DNA from: Thermomucor indicae-seudaticae
Taxonomy: Eukaryota > Mucoromycota > Mucoromycetes > Mucorales > Lichtheimiaceae
DNA length: 64,000 bases
Assembly: GCA_000787465.1 (NCBI GenBank)
Contig: JSYX01000003.1
Span: 62,001 to 126,000 of the forward strand
Reading direction: 5' to 3'
This document shows positions 1 to 64,000 of the stretch, piece by piece. The translations under genes were made by a program, and so were the position numbers. The notes beneath the pieces were generated by a model. That model saw nothing but the letters and a program-made list of their open reading frames with translations, was not told where the DNA came from and searched no databases. Position 1 is the first letter of the stretch. Each line of letters opens with the position of its first letter.

Positions 1-1350
1 CGTCTTTGTCAATCTCTACGGTATCAGCTACATCTCCGTAAATGTCGAACCGGCGTTGATCGTACAGGGGTATGCTTGCGCGAATTGCCTTGACTTCTTC
101 AGGATCTATACCCCCCAACAATAAGTGGGACAGGTTCTGTCTGCATCTGATTTAGCGACCTTACCAATATCAGCGTATACAATGGTTTCCTTTTCATCGC
201 ATGTAGCAATGACGGTACCCCTAATCGTGGTGGTTGAGTATATAGAAACGTTCATCGAATGAAAAGCGATCAACTTACTTTGGGTCCACGACGGTGGAAT
301 GGCCCCAAGCATGATAACTCGCAGACATGTCTCGTGCAGGCGAACATGCCGCCACATACATCTGATTGTCAGTAGCACTAGAGCGCTCAGCGTCAGAACA
401 AGTGCTGCATGGACGGCATAAGATGGACGGCATACCGTGCACGTTGCAGCAATTCCCAATGCAGAGGGCCGGTCGTCATATTGAACGCGCCAGGATAAAT
501 CATGGCGACACAACCTTTGCGTGCAGCGATCATGGCCATCTCGGGAAACCGAATGTCGTAGCATATACCGACACCGATTTTACCATACTCTAATAATCCA
601 CACGTCAATCTGCGGATCGATGCAACTTATTGACAAGTGACATACTGGTATCGACGTGTGTTAGGGTATTGCCGGCAGATAGAGTCTCACTCTCCTATAT
701 AGATCGGGTCATTCGTCATTACTTGCTTGATCTACACTTTTAGCAATCCATGTACTTGCGATAAACCGTATTTTGCCAGGCACATCGATATCAAACAGGT
801 GAACCTTGCGGTGTGTTGCAATCATTTTGCCTATGGCCGGCCGCCTCAGTGCGATGGCCCTGAATATTTCTTAACGCTGACTTACCTGTAGGGTCGTAGA
901 CAGTCAGGGTGTTGTACAGCTTGCCAGTCGTTTCGTCGCGTTCGGGGATCGAGCCGCCAAAGAGATAGACGCCTGCTTCCTAACGCGAAGCGTTAAGAGA
1001 CAAGCGATACGTCTGGCATACATTTACGTAAAAATACCTTGGCTGCGCCAGATAACATTGCAATCGATGGGCTTGATGACAGTGACTCTGCATATTCAGG
1101 AAAATAGTTGGTTCCATAGGGCGAGTTGAAACATTCCTTGAATGTATCGCAATGAGCGCATTGGAAGAAGCAGCAGCAGTAGGCAAGGGTTCTGCGTTAC
1201 CGGCAGCACGACGACCTGCGCGCCGTGACGCGCGGCTTCAAGGATTTTGCCACGGGCGCGTTCGAGATTGGCCTGTTTATCCGGAGAGCCCAGAAGCTGA
1301 ATTAACGCAAGCTTGAATTTCGATGCGGGAGCAAGGACAGAGGACGTCAT
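1..1350 (-). CDS. NIT2: Omega-amidase (Nit2-type carbon-nitrogen hydrolase), 3' end outside window
   Basis: Nine exons on the minus strand: 1350-1201, 1136-1038, 979-886, 830-760, 694-646, 589-436, 377-279, 220-165, 105-1. They join in frame to about 292 residues; the stop lies beyond the window. The nitrilase triad is visible: Glu in [10 protein letters not shown] (about residue 51), Lys in [10 protein letters not shown], and the nucleophile Cys in [24 protein letters not shown] and [11 protein letters not shown] match the C-terminal part of Nit2/omega-amidase. This family hydrolyses alpha-ketoglutaramate and alpha-ketosuccinamate to the keto acid and ammonia, closing glutamine and asparagine transaminase pathways, in cytosol or mitochondria. 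The start at 1350 is chosen because the core begins a few residues later. The fourth intron (759-695) needs a GC donor. The gene is divergent from the GH5 gene, 127 bases away. Confidence 0.94.
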
Positions 1351-1477
1351 GAGGGTTCGTCTGAGAAAAGAAGCGAGCATGACTGAAAATGGCAACCCCA
1401 AGGCACGACGCACGGACTTCTTGGGAAAAAAATTTAAAATTCATGAAACCCTCGTTTTCTCTCTTTTTGCTTCCTTG
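1351..1477. promoter_or_regulatory. Short divergent promoter region, NIT2 / GH5
   Basis: The proposed start codons of the omega-amidase (1350, minus) and the GH5 enzyme (1478, plus) are 127 bases apart, so both promoters must share or overlap this interval and adjacent 5' coding sequence. An A-rich stretch lies at about 1430-1440. No clear TATA box is seen. Upstream in-frame ATGs at 1313, 1349 and 1379 would make the two genes overlap head to head. Confidence 0.5.
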
Positions 1478-3019
1478 ATGACACATCAAATCAAATCGTT
1501 CTTCAAGAACCTCGGCACGCCGGCTCCACTGCCGCCCTCCCAACGCGTCCCTCCGGCGCCCACCTTTGAGCCGTTCAACGAGGAACTGAGTCAGGTGTAT
1601 AGGTATCGGCGACACGTCGGGGTGAACCTCGGATGCCTCTTTTGTCTGGAAGGTTGGCTTGCACCACCCGAGCTTAAAAAGGATCGCGGCCATTGGGAGT
1701 CCGAGCTGGCCTATCTGGAAGCGAGTCCGTCGCGTGAGGCAGCACGGGACGCTCTGGAATCGCACTGGCAGAATTTCATCACGGAGCAGGACTTTGCCTT
1801 CCTCAGTTCGGTGGGCGTCAATGCCGTCCGGCTGCCGATCGGGTTCTGGGTCGTGGCCGATCAAAAAGACTTGGCCGACATGCCGTTCCGGAAGTACCAA
1901 GGCGTGTACGATGCCGCCTGGAACTATTTCCTGCGCACCATCGATTACGCTGCAAAGCACAATATAGGCGTCCTCGTCGACTTGCACGGAGCTCCAGGTA
2001 GTAAAAGTGGCGTGCATAAGTCTCTTGTATGATACTTAGCAAAACGAATAGGCGGCCAGAACAGGGATTGCCATTCGGGCACGTCGACAGGTGACCCGCA
2101 ACTATTCAAATCGAGCGGCTACCGCTCGTTGGCGCTCCGAGTGCTGGAGCGTCTGGCACGGATCTTGGCACCGATCAACAACGTGATCGGACTCGAGGTC
2201 CTGAACGAGCCCGCAGACGACAGCGGATTACCAGGGTTTTACCGCGACGCGATCCGGGTCATCCGACAGGTTTCGGCGACACTGCCCATCTATCTGGGCG
2301 ACGCCTGGAACCCAACCAAGTACAGCGACTGGATCGCGAGCCACGACGACGCCGGCGGCTTTGTGGTTCTGGACACCCACCAGTACTTTTGCCACACGCC
2401 AGCCGACCATGCCAAGACAGCCGAACAGCACACCAAGCACCTGACCACGGGTCTCAAGGACACCCTCGCGCGCTGCAGCGCTCGGATCCGAGGCAACCTT
2501 ATTGTCGGCGAGTGGTCCGTCGTCCTCAACCACCAGTCGATACCCAAGGGCCAGCACGACGGCGACGTGATGCGTGCGTTCGGTCAGGCCCAGCGGCGCG
2601 TCTGGAACGCAGTCGCCGCAGGCCATTTCTACTGGACCTACAAGACCGCGGACGACCAATGGTATTGGAGCTTCATCTATTGCCACAAGCACAACATTCT
2701 CGCTCTTCACGACGCTCCGTCGGCTGGCGAGAGAAAGCCACGACCAAAGGAGGCCGCGGCACAGCAGGCCCGGGAGCAGCACCGCAATTACTGGTCGCAG
2801 CGGCAACCAGAGGTCGTCCAGCACGCGCACTTATTCGACCAAGGGTTCTCTACCGGATACGATGTGGCTGTCCAGTTTGCAGAGCAACACAAGAGCCAAA
2901 TAGGGTTTGTCGGCCAACTTGCGCATGATTATGCGGCTGCTCAGACCACAGACAAAGCCAATGCGTGGCAATTTGAACATGGGTTCGTGCAGGGTGTACA
3001 AGCGGTTCAGAATGCATAA
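1478..3019 (+). CDS. Glycoside hydrolase family 5 exo-beta-1,3-glucanase-like, no signal peptide
   Basis: Exons 1478-1997 and 2052-3019 give 495 residues; the 54-base intron is placed so that LHGAPGGQNRDCHSG is continuous. Family GH5 (glucan 1,3-beta-glucosidase group) hydrolyses beta-glucans by a retaining mechanism. Visible signatures are VGVNLGCLFCLEGW near the N-terminus, VNAVRLPIGFW, the acid/base Glu in VLNEPADD and the nucleophile Glu in IVGEWSVVLN. There is no signal peptide or membrane anchor, so the enzyme is probably intracellular. The C-terminus continues about 80 residues past the barrel (NYWSQRQPEVVQ onward). The start at 1478 is the in-frame ATG nearest the conserved core; earlier ATGs (1313, 1349, 1379) would overlap the divergent NIT2 start. 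Enzyme class is firm, exact substrate is inferred. Confidence 0.88.
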
Positions 3020-3305
3020 TGGGGAAATATCAAATAGTATTATTTTTATTTGAATGATGCATCCATAAAAGTGTTGGTATCAGAGTGTCGGCTGCATGTA
3101 TACATATGTCAGGGAAAGAAAAAAATATGGTACAGGGGGGAAAGAAAGAAGACGAAGCACATAGAATATGTATAAGACCTCCCAAGAAGAGAAAAAAGGC
3201 ATAAGACATATACAGCAAAGTGTTCAAAAGACCAGAATATGTATGAAAGAAAGGTGCATATCATAAGTAACAGAAACCCTCCCTAAGAGTATGTCGTTGT
3301 GCGGA

Positions 3306-4457
3306 TCATGATGCGGGCAGAAGAGACGGTAACAAGTCGTCTTCATCGGGAGAACAATCTTTATTAGCAGCAGGATCAAGCATGACGAAAGACGTTCTCT
3401 CCTTGATCGGTGTGTGTGGTAGTAGGGAAGAAGAAGAAGAAGCAGCAGTGGACAGTGATGGAGAAAAGCATAATTGGTCTGGAGGCGGTGAAGGTGGAAA
3501 GATGTCTTGGACTTTCTTGGGTCTCCTGTCTTCTTCTTGATGACTTGTCCGTGTAAAGAACCGACAGCGTTTCACAGCCTCTTTCAGGTCCTTGAGCGAA
3601 ATCCGACGCGCTGGGTCGATGCAGAATATCCGCCTTAGGATCTGATTCAGTCCCCGAGAAATGGGCAGCATCTTTAGCAGATAGTCGCGGTCAGCAAGAT
3701 AAGACCGGAACGCTTCGTCTTCCAGGCATGCTTGCCGCCATGGATTCTTTCCCGTGGCCAGGTTGATGAGAATCACTCCGAGTGACCAAATGTCGTTGGG
3801 TGCGGTTGCGTATCCTGTCGACCGATCCAAAACATCGCCTTGGCATTCTGTGTGCGTGTGCGTGTGGAATTTAGTCTGACTTTTGTTTCATATTGACATG
3901 TTTTATGCAAAAAGATATGACGTACCTGGTGAAAAGTAAAAGGTGCTTCCACAACCGTAATCTTTGGCGACGGATTCGCAAGTCGCCAGGCCAAAGTCAG
4001 CCAGCTTCAAGACTCGACCGTTCTCAAACACGAGAATGTTCTCCGGCTTGAGATCCCGATGATAGACACGCTGGTCATGACAGTACTGCACAGCGTCCAG
4101 CAGTTGCAGAAACGCAGCCTTAATCAGCGCATGATTGCCGTAATACAGGTTGCGTTCGGTGATGGCTGAGAACAGATCGCCTTCAGGGCCGTATTCCATT
4201 ACGACGTAAATGGCATCCTGGTCCTTCAGGATACGCTCCAATCGGATCACGTTCGGGTGCCGTAACTTTGCATGCAAGATCAGTTCCGACCGCTGAAGGC
4301 GCCGTTGGTGATCATCGATATCCGACTGTGGTAGAGACTTGATTGCATAAAGCTTCCTGGTCTTCCAGTGTTGAGCCAGATACACTCGCCCGTAAGCGCC
4401 TGAGCCAAGTAATCGAAGGAACTCGTATTCATCATGGATGGATGCATCACTGATCAT
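3306..4457 (-). CDS. Ser/Thr protein kinase of the Ran1/Pat1-VHS1-SKS1 group
   Basis: Exons 4457-3926 and 3847-3306 give 357 residues. The intron is fixed by the continuity of FYFSPECQGD, the activation-segment SPE. All kinase landmarks are present: glycine loop LGSGAYGRVY, Lys in YAIKSLPQ, catalytic [12 protein letters not shown] and metal-binding DFGLA. The segment EGDLFSAITER with GNHALIKAAFLQLLDAV is characteristic of the Ran1/Pat1 family, which links nutrient state to the choice between growth and sexual development in fission yeast and to glucose response in budding yeast. The C-terminal 80 residues are Ser/Pro-rich and acidic. A 5' extension to an ATG at 4481 is possible, but a TATA box at 4513-4519 favours 4457. 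Function in this organism is inferred. Confidence 0.88.
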
Positions 4458-4512
4458 TTTGGCTCCCTCCCCCAACTGCAAGGGAATTGGAAAAACAGGT
4501 AAAAGACGAATC

Positions 4513-4519
4513 TTTTATA
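4513..4519 (-). promoter_or_regulatory. TATA box for the Ran1-like kinase
   Basis: TATAAAA read on the minus strand, about 55 bases upstream of the ATG at 4457. Confidence 0.5.
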
Positions 4520-5478
4520 TATCTTTTCGGGTCAGGGTCTAATTTAGGGCGTCGTGGACCAATTAAAGACATGTAGCGGCATACATACATGTGGAGGCAA
4601 ACGGCTGCTAAAGTGGGGGTGCGCATCTGGGTCTGGAATCACTTTAACCCCCCAATCACCTGACTCTTTCTCTAATAGCTTTCAGCTCCTTCCTTGTTGC
4701 TCAATCGTGCCGAACCCCTTCTTCCGTTGCAACACAGATCAGTGAGAATCTGCAGCTAATTTCGCGCATGAGAGATCCCCTTAATCTTTGAAATGACTTC
4801 ATTCAACGTGCCTGATACAAAACGCAATGCAGAATCCCGGTTGCGGATGAATTCATACGCAAACTTTGTCACCCAGGCTCAACTGTAAAAAGTATTTCCA
4901 TGGTACTGCGATGCGATTATCTACGTAAATGTAGAACTCTATTACTTTTACGCCTTTTCTTTCATGTTCGATTATGTGTATAATTATGACACCCCTTTCG
5001 CTTTGGGTTCGAAAAGATGCTCTCGGATTCAAACTAGGGATTATACATGGCGTTTTTAACGTTCCTTACAGCAGCAAAATACGTATCTATCATTCGAGCT
5101 TATACGTTCATCCTCCATGTGCTGCTCATAAGTAGATTGTCGGATCGATGACCGGAAAGCGGGGTCGGTCTATCACCGTCTCCTTGGAGTCCAAAATTAG
5201 CGTGATAAACTTCAACTCACAGACGATACGATCCGTGTGTATCGAGTATGCAAGGAAGATGTCCTACTGCAAAACCATAAAGATGATCCATCATCAGCCA
5301 CTCACAACGGAATTCATGCGCGTTCCTTCATGGTCGCCGTGATAGATACTTGTCATTTCTGCGTTGATACGCTCAAAAGATAAAATTAGAACTGTCATTG
5401 CGGTCTCCGTAACGCCAAGTAATGATAGCGCCACGCGATAGAATGAAAAGAAACAATGAGATAGGGTTCCAGAACGTA

Positions 5479-5525
5479 CCCCCTCCCCCAAATCCACCAC
5501 ATGCAAGTACAACCCCCCCCCCCCC
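5479..5525 (+). repeat. C-tract cluster including C13 homopolymer
   Basis: Three runs of cytosine, C5 (5479-5483), C5 (5485-5489) and C13 (5513-5525), lie about 90-135 bases upstream of the antiporter ATG. The complementary strand has the G-runs needed for a G-quadruplex. Confidence 0.8.
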
Positions 5526-5615
5526 AATATTCCTGAATTTCTGTCCAACTTCATTCTCCGAGTGGCCCATTCTGGAGGGTCCCTTTCTGCGTGGGTGGGG
5601 GCCCTGGGGTTTGTG

Positions 5616-7918
5616 ATGCACTTGTACCATTTAGCGGTGGCGGTACTTCTTTGTCTTTTGGTTGGCGTGTTTGGTGAACCGCAGGCAAGCAAAAAAGGAG
5701 AACACGCAGGCTCCAGTGTATCATGGCTAATGGCAAGAACAAAAAATACAACAGCCTTATCCCGATGCTGCCAAGATCCAGGACATTCTGGAACAGGGCA
5801 AGAGATACAGACACCAGCTTCAGTTGGAGAAAAGCCGTCTGTACGAAGGCATCAAAGCGTTTGACCCGGATCAGAATGCAGCCGCGCTGTATCGCTTGGC
5901 TGGCGTCAAGCTGGACGATTTCGCTGCGTTTGAGGATCTCGTCTTTGGCATGATTCACATTTACGATCGCACTGTGAGTCAGCGTCCGACCGCGACACCC
6001 TATGATTTCAGAACGCCTGCACTCAAACTCACGTTCGATTTTCAATTGGCCATTAAAGAATCGCATGAGCATTTGCAGTCCAACTCGTTGGAAGACCTGG
6101 ATCTCTTGTCCACCACCAAAGACAAAAACAGCAGTAGCAGCGGCGGCACGCGAGGCGATGCTCGTGAGGGAGACTCGTCACGGGAAGCGTTAAAGGAAAT
6201 GCTGCGTGATATGTTGCAAGAAGTCCGTCAGAATGCGGATCAGCTGGAAAAAGGCATGCATCGTCATCATCTTGCGTTTCCGTCAGTGAACAGCCAAGGC
6301 GCAACCATCGAGACCGTGCTCAAGCTGAGCGAGGAGGATCATGATGTGTCAGAAGACAATGGCGCTATTCTGATCGACCAGGACAATAACGAATACATTA
6401 TGATGCGGCCGTCCGATACCACAGTGATTTATGAAGGTAAACATGACTACAGCTGCATGAAAAATACTGGTTCTAAAAGGGATGACGTAGACACGCAATT
6501 GCTGCATGACTTTATTTTAATTGTGGTTTCTTCTTACGTCCTGGGCTGGATATTCTGTGCGCTTGGCTTACCAGGTAAGATATGCACAAAGGGCTGGAAG
6601 CGGAATGCAGTTTCTCATTATGGCAGCTTTGCAGCCTTCTTTGGGTACATATCTGCGGGCATCATTACCGGACCTTCTGGGTATAACCTGATCGAAGAAC
6701 TGATACAGACCGAGACACTGGCACAGTTGGGCGTCGTGTTTATTGTGTTTGTGCTTGGTCTGGAGTTTTCACCCGAAAAGTTGCGAGCCATGTGGCGACT
6801 TGCTCTGGGCGGGGCGATCATGATTCTTGCAGTGACTGTGCTCTTCTTTGTGATCATGGGTACTGTCCTGGGAGCTACAATGAAAGAAGCGATCTTTGTT
6901 GGTGCATGTGTGAGTCTGAGCTCCACGGCGGTGGTTGTGAAGTGTATCAAGCTAGACCATTTGGAACATCTGTATGGGCTGCTGGTTATGCAAGATGTAT
7001 TACTGGGTTTCATGCTGGTAAGTAGTCGCCTGTTCTGCGGCGCAGAAGCGAGAACTGAAGTTTGTCCCGACGTATAAGGCTATTGTTCCTGCATTGGCTG
7101 AACCTGGTGTTCAAGTGATTTTCGCGGTGTTCAAGATAAGCGTGTCATTTACGATATTCGGGCTTGTGTGCTTCGCTTTTGTCAAGGCCATGCCACCGTT
7201 GGCACGCGTGTTCCGACGAGCATTGCCAAAGAAGATGGCACAACATAACCACGAGCTTATGTTGCTGGGCAGCATCGCTATTTGCTTGGTTATGCTTGTG
7301 ATATCGGAGCGCCTGGACTTGGGAATGGAGATTGGATGCTTCGCAGCGGGTGTGATTATCCGGTCACGGAAAAACTTGTTCGAGATGTCCATTGCCGTCA
7401 TTGAGCCAGTTCGGGACCTGTTTGCTTGTTTGTTCTTTGCGTCGATTGGCCTTCACGTTTATCCATCGTTTTTGGCATCTGAAGCGATGCTTCTTCTGAC
7501 GCTGGCCGCGGGAGTCATCGGCTTCAAGTACATGACCACGTCTGTGGTTCTCATGTTTCTTAAACTCGACTTACGGACATCGTCTACCATGGCTATTGCT
7601 TTGGCTCAGATATCAGAATTCGGGTTTGTGCTCGCTTCGCGGGCAAAGCAGCTTGATATCATATCACGTGAAGTCTATTATCTCTTGCTCGGTATCACCT
7701 CGCTGACATTGCTCTCCACGCCGCTGTTATGGAAATTAATGGACCGAACAGCATTACTTGCAACGACGACGACGTCGTCTTCTGGTGACCCGTCCTCAAC
7801 CACCCACCATCACCACCACCATCATCATCATCATCATCACCGTGCTTCCTCGAGACATCATTTGGATGAACATCCCATTGTATCCATATCCCTCGATGAC
7901 GCTGACAAATTTGCATAA
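5616..7918 (+). CDS. CPA2-family cation/proton antiporter (TMCO3/Kef-like) with signal peptide and poly-His tail
   Basis: Exons 5616-5684, 5755-6436, 6491-6574, 6635-7017 and 7079-7918 give 685 residues. The first exon encodes a signal peptide (MHLYHLAVAVLLCLLVGVFG). A charged, partly coiled-coil lumenal or extracellular region follows to about residue 245, then some 11-12 membrane segments of the Na+/H+ exchanger fold. Typical motifs are LGLPAFFGYISAGIITGPSG, FVLGLEFSPEKL and SLSSTAVVVKC. The family moves K+ or Na+ against H+ across endomembranes or plasma membrane; ion and location are inferred. Two introns (6437-6490, 54 bases; 6575-6634, 60 bases) are multiples of three without stops and look like coding sequence, but removing them restores family motifs. 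The first intron needs a GC donor. The C-terminus carries 12 consecutive His (7805-7840). Confidence 0.87.
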
Positions 7919-8123
7919 AACCTTGTACAGTTATTTTTATTATTACCTTAATTTGTGCAATAAGTTTATTTCAAATTCTAAGAAATAAGATAGAGTGGGC
8001 CATACTACTCTTTTACGTATGTAAAGGTGTGTGTGGGGAAGGGGTGGGGGCATGAGAAAGGGATATAGGACGGCGGGGTTGGTTTGTACAGATCAAAAAA
8101 AAAGTGCAAAATATAGATATAGA

Positions 8124-8963
8124 TCAAGTCTCGTCTACTTGTGGAATGATCCATTCATTGTTCACTTGAGCCTTTTCCATAACCAAGTACTGACGTTGCT
8201 GGCGGCGCATACTTGCTTCTCTCAATTTGAGCAGCATGGAGCCATAGTTATCAAAGTATCTTTTCAGCTCGTGGACGGTCAATGCGGCCCATCGTTCCTC
8301 GGTTTCGTTCTCAAAGAGGTGTAAAGGGTGGATCAAGCCCTGATAAGAGGACCATATCTGTTTTTCAAATCGGGCGTGGAGGTCCTCCTTGACAGCCTCC
8401 TTATCACCTGCTGTTGTGGGATACACAAAACCGTAACCTTGCCAGACGATCATGATCTCGTCTGATTTGGGGTCAATCATGATATCCAGCGTGTTATCAT
8501 ATTCCACCGGTCGTTTCTTGTTCTCTTTCTTTTCGTCGGATTGTGATGACTCAGGCACGATGATGCCGCCGGTCCGGTCTGACAAGTCCTGCGTGACAAG
8601 GACCGGCACGAGGCCCGAAGACGATGGCTGCTGCGGAGAGGCGTACAGGACGGCTGACAAGGACCTGCGAATGCTGTTGCGGATCTCCTGGCCGTTGGTC
8701 TGCTCGGCCTCGGACGGATCGTACTGTGTGGTCTTGACGGCATCTTTGAGATGACGAATATATAAGCTCTGCGTCTTTTGTGCGCGTCGTGCATCGGGTT
8801 TCGGTGCTGTTGTTGCTTGGTTGCTGGATGATGACGATTTGTTGAACAGTGAAAAGCCGCCAAACGAAAACCGTTTGCTGAGCCGCTTATTCGTATTGCT
8901 GTTGTTGTTATTACTACTATTGGACAAGGTCGTCGTTGCTGCTGCTGCTGCTGTGGTGGCCAT
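8124..8963 (-). CDS. Uncharacterised protein, 279 aa, low-complexity N-terminus
   Basis: A single uninterrupted frame of 279 codons. Residues 1-60 are Ala/Thr/Ser/Asn-rich with a basic patch (NKRLSKRFSFGGFSLF). From about residue 65 the sequence is ordered in character: SLYIRHLKDAVKTTQYDPSE, then LDIMIDPKSDEIMIVWQGYG and a helical, Arg/Gln-rich C-terminus. I do not recognise a domain. No signal peptide or membrane segment is seen, so a cytosolic or nuclear protein is likely. The clear coding character, the run of Asn and Ser codons at the N-terminus only, and a normal ATG context support a real gene. It converges on the antiporter with about 200 bases between stops. Confidence 0.72.
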   Translation of the reverse strand: MATTAAAAATTTLSNSSNNNNSNTNKRLSKRFSFGGFSLFNKSSSSSNQATTAPKPDARRAQKTQSLYIRHLKDAVKTTQYDPSEAEQTNGQEIRNSIRRSLSAVLYASPQQPSSSGLVPVLVTQDLSDRTGGIIVPESSQSDEKKENKKRPVEYDNTLDIMIDPKSDEIMIVWQGYGFVYPTTAGDKEAVKEDLHARFEKQIWSSYQGLIHPLHLFENETEERWAALTVHELKRYFDNYGSMLLKLREASMRRQQRQYLVMEKAQVNNEWIIPQVDET

Positions 8964-9738
8964 GATATGCGAGGGAAGAAAGAGATTTTTGTTTTCATGA
9001 ACCGCTTGTCAAACATGAATTTGGGGTTACTAGAGCGCATACGGAGTTTACTCGAGTGGAAGCGCATGCCGTCTTGCTGAATATGGAGCCTTCAACTTGT
9101 AAAGCTTCGGCAAGTCATATAGCTTCCGTGAGTGAGTGATTAAAAGTGGCGTCATTTATCAAGTGTGGAGCTTTATCTTACTATCCGAGCCTTGTCCATC
9201 TTTTCTCTATGATAGCTTTCGCACAGATACTCTTTAACGAGATTATGCACGCATAGCCTGATGATACATTCAAAAGGCTACGTTCAGCTTTCGTTTTTAC
9301 AACGCTATGTACAAGTTCTGCCAAGTGCGTATAGGATCCCTTAAAGCTTTTTCTGGGGGAAATGCAGACCATCAGGATCGGTGCACCTTTTCCGTTCGTA
9401 ACACGGACCTTTCTTTTAGTTAGGATGGAACCTCCAATAGTGGGTCGAACTGCGCCAACATTGAACGTTGGCCGCGACTGGAACACGAAGAGCCCACATC
9501 GATAGCATAGACATTTTGGCTTATCTTCGCAAGCCGCTACAACGCTCATTCAATTCATAAGCAAACGCTCATCGGCTTAAATGTGTTGCCGTATCAACGA
9601 GTCTGAAGGTAACACAAGGTTAATTCATTCGACTCTGCCACTTCATTGTCGATTCTCTCTGTTTAACTCGCGTATTATAGCAAAACACACCTACATACAA
9701 TACAGTAATAGCGTACATCACAATAGTACGTAGGTTGG

Positions 9739-9756
9739 GTGTCCGTAGCCGAGGCC
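9739..9756 (+). repeat. 18-base string shared with 47217-47234
   Basis: GTGTCCGTAGCCGAGGCC occurs here and, in the same orientation, in the gene-poor gap at 47 kb. Flanks diverge. It may be the remnant of a dispersed element. Confidence 0.5.
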
Positions 9757-10456
9757 TCTTTTTTTGTATAGACTTTTTGCCATGGTCACTCACATTTGCG
9801 CACGCGCTTCATGGGGCAATAGAACGACCGATGCGGCTTTGCGCAGTCGGATCCCCCACAGCCCAGGATGGAGAGTCTCTCTCTCGGGACTCTAACTGCG
9901 CGACAGTGTTACAGAGTTTTCATTTCATTCTGTTTTAATGCCGTCCCATCCACGTATATGCAAGAGACCATCATGCATTATGCGGAATGGAATTCCCTTT
10001 TCTTTGGTTCCAGTGGGAAAAACGTACAGAATCCTTCCCGTCCCTGTAAAAGGGCACCCATTTTCCCTCGCTACGCTTTATGTAAGCATACATTTCTATG
10101 CTTTCTGATCCAATCCTCGATACAAAGCTTTCTTCCTTTAGCCATGCGTTGGAACTGCACGAAAAGAGAGAGAGCCCCCTTACTGCTACGTACGTACAAG
10201 GCTTGTGTCTGCAAGCAAGCGAGCTTATTCCTATCCCGTCATTTGTGCGACGTCCAAGGATGATCTCATGGCTCGTCAGGGTCCCGTCTAAGCCCTGAGA
10301 TGTTCACATACCGAACACAGGATCCGCGCGGAAAGCTCACAGGTCGCTACCAGCAAACGAACACAAGCATTATGATTATCCGGCATGAATGGGAAACTGG
10401 AATGTCCACAATTTGAAAGCTAGCACGCTTGTTCGGGATAGCCGAGATCAAAATGA

Positions 10457-10463
10457 TATAAAA
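10457..10463 (+). promoter_or_regulatory. TATA box for the GH16 gene
   Basis: TATAAAA 39 bases before the ATG at 10502, a spacing that makes 10502 a better start than the in-frame ATG at 10493. Confidence 0.6.
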
Positions 10464-10501
10464 GGTGGAGCGAGCACGTTTGATCCTGCTACTTGCCAAC
10501 C

Positions 10502-11518
10502 ATGAAGCAGCATCTCTTGACAGTCTCTCTCCTTGTCTCCTCCGTCCTTCTTCAGGGTGCTCAAGCCGCCTGGACCTTGCAGGACACCTACGAGGGCTCC
10601 ACCTTCTTCAACGGCTTCGACTTCTTTACATCCGCTGATCCTACGCACGGATTTGTCCAATACGTCGACCAGGCCACGGCCCAGTCAAGCGGCTTGATTT
10701 ATAACCAAGGCAGCCAAGTCATCATCAAGGCAGACAACACCTCCACCACCCCAAACGGCCGTCCATCGGTCCGTATCTCATCCCAAGCGACCTACAATTC
10801 CGGCCTCTTCATCTTTGATCTGGAGCACATGCCGTTTGGATGCGCTACCTGGCCTGCCATCTGGCTTGTCGGTCCCAACTGGCCCAACGGTGGTGAGATT
10901 GATGTATGTTCGTTCATCATCCCCTATCCAAGCATGAAGAAGAAGAAAAAGCTTCATTGATTTCTTTTTCTGTAGATCATTGAAGGCGTGAACCTGCAGA
11001 CCACGGACTCCATGACGCTCCACACGGCGAGCGGATGCACGATGGAAAACGTGGCTCGCACGGAGACCGGCACGCCCACGGGCCATCAGGACTGCGACGT
11101 GACCAACGATCCTTCCAACCTGGGGTGCGGCGTCACGTCGACCTCGACCACGAGCTACGGCCAGGGCTTCAACAACGAGAACGGCGGCGTGTACGCAACC
11201 CGCTGGACTGCCTCGACCGGCATCCAGATTTGGTTCTTCGACCGGTCCAGTATTCCATCTGATATCCAGTCTGGCTCGCCCAACCCGGACAGCTGGCCCA
11301 CGCCCGCGGCCGATTTCCCGTTCACGAGCTGTAACTCGTCCCTGTTCTCCAACATGGAGATCGTGCTCGACTTGACCTTCTGCGGCGACTGGGCTGGCAG
11401 CGTCTACAGCTCCAGTGGATGCCCCTCGGACTGCACGACTTACGTAAGCAACACCCCTTCGGGATTCGATGAAGCTTACTGGCGCATCAACTCCTTCAAA
11501 GTGTACCAAAGCTCTTAG
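10502..11518 (+). CDS. Secreted GH16 endo-beta-1,3(4)-glucanase
   Basis: Exons 10502-10903 and 10976-11518 give 314 residues. The N-terminus is a signal peptide (MKQHLLTVSLLVSSVLLQGAQ A). The catalytic GH16 motif GEIDIIEG (nucleophile Glu, assisting Asp, acid/base Glu) is rebuilt exactly across the intron. TWPAIWLVGPNWPNGG and the Cys-rich C-terminal part (FCGDWAG, CPSDC) match the fungal laminarinase/lichenase-like subgroup. It should cleave beta-1,3 or mixed beta-glucans outside the cell, in wall remodelling or nutrition. A strong TATA box precedes it. Tandem AATAAA-like signals follow the stop at about 11580. The exact linkage specificity is inferred. Confidence 0.93.
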
Positions 11519-11846
11519 TTGTACCAGTAGTAGCTCCTCCCCGAACTTTTGCTGTATGAGTCCTATCCACTCGTCCTAACAATAAATAATTGTTTATTTT
11601 TATTGACAATAACAGCAGACACATGATCATCTCACGCGTACAATAATAGCTGCAATACCGGGAATAATTAGAGATGATCTTTTCTTGACAGCATGGCTTT
11701 TTTTTTCGGCAGCGGATAAATTTAGGGTCCGTGGATGGCCAGTGCGTCCTCCAATGAATCACCAGAAAATGAAACATGGACAAACACACATGAACTTGGC
11801 GTTTTCGGCATAACTGATGCTTCTTTTTTGTCCTTTTCGATGAGCC
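11519..11846. other. Intergenic between GH16 and PKA
   Basis: 328 bases of A/T-rich sequence with poly(A)-type signals (AATAAATAATTG near 11581) for GH16 and pyrimidine-rich sequence before the kinase start. Confidence 0.6.
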
Positions 11847-13581
<1,735 letters not shown>

Positions 13582-13660
13582 ACCAACCCCAACTTTTGTA
13601 AATAGCAAAAAGATATACACTAAAGAATAAACATTTGGTTTCGTGTCACGTATCTCATAA

Positions 13661-13687
13661 TGCGCGCGCGCGCGCGCGCGTGCGTGC
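13661..13687. repeat. Alternating CG/TG dinucleotide tract
   Basis: A 27-base alternating purine-pyrimidine run, mostly CG, sits in the 135-base gap between the PKA stop and the ALG8 start. Such tracts favour Z-DNA. Confidence 0.85.
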
Positions 13688-13716
13688 TTTTTTTTTCGGT
13701 CTTGTAATCCCTCGAG

Positions 13717-15799
13717 ATGACCAATGATCTACTCATCATCAGCACGCTGATAAAGTTACTGCTGATACCCGCCTAGTGAGTACGATCAGCCCACGCCTCT
13801 ACTGCTCTTGTTATTCATCAGAACCTGTAGTCGATCGACTGATTTCGAGGTGCATCGGAACTGGTTAGCCATCACGTACAGTCTGCCGATCCACAAGTGG
13901 TATACAGAGGTAGAGTAAGAAGTAACGCACGCAACACAGAGCCTGCGCGTGTATACATAAATGATAATTTTTATAGAACACGTCTATCTGGACATTGGAT
14001 TATCCGCCGTTTTTCGCATGGTTCGAAAAGGCCTGGAGCCTCGTGGCCCAATATGTGGATCCAGCCATGCTGATCGTCGATAACTTGGAGTACGCGAGTC
14101 AGGCGACCGTCGTCTTTCAGCGCTGCACCGTCATTGCGAGCGAGCTCGTCCTCTACTGGTCGCTCCGCCGTTATCAACGCTACTTTGGCAGCCAGTATCT
14201 GCATGCACTCGTCGCTGGTTCCATCTTGCTCCATCCGGGACTACTGATCGTGGATCATATCCTTTCTTCTTTATATAACATCTTTACATAACAACGAAAA
14301 CGACTCTCCTTGACTCGCTCCTTCTTCTTTACATATTCACTTTCAATACAATGGGCTTCTTTATGGCATCCTTGTGTTGTCTATCGTTGAAGCCAAACGC
14401 GTAAGCCCAATTCGAAAAAAGCTTTTCGTCATCATGGTCACTGAACGCTTTCTTTTTTTTTAAACAGGGCCAATTACTGCTGTCCGGCATTTTATTTGCA
14501 GTCCTCCTCAACTTTAAGCACATCTATCTCTACATGGCGCCCGCTTACTTTGCCTATCTCTTGAAAGCCTATTGCTTCACTCAAGGTATAACATACGCAC
14601 TTTTTATCTCTTTCCAGATACTGAAACAGAAAGAAAGGCACCCGTTTTTCCTTGCAACGCCTTGTGGCACTGGGCGGATCCGTCGCTACGATCTTCGTCA
14701 TTTCTCTAGGACCTTTTCTGCACCAATGGCATGCCCTGCTGGGTCGACTTTTCCCATTCACCCGAGGACTGTGCCATGCTTACTGGGCTCCGAACTTTTG
14801 GGCCCTGTACGCAGCTGCCGACCGATGCCTTATCCTATGTAAGCTATACCAACAACTCACAACAAGATGCGCACTAAGTACTCGTATCGAAAGTGGCAAG
14901 ACGGCTAGGTTGGGAACTCCAGAACGAAGCCGCGGTTGGCTCCATGACGCGTGGATATGTGGGCGACACCCAGTTTGCTATTCTGCCCAATATCGAGGCG
15001 ATCCACACGATGATCATTACACTGATTGTCCAGTTGGTAAATCGTTACAAAAGAACAAGACCTGCGCGGCTTGTCACTCACGGATACAAAGGATATATAG
15101 CTTGTTCTGCAACGGGTCTGGAGAAAACCAAGCTTTGAAAACTTTTTGTCTTGTCTGACACTATGTGGATTTGCATCCTTCTTGTTTGGATGGCACGTTC
15201 ATGAGAAAGCCATCCTGATCGTGTTGATACCGTACAGGTAATCATGACGATGCTTGCTGGTCAAGAAAGAAAGCGATTCTAAAGAGCCTTTCTCGTCTAG
15301 CTTCATGGCCAGCCAAAGCAAGCTGCATCTGCGTGCATTCACGATCCTCAGCGCTGCAGGCATCTATTCGCTTTATCCTCTCTTGTTCCATCCGGCGGGT
15401 AAAAAAATCGCATAACGCGAATTGATACATTGCGCGCTCTAAAAGGATAAAGTAGAGACACCCATCAAGATCCTATTCACGCTGCTTTGGTGCGTCATCA
15501 CCGTCCCCGGTCTGGCGGCCTGTCTACAAATGTAAAGTAAAAATCACACAAAGAGCTTGTCCATCCCGTCCGTCTGACGTTTGAGATTGGATAGACCTCT
15601 CAAGGGTTTACTGCAACCCCTCGACATGGCTTACCTACTCGGACTCGTGGGAATCCAAATGTACACCAGCACCATGCATCCAGTCCTATTCGGTGCCAAC
15701 CGCTTGGAATTCTTACCACTTCTTTTGACCAGTGTCTATTGTGCGATGGGTATCATGTATGGATGGGCCATGGCCATGTACGCCTATCTGTCTCAATAA
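13717..15799 (+). CDS. ALG8: Dolichyl-P-Glc:Glc1Man9GlcNAc2-PP-dolichol alpha-1,3-glucosyltransferase
   Basis: Eleven exons: 13717-13775, 13831-13909, 13977-14256, 14333-14400, 14468-14585, 14638-14838, 14894-15036, 15101-15237, 15301-15398, 15456-15531, 15595-15799, giving 487 residues. ALG8 adds the second glucose to the lipid-linked oligosaccharide in the ER lumen before N-glycan transfer. Diagnostic motifs are [51 protein letters not shown] and [16 protein letters not shown]; many hydrophobic segments fit a polytopic ER enzyme. HIHFQYNG, the feature that unites ALG6 and ALG8, is only restored if intron 3 is removed as an AT-AC intron. Intron 7 ends at the AG before 15101, not at later AGs, giving [15 protein letters not shown]. 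Confidence 0.95.
14257..14332 (+). other. U12-type AT-AC intron within ALG8
   Basis: The 76-base intron starts ATATCCTTT, the exact U12 donor consensus, and ends TTTAC. TCCTTGAC at 14307-14314 matches the U12 branch consensus, with the branch A 20 bases before the next exon. There is no AG between donor and the required acceptor, so no GT-AG alternative keeps the conserved motif. Confidence 0.88.
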
Positions 15800-15909
15800 A
15801 TGGCAACGGTAAATAGACAAACATGGGTCCGACCCCACCCCAAGTAGTAGAGATGTGGTCTTTTTCCCTTTTCCACCCTCTTTTTGTTCCCTTCCCACCA
15901 TTAATAAAG

Positions 15910-17725
15910 ATGGATTCGCGTGAAATTCGAATGCCGGGCTATATGCTTTACTGCGTCTTTGTGGCGGTTTTGGGATCCTTTTGTAACGGTTGGGTGATTG
16001 GATCACCCAATGTGCCAGGCGAAATAACCCACAACTGTCTGAATGGCAATGCGCATATTTACAATCCTCGGTTTCCTGACTGCTTACCCATGAGCACTTC
16101 GCTATGGTAAGGCCGTGAATCAATCAATCAATGATATTTATCAACTGATTGAGAAAAAATCAAGGGGTTTTGCAGTGTCATCTTTCTGTGTGGGCGGTCT
16201 TGTGGGTGGCATCACGGGCGGCGCGGTACAGACACGTATTGGACGAAAAAAGGCGATCATCGTCAATACGCTTGGCTGGATCCTTGGTTCGATCATCATG
16301 GGTCTGTCGGTGCACGAAGCCATGTTCATCGTTGGCCGTCTGATCACCGGTCTATCCTGTGGCCTGGGTTCCTTATGTATCCCGACCTACATTGGCGAGA
16401 TATCGACCATTCGAGCACGCGGTGCCATGGGCACTTGTCATCAGTATGCAAGAACTTGCGCACCGGGCGAACCAGGAGAACTGATGGTTTTGCTGTTCTA
16501 TAGATTCTTTATTGTGACCGGTATCCTGCTGGCGTCCGTGATCGGTCTACCGACGGCGACCGTACCTTTGTGGCGTCTCAACTATGCGATTGTGGGCATT
16601 CCAGCGGCTGTGCAATTCTTCTTGGCCAGTACCTGCGTCGACTCGCCGCGCTGGCTCGTGTCTGTCAACCACATCGACGAAGCGCGCGACGCACTGCAAA
16701 AGCTACGCGGCGGCAAACACGCCGATATCGAGCAAGAATTCTACGAAATCATCGAAAGCCAGATGGGTCCAGCAGCCGCGGCCTCGGTCATGCGGCACCC
16801 GGAGACGGCGGATGTGACAGAGCTCAAGAAGAGCCTGACAACCAGGACCACAGCATCGCGCCAACAACAACCAAGGATGCGAGCAGCCTCACCCGAAGAA
16901 GGCGGCGGCTCGACCGACGAAGAAGAGACGCTTCACCCTGGCAACAGCGACAAGTCCGTCGTCGCACCCAGTTCGGATGAACACATGCAGGAATCCTTGT
17001 CGCTTATCGGTATCTTCCTCGACCCCCTGATTCGGCGCATCACCATCGTCGTCCTGAGTCTCCACTTTATCCAGCAATGGATCGGCATGAATGCCGTGAT
17101 CTTTTACTCGACGCAGATCTTTTCGTCGGCGTTCAATGAAGACATGTCGAAATACATGGCGATCGCCACCACCGGCGTCAACTTTGTATGCACGCTTGCG
17201 TCCGTTGTCCTGATTGATCATATGGGACGCCGCCCGCTGCTGCTTCTGGCCGAACTAGGCTGCGTGGTCTTCTCGGTGCTGCTCGTGATCGGCTACCGGT
17301 TCTATATCCCGGCCTTGCTGGTCGTCTCGGTCTTTTTATACGTGGCTTCCTTTGCCATTGGCATCGGACCCATTCCTTGGGTAAGCAATCGATCCAACTC
17401 ACCGGCGTCCATCCCATGGCTCATTGTTCGTTCTTTCTAGATGATCACCTCAGAACTGACACCCACGTATGCAAACTCTTCCGTCGGTGCAGCTGCGACA
17501 GCCATGAACTGGGGCATGAACTTTGTGATCGGCCTCGTCTTTCCAATCATCTTTGAGGAGATTGGAGGCTACTCCTTCTGCATCTTCGCAGGCGTCGGCG
17601 TGGCCGCTTTCGTGTTCACCTTTATCACGCTCCCAGAAACCAAGAATCGATCCATCGAATCCATTGTCCGCAGCTTCCAGCGCAAAGCCGAAGACGATGC
17701 AAGCTCAGGCTTATTCCAATCATAA
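15910..17725 (+). CDS. Sugar porter of the major facilitator superfamily (GLUT/SLC2A-like)
   Basis: Exons 15910-16106, 16165-16443, 16504-17380 and 17441-17725 give 545 residues with 12 predicted membrane segments. Sugar-porter signatures are present: GWVIGSPN in helix 1, RIGRKKAI, GRLITGLSCGLGS with YIGEIS, DSPRW, QQWIGMNAVIFYSTQ, DHMGRRPLL and PETKNR. The loop between helices 6 and 7 is enlarged and hydrophilic (about residues 255-330) with Gln, Ser and acidic runs. It probably moves hexoses by facilitated diffusion or proton symport across the plasma membrane; the N-terminal region resembles animal GLUTs more than yeast HXTs, with a long extracellular loop 1 containing two Cys. The second intron (16444-16503, 60 bases) has no stop and can be mistaken for coding sequence. 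Confidence 0.92.
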
Positions 17726-17912
17726 AAAAAGAGAGATTATTTCATTCTTTACGCTTAGAAACAAGACGTTCTGAATTTTTTTCCTTTTTGGCATACTTTG
17801 ATACCTAAACAATGCTGATCGCTTACTGACCAATCAAAATTCATAATGATAACTGTGACCACCGGAGGGAGCGCGGTGGACTTCCTTTCCCTTCGTTACC
17901 GCTTTTTTTGCC

Positions 17913-18521
17913 ATGGAAGACGAAGAAGAGCAGCTGTTCCAGGACGAGGAAGAATACGAAGAAAGTGAAAATGGACACGACAAAAAGAAGAATAAGAAGG
18001 GAGGCTTCAGATATTGTATGGACTGGTATGATCTCTTATTTTCCCGCACGATTCCTTTTGATTAACGCTTGTTATAAAGTAACAATTTGCTCTACCCAAG
18101 AGAAGACAAGGTCAATAGGAAACTGAAACTGGCATGTCGTAATTGTACCTACGAAGAAGATGCAATGAATCCGTGTGTCTATCGACACGAGATCATTCAT
18201 GCGCCTTCGTATGTCTCACAGCGTCGTCATGCGAATGCCCAGATCGAACTAACATGATGGATTGCCATTAGTGAGCAAACAATGGTGGTGTCTGATTTGA
18301 GCCAGGATCCTACACTGGTCAGTAAAGATGGTTCTCTGTTTTTTTGGTAGTGGAACCGTGCTGACGCGTCTGTCCCTTAGCCGCGAGCCAACATACCGTG
18401 TCCTGTATGTGATCACCCAGAAGCTGTATTCTTCCAGTCAACCTCAAGGCGTGTGGATGCTAAAATGACTCTATTTTACATTTGTGGCAACAAAAGCTGT
18501 GGACATCGGTGGACCGGATAA
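17913..18521 (+). CDS. RPB9: RNA polymerase II subunit RPB9
   Basis: Four exons, 17913-18025, 18080-18208, 18272-18317 and 18381-18521, give 142 residues. Two zinc ribbons are complete: the N-terminal one from FRYCMDC and ACRNC, the C-terminal one from CPVCDH and CGNKSCGH, ending HRWTG. The hallmark linkers [10 protein letters not shown] and VYRHEIIH are present. RPB9 sits on the jaw of Pol II and affects start-site choice, elongation fidelity and transcript cleavage. The first 28 residues are an acidic and Lys-rich extension that yeast RPB9 does not have. The spacing to the upstream transporter stop is under 200 bases. Confidence 0.96.
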
Positions 18522-19001
18522 GGATTTTGTACATAGTCGCGCAATATACCTGATCTAGAAATCAATCATCATCTTTATAACACGAACATATATACATTCG
18601 CGAGACTCTGCCATGGAAGGTTTCTCAAAACTCTGCTCGTATTGTCGTTTCGCTCGGTAGAGCGTCTCCTCGCAAACAACCACATTGATCCTGGTCATAA
18701 ACCTTGGTTCATTTGGCATATTCGCATCCTGCTAACTAGGTCATATCACTACATATACACTCAACTTTTCCTAGAAACATATGACACTATTATTTTTGGT
18801 TTCACGCTGCGACTCGCTTCCTTGGAATTAGATCTTGTTCTTGCCGCGTCAATGACCTTGAGATCAGCTGCAAAAGAAAATGGCACTAAAAAAATAAAAT
18901 GGTGACGTTTAAGGACAGACAGCGATAATAGTGCCTTTTTAAGTTCATCTGCGCCAGAAAATTGTTGTCCAGCTTTTCTCGCTCTCTCTTTTGTCATTCA
19001 C
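18522..19001. other. Intergenic between RPB9 and Rheb
   Basis: 480 bases of unique, A/T-leaning sequence, with a pyrimidine-rich run just before the Rheb start. No gene-like frame was seen. Confidence 0.6.
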
Positions 19002-19873
19002 ATGTCTTCTCAAGCCAGACAAAGACGCATTGCTGTTCTCGGAGCGCGGGCTGTCGGCAAGTGATTGCATTGAAACGGAAAAGACCAGAAAAGAAGTTTA
19101 CGCAAAACCCACACACAGGCAAATCTTCACTGGTCATTCAGTTTTGCGAAAATCACTTTGTAGACAGTTATTACCCGACCATTGAAAACACATTTACAAA
19201 GACCATCAAGTATAGAGGTCATGGTAAGCTTGTCGTCTTGAGAAACGGGTTATAATCATAATAACAACTCCGTTTGCCTCCCGCTTTAGAATACGTCGTA
19301 GAGATTATGGATACTGCGGGTCAGGTAAAAAAAAAAAGGGAGAAAACGAAAAGAAAGGGAGAGCAACGGGGATTAACGCGCGGGGAGCCAAAAGGACGAG
19401 TATTCGATTCTGTCGTCACATCATGCATCCAGCGTCCATGGTTATGTGCTCGTCTACTCGATCGCTTCTCGCTCAAGCTTCGAGATGGTCAAGATTATTC
19501 GGGATAAGATTCTGGATTTTACGGGTCTGGATAACGTGCCGTGCGTCATTGTAGGCAACAAGAGCGATTTGAATATTCAAAGGTAATCATAGCGCACAAA
19601 AAGTGAGTGCCATGCGCCGCAGCTGAATTGGAGCAGAGAGGTGTCACAGCAGGAAGGTAAAGATATAGCAGAGCAGTGGCGTTCACCGAATGTCGAAACT
19701 TCAGCAAAGCACAACGAGAATGTCTGTAAGTGATTGTTAGGTTCCGCGACAGGAAGAAGAAGAGGATATTCATGTGTAATGATTTAGCGAAAATCTTTGA
19801 CTTGCTTATTGCTGAAATCGAGAAAGTCAATAACCCCCCGACGGAAGAGAACAAAGGATGTGTGATTTCGTAA
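19002..19873 (+). CDS. RHB1: Rheb-type small GTPase
   Basis: Six exons: 19002-19056, 19119-19223, 19290-19324, 19395-19582, 19637-19725, 19788-19873, giving 185 residues. The P-loop GARAVGKSSL keeps the Rheb-specific Arg at the position of Ras Gly12. Switch I is DSYYPTIENTFTK, switch II DTAGQDEYSIL, and guanine-specificity motifs are NKSDL and ETSAK. The C-terminus is CVIS, a CAAX box for farnesylation. Rheb activates TORC1 and in fungi also affects basic amino-acid uptake; GTP loading is controlled by the TSC complex (family knowledge). The first intron interrupts the P-loop between the two halves of the GKS glycine codon and needs a GC donor. The human-like AF residues before the ETSAK box are replaced by a shorter RSPN. 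Confidence 0.94.
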
Positions 19874-20064
19874 GAATTAAGTATAGTACATGTATATCTT
19901 GTTGAAATTACCCGCCCTCCACACCCACTTTGTTATTCCTTTTTTTTTTCTTCTCGTGTCTTGTACAAATCTTGCTTTTCATCCACCCTATTAAATGCGA
20001 ATACAAATACACAGGAACGGTTCGTTGGGATTTCTAGACAATTTGTCTCTCTCTATGCTAGCTC

Positions 20065-21167
20065 TTAGTACGCGAGTTTTTCAACGAGAATAGCATGATA
20101 ACCGATTTCGATTTGCTGAGGCGATCGTCGAAGCGCGTCCAACAGATCGGCGTCTTCCAGGTTGGCTCCAGACAACAAGAGCCTTTGTCGAGTGAGAGGA
20201 TCGTTTTCAATGATGGATCGGACCAGATCCAGGAGTATTTCAAAACCTCGCGTGTCTTGCCGGCGTGCAGCGGCTATATCATATAATGAGTTTCTTTTTT
20301 TCTTCTTTCTCAGTATTTTCTTCTTTACCAAGATCATAGGACTTGTATGATTCTTGAACCATGTAAAGTCTAATCGATTTGCCGAATTCCAACTGATCCA
20401 AGGGCGTAGCGGCAGTTTTGGTCTGTACAACAAGAGTATGAGTTCGTCTCTCTCTCTCTCTTTCAAAACTCGAACGTTTATACCTTTATCTTGAATTCGA
20501 TGGTCTGAATGCATCCGCCCGGCTTGGTGATCCTGACCATCTCTTTGAGCGCACGGGGCCAGATCTCGTGTGAAACCGGCCGCCGCAACTGGATAAAGTC
20601 AAACGTCCCGTCGTCGTAGTCCAGGTCGCCCAAATCATGCACTTCGTGCACCAGCACATTATGACGATGGATCGTCCAATTGCCCTTTGAAGACACGAGT
20701 AATATAAACTGGCTTGTTGGATGTTGTGAAGCCATATCCTATCCATCGAATTACTTTTGTTCCCCCCCGCTTTGCTTTTTTTTCCAAATGTCTGTACCAT
20801 CCAAAACTCGTTGCTCGCTGCTCCGGCGCAAGACGTGCCCGTGTCGGCAATCACAAGGATCATGGCATGTTGGTCGAAAGGCACCAAACGATGCACATCA
20901 GGTAATAGATCGTAACTATGCATGTACAGGCCCGAATCAATGTCAGATAGCTCTCTCTCTTTGTCATGGAACCTTTGTCTTTTTTATTTACCCGTCGAAA
21001 GCAACAACACCATCCATGGCGTCATAACACGGCTTACTATCGTGTTAGTGCTTGCCAAAGCAATCTCCCCACTGCTTGTCTTTTTCTCTGTCTATCTAGT
21101 GTACCGGTTCATCGTAAGATGCAGTCCTAGAAGCAGGCAAAGAGGGTCTCGTGTTTTCGGTGATCAT
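20065..21167 (-). CDS. Class I SAM-dependent methyltransferase-like protein with degenerate motif I
   Basis: Proposed exons 21167-21105, 20956-20798, 20738-20484, 20422-20329 and 20273-20065 give 259 residues; the last three are firm, the 5' two are tentative. FDFIQLRRPVSHEIWPRAL and EMVRITKPGGCIQTIEF match the post-II/motif III part of fungal methyltransferases, and EFWMDMASQHPTSQF matches the helix after motif I. The SAM-binding glycine motif expected before it reads VIADTGTSCAGAAS, so the usual GxGxG is poorly kept. Substrate unknown; relatives are expanded in Mucorales and mostly uncharacterised. A TATA box at 21223-21229 supports the distal start. Alternatives begin at the ATG at 20923. 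Two acceptors in the A/G-rich stretch 20956-20975 are possible. Confidence 0.7.
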
Positions 21168-21222
21168 TGAGGAAAAGAGCTTGTATACCGTACGTACCAG
21201 AACACAAGGCGGGGGGCCAACG

Positions 21223-21229
21223 CTTTATA
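21223..21229 (-). promoter_or_regulatory. TATA box for the methyltransferase-like gene
   Basis: TATAAAG on the minus strand, 56 bases before the ATG at 21167. Confidence 0.45.
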
Positions 21230-21832
21230 TCTATGGATGGATGCTCTCGTGACCCCATCTGGACATGTGCTTGTACTCAGCCATTCACCAACTTGTTTCT
21301 ATATCTTCGGGAAATAGGGAGTTTTCTTGATATGCGTTTGTTTTGCTGCATTGAGGCTATAGCGAACGTCAGCTCTGTTGTAATACGTCTTTAAAATAAA
21401 ATACGGCGGTCGCCGTTATTTTAGCAGGTAAGCTTCCTCTGCCGTCATTATGCAGCACAAGATCCTCCAAAAGTAGTCTAGTGTTGATTTCAGATGATGT
21501 GGGGACACCCCCAGACAGAAATCCAGGCACATCGTGTAACGGAACAAGTCGTTGTGAAGAGACCCAAGTAGTATGTACGTCTATAGCGAAAGCATTTCTG
21601 TATATTTAGGGAGCGATGCATTGGAGATCATTTTACTGAGAAGAGCAAACTATATATCATGCCACGCCATAGTGATATGCTGATTTTGTATGTACAAGTG
21701 CTAATGTGTCAATTTTAGTATGCAAGTTGCTAGTACATGATGAATCCATGTATTCTGATATACACCGGTACGGCAGAGTTGATCATTAATTTGTACCAGC
21801 TTCATATGGCAATATCTGTATAAATCTTCAAA
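21230..21832. other. Intergenic between RAD1 3' end and methyltransferase promoter
   Basis: About 600 bases of A/T-rich unique sequence. No supported gene or repeat. Confidence 0.6.
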
Positions 21833-23072
21833 TCAGTTTTTGCGGTCTCTACACCGTATATAGAAATCGAATCCCCCTACCGTAAATTCTACGTATGTGT
21901 CTTGATTAGCTGTCTGGATGCGGAACTAGGAAAGCAGAAAGACGTGATAAGTCAACGGTGATCTCACACACACACATAAACAGCCGTTACGAGGAACATA
22001 CCAGCATGCATAGAACACCAGCCCGTGACACCCGCAATGATACCTCATCTGACTGGTCCAGAGCTTTATTGCAAAGCATTATATGCGAATAATGATAGCT
22101 AAGGTTGTCCACTTAGCACGCGATGAAAAAGGGCCCAACGATCCAGGGTCTCTTCTTACCTGTAAGTCACCTCACGTTCGCACTGGAAACTGACGAAAGA
22201 CTCTGAATGCTCAGGATATTCCATCTATAACAAGCCCGAATAGAAAATTTAGAATGCAAACTTCTATCCTGCTAGACAGAGACTAAACCTGGAATGTTCC
22301 GCTGTTTCCTTCACCTGTCAGCCGGAAACACGGATCCTGCGGTGAAAACGTCATCGTAATGCGCTCGCAAGACTTGTCAAGATCACTCAAAGCGTCCTTA
22401 AGCCATGACGACTTGGGGCCCACCGTGAGTCCTCCCGTTTTGTCACGCATATGCTTTATATCTATTTTACCCTCATGATCGTTTTCTGGATGATATACGG
22501 GTCATCGTTGACGCTTAAATCCATGCTTTCAATATCAGGTTCCAATGTCACAAGGCGACAATGCGTCGACACATCATTTTCCTTATCTTCCCGTCTTTTG
22601 GGACAGCGTTAAGCAACAATGGGGGGATTGGCTAGCTTGACTTGGATCGCTTACATTATCTCGAGATGGGCGCCTTCTCGAGCATATCGGATACGGCAAG
22701 TGTCCGCCGCAGCCGTCGACGGTGGACCCAGAAGACTCAAGCAGTCAATCAACGTATTCAGTCCAATGCCAAACTCTCCAATGACGCGGTCAGGTTGCTT
22801 GCGATAGTTCTCAAACATGTAGCGTTTTATATAAGCGACCGCTTTCACACATTGTGCCTCTTCCACAGTCAACGTAATGCCTTCATCGTAAATATTACAC
22901 GTAGCAATCTATTATGGGTTTCTCTTGGTCAACCCCTCTTTCCATGAAATGGGAATCCGCCCAAAAGGATTACGTTTTTGATCTGGATCGCTTTCAGGAG
23001 ATTAAGAACGGCACGGATGCTTTGCAGCTCGCCACTGAACAATACGCTGGCCTGTGTAGATGTCGTCGCCAT
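21833..23072 (-). CDS. RAD1: DNA damage checkpoint clamp subunit Rad1 (9-1-1 complex)
   Basis: Seven exons: 23072-22974, 22908-22655, 22594-22471, 22411-22289, 22224-22160, 22098-22002, 21925-21833, all phase-consistent, giving 284 residues, close to the usual Rad1 length (282 in human). No exon is longer than 254 bases, so the gene is easily missed by simple frame scanning. Recognisable parts are LLKAIQIKN, GITLTVEEAQCVKAVAYI, GIGLNTLIDCLSLLG, the DLDK...ITMTFSPQDPCFRLTGEG segment and YVEFTV at the end. Rad1 forms the PCNA-like ring with Rad9 and Hus1 that is loaded at damage sites and activates ATR/Mec1. It is divergent from the PX-domain gene nearly 2 kb away. Confidence 0.93.
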
Positions 23073-25021
23073 GGCCGACTGGAAGGAGCCCGTTTATTGT
23101 GAAAGCTTGGCCGTTAAACTACTCAAGGTAAGAGTTGTCCAGGTACACGGTTTTTTTACTTTCAATTCGCGGTTCTGAAATTCTTTGCGCGCTATCTCCT
23201 GGAGTCAATTTGGACTTGTGAGCTTCAGCTTTCGCAGTATATTGGGAACAGCTGTGGGCCTCCAGACGAACATTGGGGGCAGTCTTCAAATGACTTAAGA
23301 ATTTGAAAAAATGGGATCTGACGAGCATCAGCACCTCGATCATCAATTTGGAGACATACGCTTTCATTGCGAAATGTAGTCTTTCGACGGCAGTAAAAAC
23401 TCTCAACGTTTACGCCAACTGGAACGCCCAAGAAGAAGAGAAAAGCAACGATTTGGGGGGCCAAAATAAAACCTTTATTCTTTCCATTGCAAACGTACTA
23501 CTATCTATGGTATCCGTCAGGGAACCTAGCGTTATATACTTTTGTAAAGTCAGTAATTGATCCTCCCAAAACGCCCAGCCACAAAACGCCAAAACGAGAG
23601 GTCTCGATTGCAGTCAGAAAATCGACATTCGACATTCTCATAAGTGTGCCTGTACGGGGCACGAGTCCGTCCGCCCGTCGATGAAGTTTCATCACGTAAA
23701 AGCCACCTTCAACCTCTTCTCGTCTCCCAACGCGCTTTTGAAAACTTACTCTGACAAACAAACACCACAGCAAAAGACGTCTTTACAATTCCAGTTTTCA
23801 GCCTATCTAAACCAAACCGTCAGTAACGGTCAATAATCGAAAGAGCACGCAGACACAAAGAAAGTGTGATGTCCTTCAGACAAGGCTGAAACTTAAAAGT
23901 GTTTAAGGTCAACACAATGGTAATTCAGTCTACCTTGCGGACACTTTTCTCATCATATCATCACACTCTGTGGATTAAGAAAAAAAACATACCTTTACGC
24001 TGAAAAGCTGGTGATGTTTGGGATTCACGACAAACGACGCTTTTTATACCAGGCGAAAAAATTTTTTGTGGGACTACTTTATTCAATCTCAGGTTTCGGT
24101 GAAAAGAAGACGCGGTGCGACACGCGGAGAAAACCAAATGATACTGATGAATATGCCATTCGCTTCAACACTAGTCATGTAAGCCCTGAGGACACCCGCT
24201 GCAATTATTGGCAGGGCTCAAAAAGAGGGCCCATGTTCCGGCCAATGAGGCCCTCAGTCCCCAGAATGAAGAGAGGATACCTATCATCATTGTAAGACCA
24301 GTAGAAGGCCATAACACGACTTGGCAAAGAAATATACCCTTGACGTGGAGACACGCAACATAGGCCTACATTCAACGGATCGAACCAATAAAAGATCATC
24401 CTTGTTTGCCTTGCGAGCAGGAGCATGGCAGCCTTAGCATCTTTGTAATCCGAATAACTTGGCATCTGAACAAGGCATCTTTTCCTTGGATTGTCCATAC
24501 AATCATTTGCCAGGCGGCATTCTTTGCCTTACGCCTTCCTACCAGCCTTTTCAAGTCCTTGTTGGTCGCGTTCATTTTCCAAAGAATTTGTATCGGTGGA
24601 GAGGATTTAGTCGTTTCTGCCCTTCCTGCTGTGGAAAGTTGCAGGCCGCCTTCCGGTAATGCTAAGCTATGTATGAATCTTTCGGCGCAGCCAGCTGAAC
24701 ATAGTTCTTTGTCTCTTATGGCCTGCTTCATTGCGATCGTCGGTCTGTCGGCTGCTACAAGACGTGTCGTTGTCGTATGTCGCCTTCATTATTTTCCGCA
24801 AGAGGTGCTATAAAGCAGACACGGAAAATCAAAGACGGTCGTAAAACCAATGATAACGACGCGCTCTGTAGGTGCTCTTGGCGGGGACAAGTGTCGGTCA
24901 TGTTGGCAGAGTGCACCTTTCCAAAAGCGGAACGGTCGGAGAAAGCTGTAATCAATGAGAGAAGTGGCTCGAATATTGCAGCAACTTCCCATTTATTTTC
25001 CGTCTATTTGTTACTTTTGGC
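23073..25021. other. Gene-poor gap with broken minus-strand frames
   Basis: Almost 2 kb. On the minus strand, two overlapping frames around 24205-24498 and 24396-24731 read like one protein interrupted by a frameshift near 24485 (KDALFRCQ then MPSYSDYKDAKAAM), and could be a decayed gene or element. Nothing else is supported. Confidence 0.45.
24205..24731 (-). pseudogene. Possible decayed coding sequence, family unknown
   Basis: Reading the minus strand, LKRLVGRRKAKNAAWQMIVW runs in one frame, and continues after a one-step frame change into YKDAKAAMLLLARQTRMIFY and FDPLNVGLCCVSPRQGYISL in the next. No GT-AG intron explains the change. Amino-acid composition is protein-like, but I recognise no family. 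It may be a relic of a multicopy element or chance open frames. Confidence 0.25.
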
Positions 25022-26493
25022 ATGGAATATGATAAACGTCTCGATGAGCTCCTGAAACTTTGTCAAAACGCCTGGGTTACTGTGCAAGAGCGCGAAAAAG
25101 AAATTCGACAGCAGCAGCAACCTTCAGTTCATTGCGCGAGCGAAGAACTGCATAAAGGTATTAAGCGGTTGGTGCAACTGCAAGATGCTTTGGACGAAGA
25201 CGCGGCCATGACTCGAGATCCAAAGTGGAGGCATGATGCTGAGTCAACCATGGAACATGTCCGAAAGCAACTTGAATTGGCACTTCAAGTTGCCAATGGT
25301 AAAGCAGGCAATGGCTTGGCTTGGGCTTGGCAACAGTATCTGAACTAGGAAGTATATTGTCCAGGCAACAAACCGGCTCAGGACCCTTCTGCTGCAACGC
25401 CAGTCTTGACAACTAGTATATCCTCTTCTTCTTCAACCTTATCGAGTGCTTCGCTACGGTTGCCCGAAGCTCACAATAACGCCTTGCGACACAAAAAGAG
25501 GAGCTCCTGTGCGTCTTCGCTCTCATCCATCATGAATACCAGTATCCCAGAGGAAGAGGAGGAAGGTGCGGTGACGACCTTTGATCGCTCACGCAGCCCG
25601 TTGGATATGTTGAACAACAATCATACTGACCTTTTGTCTCCACGGCGCGTGATGCCGACCAAGAGTGTCAGCACCAACACCCACTCCTTGGACCCGTCGA
25701 TATCTCCACAAAGGCAGCAGAGTCGCGCAGATGAGTCAACGCGTGAAAGACCTTTCGGTCGCCGATCTGTAGCAGTAATGTCTCATGACAACCTTGAGCA
25801 ACCCTGGGTGCCCTTTTTTCTAAGCCGCATCTTTATATCTAGATGGATGACTGGTCTTTGCCTGAAGCACAGCAGCATGCCGAGGAAAACAAGGCACCGA
25901 AACTGCGAATGATCCCACTGTTCAAGGGGCTCAAGCCTACCCGGTCGACCCCTTTGCCTAGTAATGCTCCTGCCCAGATAAACTTTTACAAGGACGATGA
26001 CACAAGTGTGGCAGGTCAGGTGTTTGCTTGTGACGCGATTGTGGATCAGCCTTTGCGGATAGGCGTAGGGTAACATACGAACAAAAGCTATGGTAATGAA
26101 TGGCATATATATTCATGCACACACTGTTTAGCTATGGAAGCTATATTTGCTACAACTGTACTGTGCTTAGCAACAAGGTAACGGGAGTAAACGGGAGGGG
26201 TTATGGTCAAAAGGGAGGTCATCTGATGTAATCTGTGCGTGAATTATTAGGGCCCACCTATCTCCGTGCGCAAGCGATACTCGGACTTTGTCGATTTACG
26301 CGATGAACTTGTGAAGCGATATCCTAGACTTAAGAACAGTATACCCAAACTCCCTCCCAAGAAAGTAGTCGGCAAGTTCACGCCTTCTTTTATCGAACAA
26401 CGGCGTAGGGATCTCGAGTACTTCTTTAAATACGTCGTTTTACATCCTACCTTGGGCACAAGTCCCACCGTGACCCATTGGATTGCACCATAA
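25022..26493 (+). CDS. PX-domain protein
   Basis: Five exons, 25022-25298, 25365-25774, 25843-26069, 26132-26177 and 26251-26493, give 400 residues. Residues 1-95 are helical, likely coiled-coil (RLDELLKLCQNAWVTVQERE). Residues 95-260 are Ser-rich and disordered, with acidic EEEEEG. The last 130 residues form a PX domain: VAGQVFACDAIVDQPLRIG, YNCTVLSNK, the phosphoinositide-binding RKRYSDFVDLRDEL and the Pro-rich loop LPPKKVVGKF, ending at the fourth helix. PX domains bind PI3P, so an endosome or vacuole role is likely; the C-terminal placement resembles Ypt35-type proteins. The small 46-base exon encoding YGSYICYNCTVLSNK is needed for the domain's beta strands. Confidence 0.88.
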
Positions 26494-26814
26494 CATTCCG
26501 TCCCCCAGCCCCCAACCCTCTCTTGGTTACATGTACGATACAATACCTCTAGAGATCATTGTTCTTATTGTTATTGCTTAATTTTAGTTACTCCATATTG
26601 TTACGCAAAGAAATATTTCGTAATTATCCACAGTCAAACAGCAGGTCTATTGCTTGCGCGTGTTGAAGACACGTCATCCCAATTTCTGTCGTGGAAACAC
26701 CTTTTACTGGTAGACTAGAATAACAAGACATCTATAAAGAGTCGTTTCTTGCTAGTACGTTTCGAACAATTCGAGAACACCACAACCGAAAGGTCTTTGT
26801 GTGCTCACAATCCG

Positions 26815-26925
26815 AACGGAATTGCGTCCAGTAACGCAAAAGTGTGGATCCTCGAATCGGAAATTCACCAGCTGTCATGTGCAATTGGCACGGTCAAAGC
26901 TGCGTTACATCGGCCCTGCGCAACT
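26815..26925 (+). repeat. Diverged inverted-repeat copy A
   Basis: About 110 bases, related to the reverse complement of 28425-28533 at very roughly two thirds identity. Differences fall often at third codon positions of a shared frame reading SNAKVWILESEIHQLSC here. Confidence 0.6.
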
Positions 26926-28424
26926 CTCACATTTGCAGCGTCGACAGTTCCAGCGGAACCGTCTATTCGCATATCCAGCACAAGTTGCCGGAACCGCCTG
27001 CAATCGAGCAAGGAGACAATCACTTGGCGACTTTGCGCGCCTCTACCGTCACCTCTGCGCTGCGCCGCAACCTTTGCACCGCCTCTGTTACTGTCCGACC
27101 CAGTCTTTCTTGACAGGATAACGGGTGGCGAAAGCCGGTGCAGAAGCGGTGGTTGACAAACCAGGTCAAAGATAGATGTTCTTATTGTCCCAGAACTCGT
27201 CATAGGTACGATGGTGCTTTGTGTTGGCACGTTTGTATGCCTGAAGTAATTGGTGGTAAGTCAGATGGTTGCGACCTGAATCTTTCGAAAGGAATTCATG
27301 CCTGTGCCTGCTTAATGAAGGCGGGCACATCCAGTTTGCAACAAGGGCTTTGCATACGCGAAGTCACTCAAGAAGCATGGGCAAGAAAAAGCACACAAAG
27401 TCAAGCAACGACGAGTCAGAAGCAGGGATCGATCTGATCCGCTCAGCACCAAAGTTGGCGGCTTTGGATGGTTTTTACGCGGATCCGTGCGAAACCCTCT
27501 AGCCATAAGAGCCGTCAGACTACACCACCTCAGAAGATCTGGCGACATACACAGGCCATGACGAGCTAAGCGACGGCGAAAGCGCGGCTTCTGTAGAGCC
27601 CACCGAACCACATCCGAGGACGGAACGCAATCAATACAAATGGTGCCAGAGAACTCGTCACACAGTTGAAGCAACTCTTTAATTCTCAGGTATTTCAGCC
27701 AACTCCCATAACACGGCCCACAAATAAGCCTGAAATCCAACGTGGCTGTAATTCCGCTCTGTTGTCCTCGTTTGATGTCCTGGATTTCCCCCAAAGAACA
27801 ACAGAGGAAGAAACTCCTGCTGGCAGAATTGTGTGATCTTGAACCAGTCGCTAGGGATCAGTACATAGATTCGAGTCCTTGCATTCGTCGTTCGAGTGTA
27901 CTCGAGTACATATTCGACCTTGCAGAAATACGAGTACGGAATCTGGTAGACGAGTAAATATGAGGATTCTCGGACCTGTCCGAATATTGACGAGTGCACT
28001 TGAGTTGGCTCGTGTTCGTGTAAGCCGACCCCTAGCCGCCAAAGCTTTGCCACTTGGAATTTGTAACCAGTTTGAAATTACAATGTTTGTCAAACAAACA
28101 TCTGAAAACGGCTTTGAAGCCATTGACACCGTATCTGTTGGAGTCCCCATAATCACCTTTCATTAGACTGAAAGATGGCTATCACACTACCTCAGCAAAG
28201 GGAATAAAGATATTGCTGTTGCCATTCACAAAGTGTCCAACGAAATTTAAGAACGATCATACCCTGCATTTACAGTTACGTGTCTATGCAAACATTCAGT
28301 GTTCTTTCGTTTAGGCCTTCATCCTCAGCATACAAAAATAGCAGAGATGGGGAATTCAGGGGAAGGGGGGGACAGGAGCTTCTGAAACAATCGGTGACCT
28401 CACAACGGGTGGGGAAAGCTAATG

Positions 28425-28533
28425 CTGCATGCGTCTCACGCATTTGGCACATTCGAAGGTGCAAATTAAACATCGCAGCGGATGAGTCTCTGACTCAAGG
28501 ATGCAGACTTTTGCATTACTGAACACAAACTCC
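28425..28533 (-). repeat. Diverged inverted-repeat copy B
   Basis: Minus-strand partner of copy A; the matching frame reads SNAKVCILESETHPLRC. The 1.9 kb interval with inverted ends could be an old element, or two relics of a multicopy gene. Confidence 0.6.
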
Positions 28534-28744
28534 ATTTGATTGTTAACCGGAAAAGGCTTTGCCCAAAAGGCTCCAAAGTTTTTCCCCTCGCCATCACGCA
28601 CTCAGGGAAGATTAATAAACAATTTCTTTATTCCAGAACCGCGGGAGAAATCAGCTGCATAAATGTCCCTGCTTGAAAACCCGTCCGCCATCGTCCTTTT
28701 TCCCTTCCTCTCCTTTCCCTTTTCTTTGCCCTCTGCCTACTAAA

Positions 28745-29737
28745 ATGTCCGTCGCTCGCATGTATACCCAAAGACTTATCTCTCACCATTATAGTCTATT
28801 GATAAGCCATCCCCGTCCCACGTTATCTAAAGCAAAATGGAACAATGTAGTCTTTATTCGTTATCGCACATCCATATCCTTCCATGGGAAAAATACGCCC
28901 TGGACCATTGATTTACCCACACCCACGTTCTCCATCTCATCCTACACATCCTATCTCTTAGACCTACCGGCTAGTCATGCAAACCTCACGAAAACAACCG
29001 GAATATTTACAAACGCAATTTCGCGAATGGTATCGTTTACGACACGCAAGATACGGCAGTTGTTCGACCACCAAATTCCTCGACAAATATGCTTCCGATA
29101 CCCAGACATGTCCATCCACGCCTCTCGGGTTGCGATCCAGAAGCTGTTTGAAGGTGTGTGGCGGGACCCACGAGAATCTACTGTGATTTGCGTGAACGTG
29201 CACGTGCCTAGTCTGGTTGGGATCCAGTACAGCCCAGGAGCCCGTCGTGTGCTCCAGGTTCCGAACATGAATGGCGGCAGTAGCGTGCTCAGCGAAGCGT
29301 TTTCCGTCGAGCTCTTGAGCCGAATGCTTGGCTCAGAAATGATCAAGACCGAAACAGAGCTCCTGTATCACAGCGCCGGGCCCATCATGGACTACGCCTG
29401 CCGCGTCATCCACAATGACGCTACCCTCGGTGTTTCAGTCACTCGCGCTGTCGCCTATAAACGCCCCTATAAACGTGAAGATGCTATCCGTTTATTGACC
29501 AAGAAGTTACACGGCATCCGAATCTCTACGGAGAATGTGGCCAATACCAAGTTTGACCGCAAGATTTTGCACGTCCTTGCAATGTCTGGAAAAGACGCCT
29601 CGGTCGTCCTACGGCAATGTAAACGCTTGTCTGAACAATTGAAAAGTAATGTCTTGATTCTGGTCACTACGGTCAATGAGCAGCACATCTTTTTCCAGAG
29701 CAACCGTCATCTCGCTGCCGTTCAGGCATTACTATGA
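28745..29737 (+). CDS. Uncharacterised protein, 330 aa, possible mitochondrial presequence
   Basis: A single long frame. The start at 28745 (context AAAATGTCC) is preferred over an ATG-less extension to 28673. The first 60 residues are Arg/Ser/His-rich and free of acidic residues (MSVARMYTQRLISHHYSLLI), which resembles a mitochondrial import sequence. From about residue 120 a well-ordered alpha/beta region follows: ESTVICVNVHVPSLVGIQYS, ETELLYHSAGPIMDYACRVI, VSVTRAVAYKRPYKREDAIR with LLTKKLHGI, and VLILVTTVNEQHIF near the end. I do not recognise the family; the pattern of alternating hydrophobic strands and helices suggests an enzyme fold. It lies 120 bases upstream of the RRM gene on the same strand. 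Confidence 0.72.
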   Translation: MSVARMYTQRLISHHYSLLISHPRPTLSKAKWNNVVFIRYRTSISFHGKNTPWTIDLPTPTFSISSYTSYLLDLPASHANLTKTTGIFTNAISRMVSFTTRKIRQLFDHQIPRQICFRYPDMSIHASRVAIQKLFEGVWRDPRESTVICVNVHVPSLVGIQYSPGARRVLQVPNMNGGSSVLSEAFSVELLSRMLGSEMIKTETELLYHSAGPIMDYACRVIHNDATLGVSVTRAVAYKRPYKREDAIRLLTKKLHGIRISTENVANTKFDRKILHVLAMSGKDASVVLRQCKRLSEQLKSNVLILVTTVNEQHIFFQSNRHLAAVQALL

Positions 29738-29859
29738 GCGAAACTGAATAAAGCGGCGGAGTCTGTTTTTGGTCTTGGATTTAAAACCTGTTGGGCACAG
29801 GATGATTTCAAACCTGCGTTTAACAAGAACACACCAGAAAGAAAGAAAATAGCCGCATC

Positions 29860-31077
29860 ATGGGATCAATTGCAATGGACCTTGATTCGTCATTAGACGA
29901 CATCATTTCAAGAAAAAGAAATCAACAGAACCGAGGAAGGCAGCAGTCTTCATTTCAGTCACAGCAGCAGCGAAGAAGTAACAATCCGATGTTACGGCGT
30001 TCACAAAATGATCAACAGCGTGGTGGGCGGTTAAGCTCATCTTTTTCGTCGAGGAGTGATTCCCGGGGAATTACTGCTCGTCTTGGGGGCATCTCTGTGG
30101 CTTCCCGATCAAAGACCATTAACAAATCGATTCTGCAGCGAACGAATCTGGTTTCACGGGGCAACGGGGTAAGCAGGGTGGAGGTGGGAAAAGTTATTAT
30201 ATGACGCATGGATCGTTGATTGTTCTCTGTATCAGCTTTCGACTATTCAGAGACCAAAGTCTATTTCCACCGCTTCTCTCAGTAATCGACGGGCAAAGAC
30301 GGATCCTTCACAAATCGTTATTACAAAGTCGGTCAGTCGTCGAAATGACGTTCCCACACCCACCCGTGAGCCCCTACAACCGACTGGATATGCTCAGCGG
30401 CCATCGTCGGGTTCCGGATCCAGTCTGTCGATTCGTGGTTTGTCGGGCACGAACAGCAACGGGTTGACTATCCGTGGCGAATCTGGTCCGGCTAGTGTGT
30501 TGATTAGCAACTTGGACCCTGGTGCTAACGCAGAAGATGTCAAGGTAAGGAAGCTCGTTTATGGGATGTGCCTGAAATGGGATGGTGTGCCCTGATTAGG
30601 AGAAACTTAGTTGGCATGTCAAGTCTTTGGACCTATACTTCGTTGTGAGGTGTTTATGGATCGCTCAGGGCGCTCCTTTGGAGAGGCTGAGGTCGAGTTC
30701 GCGAATAAGGCTTCTGCTTTAGAATGCATTGCAAAGTTGGATAATGAGATTGCGGATGGTCGCGTATTACGAGCTGTACTGCGGACGAGACCCACGGCAT
30801 CTGCACCTCCCTCGTCTTCCGCATCATCGTCTCACACAATGCCACAATCTAGTTTTGCTGCACAAACTCTGCGTTCGGTAATTGCGCCCTCGCGCTCAGG
30901 TTATACCACAGCGTAGGTTATCAATTATGCCGCAGCCACCGGGTCCATTTCAATCTAATCATTCTATGCAGTAGCTCAACTGGTAAATTGTACTCTGATA
31001 GCATGATCCCTACTGGACCAGCGGCAGCAGGAGCTCCGCATCAAGACTACTCTCGTTATCATGCACGCCGTTATTGA
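29860..31077 (+). CDS. ALY/REF (Yra1-like) mRNA export adaptor with RRM
   Basis: Four exons, 29860-30168, 30236-30544, 30611-30912 and 30972-31077, give 341 residues. The N-terminus holds the UAP56/Sub2-binding motif (MDLDSSLDDIISRKR; a start at 29875 would begin exactly there). An Arg/Gln/Ser-rich linker of some 150 residues follows. The single RRM starts with RNP2 SVLISNLDPG, and RNP1 is GRSFGEAEVEF; LDNEIADGRVLRAVL closes it. The C-terminus is Ser/Pro-rich and ends YSRYHARRY, a basic tail common in this family. Such proteins join the TREX complex, bind RNA and recruit the export receptor in the nucleus. The RRM is later in the chain and the linker longer than in yeast Yra1. Confidence 0.88.
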
Positions 31078-31511
31078 TGTTTTTGCATCTCAAATAAAAT
31101 ACGTGTGTAAATTTACTTCGTTGGTGGGGGTTTTTTCGTAGCATCAGGGGAGTAAGATATATAAGTCGTGCCTTCGTAGATCACTGTAGTGATAATGGCT
31201 TATTCTTTATGGAGTACAAACCTTTGATCCAGCTTACAACCTCAGTTAGTTCATGTTTACATACGTACATTTGGTTCAATGGAAGCGACAACAGGGTCCC
31301 TGTTGATAACGCATGTCCAAACAGTGCTGATTTATGAATAAAACATGCAAGCTTGACCGTACGCTATGCACGCGTTCTGATGCAGAAATTCCTTCTCGTA
31401 ATCGCATCAAAGATAACCATAAATATTGAAGCTATTAAAACTTTATAAGCCGCTTGTTATATATATACAAAATTATAAATACAATATTTACAATTTTTTG
31501 AGGTGGAGGTC
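31078..31511. other. Convergent A/T-rich intergenic region
   Basis: About 430 bases between the stops of the RRM gene and the APSES gene. It contains AATAAA at 31093, and becomes extremely A/T-rich at 31430-31500, immediately next to the G/C-rich APSES coding block. Confidence 0.6.
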
Positions 31512-31560
31512 CACCATCTCCTGGGACTTTTTTTTTTTACTTTAGTCCCAGGAGACGGTG
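31512..31560. repeat. Perfect-arm hairpin around the APSES stop codon
   Basis: CACCATCTCCTGGGAC (31512-31527) and GTCCCAGGAGACGGTG (31545-31560) are inverted repeats with one mismatch, 11 bases being perfect. The 17-base loop is a T-run plus ACTTTA and contains the stop codon TAA (minus strand, 31542-31544). A further small hairpin, GGTGGA/TCCACC, abuts at 31502-31515. Confidence 0.85.
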
Positions 31561-33692
31561 AAACTCTTGTCCCCGACCACAACGTGGCCAGGGACGGCCA
31601 GCTGCCGGCCAGCAGGGAACGGTCGTTCCCCGGTGTCCCGGGAAAGCAAGACCAGCCCGATGCTGCCCCTGATTATATCGGCGCACTCCTCTGTCGTGTT
31701 GGAGTGGACCGATTCCACCACATGAACGGTCGGCAGCACCGGGCGAGGGACACCGGGTGACGGCAGCACCACTGGAACTGGACGAACCAATGGCGGGCAC
31801 GAACCAGAACCACCAAACGCAGGGCCCGCACCAGCAAACGCAGCCGAACGAGAAGGACCAAGGTCAGACAAAGCCGGACCACCACCAGGAACAGCCAAGA
31901 CTGGAGCCGAAGAAGCGCCCGAAACAGACACACCAGGAACGCCACCACAGAAAGCAGGAGCAGTACCAGAAAATGATGGCGCTGTAGAACAACCAGAAAG
32001 AGGCACGCCCGGACCAAAGACAACTTCACCACCAGAGAAAACAGAAGTAGATCCAGCAGGATCAGTATATGTTGGAGCCGGAAAAGCATCAGAGACAGAC
32101 ACGCCTGGACCAGAGACGACACCACCAGGGAAAGCATAAGTAGAAGCAACACCGCCAGAGAAATCAGACGTAGAGGCACCAGGGACAGACGCACCCGGGC
32201 CAGAAGAAACGACACCAGAGAAACCAGGAGCGAAAGACACCCCACCAGAAGCGACGACACCAGGTCCAGCCAAACGAGAACCGCCAGAAGCAGCTACGCC
32301 AGAGAAAGCAAAAGGAGGAGCAGTGACACCAGAAGATACTGCGTGAGAAGCAGCAGAATCAGTAGAGACCGAAGCCGAGGCAGTAACGCCAGAATACGCC
32401 ATTGAGGCAGCAGAATCAGTAAAGGCGGGAGCCGAAGAAGCAACGCCAGAGTACACCATAGAAGCAATAGGATCAGTGAAGGCCGGAGCCGAAGAAGTAA
32501 CGCCAGAAAAGGCCGTAGGAACAAGACCGACATGAGAAGCAACAGGCACGGACAAGACAGGACCAGAAGCACCGACGACAGAGGAAGCAGAAGGAGGACC
32601 ACCGAGGCCAGGAAAGACCGCACGAGAAGCAGCAAAACCAGCAGAGGCCGGAGCAAAAGAAGCGACGCGGGAAGAGACTGGAGCGAAAGCAGAGAGGTAA
32701 GGGAAAGCCGAACAGTAAGCGGCAAATGTCGAAGCACCAGAAGTAGAAGCCACGGCAGAGAAAGCAGGACCACAGAAGGTCACATCAGGCACACCGCAAG
32801 AAGTAGGGGCCGAAGCAACAACAGGACGCGAAGACGACGACGACCAAAGACGGAAAGCAGAACGCCCACGAGCAGAAGCAGCATCAGCAGACGAAGACGA
32901 CGACGGATAAGGAGCCCTAGGCTCTCGACGAACAGCACGGCTTGAGGCCTTGGTGGCCGGAGTCACTGCGCGCGCACACAAGTCGGCCAAAGAATCTTGC
33001 TGGCTGTTCGGGATGCAGGCCTCCACGAACGAGCGACCAAAGAGCGGCACCAAGAAATGGCGGATCGGCCATGCACATTTCTTGCAGATTTCCAGGGCAT
33101 GCTCGTAAGGGATCCTAAGGAAAATGAATCAGTGATCTGATCTAAACATGCGCGCATAATGATCGAGCAGCAAACGTACCATGTGCCCTGGATCTTGAGG
33201 CACCCGCCCCGGATCTTGGTCTGGGGGACGCCCTCCAGCACGCGGGCAAGGTCAGCCTTTTGGGTAGTAAGGCATTGCCAAACACCCGTGAACAAAACGT
33301 TGCCTATTTACAATAAGCCAAATGCCATCCTAAGGAAGTTGAGTCGACTTACCCTTTTGCCTGTCCCACATGATGACATGCTTGGCGGTGGGCTTCTCGC
33401 CAGGCAGTCTCAAGCCCACCAGCTCGTATTCGTACACGGGGATTTCCCCGCGTGCGTCCTGGCTGGTCGCGTATTTCGCCGTCGCGACCTGGAACTCGAG
33501 TTCGCCACTGGCGCGGCGTGGCAGGGCAGGGTAGTATTGCGGCGAGTCGCAGGATAAGTCCTGATCGCGCGTGATAGTGATGCCATCCCGGTTGAAGATG
33601 GATGCTTGGCCCTTTCCCCTCGCGTTCGCCTTGGCTACTTGCTTTGAACTGGGTACTCGAGCTTTGCGGGTGGTCTGATCCTTGGGAGGCAT
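31542..33692 (-). CDS. APSES/KilA-N DNA-binding protein with long Ser/Ala/Gly repetitive tail
   Basis: Exons 33692-33353, 33303-33180 and 33114-31542 give 678 residues. Residues 1-45 are basic (MPPKDQTTRKARVPSSKQ). The KilA-N/APSES core spans about residues 85-195: KHVIMWDRQKG, GVWQCLTTQKADLARVLEG, GGCLKIQGTWIPYEHALEIC and WPIRHFLVPLFG, the last two being diagnostic. Both introns fall inside this domain and restore it exactly. The remaining 450 residues are Ser, Ala, Gly, Val and Pro-rich with degenerate repeats, including three 19-residue units (32347-32517), and end in a more ordered segment (IIRGSIGLVLLSRDTGERPF). The family covers fungal transcription factors (StuA, Swi4, Xbp1-like) and nuclear-envelope Bqt4. 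No ankyrin repeats or transmembrane end are seen. The tail's G/C-rich sequence leaves all minus frames open, so the frame rests on exon phase. Confidence 0.82.
32347..32517 (-). repeat. Three tandem 57-base units in the APSES tail
   Basis: Three adjacent 57-base units, in frame with the protein, encode variants of YSGVASSAPAFTDSAASMA. The units differ from each other at several positions. Confidence 0.8.
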
Positions 33693-35904
33693 GTCAAAAA
33701 AGAGAGAAAGAGGGGACAGAAAAGAGCACAGACAAAAAGGAAGCGCGAAAGACAGGCAGAAGGAAAGCGCGATGGGCAGCAAAGGCCAAGAAAGAAAAGA
33801 AGGGGATAAAGGAAGGCAATCAAATCGATGAGAAACAAGCCATTATATAGGCAATCGATGTGGAAAACGATGTCAACCGTTTTGGGTGGGGGGGGGAGAC
33901 AACGACATGTACTCTCTAGAGAACCATACACACTCTTCCCGCCTACTTGCTTCAACCCTCCCCCCATCCACACATTGTTCCATTACACAAGGCAATTCTC
34001 TCCTTGCTAGAGAGAAATAAATCTCATCCGTTCTGGCCAAGGTTGCGTTTGTTGATCAAAAGGCAATGCATGTACTTTTCTCATGTCACACATAACCGCA
34101 AGTTGTTGCTCTACAATCATCGACCTTTGGTAGGGGGGACGTGTCTTGATGCTCACCTTGCTTTGCGTACCAGCATCTATAGTGAACGTTTCTAAGATCA
34201 GCGACTTTGTTCCGCGAGGCATCTGACAAAGCTCTTATCCAGAAAGCTTGGAGCAATCAACGTCATTCAACTTGACCATCAACTGGCCTGGGTCGGTCCA
34301 TGACGTATGTGTGTCCAAGGACGTATCCAGTCTTTTACTCATAACCCTGTTTTGGCGGTCTGATCAAGGCCATCTATTCAGTACATGGAAGCATCCGTTT
34401 CCTTTATTTCTGTGAGCTGCAAGGGATCGTTGGCTTAACATACGCTTGCAAGGCAATAATCCATCCAGGCGATGACTGCATGAGGTCCCATGACCTCGCC
34501 TCGCTTTTTCATTGGCTGCCGCAGATCACGCCTTATTTGTATCCAGCGATCGATTTCATGGAAACACTGTTTCGCACCAAGTCTGACTGAATCATCATCG
34601 TCAAAATAGTCGAGCATCACAACGGAAAAGGTATTGTTTGTTGAACACTCAATATGCATATAGAGGATGGGAAAATCTCTTTTTTCGATGGAAGGCGATG
34701 ATGCAATTGAAAAACAATGGATGCGTCCCGCGGTTTTGAGTCCAACTTTGGCCAGATGTTTATTTCATTACTAGATCGACCGATGTATAGTAATAGAGAG
34801 GTAAAATAGGGGGTTGAGGGTAGTAGAGAGCATGCATCGATATGCAATCGTGTACGACTACAACGGGAGGGCGCAGTGTCAACAATTGACATGCGGATCG
34901 ACAAAACGGTCATGCTTGCAGATTTATGTTCAGAGCAAAGTTCTCTGGCGCGCATTACCATAATCGGATATGCTTCATGAAAGAGAGATAGGGAGCAGCT
35001 GATTGTTTACTTTAGTAATGCTAATCCCGGAAGCGAGGAGCCGTCTTGCGTCCAAGAAAAAAGGTGAACCATGGTAAAATGTGCCGGATTTGCTGTTTAC
35101 ATTTGCGCAGATGATTGATCTGAAGCAGGATGAAGAGTCTTTGATGAGACGGGTACAATAGGAAGAAAGAGCCAAGTACTTTGTAATTATCTTCAAGCAG
35201 AACCTGACGTCCTTCGTCAAAGAGGAAGGCCTGACTTTTGCAAGTTAGCTCGAGCACCTATAAGCCTGTTGCTCCAACCTGCACTGTAGCGGATGAAGAA
35301 TGCGGCAAGAGTCTCGAAGCATGCAGGGCAGCTTGTTATAGAATTTATTTTTCCAATCGATTTTTCTACCTTGCTTTCTCTTACGTCTTATGAAATTTAT
35401 CCGTAAGCGTTTATGCCGGTTTTCATAGTGCAGTGAAAGAGTCCCAAACTGCAAGCCGTTTAGTTGTTAATCTATTAGGTCTGGCGGGCCCCGACAAGGA
35501 CTTTGACGTCTTCCGGAGATTTATGGGCCGGTTTTCCAGTTAGCATTATCTACTCAATTGCAGGCACGCAATGGTTAGCTTTGTCAAACGGCACAAGGGA
35601 CCTACCGTCTCTCAGGATCCAGTTCAGTGATGATCCAAAGTTAATTTTCCTTTGGATACTGCGATCTGTCGGCCCAACGATGCCAAGCAAAAGAAGGAAT
35701 GGCGGAAAGGCAAGACTTCTTGTGCTCTTGCTGCCGGTTAGCAGATCGTTATCACGCAACGTTGAACCCTGGCTATATTAGTTTGCCAAAGGCAAGGAAA
35801 ATATTCCGTGCGCTATGCACATCAGGTCGCATGAACAAGCAGTTAGTCGGACTTCTTCACTCAACCTCTTCACAACCTTCTCTGGCCCCCACCGTTCGAT
35901 CGAC
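33693..35904. other. Gene-poor divergent gap, 2.2 kb
   Basis: Next to the APSES start there is a strongly pyrimidine-biased 5' region and a G-run (GGGTGGGGGGGGG, 33884-33896). Between about 34435 and 35454 several minus-strand frames (for example AKQCFHEIDRWIQIRRDLRQ and FLFDEGRQVLLEDNYKVLG) look protein-like but are broken and unassigned. Nothing definite. Confidence 0.45.
34435..35454 (-). pseudogene. Possible relic of a coding sequence, unassigned
   Basis: Minus-strand frames at 35454-35245, 35257-35021, 34961-34617 and 34659-34435 follow each other in order with stops and frame changes between them. No consistent set of introns joins them, and no family is recognised. A decayed gene or transposon is one reading; unrelated chance frames another. 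Confidence 0.2.
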
Positions 35905-37658
35905 ATGAGTACAACACATGACGACAATCACGACGAATCTGAACGAATTACTCTCCACGAAAGCAGCCATGCACCTGCTCCTATAACCGATGAGGCCAAT
36001 GCCGATGATGTTCGAATAGACAACCTTGACGAAGAGCGACAAGAACAAGAGAGAACGCCGCTTTTATCACGGTCTTACTCTCAAGACAGCGTCATTACCA
36101 CAGAGTCAGCACCCCCGCCGTACGAGCTGTACCCGCCTGCCAAGACCATTTTCGGCCGTGCGTACAATTGGCTGCGACAAATACCTCGTCTGCGTTCACA
36201 CCAAGCAATTGCGCTTCCTACGCTGCACCTGCGTCGTTCTCGGTACAGCAGTTCTCTTTCTTCCTCGTCCATTGACTCTATCGCATCTTCGGCATACCCT
36301 CCCCCTTGTTGCTATTCCCACTCGCTGCCTCGTGTCGTCCTGCCGTCCCCTCTTGCCCGTCTCCGCGGCCTCTTGCTCTGCATCTCATTTTTCGCCCTCG
36401 TCCTCTTTTCCTTTCTGCTCTTCTGCTCCATCTTCTTCGCCCCAGCTTCGCTCGGCCCGCCTGTCCTGCCCGACAAATCAACCAACACCAGCGCTCGCTT
36501 CCTTACCCTCAACGTCTTCTTGCGTCCACCAGGCGTCACGAATAACTGGTCGGATTACAAAGACGAACGGCTCCAGTATCTTGTGCGCTATGTCCTGCCA
36601 CAGTACGACGTCGTCGCCTTTCAAGAAGCCTTTGCGTTCGCCAGTCGCCGCAAAGATCGGCTGATTCAACAAGCGAGAAAGATGGGCTACAACTATCATG
36701 TCGAGTCGCCACGCCATTTTCCATGGGATTTTGCTGCCGATGGTGGACTCTTGATCTTGTCACGGTTTCCCATTCGACAAGCAGATACCATTGAATATCC
36801 ACGTGGCATCCATAGTGACTGGTTTGTTATATATACATCAAGGGGGAGGGGAAGAACTGTGATCGTGTTTTGCTTAAAGAAGATGTGTTTCATAGGCTCG
36901 CATACAAGGGAGCCATCCACGCGCTGATCGAACTGAATGGGACGCATTCGTTGCACTTGTACACGACTCATACCCAAGCTTCGTACGAGCAAGGAGGGAA
37001 TCAGGCAGATGTACAGATACGCCTGAGTCAGCTTGCTCGGCTGCACGATTTGATTCGGGATACTGCCAAGGACGATGACCTACCAATTCTCGTGATAGGA
37101 GACCTGAACGTGGATGCAGCCGTTCATGACGATATACTAGAGCCATCGAAAGAGAGCTCACAGGAGTACAGAATGATGATGGACGTGCTAAGTGGGCACG
37201 GAGTATCATCAGAAGAGTACAACTACTATCAGGATAATGAGGACGAGTTGAACAGGCGATTATACGCTGACAAGTGGCAGATTGATAATCTGACAGACGT
37301 TGTTTACGAACATTACGGCTATCATCCGGTGACATTTGGGGATGTCGTGAAGGGTGCGGACGGAGAGTTGGAACCTGCAGAGACTGTACTGACGGACGAG
37401 GAACAAGTCATGACGGTTCAGAGCATAGACCGCATATTGTGGGCAGCTCGATCTAGACGTTCATTTCTGTCTATCAACAACGTTCAGGTCGAGAAGTTTT
37501 TGGTTCGAGATAATGATCGACTTGATCCCAACGATATACCATTTACCCAAGTCTCAGGTAAACGCGCAAGTCTTTCTTTTGTTTCCGATGCGAGATGCTT
37601 ATGAGTCCACCCCTTAGTAGACCACTATGGACTTAGTTGTACGGTAGACCTGATGTAA
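35905..37658 (+). CDS. Neutral sphingomyelinase-like endonuclease/exonuclease/phosphatase-fold protein, membrane anchored
   Basis: Exons 35905-36821, 36896-37557 and 37621-37658 give 538 residues. The N-terminal 150 residues are acidic then Ser-rich and contain a dileucine-like TPLLSRS and a PPxY motif (PPPYELYPP). One membrane helix, GLLLCISFFALVLFSFLLFC, precedes the catalytic domain. Metal and catalytic motifs follow in order: FLTLNVF, Glu in VAFQEAF, DGGLLILSRFPI, LYTTHTQA, Asp/Asn in IGDLNVD, and the terminal SDHYGLSC, which is completed only by the 38-base last exon. This order fits neutral sphingomyelinases, which release ceramide from sphingolipids at membranes. Substrate is inferred; an inositol-phosphosphingolipid phospholipase C role would be the fungal equivalent. 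Confidence 0.87.
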
Positions 37659-38041
37659 CAGGAAATAAACTTGAATTACATAACGGTTAAGGCGTGAACC
37701 CTTAATGAGGAGAATTTTCGGCATTTTTTCATGAAGGCTTCCGCCTATTTTCCAAAGATGGACATAAAGTTCGGCTCGGGGAATTTGGACCTGTTGGAGT
37801 TTTGAGCCCAAGGCGTTTAGTCTCCTTTTCCCCGATAAAAATCGTCTTGTACCTGGCTTCACTTTGCCGGTAAAGTCTAATAGTGGAGAGAGAGAGAGCG
37901 GGCAAATTGTCAGCGGTTTTTTCTCGGGATTATTTTTTGCATATAAAAGCAGGGCCCTCATTTGGCGCGCTGTTGATAATTTAGCTTTCTCTCTCTCTCT
38001 CTTTTTCCCTTTCTCACACACACACGCATACACGCACAAGG
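37659..38041. promoter_or_regulatory. ENOSF1 promoter with GA, CT and CA microsatellites
   Basis: A GA run at 37886-37898, TATAAAA at 37942-37948, a CT run at about 37987-38003 and a CA-rich stretch at 38016-38038 directly before the ATG at 38042. The layout resembles a strong core promoter with pyrimidine-rich initiation region. Confidence 0.55.
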
Positions 38042-39445
38042 ATGGTCAAGATAGACTGCAAGATTATCAAGTACGAAGTCCGTGACATTCGGTTTCCTAC
38101 TTCACAGCATCTGGATGGTTCGGATGCGATGAACAAGGACCCAGACTACTCGGCCGCCTATGTGATTTTCTACACGGACAACCCACAGCTGGAAGGTCAC
38201 GGTATGACGTTTACGTGTGGTCGCGGTACCGAAGTGTGTTGCAGCGCGATCGAGGCCTTGGCCGTCAAGTTCATCGACAAGCAGCTGAGCGAACTGGTCA
38301 AGGACATGCGGGCCACCCATCGTATCTGCACGGGCGACAGTCAACTGCGCTGGATCGGTCCCGAGAAGGGTGCGATCCATCTGGCGACGGCGGCCGTCAT
38401 CAATGCCGTCTGGGACTTGTGGGCCAAGGCCGAAGGCAAACCGCTCTGGAAACTCGTCGTCGACCTGACGCCCGAAGAGTTTGTCCAATGCATTGATTTC
38501 AGATACATTACGGATGCCCTCACACCCGAAGAAGCACTCGAGATCTTGCGCCAGAATGAACCGACCAAGGCCGCTCGTGAAGCGGAAATGCGCGAAAAGG
38601 GGTACCCTGCTTACACCACTTCGGCAGGATGGTTAGGTAAATAAATGACAAGACAGGGGGAGGTGGGCGGGGATGGACACTGAGCTCAGGTTATTATCTT
38701 AGGCTACAGTGATGAAAAGGTGCGACGTCTTTGCCGTGAAGCCAAGGCGCAGGGCTTCACTCACTTCAAGCAAAAGGTCGGCGGAGATAAAGAATCCGAT
38801 ATCCGTCGTGCTGCCCTGATCCGCGAAGAAATCGGCTACGACTGTGTGCTGATGATGGACGCCAACCAAGTCTGGGACGTGAACGAGGCCATCAGCTGGA
38901 TGGAGGATCTGCTGCCATTCAAGCCCCACTTTATTGAAGAGCCCACTTCGCCCGACGACGTGCTTGGCCACGCCGCTATTCGCAAAGCGCTTTACCCACG
39001 CACGCGCGTCGCCACCGGCGAGCACATCCAGAACCGCATCATCTTTAAGCAGCTCTTCCAAGCCAACGCCATTGACTTTTGCCAGATCGACTCGTGCCGT
39101 GTCGCCGGTGTCAATGAAATCCTCTCGATCCTCTTGATGGCCAAGAAATTCAATGTGCCGGTCTGCCCACACGCCGGTGGCGTCGGCCTCTGCGAATACG
39201 TCCAGCACCTCTCCCTCATTGACTACATCTGTGTCTCGGCATCCACAGAGGGCCGCGTCCTCGAATACGTCGACCATCTCCACGAACACTTTATTCATCC
39301 CGTCGTCATGAAGAACGGCCGCTACATGGTTCCCCTCGACCCTGGTTACAGTATCCAGATGAAGCGCGAATCCATTGAGGATTACACTTTTCCCACAGGC
39401 AAAATTCACAGAGAACTTGCGGCTGCTAAAGCATCCTCCTCCTAG
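38042..39445 (+). CDS. ENOSF1: L-fuconate dehydratase (mitochondrial enolase superfamily member, ENOSF1-like)
   Basis: Exons 38042-38636 and 38703-39445 give 445 residues, the normal family length. It dehydrates L-fuconate to 2-keto-3-deoxy-L-fuconate in sugar-acid breakdown. The enolase-fold capping domain covers residues 1-190 and includes the family string FPTSQHLDGSDAMN with DPDYSAAYV. In the barrel, the catalytic Lys-x-Lys is in FKQKVGG, metal ligands are Asp in LMMDANQ, Glu in FIEEPTSP and Glu in VATGEHI, and the general base His is in VCPHAGGVGLCEY. The intron interrupts SAGWLGYSDEKV without loss. No obvious presequence is seen. Confidence 0.96.
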
Positions 39446-39604
39446 AGTTTTACCATCTTTTTCTATTACCTTTATATCCTCCTTGTTTCTTTCATTTGTC
39501 TGTCTGTACCATAGCTTCAATAAACAACAATCATTCAAGCGCCGATTTTCATCCACTTGCTGATTGTTCTAGGACATTCTCCTTGTTTTGCCCGCCAAAC
39601 AACA

Positions 39605-42235
39605 ATGCTCAGGCACATTGCACGATCGTCCATTACTCGGCTGGCTCGACAACGTCAGGCCTTGGTATGTTCGGCGTATTACACCGTTGTTTCGTTTAGA
39701 ACCCTCATACCAACCCGATCCAGTAACAGTCTAAACCCTCCACCGCCACCACCAAGGCTGCATTGGGAAATGCCTGGATTCGTCGAGTTCAGCCTTATTC
39801 TACAGCAGAGAGCGTAAGTGCCCCTCCCTCCCTCGAGCCATAACCAGCCCAAACGGTGCGTGAATTAACATTGCGCCACGAAAGAAACCGGCCGTTGAAG
39901 AACAACAAGAGGTTGTGACGGGCGAGGAGCAAGTCCATGAATTCAAGACGGAAACCAAGCGATTGCTCCACATTGTCGCAAACTCGTTGTATTCCGAGAA
40001 AGAGGTATGTCGACGGGCATAAAGAAAGAAATCTTTAGGCTAATGTCTCTTTTACCAGATCTTCATTCGGTAAGAGACGATGGTTATTGCGTGAGAGTCT
40101 GTAGAGTAACGAACGATTGCATCAGCGAATTGATTTCGAACGCTGCCGATGCGCTGGAAAAGCTGCGTCATATGCAAACGACGGATCCATCCTATGACAG
40201 CGGAAAACCGCTGGAGATCAGGATTACCGTGGACAGGGACAAGAAGCTGTTTGTGATCCAGGTACCGTTACCAGAATAGAGGATGGCTAAGCTCAGCTCA
40301 GCTCAATATTGAAGACGACCAGGACTATGGTATTGGTATGACCTTGGAAGAACTGAATGAAAACTTGGGTACCATTGCACGGTCCGGATCCAAGGGATTC
40401 CTGGAAAAGCTAGAGAAGGAAGGATCCGCGAGTGCCAAAGACAAGATCATTGGCCAGTTTGGTGTCGGCTTTTATTCTACGGCAAGTAGATAGAAGGCCT
40501 GCTCAATGGGGGGGGACCCACGGCTTACCTGCGTTATTTACAGTTTATGGTGGGTGAAAACATCAAGGTCTATACACGATCGGCCAAACCTGGATCCAAG
40601 GGTTATTGCTGGACAACCGATGGTCAAGGCTCATACAAGGTGGCCGAGGCTGAAAATGTCGCGGTCGGAACCAAGATTGTCATTGAGCTTCGTGAGGACT
40701 GCAAATCCTTTGGCTCTTACATTGTAGTGGATTCCATCATCAAGAAATATTCAAAGTAAGTGGTACCTCAGTTGTATCGAAGGAACCATGTTTGACTGCG
40801 TCTCTCTCTCGCTATCAGCTTTGTCGGCTTTCCTATCTATTTGAACGGCAACACAGTAAACACGGTCGAACCTCTTTGGACAAAGGAAAAAAGCAGTGTC
40901 ACGGAAGATCAGCACCGCGAATTCTATCGATTCATTGCCAATGCATGGGACGACCCTCAATACACGCTGCATTTCAAGACGGATGTGCCGCTTTCCATTG
41001 CTTCGATCTTGTATGTTCCCGAAAAGCACATGGAATCTCTGGGCGAACGCCAAGAACCCGGTGTGTCCCTGTATTCGCGCAAGGTCCTGATCCAGCCAAA
41101 GTCGAAAGGCTTGCTCCCTGACTGGCTTCGTTTCGTGAAGGGCGTGGTGGATTCGGAAGATATACCGCTCAACGTGTCTCGTGAGCTGTTGCAAGATAAC
41201 ATCTTGTCCCGACTGCGGACGGTCATGACGTCGCGTATCCTGAAATGGCTGGAGGGCGAGGCTAAGCGGGATCCAGCAAAGTACAACGAGTTTTTCCTTG
41301 ACTTTGGTCAGTTTATCAAGGAGGGCGTCTGTACGGATGCGATGCACAAGAAGGAGATTGCAAAGCTACTACGATTCGAAAGCTCTGCGACCAAAGAGGG
41401 TGAGATGATCAGTTTGCAAGAGTATACGGATCGCAAGAAGGAAGGGCAGAAGCGGATCTACTACCTGTTGACGCCAAGACGGCGGTATGCGGAGGAGAGT
41501 CCGTACACGGAAATGTTCAAGAAGAAGGGTATCGAACTCTTGTACCTTTACGATACCGTGGATGAATTTGTCGTCAACCATCTACGCGAGTTCCAAGGGG
41601 TCGAACTGGTAGCGGCTGACTCACCTGAAGCAGCAACCGATCCGCTTTTACAGCAAGAAAAGGGCCAGGATGATCAGACGGCCAGTGGTTCTCTTTCTGA
41701 ATCAGAGGCAAAAGAATTGGCCAAGTGGATTGAAGAGACTTTGGGTAGTGGTGTCGTGAAACAAGTCGATGTTTCGCGAAGACTTGAAAAGTTCCCTGCT
41801 GTTGGTAAGTTGGTATATATCTACTATCATTGCAGAAGGCCTCACATATACACAGTGCTGGAACATGAAAGCCCTGCTATGAGGAAAATGATGCAGATGA
41901 TGCAGGGTTCAGCTAAAATGGGAGAGTTGCCACCGATGCCTACTCGGCTCGAGATCAATCCAGACCACGGTGTGATGCGTGGTCTATTTCAAATCCGAAA
42001 CCGGGATGCTGCACTGGCCAAGATGGTTGTGGAACAGGTAAGCTAAATTCCTGTATCACCAAGAGTGAAGGTGGCTTTCCTTGATGCAAGCATCGTGGTT
42101 TAGGTCTATGATAATGCACTGTGTGCGGCCGGTGTCTTGGATGACCCGCGTTCTATGATTACCCGGTTAAACAAGCTGCTGGAAATCAGCGTCAATACAG
42201 CCATTGAACAAGACAAGAAAGTAACTGCTGCATAA
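39605..42235 (+). CDS. TRAP1: Mitochondrial HSP90 chaperone TRAP1
   Basis: Ten exons: 39605-39664, 39730-39813, 39885-40004, 40059-40069, 40126-40261, 40302-40481, 40544-40755, 40819-41804, 41856-42037, 42104-42235, giving 700 residues. The N-terminus is an Arg-rich presequence ([20 protein letters not shown]) followed by [12 protein letters not shown]. The GHKL ATPase motifs are [21 protein letters not shown] and GQFGVGFYS. The middle-domain catalytic Arg region is [12 protein letters not shown] and the C-terminal dimerisation domain ends [16 protein letters not shown]1 buffers respiratory chain activity and folds matrix proteins. Exon 4 is only 11 bases (IFIR). The intron after GFYST needs a GC donor, and intron 41805-41855 (51 bases) is stop-free. 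It follows ENOSF1 by 160 bases. Confidence 0.95.
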
Positions 42236-42355
42236 AGAAAAAAGTAGTACTGTGTAGATAATAGACATTGACCACATAGAGCCTCACACTTTTTTTGTAT
42301 AAATAAAAAAAAGGTGTAAGCAACATCATCTCTTTAACTTTTTCCTTTCTACTTG

Positions 42356-42862
42356 ATGGCATCTTCGACGTGCGTGTTACTGACACAGGAAAACCTGGAT
42401 CAATTCTGTTCAACACAACCTAGTGTCGAGTCAACGCGTGCATTCTTGCTGGATCGTTATCGTGCCTCACTGAATCCAAGCCCAGCCTCATCCTTATCAT
42501 CATCATCGGCGTCGTCGTCGTCGACGTACATGATAAAGAGGAAGAAGAAGAAGAATAACGCTGCTATCACTCAGAATGTTGCCATTGACGCCCTACCGCT
42601 TCCTTTTCCTTACCACAACGACGACGTTTTTATGCCGGTGGCCGAGATGGACCAAGCGTCGCTGATGAGTCATAGTATCCGCGACCGTCGAAACAGTGTA
42701 GGCGGCGGCGCGTGGTGGTCAACGTCTCCTCCTCCTTCTCCCTTGCTCCCTCCTCCAAGGGCATCCAGCGCACCTCCCGTCTACGAGAAAGACAAAAAGA
42801 AGAGATGGTGGAAACGCATTGCGCGTCCGTTGAAGCAGTTGAAACGATCCATGTCTTTATGA
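42356..42862 (+). CDS. Uncharacterised 168-aa basic, Ser-rich protein
   Basis: Single exon, ATG at 42356. The N-terminus is ordered in character (TCVLLTQENLDQFC, STRAFLLDRYRASL). The middle has Ser runs and a Lys patch (KRKKKKNN), then a Pro-rich stretch (PPPSPLLPPPR). The end is strongly basic and amphipathic: KKRWWKRIARPLKQLKRSMS, which could bind membrane or calmodulin-type partners. No known family. The frame, a preceding pyrimidine-rich leader and a following AATAAA (42872) support a gene. Confidence 0.6.
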   Translation: MASSTCVLLTQENLDQFCSTQPSVESTRAFLLDRYRASLNPSPASSLSSSSASSSSTYMIKRKKKKNNAAITQNVAIDALPLPFPYHNDDVFMPVAEMDQASLMSHSIRDRRNSVGGGAWWSTSPPPSPLLPPPRASSAPPVYEKDKKKRWWKRIARPLKQLKRSMSL

Positions 42863-43658
42863 CGTTTTCATAATAAAAGCTTGACCATTTACGATTTTAT
42901 TAAAGAAAGAATGGTTGTTTTCTCTCTTGGATCATGATGGATGGCGGACGCGGTGCGGTGTTGCCACCAACGTCCCTGTACCAAGAGCCAATCAAAACTT
43001 TTTCCTTGCTCTCGATGTTTTCTCTTGACTGATGAACATACTGTATGTCGAGAAACTCTATGAGGTGGAGGGAGTGTATGGCTCGCTTACGATAGGTTGA
43101 TCCACGACAACGCCGCTCAAGTCCATAGCCCACGAATTCAAGAGTACGATCCAAGCTGCACGCAGAAAACCTAAGGCTACGGCAATATTTCAAGGTACAC
43201 ACAGAGTGAACTCATTGCAAAGACGCAAAGCATTGTAAATTTGTACGCGAACACACTCTTCCATGAGCGCAAATGCTTTTAACAAGTAGTGCATAGCAAA
43301 TCAAAGAGAAAAGTGCTAACGAATTGCCATAAATGCAAATTACAAGGAGAAATCGAATACTCTGTGCTTTTCTAACGACCTCGCATTACAGCAAGACAAA
43401 AAGGACCCTTTGCGCTCCTTCATTTTCCCCGTATCCCTTTCATTCATATCATGTTTGTCAGAATAGCACGTTCATAAATAGATTCATTTCGCGTAGTTGG
43501 TCAGAGATTTCTTGACAGATAACGATTGGTCTGGTTTGAAGCAACAGAAATCACTAGAACACCTTGGGAATGACTTCACTATGAACTCATCCCCCCACCA
43601 CGATAAATATAAGCATGGGAGACAAGGGTAAAGAGTGAACTGTTCTGCAGATTCAAAA
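42863..43658. other. Intergenic, 0.8 kb
   Basis: Unique sequence with an AATAAA just after 42862. Short frames only; nothing recognisable. Confidence 0.55.
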
Positions 43659-44204
43659 ATGGTGGATTACACTGACCAGACAGAAGCTGGTAAATCTTTG
43701 GTTTCTACCATGACAAGACGCTGTTTTCTGATATGGACCATAAGAACTCGAGCAGCAGTACAGGGAAAGGCACGAAAACCTTAAACGCTCTGTGAGTGGA
43801 GTTGTTGAATCCTTCGATAAGGTAATAAACAGACTATCAACTGACATGGAGATACTCATTTTTGCCATTCATTCATTCATTAGTCTCTACACAAGAACCT
43901 TCTGGAGGAACAACAACAACAGAAGAGCCAAGAACCACAACCATCTCGTGGTTTCCGTCTGTTTTCTTTTGGTAGGCCAAGACCAACAGAAGAGGAACTG
44001 AGCCAGATCCGAGAAGAGCATCGGCGACACAGCATAGGCTACAACATTAACCAGAGCGCCATGGATGCTATCCATCGCGATATCGAAGCCATGCGCCACA
44101 TGGACTCTGAACTATTCGAGTCGGTTGCGACCAAGATTGATGATACGCTTGGGAACACTGCGCTCTCAGATGCCGGGCCCGACAGGTCTCAATATAACTT
44201 GTAA
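43659..44204 (+). CDS. Small coiled-coil protein of unknown function, 142 aa
   Basis: Exons 43659-43689, 43745-43821 and 43884-44204 join in phase. The chain is almost wholly helical and charged: ELEQQYRERHENLKRSVSG, EEELSQIREEHRRHSIGYN and DAIHRDIEAMRHMDSELFE, with a short basic linker FRLFSFGRPRP between. No motif identifies it. The three-exon model uses standard GT-AG signals and the last exon has an open frame of 107 codons, so a real gene is more likely than not. The start (MVDYTDQTEAE) is the first ATG in phase. Confidence 0.6.
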
Positions 44205-44706
44205 TTCCTCGACTGTCTCTATAGCGCTGTAAATAAAAAAGATGATCGTCAGTTTGGTGGTTACCCCGCATTTTGTCTTTAATAAGCTTATATCGAATAT
44301 ACGAGAAGGGGGGGTTATGCGAAACAATGCATGAAAATTGGGTCACGCAACCCTATCCCGAAACCAATACTTGTTCCCAGCGGCTTCTTTTTTTCTCTCT
44401 TTTTCCCCAATTTTGCTTTCCACAACCTCCTCTTTTTTCTTGCCTTGTATCTCTCTCGCCTTCTTTTTTTCTCCTGCTAATTCCGACCTACAGTTGAGAG
44501 ACTGTTGTCTGTGTGTACGTTGCGTGCCCGTGGTTCGACTTTATCTTTGAAAAAAGGAAGCGGCTGTTGGTCATTCGTGAATCCAAAAGTTGTCCCCCCC
44601 TCCCACGCTTTTGAATTTCTACGAATCGACTCAACGGTTTGATAGCAATCACCAACGGAAAAAAAGCGCCCAAAACAGTTGAAAAAAAGCGAGAGAGAGT
44701 GCGTTA
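44205..44706. other. Long pyrimidine-rich 5' region of the CK1 gene
   Basis: About 500 bases, T- and CT-rich between 44380 and 44480, with a GA run just before the ATG. Probably promoter and leader. No gene seen. Confidence 0.55.
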
Positions 44707-46331
44707 ATGGCAACCACCACGACGTACAGCTGCAACTACCCAGCCCGCAACAGAACTCCGATCCAATCACCGAGCCCGCTGCTGCCTCCCTCTCCGCCAC
44801 AGCATAAACAGCAGCAGAGCGCCGGGTCGCTCGACAGTACACTAAGTGCCAATAGTAGAGATGTCATTGTCGGTGAGCAATGGCTCGTGCTTTCGAAAAT
44901 CGGCGAGGGTTCCTTTGGAGAAGTCTTTGAAGGTAAGATAACAGTAAAGGGCATTTTTGCCCCAAATAAAGTTGCTAACTGGCTATGACAGCCAAGGATA
45001 TCGATACGGGCCGTCATTATGCCATTAAACGAGAACCACTGAGCATGCCTTTGCCACAGTTGAAGCACGAAAGTATCATGTATGACGTTTTGGCTGGTGG
45101 TCGTAAGTTTATTCTAGTTGAAAGTCCGTAGTCGCATCGGATGATTGATTGGTTACTTACTACTAGGTGGCATTCCACAGTGTCAATGGTACGGTCAACA
45201 CGATGAGTTTGGCTGTATCGTCATTGATCTACTGGGCGCAAGTCTGAAAGAGTTACGACAAGCCGTGTCGGACATTCCGTTGGACATTCTGGTTGACCTA
45301 GGCTACCAAATGGTATGTAGCTGGTCGAGTTAGGATAAACAAATATAAATATAACCGTCTGTGCCTAGGTCTCTATATTAGAGCATGTACATAACCGAGG
45401 AGTGGTTTATCGCGACGTCAAGCCAGACAACTTCTTATTGGGGACGCAATGTCGGATACCGGAAAGCAGCCATCCGCTGTCGTGCCGCGAGCTATTCGAG
45501 CAGTGGGGTCGTGGATCCACGACACTGTACGCTGTGGATTTTGGATTGGCGACGTGGTGGCGCAACCCAAACACACTTCGACCTTACCCACAAAGCAAAC
45601 GACGCATCAAACACAAGACAGGCACTGCCCGCTACGCGTCGTTGAATGTCCATCGCGGCAAGTTACACGCGCGCAGAGATGATATTGAGAGCCTAGGCTA
45701 TGTCCTGTTGGATCTCGCCTTGGGGTCTCTGCCTTGGACGGGCATCAAAGCTCGGAATTCAAAGACTGGTTGGGACCGTATGCGTGATCTCAAGGAAGGA
45801 ACAGATCTGGTCGAGCTCTGTGCCGGTTTGCCCTCCGGCCTCTTGGAATTTATAAAGTATGCGCGAGGATTGCGATTCAGTGACCAACCCGACTATCACT
45901 ATCTTCGCCGTTTATTGCGCGGTTCGCTTCCTGGTGGCCAATATAGTCATCTTGTTCCTCGCAACCAGCAGCAGCAACAACAACAACAACAACAGTCGTC
46001 TATGACCAAGAACTACACCAAGCGATATCCTGCTGATAATCAAGAAGGCGTTTTCGTCATGGACGATCTCGCGCAGGAATTACCATCCGTCCTGGATCAT
46101 CCCAATCCAGCACGTCGTAGTACGAACAAGAAACCGTCTTATCACCGATCGGGTCGTTATGACAATCATCATCATAAAAAGCAACACGCCCCCCCGTCTC
46201 CACCTTCTTCCCATGACAACAAGAAAAAGCCAATCGGCTGGAACACACACAAGCATGGTCGTTTAGGTGAACAGTTCTCGTGGGGTGAGGATAGAGCGGA
46301 TGCCTTGTGGGGCCAATCACCGCCCTGGTAA
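44707..46331 (+). CDS. Casein kinase 1 family Ser/Thr kinase, divergent
   Basis: Exons 44707-44932, 44992-45102, 45167-45312 and 45369-46331 give 481 residues. CK1 features are the glycine loop IGEGSFGEVFE, Lys in YAIKREPLS, YDVLAGGRGGIPQCQWYG, the catalytic loop VYRDVKPDNFLLG, DFGLATWW in place of the usual DFGLAK, and the CK1-typical TGTARYASLNVHRG in the activation segment with RRDDIESLGYVLLDL. The C-terminal 130 residues are low complexity, with ten Gln in a row, His and Pro runs. CK1 kinases act in vesicle traffic, nutrient sensing and cell cycle. The N-terminal 50 residues are Thr/Pro/Ser-rich. It is not clearly Hrr25 or Yck; no C-terminal Cys for palmitoylation is present. Confidence 0.9.
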
Positions 46332-47216
46332 ACATACCCCCTTGTCATGTATGATCTCATCGAAACCAAATACAAAGTGATTTGATCCGTCTTTTATGAA
46401 CATGCTTTTATGCACGTATACCTGTTTTGGTCCACAAGAAAGCTTTAGCTAAGCTGAAGTAATAAAACTTGAGTATAGCGGCAGCTATCAATAGACGAAC
46501 CCTTTGTGAATGTATCTTTTGTTGGCGGCTCCCTGCAATGTTTGCAACGCCATTCTTTCTTGAGACAGCCGGTGTCCATAAACACTGACTGCACAGAAAT
46601 CTGCCATAGTTCGGATGCCTTTTAGAAGCGGAACTAGCGTTGCTGCCGTATTCGACGAAGATTGCAATTCGTGAATACCGTGGCTGGCATATGCAAACGG
46701 CACAAAGGTTGCACGCAGCATCCGGTAAGTGAGAAGCATGCTCGAATCCACAGCTCAGCTGTCACAGAGCCGGCAATGTCGCCTTCTATACACGATTTCT
46801 TGAACTCGGCTATAGATGCGTCTCGGAAGAAGAGCCGGTCTCGGCTACCTGCCCTCTAAGAGGTGGATCGATCACCTTTTCCGTACATTGCATTGAATTT
46901 AGTCGGAAACAAGTGACCAGCGCTTCTACCAACACTTCAAGCAACGAAAACACCGAGCGTATTGCGATTGGCATGGTTTTTGCTTCCGCGAGCGATGCAG
47001 CCATTCGTTACGCCGAAGAGGGGGCCAATTTGCCGTTGTCACCATCCACAGCGACTAGCAGAACGTGATCCTCGGCAGCAAACACCTCAGGGAATACCGT
47101 GACACGCGTAAAGAAAGCAGCTGAAGACGGAAAGACGGTGTCCCTGGCGCGCAGCGCAAGAAGTATACGCAACGGGTTCGGTTACGTCACTTGATGGTGT
47201 CCCAGGTGGGTGGGGT

Positions 47217-47234
47217 GTGTCCGTAGCCGAGGCC
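47217..47234 (+). repeat. 18-base string shared with 9739-9756
   Basis: Same orientation and sequence as the copy at 9.7 kb; both sit in gene-poor DNA. Confidence 0.5.
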
Positions 47235-47832
47235 AAATGTTTATCCAGGGAAATTCTCACAGTCGGACAGGACCGTGGTAATTTTTCTCAGGCACCGATT
47301 TTTCTGTGTCTTACCAACCTGTGTGATCTGCAGATACATAAAATGATCACCCCCTTTAAGATCATACACGCAACGCAGAAAAAGGTTACTCAAAAAAATT
47401 GTTCATTTGTCACCAAGCACATGTCTTGATCTCTTTCAAAGAAACAAAGGCGGGGGCTGTCTTTGAAATACAAAAGGTCGGAACCAGTAAAAATTTTCCG
47501 TCTTTTCTGGACGGGACCCTGGTAAGGGTCCCCAAACAAGTATGTAAGCGAGAAGCATTATAGTAACTAACAAGGGGAACTTGTTCACGTAATCCAGATA
47601 CCCACGATGCCCGTAAATGGTGTTAATCAAAGGAAAAACAAAAAAGCTCCACTTTTAGCAGATTTCCCCAGTCCCCACTTGCCGGTTTCAGAAACGGGCG
47701 ATAAAGTTTTGAACCGTTGGTCAGGAACAACGCGGAAAATCTGGGGAAAAATCTCCAAGGTTACCTAAACGAGAGCGGAGCCCCAGATTTTTTTCTCTCT
47801 CTCGCTCTCGTGAAAGGCAGCTTCCCGCCGCT

Positions 47833-47840
47833 TATATAAA
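47833..47840 (+). promoter_or_regulatory. TATA box for the permease gene
   Basis: TATATAAA, 68 bases upstream of the ATG at 47908, after a CT-rich stretch. Confidence 0.5.
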
Positions 47841-47907
47841 AAACCAAATTGCTGCCTTTTTTCCCATCTCGTTTCAGACTTCTTCCTCTTTTTTTATCTT
47901 TTTATTA

Positions 47908-49595
47908 ATGGAGAAGAAAGAACAAGAGCAGATCGAGACTCTTTCAAGAGTCAGTAGCCATCATCCAGATGAATTTACCGAGGAAGAAAAGGAAATCGAA
48001 AAACGACTGGTTCGTAAGCTCGATTTCCGGTTAATGATCTGGGCGTAAGTTTTCTCTCTCTCCATTCTTTCTTGTATCTGTCAAAAAAAACTAAACATAT
48101 ATATAGATTCTTTGCTTATTGGGCGAATGGCCTGGATCGTAACAATATGCCAAATGCCTTTACAAACGGCATGGAGCAAGATCTGAATCTGGATTCAAGT
48201 GCCTATAACTGGGCTATCAACATGTTCTTTATCGGCTACGTCGTGTAAGTGTGGTTCTTTCCCATGGTTCACCTTCTTCCACATGGCTAACATTTCTCTC
48301 AAGTCTCCAAATCCCGGCCAACTCCATTATTCCTCGTCTGCGACCTGGTCTTGTCTTGCCCGGTGTGGTCACTGTCTGGGGTGCGATTGTGTGCTTTATG
48401 GCCTTGGTCAAGGACTACCGTTCTCTTTACGGCCTGCGTATCGTACTCGGTTTTGCCGAAGCCCCCTTTTACCCTGGCATGGTCTACCTGCTTGGTAACT
48501 GGTACACGCGTCAAGAACTCGGTACCCGCACTGCATTCTTCGTTGCCGGTTCACAAAGTAAGTCGTCCCTGCACACTCTACGTAGCGCGTTCACCTAATG
48601 AATGATGCTCCAATAAAAAGTCTCTGGTGCTTTCAGCGGTATCATTTCGGGTGCCATTGCTCAAACCCTGGACGGTGCCAAGGGTCTCCGAGGCTGGAAA
48701 TGGCTGTTTATCATTGAAGGCTTAATCGGCGTCACCATCGGCCTGGCTGGCTTCCTCCTGCTTCCGGACTACCCGCACAACACTCGCTTCATCCGCGGCG
48801 AACAGCGCGAGATTGCGATTCGGCGCTTGGAACGTCAAGGCAAAAAAGTGGTCGCCACCGGTCTCAACCTCCAAACGCTACGCAACTTGCTCGTCACCCC
48901 GTATGTCTACCTGTTTATCCTGATCTTTACCTGTATGCAGCTCGGCATGGGTATCCTCCAGCAGTTCCCCATCATTCTCAAGAAATACGGAAACTCGGCC
49001 TCGTACGCCAACTACATGAGCGCACCCGTCTGGGTCGTTGCCGCGGTCGTCATTGTCACCCAAGGCTACCTCTCGGACAAGTTTGGTCAGCGCCACTGGC
49101 ATATCCAGGCAGGCGCCGCTTGGACACTCCTCTGGTACGTCCTCTTGGTCGCTGTCAACCACGGCGACGTACCGATACCGCTCTTGTTCGTCTGCGTTTA
49201 CATGGTCACTCCTGTTCTTGGTATCTCTCCCATCATGATGACCTGGAATAACGTAAGTTTCTCTTTTTTCTTTCTTTCAACGACCCATCCACCTAACATG
49301 TCGTTTATAGGAAATTCATCAAAATGATTCCGAAACGCGTGCCCTTGCTATCGCCATGGTTAACGCCATCGGTAATCTGGCACCCAACTTTATCAATGTC
49401 GCGGCTTGGGAAGTCACTCAGGCTCCAGCTTTCCGTATCGGCAAAATCGTTACCACGGCTACAACCGCTGCTATGATGGTGCTGGCTTTCACCGTCTATA
49501 TCTTGGAAAAGAACAAGATCTTGCTCCCCAAGGCACAGAATCGCGTCGAAACCGAAAGTACGAACCGAAAGAACCAACATGTCGAACAAGCTTAA
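47908..49595 (+). CDS. MFS anion:cation symporter, allantoate/nicotinate permease (Dal5/Tna1) family
   Basis: Five exons, 47908-48044, 48107-48244, 48304-48557, 48621-49252 and 49311-49595, give 481 residues with 12 predicted membrane segments. The N-terminus is cytosolic and acidic (DEFTEEEKEIEKRLVRKLDF), which is typical of this family. Signatures are LDRNNMPNAFTNGM in helix 1, FFIGYVVLQIPANSI, GFAEAPFYPGMVYLLGNWY, the GAFSGIISGAI helix, GWKWLFIIEGL and LPDYPHNT at the central loop. Members import vitamins, ureides or small organic anions with protons at the plasma membrane; the substrate cannot be read from sequence. A TATA box precedes it. Confidence 0.92.
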
Positions 49596-50081
49596 ATATT
49601 CCCTCCCCAACGTCTTTACTGTTAGTAGTAGCATCTTATATTTCTTAGTATATACCTATTGTTCCCTTCCTTGTACATATTCCGTAAAACAGAATACAGA
49701 TGTTACTGTGCTATAACTGCTCTATTAATGAAGCGCGTTTGGTTTCTGGATACGCCCATGAAGGGCGTCTGTAGTGTTTTGACGGACAGGGATTCTGTCG
49801 CTTGACAGAAACTGGGATATGGACCAAGGGTCCTGCAAATCGACTGGCTTTGCTCTGTATGCTCGCTATGTTGAAGAAGAAAGAAAGAAAGAAGCCGTCG
49901 CGCTTAAGGTCATGATTGCGGCGCACGGCCTTATAGTGCCTCGGAACCTGACGTTATCACTCGTGGACACGTTCAGTAATAATAATACGGATGATTAATG
50001 ACTTTTGCCCTTTTCCGGATGGTACATAAATAATACATTTGTGCTGCTGGAGGGGGTCATTTTCATATGATTGCAAATATC
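49596..50081. other. Convergent intergenic region
   Basis: About 490 bases between the permease stop and the stop of the minus-strand membrane protein. A/T-rich, poly(A)-type; no gene seen. Confidence 0.6.
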
Positions 50082-51312
50082 TTACTGCCCTTTGGTATTC
50101 TCGGGTGGGGACGTTGGATCCGTGTGGTGTTTCAGGGGCTTCGGGGTCATCCAAGAAGGTCCAAGGAGCGAGGGCGCCATGCGTTTCAGGATCCACAACG
50201 TAATGTTGAGCGGCAAGAGTATCATGGTGACGATCATGCCGTGGCGCTGATCTTGTTCAATGCGGTAACACACAAATTGATCAAACTCTTGAACTTTCTG
50301 CTCGATAGCCGAAAACCGATCTTCTGACCATCTCCGCAATGCATTTTCCTTGTTTTCGAATCGCCGAAGTGTTTTGGCGATCTGCTGGATGGTAGGGCTC
50401 AGACCGTCCGTTACCTTGAAAACACCAAATGAATGGCGTCGTCACATGTCACAAATAATAATACTACTACTAGACTCACCTGGCCCAGATCCTTTTTCGT
50501 AGCAAATGCCTTGCGCAACGTCTCCAGCTCTTCTTCAATCAAATCCAGCTTTCTTTGCAGCATCTGCACCTGCGTCTCAGTAACCTGCATTTCGCTTTGA
50601 AGATAGAGCGTCCGTTCGCGTAGCAATCGCATGACGTGTGCAACCGGTTTGATCGATGCCGCCAGCACAAATACGATCACGTTGAACGAACTCATGTACC
50701 GCTCGTGGTTGCTTAATAAATGTCGACTGTATTGGAGAATGTAGCCCGCGACGATGGGCGAAGACACAACCCAGACCAAGCCTGCCAGTTCGTGTCGTCG
50801 TAGCTCGGCGGCAATCATCCTCTGTCGACGTTGAAATTTTATTTTCAATGACTTGTCCTCGTCTTCGTCGTCTAAATGGCTGGCGTGTTGATAGATGACG
50901 CGGCGGGATCGTGCACTTTCATAGTATGACCATGGCACTAAAAAAAGCCCCCCATTAAGCCTTCATGATGGCGGGTTCCAGTCGTATAATACTTACATGT
51001 CATCCATTTGTATATATAGTACAGAACGAGTAATATAATCACGAAATCGCTCCAAGTATCGGCGTTCCCGCCAAAGAATGAGCCCACGGTCGGTACCACC
51101 GCTAAAAGGATAGGCCACGAGGAAGCGGTTGGTTTGAAACAAGGTTTGGATGCGTCTGTTGCCATGGCCACACTGCTACTCTGTTGCTGAGTTGGTCCGA
51201 GACTGGCTTTATTAAGAAAGGACGATGCCGGTTGTCGACGCAAATAGAACTCGTCGTTGTCGGAAAAGGACATTTCTCGTCTTTTCCTCTTTGAATGAGA
51301 GGAGGAATTCAT
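50082..51312 (-). CDS. Multispan membrane protein with coiled coil, unknown function
   Basis: Exons 51312-50997, 50937-50480 and 50414-50082 give 368 residues. The N-terminal 55 residues are basic and Ser/Gln-rich. Hydrophobic segments follow: WPILLAVVPTVGSFFG, FVIILLVLYYIYKWM, LAGLVWVVSSPIVAGYILQ, FNVIVFVLAASIKPVAHVM, and near the end MIVTMILLPLNITLWIL. Between the fourth and last is a coiled coil of about 100 residues (TQVQMLQRKLDLIEEELETL). The arrangement suggests an organelle or ER membrane protein with a large cytosolic helical bundle. No family name can be given. The start at 51312 is chosen over 51363, which lies in a pyrimidine-rich leader. Confidence 0.75.
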
Positions 51313-52318
51313 GTTATAAAGAGGGAGAGAGAGAGAAAAAGAAGTCTGGAAAAAAGAGAGCATGTGATGATGATGAAATTTTTATGCGTTCTCGGAGCAA
51401 AATCAATTTAGGGTTAAATCTGAAGAAGAAAGGTCTGGCTGGTATCATTGGAAAGCAGCTAAAGACTGCTATTACCACCAGAAAAAGAGTCAAGAAGATG
51501 ATGTCTAAAGCGCAAAGTTGACGTGCGAGGTGCCATTGGACGGTTTTTCCATTGACGATGCTTCTGTCGAGCAACCGTGGCAATGAAATGCACCTGCCAA
51601 TGTTGCTCCAAGACAAAGTCATGGCACTCAATGTTACCAGCGATTCCTGCCCCACAATGACCCAGGGAAGATATTACGCACTCAGAAGCAGAGAGTGAAA
51701 CGCGTCTACAGTACCTTTTGGCCCATACGCAACGCGCGGTGTACTTTGACAGAACTCAATAAAAGGGCATAGGCTGATAAGAATCCTGAATGCCAATGTA
51801 ATTTGTCGATCCAATTATGAACGATGGACGGCATTGTATGCAACACAAAGTTTCCAAGGGTAAGAAACTAGCAAACATTAAAGGAAAAGACGTCCAAGAT
51901 GAAAAGTCGGTAGATCGGCAAGGGGAGGCTTTGTGACCAGCTAGGGTTCGTGAATTAAGCGAGTGCAGAGAGAGAAACTACAAAAGTTCTGCTCATTCTC
52001 GGTTTGAAGAGTTTTGCTGATCAAGGACCTAAACCTACATTTGGAGCATCGTATCTGATCATCGTCTAAACAATAAAATCGCTCTTGTATTCATTGTTGA
52101 GCATTTCCGGTATACATAATAATCGTGAGCACACAGCAAGCGTGGACCCGTTTTTCCTGATCCTGAGAAACATCCTCGTTACAGGAGATCCCAAATTTGG
52201 ATTCATTTGAAGGGGGTCTGTCTGACTTTTTGTCAGAGGGGGTTCTTTCATTGATCCTCTTTTTATTTTTCCCGCACTCTTTGCTATTACGTATTCAACG
52301 GAGGAGGCCGTACGCTGA
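51313..52318. other. Divergent intergenic region, 1 kb
   Basis: Shared upstream region of the membrane protein (-) and DENND6 (+). A plus-strand frame of 45 codons from 51384 is Lys/Arg-rich but has no support. Otherwise unique sequence. Confidence 0.5.
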
Positions 52319-55171
52319 ATGGAGTCCGATCTCTCAAGCTCGCTGATCTCGTCTCCATTACGGCCACTCTCGGACGACGGCGGCGAACAGAGTGATTCTG
52401 ATCCAGCAACGGGCAGCTCCCGTAATATTGCCGCCGCCGCGCGTTATGCATCTGCTCGTCGTAGCCGGTCCGCACGAACGAGGCCATCGTCACCTGCTCC
52501 CACCAGGAGCCTTTTACCGCCACGGTGTCAAGAGGCCGACATTGGCGATTCCCCAAGGTTAACGTTGCTCCGGAAGCAACCTTCTTCGTCATCGTTTGAA
52601 AGCTCCGCATCAGCAGTTAGTAGTTGCTTGGGCAAATCGAGTTCGGAACCGAGTCTAGTCGATGAACAGACGAAGCGCTCAGTGTCTTTATTGGCACTCT
52701 CTGTGGGAGGACTAGATATTACCGAGAACGGGAAGGCAGCAGATACCATGCTGAAGCTTGGACCCGCTGATCTGGCAAAGTTCCGGAAATGGATGATTGG
52801 CTTTTGTATCGTGAATTTTGATCTGGAGATAGGACAAGGTAAGAGAGAGGGAGGAAAAGATATCACCGGTTACTTTACCAACTCTCTCTCTCTCTCTCTT
52901 TCTATCAGCCCTAGACTATGTCTATCCTCCGATGGAATTGACCAGCACTGAACAGAAAAACATGTACGGTATCTTGCGCATTTTGAAAGAGAATTCGTAC
53001 TGATGTTCACAAGCAGATGTTTTGCTGCCTTTCCTGATTCCAACGTGTTTGAAGTCGGGGATCAAGTGTATAATATCCGCGTCAGAGCAAGTACAGCTGG
53101 TTTAGCAATGTCAGGTATATATACCCATTTCGAAGAGGGAATAGATACTGAACTGCTCTCCTGTCATAGGGCCTACAACAGATGCTGGATTTCTGTATGG
53201 TTATGTCTTTTTCCGGCAAAAGAAAGATCCAACCATTCGTCGAGGATACTTTCAGGTGCGTCTCAACGTCAACCACACTCTTTCTTTCTTCACTCTGCTT
53301 AAACTGCTGGGATAGAAATCATTAGTTCTGCTATCACAGCATCCATTCGTCGGTCTGTTCTCACGTATCGTTGCTATCTTGGGTCCTGCATTTTTTGACA
53401 TGGGACAGCCAATGCTAGAAGCCGCGTGTATGAACATTGCCAACTGGTAGGGATATAGTAATCTCCGGTGCACGACTTGCTGCTAATTATACATGTATCT
53501 CAGGGAACCAGTTTCAGAAGGAAGCGTGTTAGAGTTACCTTTTCTGGGCCATTTGCTGCAGGTGGAAATACCTCAACCTTATAAACCTCAGCTGCTTGAG
53601 ACGACGTCATTCGATATGAACAAGTTACAGCCTGATCTCCAAGTATGAATGCATTCGACAGACGTGATATATTCATTGTTATTAATGTCCATCTGCTTTT
53701 CAAAGATTATGGCTTCTCAGCCGGTGGGTGGATTGTATCACCACTTTAAAGATATACTGCAAGACCTCTGGTTACTGTGGGAGTTGATGCTGCTTGCAGA
53801 ACCTGTTGTTGTTATAGCGCCTGATCCAAGCGTGTGCAGTGAGGCTGTCGTTTCACTGGTAGACTTGATAAATCCGGTATGTTATAATAGTCGATGTACC
53901 CCATTTGAACTATCACTCATCTGCTGCTTATTTAAAGATACCCTACTGCGGCGATTATCGCCCTTATTTTACCATACAGGATCCTGATTTCAAATCGTTT
54001 GTGACAAAGAATAAGGTGAGGAAGGATTTCGTTGCTGGAAATTTTGCGCACTCATGTGTAACCCTTTTCTAGCCACCATCCAACTTAGTCCTTGGTGTGA
54101 CCAACCCCTTTTTCAACACTGCCATTGAACATTGGCCGCACATTGTCCGTGTCGGAAGACAACAGTTAAGGTGACAAGAAAATTTGTTTGGCGAAAATTG
54201 TTGCCGACTATAACGCGGATCCATGCAGAAAGCCGGACGGCACCTTGATTAATGCGCATAGTAACCGTGCGCCTCATTCCCGCAAAGCGAAGGCTGGATT
54301 AGGTACAAAGTCAAACGTACTGTTTGAATTCGTCCAGGTAAAAAGTTAATGACGTATCAGTTACGTGCGACGCAGTAGCCTGATTATGTAACTCAATGCA
54401 GGGAGTGACATCAAAGCGTAAAGCTGTTATTGCAAAAGACAGACAGCTATTGAAAATGTTAACCGAGGCAGCAATGCGTGGATACCCACCAGGTGATCTT
54501 TCATGCACTCACATACAGTCGGTTACGGTATAAAAGATTAACCGGCGTGTCACATTAGAATGGATGTTGAACAATATATTGCGGCGTCACTTTGTGGATC
54601 TTACACACAAGTTTTTGGTACCTCTTAATCGATATTTCAGTACATTAATTCCGGTTGATATGTAAGTTTGGTGTGGTCCAACAAGAAAGGCAAGGTGATT
54701 TAAACAATTTATCTTTATGGCGGCAGGACAGTCCATGCGGATGCTGGTCCTCCGCAACTGAGACCGTTCCAGACCGAGCAATTTCTAAAGTCACTTAAAG
54801 AGCATGGGCCACAGTTACCCTTCAAGACAACTTTCAAGACCAGGACTTCTACGGGAGATCCTACCAGAGAATTCTATTCCCAATTCTTGAAATGCGGCAA
54901 CTTTGCTACGTGGTTACAGCGATCTACGACTGAGGCGCAGGCAGAAATAAATGAAAGATACGTCCAAGCCCTGTGCGAAGTCGACCGATCGCGGAGTTCT
55001 TTTGACGCAAAAGCCAGGATACGGGACATACTCGTAAGGAAGTCTGTGTTCTGAAACTTGTGATCAGATGTTCACTCTCTGCAGTATCCATCCGGGTCAA
55101 CGTCACTAGGTGTTACAATAACAAGCAAGCAGCGGGACGAGCTCGAGCAAGTACTGGGTGACCTCAAGTAG
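52319..55171 (+). CDS. DENN domain protein of the DENND6 (FAM116) family
   Basis: Fourteen exons: 52319-52838, 52909-52963, 53017-53114, 53170-53255, 53316-53446, 53504-53642, 53706-53876, 53938-54015, 54073-54170, 54229-54337, 54402-54492, 54559-54661, 54727-55033, 55085-55171, giving 690 residues. After a 150-residue Ser/Arg-rich N-terminus the uDENN region begins FCIVNFDLEIGQALDYVYPP, then ICFAAFPDSN and FLYGYVFFRQKKD. The core DENN part includes QKSLVLLSQHPFVGLFSRIV, LLWELMLLAEPVVVIAPDPS and IPYCGDYRPYFTIQD, then the family-specific NLVLGVTNPFF and a C-terminal helical part. In animals DENND6 is a Rab14 exchange factor in endosomal recycling; fungal relatives presumably act on a Rab as well (inference). 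Confidence 0.93.
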
Positions 55172-55322
55172 GGTCTCTACCTATTTTTGGTCCAGCCGAA
55201 CACAAGAACGTGGCCCAGCTGGCTTTTTTTGGCAGGGCACCAGCAGATTTCTTTTTTTTTCTTCACACTTTCATCGTTTTCGTTTGCTTCTTCTCCTTCC
55301 TCTTCTTCCTCTCGTCTGAAAG

Positions 55323-56426
55323 ATGTCTGGTTTCTCGTCAAAGCTGTCGAAGGTCCGGTCCGTAAGGCTATCACCATTCGGGCATCGCCGTCGTTCGCCG
55401 TCTCCCAACAACAACAACGACAATAACAACAGCAACCACCCTCCTCCAACTACCACTTCTCCAGCGCCAAGTTCGACAGTGATTGCCGATCGTCGTCGTC
55501 TCCCGCGTAGCCGTACTCTTAGTGGCCCAAGTATGACCAATACTTTTGGCGAGACTCTGCGCGCGATATCCAAAGAGGCGCAGAGCAGCGAATTCGCAGA
55601 TGTCTTTGATGCATTCTTTTTTAGTGACAAGCGATGTCAGAATCGTGCGTTTTTCATGGCGGCAAGACTCAAACAGACCCTCCAGTCAAATCTCAATATG
55701 CCCACTCCCCGACCTTCTTCCTCGACGCCTTCATCACACAGATACTCACGAACGGTCTCATCTATATATTCAACCTCGCGACAACATGACGAACTCTGGG
55801 AAGCCATCACACATCGTCTTTATACGCTAAACTACCTCCTCTTTGTATTGCCGTCGACGTGTGAGCTGCGCTCACGGTTTTTGAGTGTTCTTGAAGCCCA
55901 GCTAGCCCAGCTTGTGGATGGCCAGGAAATATTTCGACGAGGAGCCATGGAAGCACATTTTGTTGTTCGGTATGTTTTGAAGCGGTATTGGCAACCCCGA
56001 CAAAGACGACGTACTTTAATACACTCGTACGATGATGAGGAGGAAGTGGAGGATCTAGTGGAGCGAGCTCGGGAAGTGCTAGAACACTGTCTGGAGAGTG
56101 AGTCGAAACTTGGACATGCGGAACGAGATGCAATGTATGTCTTTCATGGGTTGCGCATGGGCCTGCATGGATCGTTTGAGCCACAGATTTTGCTGGACGA
56201 AGATCCTGAGCTTGCGGCTCGTCTAAGACAAGCTGTGGAAGAGAACAAGCAGTTGTCTAAACCGGCTTATGTCAACCCCTTTGAAGATGTCGACGCCATT
56301 GTGAAGGATGAGGAGGATATTCCTACTAGGGAAGAAGAGCACGAAGCGGACAGTGGATTCTATGACCATTTTGTACCCTTGACCCCCGGTAAACTAACAA
56401 CAGCTGCCATACACCAGCATGAATAA
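55323..56426 (+). CDS. Uncharacterised 367-aa protein
   Basis: A single exon. Residues 1-75 are basic and Asn/Ser/Pro-rich (SKVRSVRLSPFGHRRRSPSP). From about 80 the chain is ordered: TLRAISKEAQSSEFADVFDA, then a Cys/Phe-rich helix (KRCQNRAFFMAARLKQTLQ), YLLFVLPSTCELRSRFLSVL, FVVRYVLKRYW and an acidic C-terminal region with PYVNPFEDVD-like sequence. No known domain is recognised. It begins only 150 bases after DENND6 on the same strand; an in-phase ATG with a pyrimidine-rich leader and a following A/T-rich 3' end support a separate gene. Confidence 0.72.
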   Translation: MSGFSSKLSKVRSVRLSPFGHRRRSPSPNNNNDNNNSNHPPPTTTSPAPSSTVIADRRRLPRSRTLSGPSMTNTFGETLRAISKEAQSSEFADVFDAFFFSDKRCQNRAFFMAARLKQTLQSNLNMPTPRPSSSTPSSHRYSRTVSSIYSTSRQHDELWEAITHRLYTLNYLLFVLPSTCELRSRFLSVLEAQLAQLVDGQEIFRRGAMEAHFVVRYVLKRYWQPRQRRRTLIHSYDDEEEVEDLVERAREVLEHCLESESKLGHAERDAMYVFHGLRMGLHGSFEPQILLDEDPELAARLRQAVEENKQLSKPAYVNPFEDVDAIVKDEEDIPTREEEHEADSGFYDHFVPLTPGKLTTAAIHQHE

Positions 56427-56650
56427 TAACTAGACAAGTTGTCTGTACCCCCCCTTTTACCACGTAATCATGTACATACGTAGCCATCTTCTCTTTTTTT
56501 CAATTAATGATAATCATCTAGTTTTTCTCTGTTGGAAGACACTGCACCAATGACAATGCGATCAGATCTCCGCAAGATCGCATATTTTTCGTTGCTGCTT
56601 ACAAAGCGGAACCTCTTCCTTGAACTTTCCCCCCTACTCTTTTAATAATC

Positions 56651-57743
56651 ATGGTCTTGGACGCTCAAACTGGTGAATCGGTCCTGTTGGTCTCCCCTGC
56701 AAATGCCGATCAGGAATCATTGCTCAAGGCCAAGACAGCCGCTGTCGATCTTGTGGGCGACGGCGGTCGTACGGCCTTGGAAGTGCTTGAGAGAGTTGCA
56801 GAAGGTAAACGATCAATGAACGTGGCTGTTCAAGGAATGAAGCTGACAAGTTTTCTGCAGCACCTCTTGAAAAGTCAAGCTACAATCGAATCTATTCCAA
56901 CGTTGTCGGACGATCGGTTTCTGTACACAGCCCAGCGATTGTGTCCCGCTACCTTGCGACTCTAGCCGCGAACGGAAGTCTTGTTCTTTCCGAACTTGTG
57001 TTGCTTGAAAAGCAGACGGAAGCACTTTGTCCAATCACACGGCAAGCGTCCGATATCGTGTCGCTCTTGAAGCTGTCTGGCTTTGTGGATGTTACGGTCG
57101 AAAGCGTAGAGCCAGTGACGGACGAGGCATTGGCAGACTTGTTCAAGATGTGGGCCGCGGTGCGTGTGGAGCAAGGCGTTCAGGCCTTGTCTGGCAAGCT
57201 GGGCGTGGCCAGGATCGTTGCCAAAAAGCCAGGTTACGAAGTTGGACAAAAGGTGGCATTGAACTTTGGCAAAAAGAAGAACAAGAATGTATGGACCGTC
57301 AAGAATGATGACGATGAAGAGTTGGAAGACGCTGATGCCTTGTTGGATGAAGAAGACAAGGCAAAGCCCAGCAAGGAATCCTTGACACGTAAGTAGTAGT
57401 AGTTGTGTATCATTTTTTTCTGTTCATGATAAGCTTATGTGAAATGAATCTAGGACCGGATGACTGTGAAATGACGGGAGGTCGACGTAAGGCATGCAAG
57501 AACTGTACTTGTGGTCGGGCAGAGGCGGAACAACAGGTGGTGTCGCTTGATTTGACGGAAGATGACGAACAAGAAGTGGTTGAAGTGGATCCAACACCCA
57601 AGGCTGTGAGTGGCTGTGGTAGTTGTGCATTGGGCGATGCATTCCGATGCTCAACTTGTCCGTACCTTGGTATGCCTGCATTTAACCCTGGAGAAAAAGT
57701 GACTTTGGGCGGCATGTTTGGCAAGGACGATATCGACATTTAG
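56651..57743 (+). CDS. DRE2: Anamorsin/Dre2, cytosolic Fe-S cluster assembly electron carrier
   Basis: Three exons, 56651-56804, 56861-57388 and 57454-57743, give 323 residues. The N-terminal methyltransferase-like domain includes [20 protein letters not shown] and LKLSGFVDV. An acidic linker follows, then two cluster sites: [16 protein letters not shown] (the [2Fe-2S] Cx9Cx2CxC site) and [15 protein letters not shown] (Cx2Cx7Cx2C) with [14 protein letters not shown], the near-invariant end of the family. Dre2 receives electrons from the diflavin reductase Tah18 and feeds them to cytosolic Fe-S cluster assembly. The intron at 57389-57453 lies just before the cluster domain. Confidence 0.96.
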
Positions 57744-58310
57744 AATCTTTTTTTTCTCTTTTGCATTCCCATCTTTTTACAATATCCTTCCTCCTTTGTA
57801 CTTGTCGTTTACTGATTTTTCCCTTGATGCATTACTGTCTCTTTGCATTTAAATGATTAAAGACACTGAACTTTACTGAAACAAAATGTATATTTATTGT
57901 TCGCATTGTACTTTACGATGACTTTTTCCATAGCAGTTAAATATCTATCTCTCAGGGAATCTCATAACTTTAAGCAGTTTTGGATACAGAATCATGGAGT
58001 TAGTTTTCAAAAGGAACTCCATTAAAGTACATTGCATCTAAAGAAATCGAAGAAGCTTTCTTGCAGTGCTGTCGTTGTTGATCCAAGCGTGTCGCTCTGT
58101 AGACATTCTTTGCTATCTGATAATAATGGTATTTGCTTGCACGGCCTATTGACCAAACAGACTTTGTCATGACAGTGAGCGTACTGTGACGTGCACTTGA
58201 TGTGGTTTGAATGGATGCAGGGATTGTGCTTTTGAAAATTCCTCTTGTGGAACCTTGAAGCTTCTCCATTTTTCGAAACAAAAAAAACTTTAGTTCGATC
58301 GTCTATAAAG
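57744..58310. other. Intergenic between DRE2 and MAM33
   Basis: 570 bases, T-rich 3' flank of DRE2 with a TTAAAGA stretch, then the MAM33 promoter. No supported gene. Confidence 0.55.
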
Positions 58311-59350
58311 ATGTTGGCTTCTCGTTTACTGCGTACATCTCTTCGCACTATTGCTCGACCTGCTCTCCGCCAAACGGTTGCTGCTACTACTACTCCAGCA
58401 CTGAAGGCAGCTGTGGCTCGTCCATTTGGCGTCACCGCGGCGCGTTTCATGAGCAGCGGCACCGGTAATTTCCGTAGCATTACTAATAACTTGGAGAATA
58501 ACACGCTAATCGAGAGGAGACATTCTTGTTAGTCGACACGGATCTCGCCCACAAGCTGAATGAAGAACTCCAATACGAGAAGTCAAATGAACAGGCTGGT
58601 CAACCTGAGTTTGTCAAGGAGTTTTTGGAGTCGAGCTCTTTCCAGGTGAGTCCTAGTCACCGGGCTGGTTCATGATAAAAGGACGCGTTTGTTCTTACAA
58701 GACTTTAGCTTGAAGACAAGCCTGGTCACGACGAAGTTTCCCTCACGCGCACCTTTGGCAACGAAAAGTAAGTCGTCAACGAACGGACGTAAACGATCAT
58801 GATGGAATTGATTCTTAGCCCATGGTTGGTAGGATCCGTGTCCTGTTTTCAATTGCGGATATCAACAATGCCGTCACAGATGACGAGTTTACGCTTGAAG
58901 ATGAAGAGACCGGAGAAGAAATCGTGCCGCCTTTCCCTGTTCGTGCTGCGGTCACCATTGAAAAGGTATTATCCATCCATTCAAGATATGGGCCTCCTTT
59001 ACGCACATGCTCATTTTTCCCACTCTGCGTTTCAGGACGGCAAGGGTGCCATGACAGTGGACACCGTTGCCCAAGACGGTATGATAACCGTGGAGAATGT
59101 CATGTTCTACAAGGACGCCAACCTGGCTAGTGAGCAAACGGCTGAAGCTGACTGGCAGCGCCGTGGTCTGTACATTGGTCCCCGGTTCTCGGAATTAGAT
59201 GAGAGCCTCCAAGCACTCTTTGTTCGGTATCTGGAAGAACGCGGTATCAACGACGCTTTGGCGACTTTCTTGCCGGAATACGTCGAATACAAGGAACAAA
59301 AGGAGTACACACAATGGCTGGAGAACATGAAGTCCTTTGTTTCAGCCTGA
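58311..59350 (+). CDS. MAM33: Mitochondrial matrix acidic protein p32/MAM33 family
   Basis: Five exons, 58311-58464, 58533-58645, 58709-58767, 58833-58965 and 59036-59350, give 257 residues. The first 50 residues are a mitochondrial presequence (MLASRLLRTSLRTIARPALR), ending RFMSSGT. The rest is acidic: DLAHKLNEELQYEKSN, FLESSSFQLEDKPGHDEVSL, the beta-sheet segment IRVLFSIADINNAV, EEIVPPFPVRAAVTIEK and the helical end, LQALFVRYLEERGINDALAT with YVEYKEQKEY. p32 proteins form acidic trimers in the matrix and support mitochondrial translation. The first intron carries a near-perfect TACTAATAAC branch site. Confidence 0.94.
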
Positions 59351-59689
59351 AATGATATGCATTTTGTAGAGAAGAGATCAAGCATGTAAAAATTTCAATA
59401 ATAAACTTGCATAAAGACTTTAGATGCCCCCCCCCCATTAGATATAATGTGGAGATTGTCATGGGCAGCACGAGGTTGCTGTATTCGAATTAAGTTGCCT
59501 GGCAAGCGCACTGTAAAATGACGTAGTGCCTCGAAACTTTTTTTTCTGTCTTTTCCTTTCTCATCGCTTTTTGACACCATCTCTTAGTTATTAAGTAAAA
59601 AAGGTGAGGCTGCCTGTTGCTGTTCTTCTGGTCATTGAACATGCATGTGCTAAACGTAACAGTATTCCTGTCAGAAAGATCGGCTCGCA
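59351..59689. other. Short intergenic region with a C10 run
   Basis: Contains a C10 homopolymer at 59427-59436 and A/T-rich sequence. No gene seen. Confidence 0.6.
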
Positions 59690-60542
59690 ATGATACAGTT
59701 ATCCGAATCACCCTTCGCAACGGCTGGAACACCGAGTTCCCGTTCGACAAAAGTCATTGCCCAGTTACAACAGACTTTGGAATCGCTAGAGAAGGAGGTC
59801 ATTTCTACCCGAGCAGAGGTATGTTGCTCTCTGTATGGGTGCGTACGAGAACCTTATTGACGACTTGTACCCCTTTAAGCTCGATTCAGCGCGACAAGCC
59901 AAGACAAAATTCCAAATACAAGCTCAAGAATATGCAGAATCCAACAGTCAATATCGAGCCGAGATACAGTCTCTTATGCGAGTCTTGGATAATAAACAGC
60001 AGCAACTGAACGTGAGTAAGCGGTCATCGCAGGCAATGGAAGAACAAGTCAAAGCCTTAAAGCGAGAAGCAAGTGCGGCACGGAAACAGCTGGATGCATT
60101 ACAAAAGAAACAACAGGCCTTGTTGGATGAGAAGCAAATGATTGAGCAGCAAATTCAGATTGTCAAGGAGGCCGTGGCTTCGGGTCGAGAGCGTGAACTG
60201 GCCTGCTTGGAACACGACTTGCGCACCCTAAAATCGCAATTCAACACGGTCATTGAACGTTTCCGCGTGCTGGCGGAGCTATCTGAAGCGGAGGCATACC
60301 AACTCATTGACCAGCAAGCAAGCGCCCTTCGCAAACTACAAGGCTCGCGAAAAGGCCAGGATCAACAGAGCCCAAAGGAGTTCCTGGACCAAATACAGTC
60401 GGAACTTGCCGAGTTGACTGCTGCTGCGCAAAATTCGTCGTCGGATCAGGATTTGCAGAAAGCCGTGACAGACTGCAGAGATGAAGTCGCGGCCCTGGTG
60501 AACCGTATCCAAAAGTATTCAACTGCTGCCGAAAGCCAGTGA
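59690..60542 (+). CDS. Long coiled-coil protein, She3-like candidate
   Basis: Exons 59690-59818 and 59880-60542 give 263 residues, almost all heptad-rich coiled coil from about residue 20 to 200: VIAQLQQTLESLEKEVISTR, QAQEYAESNSQYRAEIQSLM, VKALKREASAARKQLDALQK. The first 20 residues are Ser/Thr-rich and the last 50 polar. The pattern TKVI..LQQTLE...AQ.Y..SN..R.EI resembles the N-terminal coil of fungal She3 (ASH1 mRNA transport adaptor for type V myosin), but coiled coils are easy to mismatch, so this is a suggestion only. The 61-base intron is supported by the in-phase join E|LDSARQAK. Confidence 0.65.
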
Positions 60543-61333
60543 ATATCCTACTACGCATCGTCATACCCCCTCACAACCCACCTTCGTTTTTACTCTCGAT
60601 ATCTTGTGCACAGCACAATCTGAATATTTAATTGATTTGTTCGTGTGTATTTTACGGTCGTCTTCGCCTCATTAGATATAGGAACTGCATCAAGCCACAT
60701 AACTATCTATTATCCATGGTTTCTCAATCTAGTTTCATAGTTCATAAAGAATCAATATGGCCCCATTTAACAGAGCATCCAGTGTTTAGTGCGTCATAAA
60801 AATGACACCATAAGTGTAGCAGTAATGTTGATGTATCAAACAGGTTTACGGTATAGAAAGAAGAATTAGTGGCCGTAAACGAATTGTCGGTCGGTTTGTA
60901 TACTCCATAGCCAGCACAAGCGCATGGCAAAGCCGTGAGTTTTACGCTTGTAACAAACCGGTCTGCTGGTCTAAGAGTCGCGATATACTGAAGTTACAAG
61001 CACCCCGCTTGTGCAAACAGCGCACGTGCATTGGGAGAGTACCACTTTACTAAAAATGGAGGATGCAGTTTCCCCGGAATCCTCCCTGAATTGACAGAAG
61101 CAAAGCGAGCGAGGCTTGAGCAGATAATGACCCTTCAAAGGAAAAGTACTGTAATGTTCGTTATTATATACTTTGTTATATGTAGACTGTAGGCCAATCG
61201 ATGTTCGTGGCTAGACAAAATAGGACGAGAATACAGACTAGATCGAGTGTTCCTATGTAAAAAAAAGGAGGAGAGAAAATCATGGTCGGGCTCCCACAGC
61301 CATTATGCTTGCATCACACGCTAGTATCACACG
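60543..61333. other. Convergent intergenic region, 0.8 kb
   Basis: Between the coiled-coil gene and the sugar porter, which point toward each other. No gene-like frame, no repeat seen. Confidence 0.55.
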
Positions 61334-63539
61334 CTAGTTTCCGAGTCCAAAGTTTGGGAAATTGTAAGAGTACTTGGATTGTAAGCGCTCCACTTGTGCA
61401 AGCGACTCTGCCGCGGTCTTTGGGTGATGAACGTTCACATCATAAGAACTGCAAAAGTTTCCCATAAAAAGCAAATCCAATTCCTCTAAAGATTTACCCT
61501 GTATCATGTAAACATCAGCAAGTTATCGAAATTTCATCTCACAATATATATACCTTGGTTTCTGGAAAGTAAAAGTAAACAATGACGGGTATGACTGCAC
61601 AAAATACGCAAAAGATCACATACACGCGCCATGTTATAGTCAGAAAGGCCAATGGAGCCAGTTGAACAACGCCAAATCCAAAAAACCAATTGGAGGCCGT
61701 TGAGATTCCCAGCGCTTTGGAGCGAACGCCTGTTTCACAAAATATGTGTGAGAGAGAGAGAGACACGATGATGGTGCATAAGCTACCTTGTGAGTACAGC
61801 TCAGCTGGATATATCCATCCTAAAGGACCCCAGGTGCACCCGTAGGAAGCTAGAAAGATATAAACGCTAATGACAAAAATGATGGATGTCGCGTTCTTGT
61901 CCACATGAAACAGCGTTCGGTCTGATGACATAAAGCCTCCAAAGAACTTTCCATCATATTGGTCGCCTACCGAGACGATCGCCATCACCATCGAACATAG
62001 GCAACAAATGATCGCTCCGGCTATCATTGTCCGACGCCGGCCCCACTTGTCAATCTAAATCATAGTTACAAGTTCTGTCTTCCAAGTACCATCCCCTCCT
62101 CACTTACGTAGACAACCGCCGGAATCGTGCTTAATACGACAATAATACCACTAATAGCGTTTCCTAAGAGCCCAATAAGTCCATTGTCCCCAAAGTCGAA
62201 GCACAGGCAACTGACCAAAAAGATTTGATATGCGGTCATGAATTCCAGTTCCTTGCAATACAATGGGTGCGTACAGCCTATTTGTTTATTAACTCCTAGT
62301 AATACACAGCGTTATGGATAGAAGAAGACGTACAAAAGCACGTTGGCCCCGGTCAATTGCTGGAAGGCTTGGACCCCGATGCCCAAGAAGAGCCGCCGCC
62401 GATTATGCTCATGACCCTTTCGGAAAAGATACCAGTAGTCGTCGGCAAATGTATGCCGTCGCTCGTACGCAATAGCTTGTTTGATTCCCGTCAGTTCCAT
62501 AAGTGCATCCACCATAGACTCGTCGCCTCGTAATCGTTTGAGTATTTTTAACGCTTTTCCGTCCTGGTTCTTTTGTAAAAGATAACGCGGGCTACGTACA
62601 GATGATCAATAACACAGTCATTGGCGTACTCGCTCCATTGCCCTACCTTTCAGGAACCCATATTAAACCCAGCCCATAGATCAAAGCAGGAATGAGCTGC
62701 AGACCCAAAGGCAGCCTACAAGCGTATACGTATATATAGTCAGTCAATCATCCTTTGAACAGGGACCAGTTGCAAGCTGCACATACCGCCATTGGGCACC
62801 AGAATTGATGTACGTGACCCAGGACGCAGCCGACATACCAAGCACGACAAGCAGCTGCTGAATCGATATCATTCGGCCTCGTCGCAGTGGAGGCGCGGTT
62901 TCCGACTGATCTGTATCATGTCAACATCCTTAAGTAAACAAAGAGGAAGGCGAGAGAGCTTGCTTACACAGAGGAATAACCATAGAAAGCATGCTAGGAG
63001 AGGAAAAGAAAAGAGTTGTTGAATATCAAAAAGACGAGAGGATCTAATATTACTGCTGCCTTCGCACCCCACGCCAATACCAGTAACGACACGTCCAGCG
63101 TATATCTTTGAAGTTGCATCCGCAGCGACAAGGAGCAAGTCACCCAGGATGCATGACAAGGTTCCAATCGCTGCAAGGCCCTTGCGTCCGAGCGCATCGG
63201 CCATCGGACCAGACAATAATGCGCCTCCAAAGGCTCCCGCGCTAAACAAGGTGATGATGACCACAAACAGGTAAGCCGAATAATCAATACGGAACTCTTT
63301 TAGGAATTTCGGCATCGTCAACACGCCGGACATCACAATCATGTCATATCCAAACTTTTTCCCTCTCAGTACATTTATAGTTTAAACCGAACTTTTTATG
63401 CATACCAGAAAGCCTCCTAAGGCCAGAAAACTAAAAAAAAGGCGCGACATTAGGTTGACCGCCTCAACCATCAGATTGTTAAATGAGAGAGATCATACCT
63501 GCAAACGAGATCAACCTTGAGTGAGGCCGAAACACGCAT
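61334..63539 (-). CDS. MFS sugar porter, 12 exons including microexons
   Basis: Exons 63539-63499, 63430-63406, 63354-63068, 62993-62968, 62910-62787, 62715-62647, 62591-62334, 62277-62216, 62163-62108, 62054-61787, 61729-61554, 61498-61334, all phase-consistent, giving 518 residues. Sugar-porter signatures: FLALGGFLFGYDM, DALGRKGLA, GRVVTGIGVG, PLYQSETAP, WVPESPRYLL, GVQAFQQLTGANVLLLYAP, DKWGRRRTM, GPLGWIYPAELYSQG and YFPETKGKSLEELD. Intron 7 starts at the GTACGT inside CTTTTGTACGTC and intron 8 at GTCAG; other choices break the helix-7 region. It lacks the GLUT-like first loop of the other sugar gene and looks like the classic fungal hexose/pentose or inositol porter group. Substrate unknown. 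Confidence 0.92.
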
Positions 63540-64000
63540 GTCTCATTGTCATTTGTACAAAGAGAGAGAGAAAGCAGTGCGCAGCTTGTTGTGAAGGGGT
63601 TCCACTTTATACTTCAGTGGGGTTTTCCCCAGCCAATTCGATAGGTTTTGGATATGCGGCCTTCTTTCTACTGGATCACCTGTTTGTCTATAAAGCCAAG
63701 TCAGAGGATGATAGAGGGTCTCGTGGATACCTGTGAGACGGTCTCTTTAATCCAAGTTAGCGATCACAAGGAGTTGCGCTGCCAAAAAGTCCCATTTTTC
63801 TGAAAAGCATTGGCGCTTGGTCTTTTCATGATCGCTTCGATAAGTGAAAAGACTTTTTTGTAACATGATTGAAAACAATGCAAAGTGTCCTGGCTATTCT
63901 TCGGATTGTTATGCAAATTCGATGCCATCCGAACGACTTTGTTGCCGTGGCAAATCAAATTTAATTTGAGCGTAACTTGGCATTCGCGTCTGTGATGCTC
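63540..64000. other. Upstream region of the sugar porter
   Basis: The last 460 bases hold the promoter side of the minus-strand sugar porter. A GA-run lies at about 63561-63572. No second gene seen. Confidence 0.55.

Follow-up and report, generated by a model that had tools for sequence, protein, structure and literature searches.

Within a window of 64,000 nt (C3:62001-126000 of a 24.77 Mb genome in 735 contigs), a gene resembling ALG8 is interrupted by a short stretch that begins with AT and ends with AC, raising the question of whether this stretch is an intron of the minor, U12-dependent spliceosome and, if so, what company it keeps in the genome. The gene was modeled as follows, with exon boundaries picked by frame and likeness to ALG8, the start of exon 6 being the least certain:

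13717-15799, + strand: predicted ALG8 gene, 11 predicted exons encoding 482 aa, from frame and ALG8 resemblance
13717-13775, 13831-13909, 13977-14256, 14333-14400, 14468-14585, and 14638-14838, + strand: ALG8 exons 1-6
14909-15036, 15101-15237, 15301-15398, 15456-15531, and 15595-15799, + strand: ALG8 exons 7-11

The predicted product, named as dolichyl-P-Glc: Glc1Man9GlcNAc2-PP-dolichol alpha-1,3-glucosyltransferase, matched PF03155 (Pfam) at 551.5 bits over residues 10-474 of its 482 aa, which makes the initial assignment to ALG8 firm. Its closest proteins, at 72-75% identity, were one unnamed protein and then those of Dichotomocladium, Zychaea, and Fennellomyces, all members of the Lichtheimiaceae (Mucorales), and the nearest relatives carried the names ALG8 or GT57, as expected for an ALG8 (GT57) enzyme. 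The fungus thus probably belongs to that family or is closely related to it. A search of NCBIfam returned no family for the protein. The glucosyltransferase structure 6SNH/6SNI, which we take to be ALG6, aligned to residues 23-258. Protein-kinase-like exons were noted by eye upstream of ALG8 on the + strand (window 12500-13580), with DLKPEN- and GTPDYL-like stretches.

The interrupting stretch carries the following features:

14257-14332, + strand: U12-type AT-AC intron by its signals, ALG8 intron 3, 76 nt, phase 1
14257-14265, + strand: U12 donor ATATCCTTT (5' splice site), with complementarity to AAAAAGGG at the 5' end of U11 and to AAAGGAGAG of U6atac
14307-14314, + strand: branch site TCCTTGAC, whose branch A (14313) lies 19 nt ahead of the end of the intron
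14330-14332, + strand: 3' splice site TAC (AC terminus), the intron closing TTTAC

The letters are as the initial annotation had given them, with ATATCCTTT at 14257, TCCTTGAC at 14307-14314, and TTTAC running to 14332. The donor agrees with the U12 pattern [AG]TATCCTT and the branch site, near the 3' splice site, with TCCTTRAC; TCCTTGAC can also pair with GTAAGGA of the U12 candidate described below. The reported lack of any AG between donor and acceptor was borne out, and 14257-14332 is free of GT as well. Joining 14256 to 14333 restored the conserved ALG8 motif, including HIHFQYNG, in phase 1, and excision thus gives a known protein with PF03155 over residues 10-474. This had been called the only join that keeps the frame, which held among GT/GC-AG alternatives: when each GT or GC at 14200-14299 was tried as a donor with every AG lying 40 nt or more beyond it, as far as 14379, none of the joins kept ALG8 open and in frame. 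Other AC acceptors, up to some 30 nt past the branch site, were compared by open-frame length alone, and TTTAC was the best by that measure.

Neither signal is unusual by itself. The window has 5 copies of RTATCCTT where 2.9 would be expected, and 44 of TTCCTTRAC with at most one mismatch where 29.8 would be. The donor-branch pair at a gap of 22-52 was found once in the window and in none of 100 dinucleotide-shuffled versions, and the same pair across the whole 24.8 Mb genome gave 20 matches compared with none in the backward control.

From what is established about the minor spliceosome, U11 would pair with AUCCUUU of the donor and U12 with UCCUUGAC, leaving the branch A bulged; U6atac would then displace U11 from the donor, with the intron excised between 14256 and 14333. 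If the intron were retained, ALG8 would run into a stop codon, so the step that adds the second glucose to the N-glycan precursor would require minor splicing.

The initial annotation had also held that such an intron implies working minor-spliceosome machinery, and the genome supports this. U11 scored 73.1 bits (Rfam cut-off 39) and U6atac, on contig C101, 48.2 bits (cut-off 33); none of 14 prokaryote control genomes rose above the cut-off for either RNA, with weak U6atac matches at E up to 1 appearing in 8 of the 14. The 59K protein PDCD7 was matched in two places, at 40.5 and 39.2 bits (cut-off 27). A genome devoid of minor-spliceosome RNAs or proteins, which would have spoken against the intron, is therefore not what we observed. 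The U12 candidate (L064, C129:50426-50563, minus strand) fell below its cut-off of 53, with 32.6 bits and E 0.00104 (RF00007). At E up to 10 the U12 model gave matches in 7 of the 14 controls, none above the cut-off. The candidate retains the branch-pairing GUAAGGA as well as GAGTAAGGA and GAGUAAGGA, and an Sm-like stretch, AATTTTTT / AAUUUUUU. The U4atac candidate (L005, C618:7819-7939, minus strand) was weak, with 25.2 bits against a cut-off of 53 and E 0.3; its tail reads GCAATTTTTGGAA / GCAAUUUUUGGAA, and its 5' part formed a duplex with U6atac no better than shuffled sequences did (817 of 2000 paired at least as well). Duplexes of 6-7 bp with the intron consensus, counted with no shuffle control, can be drawn for the U11 5' end (AAAAAGGG), U6atac (AAAGGAGAG), and the U12 candidate (GUAAGGA). 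Two other candidates were rejected: L002 as a second U6atac, at 20 bits and below the cut-off, and the matches to the U12 pattern GAGTAAGGAAAATAAC at 2 mismatches or fewer, which numbered 19 against 33 in the backward control and included no U12 among the 8 scanned with Rfam. L064 itself diverges from GAGTAAGGAAAATAAC after GTAAGGA.

A 14-mer, AAAAAAGAAAATGA, is common to three of these RNA loci, lying 7 nt downstream of U6atac, 45 nt downstream of the U12 candidate, and 19 nt downstream of the U4atac candidate:

L001 (contig C101), 1648: AAAAAAGAAAATGA after U6atac
L064 (contig C129), 1683, minus strand: AAAAAAGAAAATGA after the U12 candidate
L005 (contig C618), 1640, minus strand: AAAAAAGAAAATGA after the U4atac candidate

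We found no other copy in 280 kb (the window plus 81 loci, some overlapping, both strands). U11 has a looser and shorter version, CGAAAATGAT, about 15 nt downstream. As an independent sign, the 14-mer speaks for the U12 and U4atac candidates being genuine snRNA genes; it may act in fungal snRNA genes as a 3'-end or termination element. Boxes resembling GGTATAAA(A/T) were also seen upstream of the RNA start, at -29 in the U4atac candidate, -42 in the U12 candidate, and -102 in U6atac. The weak U12 and U4atac scores fit the order, since similar gaps have been reported for Lichtheimia (divergent U12, missing U4atac; PMC4133162) and Apophysomyces (U6atac reported without U12 or U4atac; PMC5604411). 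CENATAC, which is required for AT-AN minor introns in human cells (PMC8280824), gave no match in a genome search with PF14968, for which no power is claimed, so its absence does not follow.

Protein models of relatives bear on the position of the intron. The ALG8 motif was unbroken in 112 of the 120 listed relatives; the species concerned either have the intron annotated or lack it, two states that look alike in protein models. Among the 8 in which it was not intact, five Mucorales models were broken at or across the junction between VD and H: those of Zychaea and Fennellomyces are without VDHIHFQ, and in Circinella, Mucor velutinosus, and Spinellus a foreign or missing stretch stops directly before the H of H(I/M)HFQYN. 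The Blyttiomyces model reads as if translation had continued into the ATATCCTT donor, at C|ATATCCTTTC. The other two are P0040, which stops short upstream, and P0045, from which a larger region is missing. Mucor and Spinellus are presumably Mucorales and Blyttiomyces presumably a chytrid. The Mucorales models break as if they shared an intron that gene predictors miss, and in the public ALG8 models P0003, P0004, P0007, P0023, P0025, and P0108, from five Mucorales and a chytrid, HIHFQYNG is probably annotated wrongly. We also considered whether the intron predates the split of ALG6 and ALG8. This idea found no support because an ALG6-like paralogue on contig C708 is without U12 signals (neither [AG]TATC[CT]T nor TCCTT[AG]A in 2.4 kb of the + strand) and its frames suggest an intron placed differently, between HFQ and YN. 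That paralogue was detected by weak matches (E 1e-5 and 0.007) and named by likeness to the chain aligned with 6SNH/6SNI.

Taken together, the signals, the restored frame, and the machinery indicate that 14257-14332 is almost certainly a minor-spliceosome (U12-dependent) AT-AC intron in ALG8 of a Mucorales-like fungus, and very likely that it is removed by a working minor spliceosome. AT-AC introns removed by the major spliceosome do exist (type II; PMC7072748), and such an intron would combine AT-AC ends with a U2-type donor and branch site. Here the donor matches the U12 consensus in full, the branch site fits TCCTTRAC, and the pair is missing from every shuffle; the other nine ALG8 introns all start with GTA or GTG and end with AG, and minor snRNAs are present in the genome, so we regard major-spliceosome removal as highly improbable. 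Equally, a stretch that is never spliced, whether in a pseudogene or through an assembly or sequencing error, would be hard to square with a 482-aa reading frame that is otherwise open and matches PF03155 over almost its whole length, with the same signals at 28 other places, 10 of them inside a Pfam domain, and with the Mucorales models that break at or across the same junction; we give this explanation almost no weight.

A GT-AG intron at slightly shifted coordinates, as some public models assume, would yield proteins like those modeled in Zychaea and Fennellomyces, from which VDHIHFQ is missing. A shifted intron is nevertheless barely credible: the stretch here contains no AG, the range tried yielded no GT/GC-AG join that keeps the frame, and the residues such a deletion would take out are intact in 112 of the 120 listed relatives. 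The U12-dependent AT-AC intron accordingly stands as our reading of the locus.

To see what other introns of this kind the genome may hold, we scanned it for RTATCCTT-N-TCCTTRAC at gaps of 22-52, 53-83, and 84-114. The strict donor-branch pattern gave 20, 15, and 7 matches, respectively, for a total of 42, with none in the backward control at any range. As read, these comprised 29 AT-AC introns (ALG8 and 28 more), 4 GT-AG minor introns, and 9 chance matches. Those beginning with A were read with AC acceptors in all 20 cases at gap 22-52 and in 9 at gap 53-83. The GT-AG candidates were:

L056: prefoldin-like, Pfam match above cut-off across the join
L071: PP2C, Pfam match above cut-off across the join
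L070: cullin-like, Pfam match below cut-off
L061: no domain

When all 29 AT-AC candidates were scanned, 11 had a Pfam match above cut-off across the join:

First six: ALG8, MIOS, VPS11, an Ion_trans channel, ChAPs, and a GT22 mannosyltransferase
Other five: Gaa1, prefoldin, DCP2, LSM12, and NF-YB

The other 18 have signals and open frames only (L012, L015, L019, and others match no family), and for candidates without Pfam support the acceptor was the analyst's choice. Two candidates, L008 and L017, fall within or next to Ion_trans domains in one or two cation-channel-like genes; animal members of this family are known to carry minor introns.

Features left free by the pattern were consistent across the set. 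Position +9 was T in 20 of 20 matches at gap 22-52 and in all 29 AT-AC candidates kept, and in 30 of 32 when every A-type match was counted, three dropped ones included; position +10 was T in 25 of 29. Between the branch site and the AC there was no AG in 23 of the 29, and the chosen AC was the first YAC past the branch site in 26. Thirteen candidates were in phase 1, 8 in phase 2, and 8 in phase 0, and retention would disrupt the frame in 28 of 29. The nine matches dropped as chance or coding were L053, L057, L062, and L063 (gap 53-83) and L065-L069 (gap 84-114), a judgement made by eye on frames and splice signals, with L065-L069 viewed around the match only. The frame of L062 is open straight through the match, and both L057 and L062 are A-type with G at +9. 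Because 9 of the 22 matches at gaps 53-114 read as chance despite a control of zero, the backward control sets the background too low, and chance may account for a few of the 29 AT-AC candidates as well.

An AT-AC minor intron here is of the expected kind, since minor introns are already known from Mucorales; their occurrence in early-diverging fungi such as Rhizopus, cited in the initial annotation, has been published, as it has for Phycomyces (PMC2846911, PMC10639083). The skew is the unexpected part and is more useful than the single intron. By strict DNA pattern across the whole genome, AT-AC outnumbers GT-AG 29:4, a ratio from a pattern that may miss weaker GT-AG introns and whose gap ranges longer ones fall beyond; the GT-AG candidates are the longer (97-130 nt against 67-98 nt for AT-AC). 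Under the 5' rule, Phycomyces blakesleeanus has 8 AT-AC introns against 8 or 10 GT-AG (PMC2846911), from which 29:4 differs with Fisher P 0.010 (8:8) or 0.002 (8:10). Restricting the comparison to domain-supported cases (11:2 against 8:10) gave P 0.03. The AT-AC share is 8-26% in animals and plants with minor introns and 47% in Drosophila (PMC7367187, Table 2), and it reaches 77% in Blastocystis (196 of 253 minor introns; PMC10639083). The AT-AC excess is thus unusual, yet has a precedent.

One possible account, which we offer tentatively and would not favor over its alternatives, is that the minor spliceosome of this Mucorales lineage is nearly restricted to AT-AC introns, its GT-AG minor introns having been lost or turned into major ones, and that the ALG8 intron is stranded, ancient, and perhaps shared with chytrids. 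AT-AC introns would have stayed behind because they are poorly recognised by the major spliceosome. If so, what keeps a second spliceosome in place would be a last set of substrates that cannot be converted. The ALG8 intron itself adds one more well-supported case and suggests that several Mucorales ALG8 models are wrong at a conserved motif, and the ratio of about 29 AT-AC to 4 GT-AG candidates in a compact fungal genome provides ground for comparing intron positions across Mucorales. The fungus could become a tractable system for AT-AC splicing, in which the fate of CENATAC would be informative. In the literature covered, we found no report of a minor intron in ALG8 or of an AT-AC-dominated set in Mucorales; this is weak evidence of novelty because supplements were not covered and a 2023 survey of minor introns took in Mucor lusitanicus (PMC10639083).

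Several known systems resemble the one described here, each in part. Rhizopus oryzae and Phycomyces blakesleeanus are likewise Mucorales with AT-AC and GT-AG minor introns and minor snRNAs, but the Phycomyces counts are near-even (8:8 or 8:10) and come from ESTs, whereas 29:4 comes from a strict DNA pattern (PMC2846911). In the part of the Lichtheimia corymbifera report that deals with these RNAs, U12 is unusual, no U4atac was found, and the second half of U6atac has diverged, much as in our genome; that part lists RNAs, whereas here there are introns too and a 3' sequence common to U6atac and the U12 and U4atac candidates (PMC4133162). Rhizophagus irregularis, another early-diverging fungus, has all four minor snRNAs reported and, unlike this genome, 205 minor introns, far above the count here (PMC10639083). 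Blastocystis shares the strong AT-AC excess, but it is a stramenopile with very short introns, 49% of them in phase 0, whereas phase 1 is the commonest here (13 of 29) (PMC10639083).
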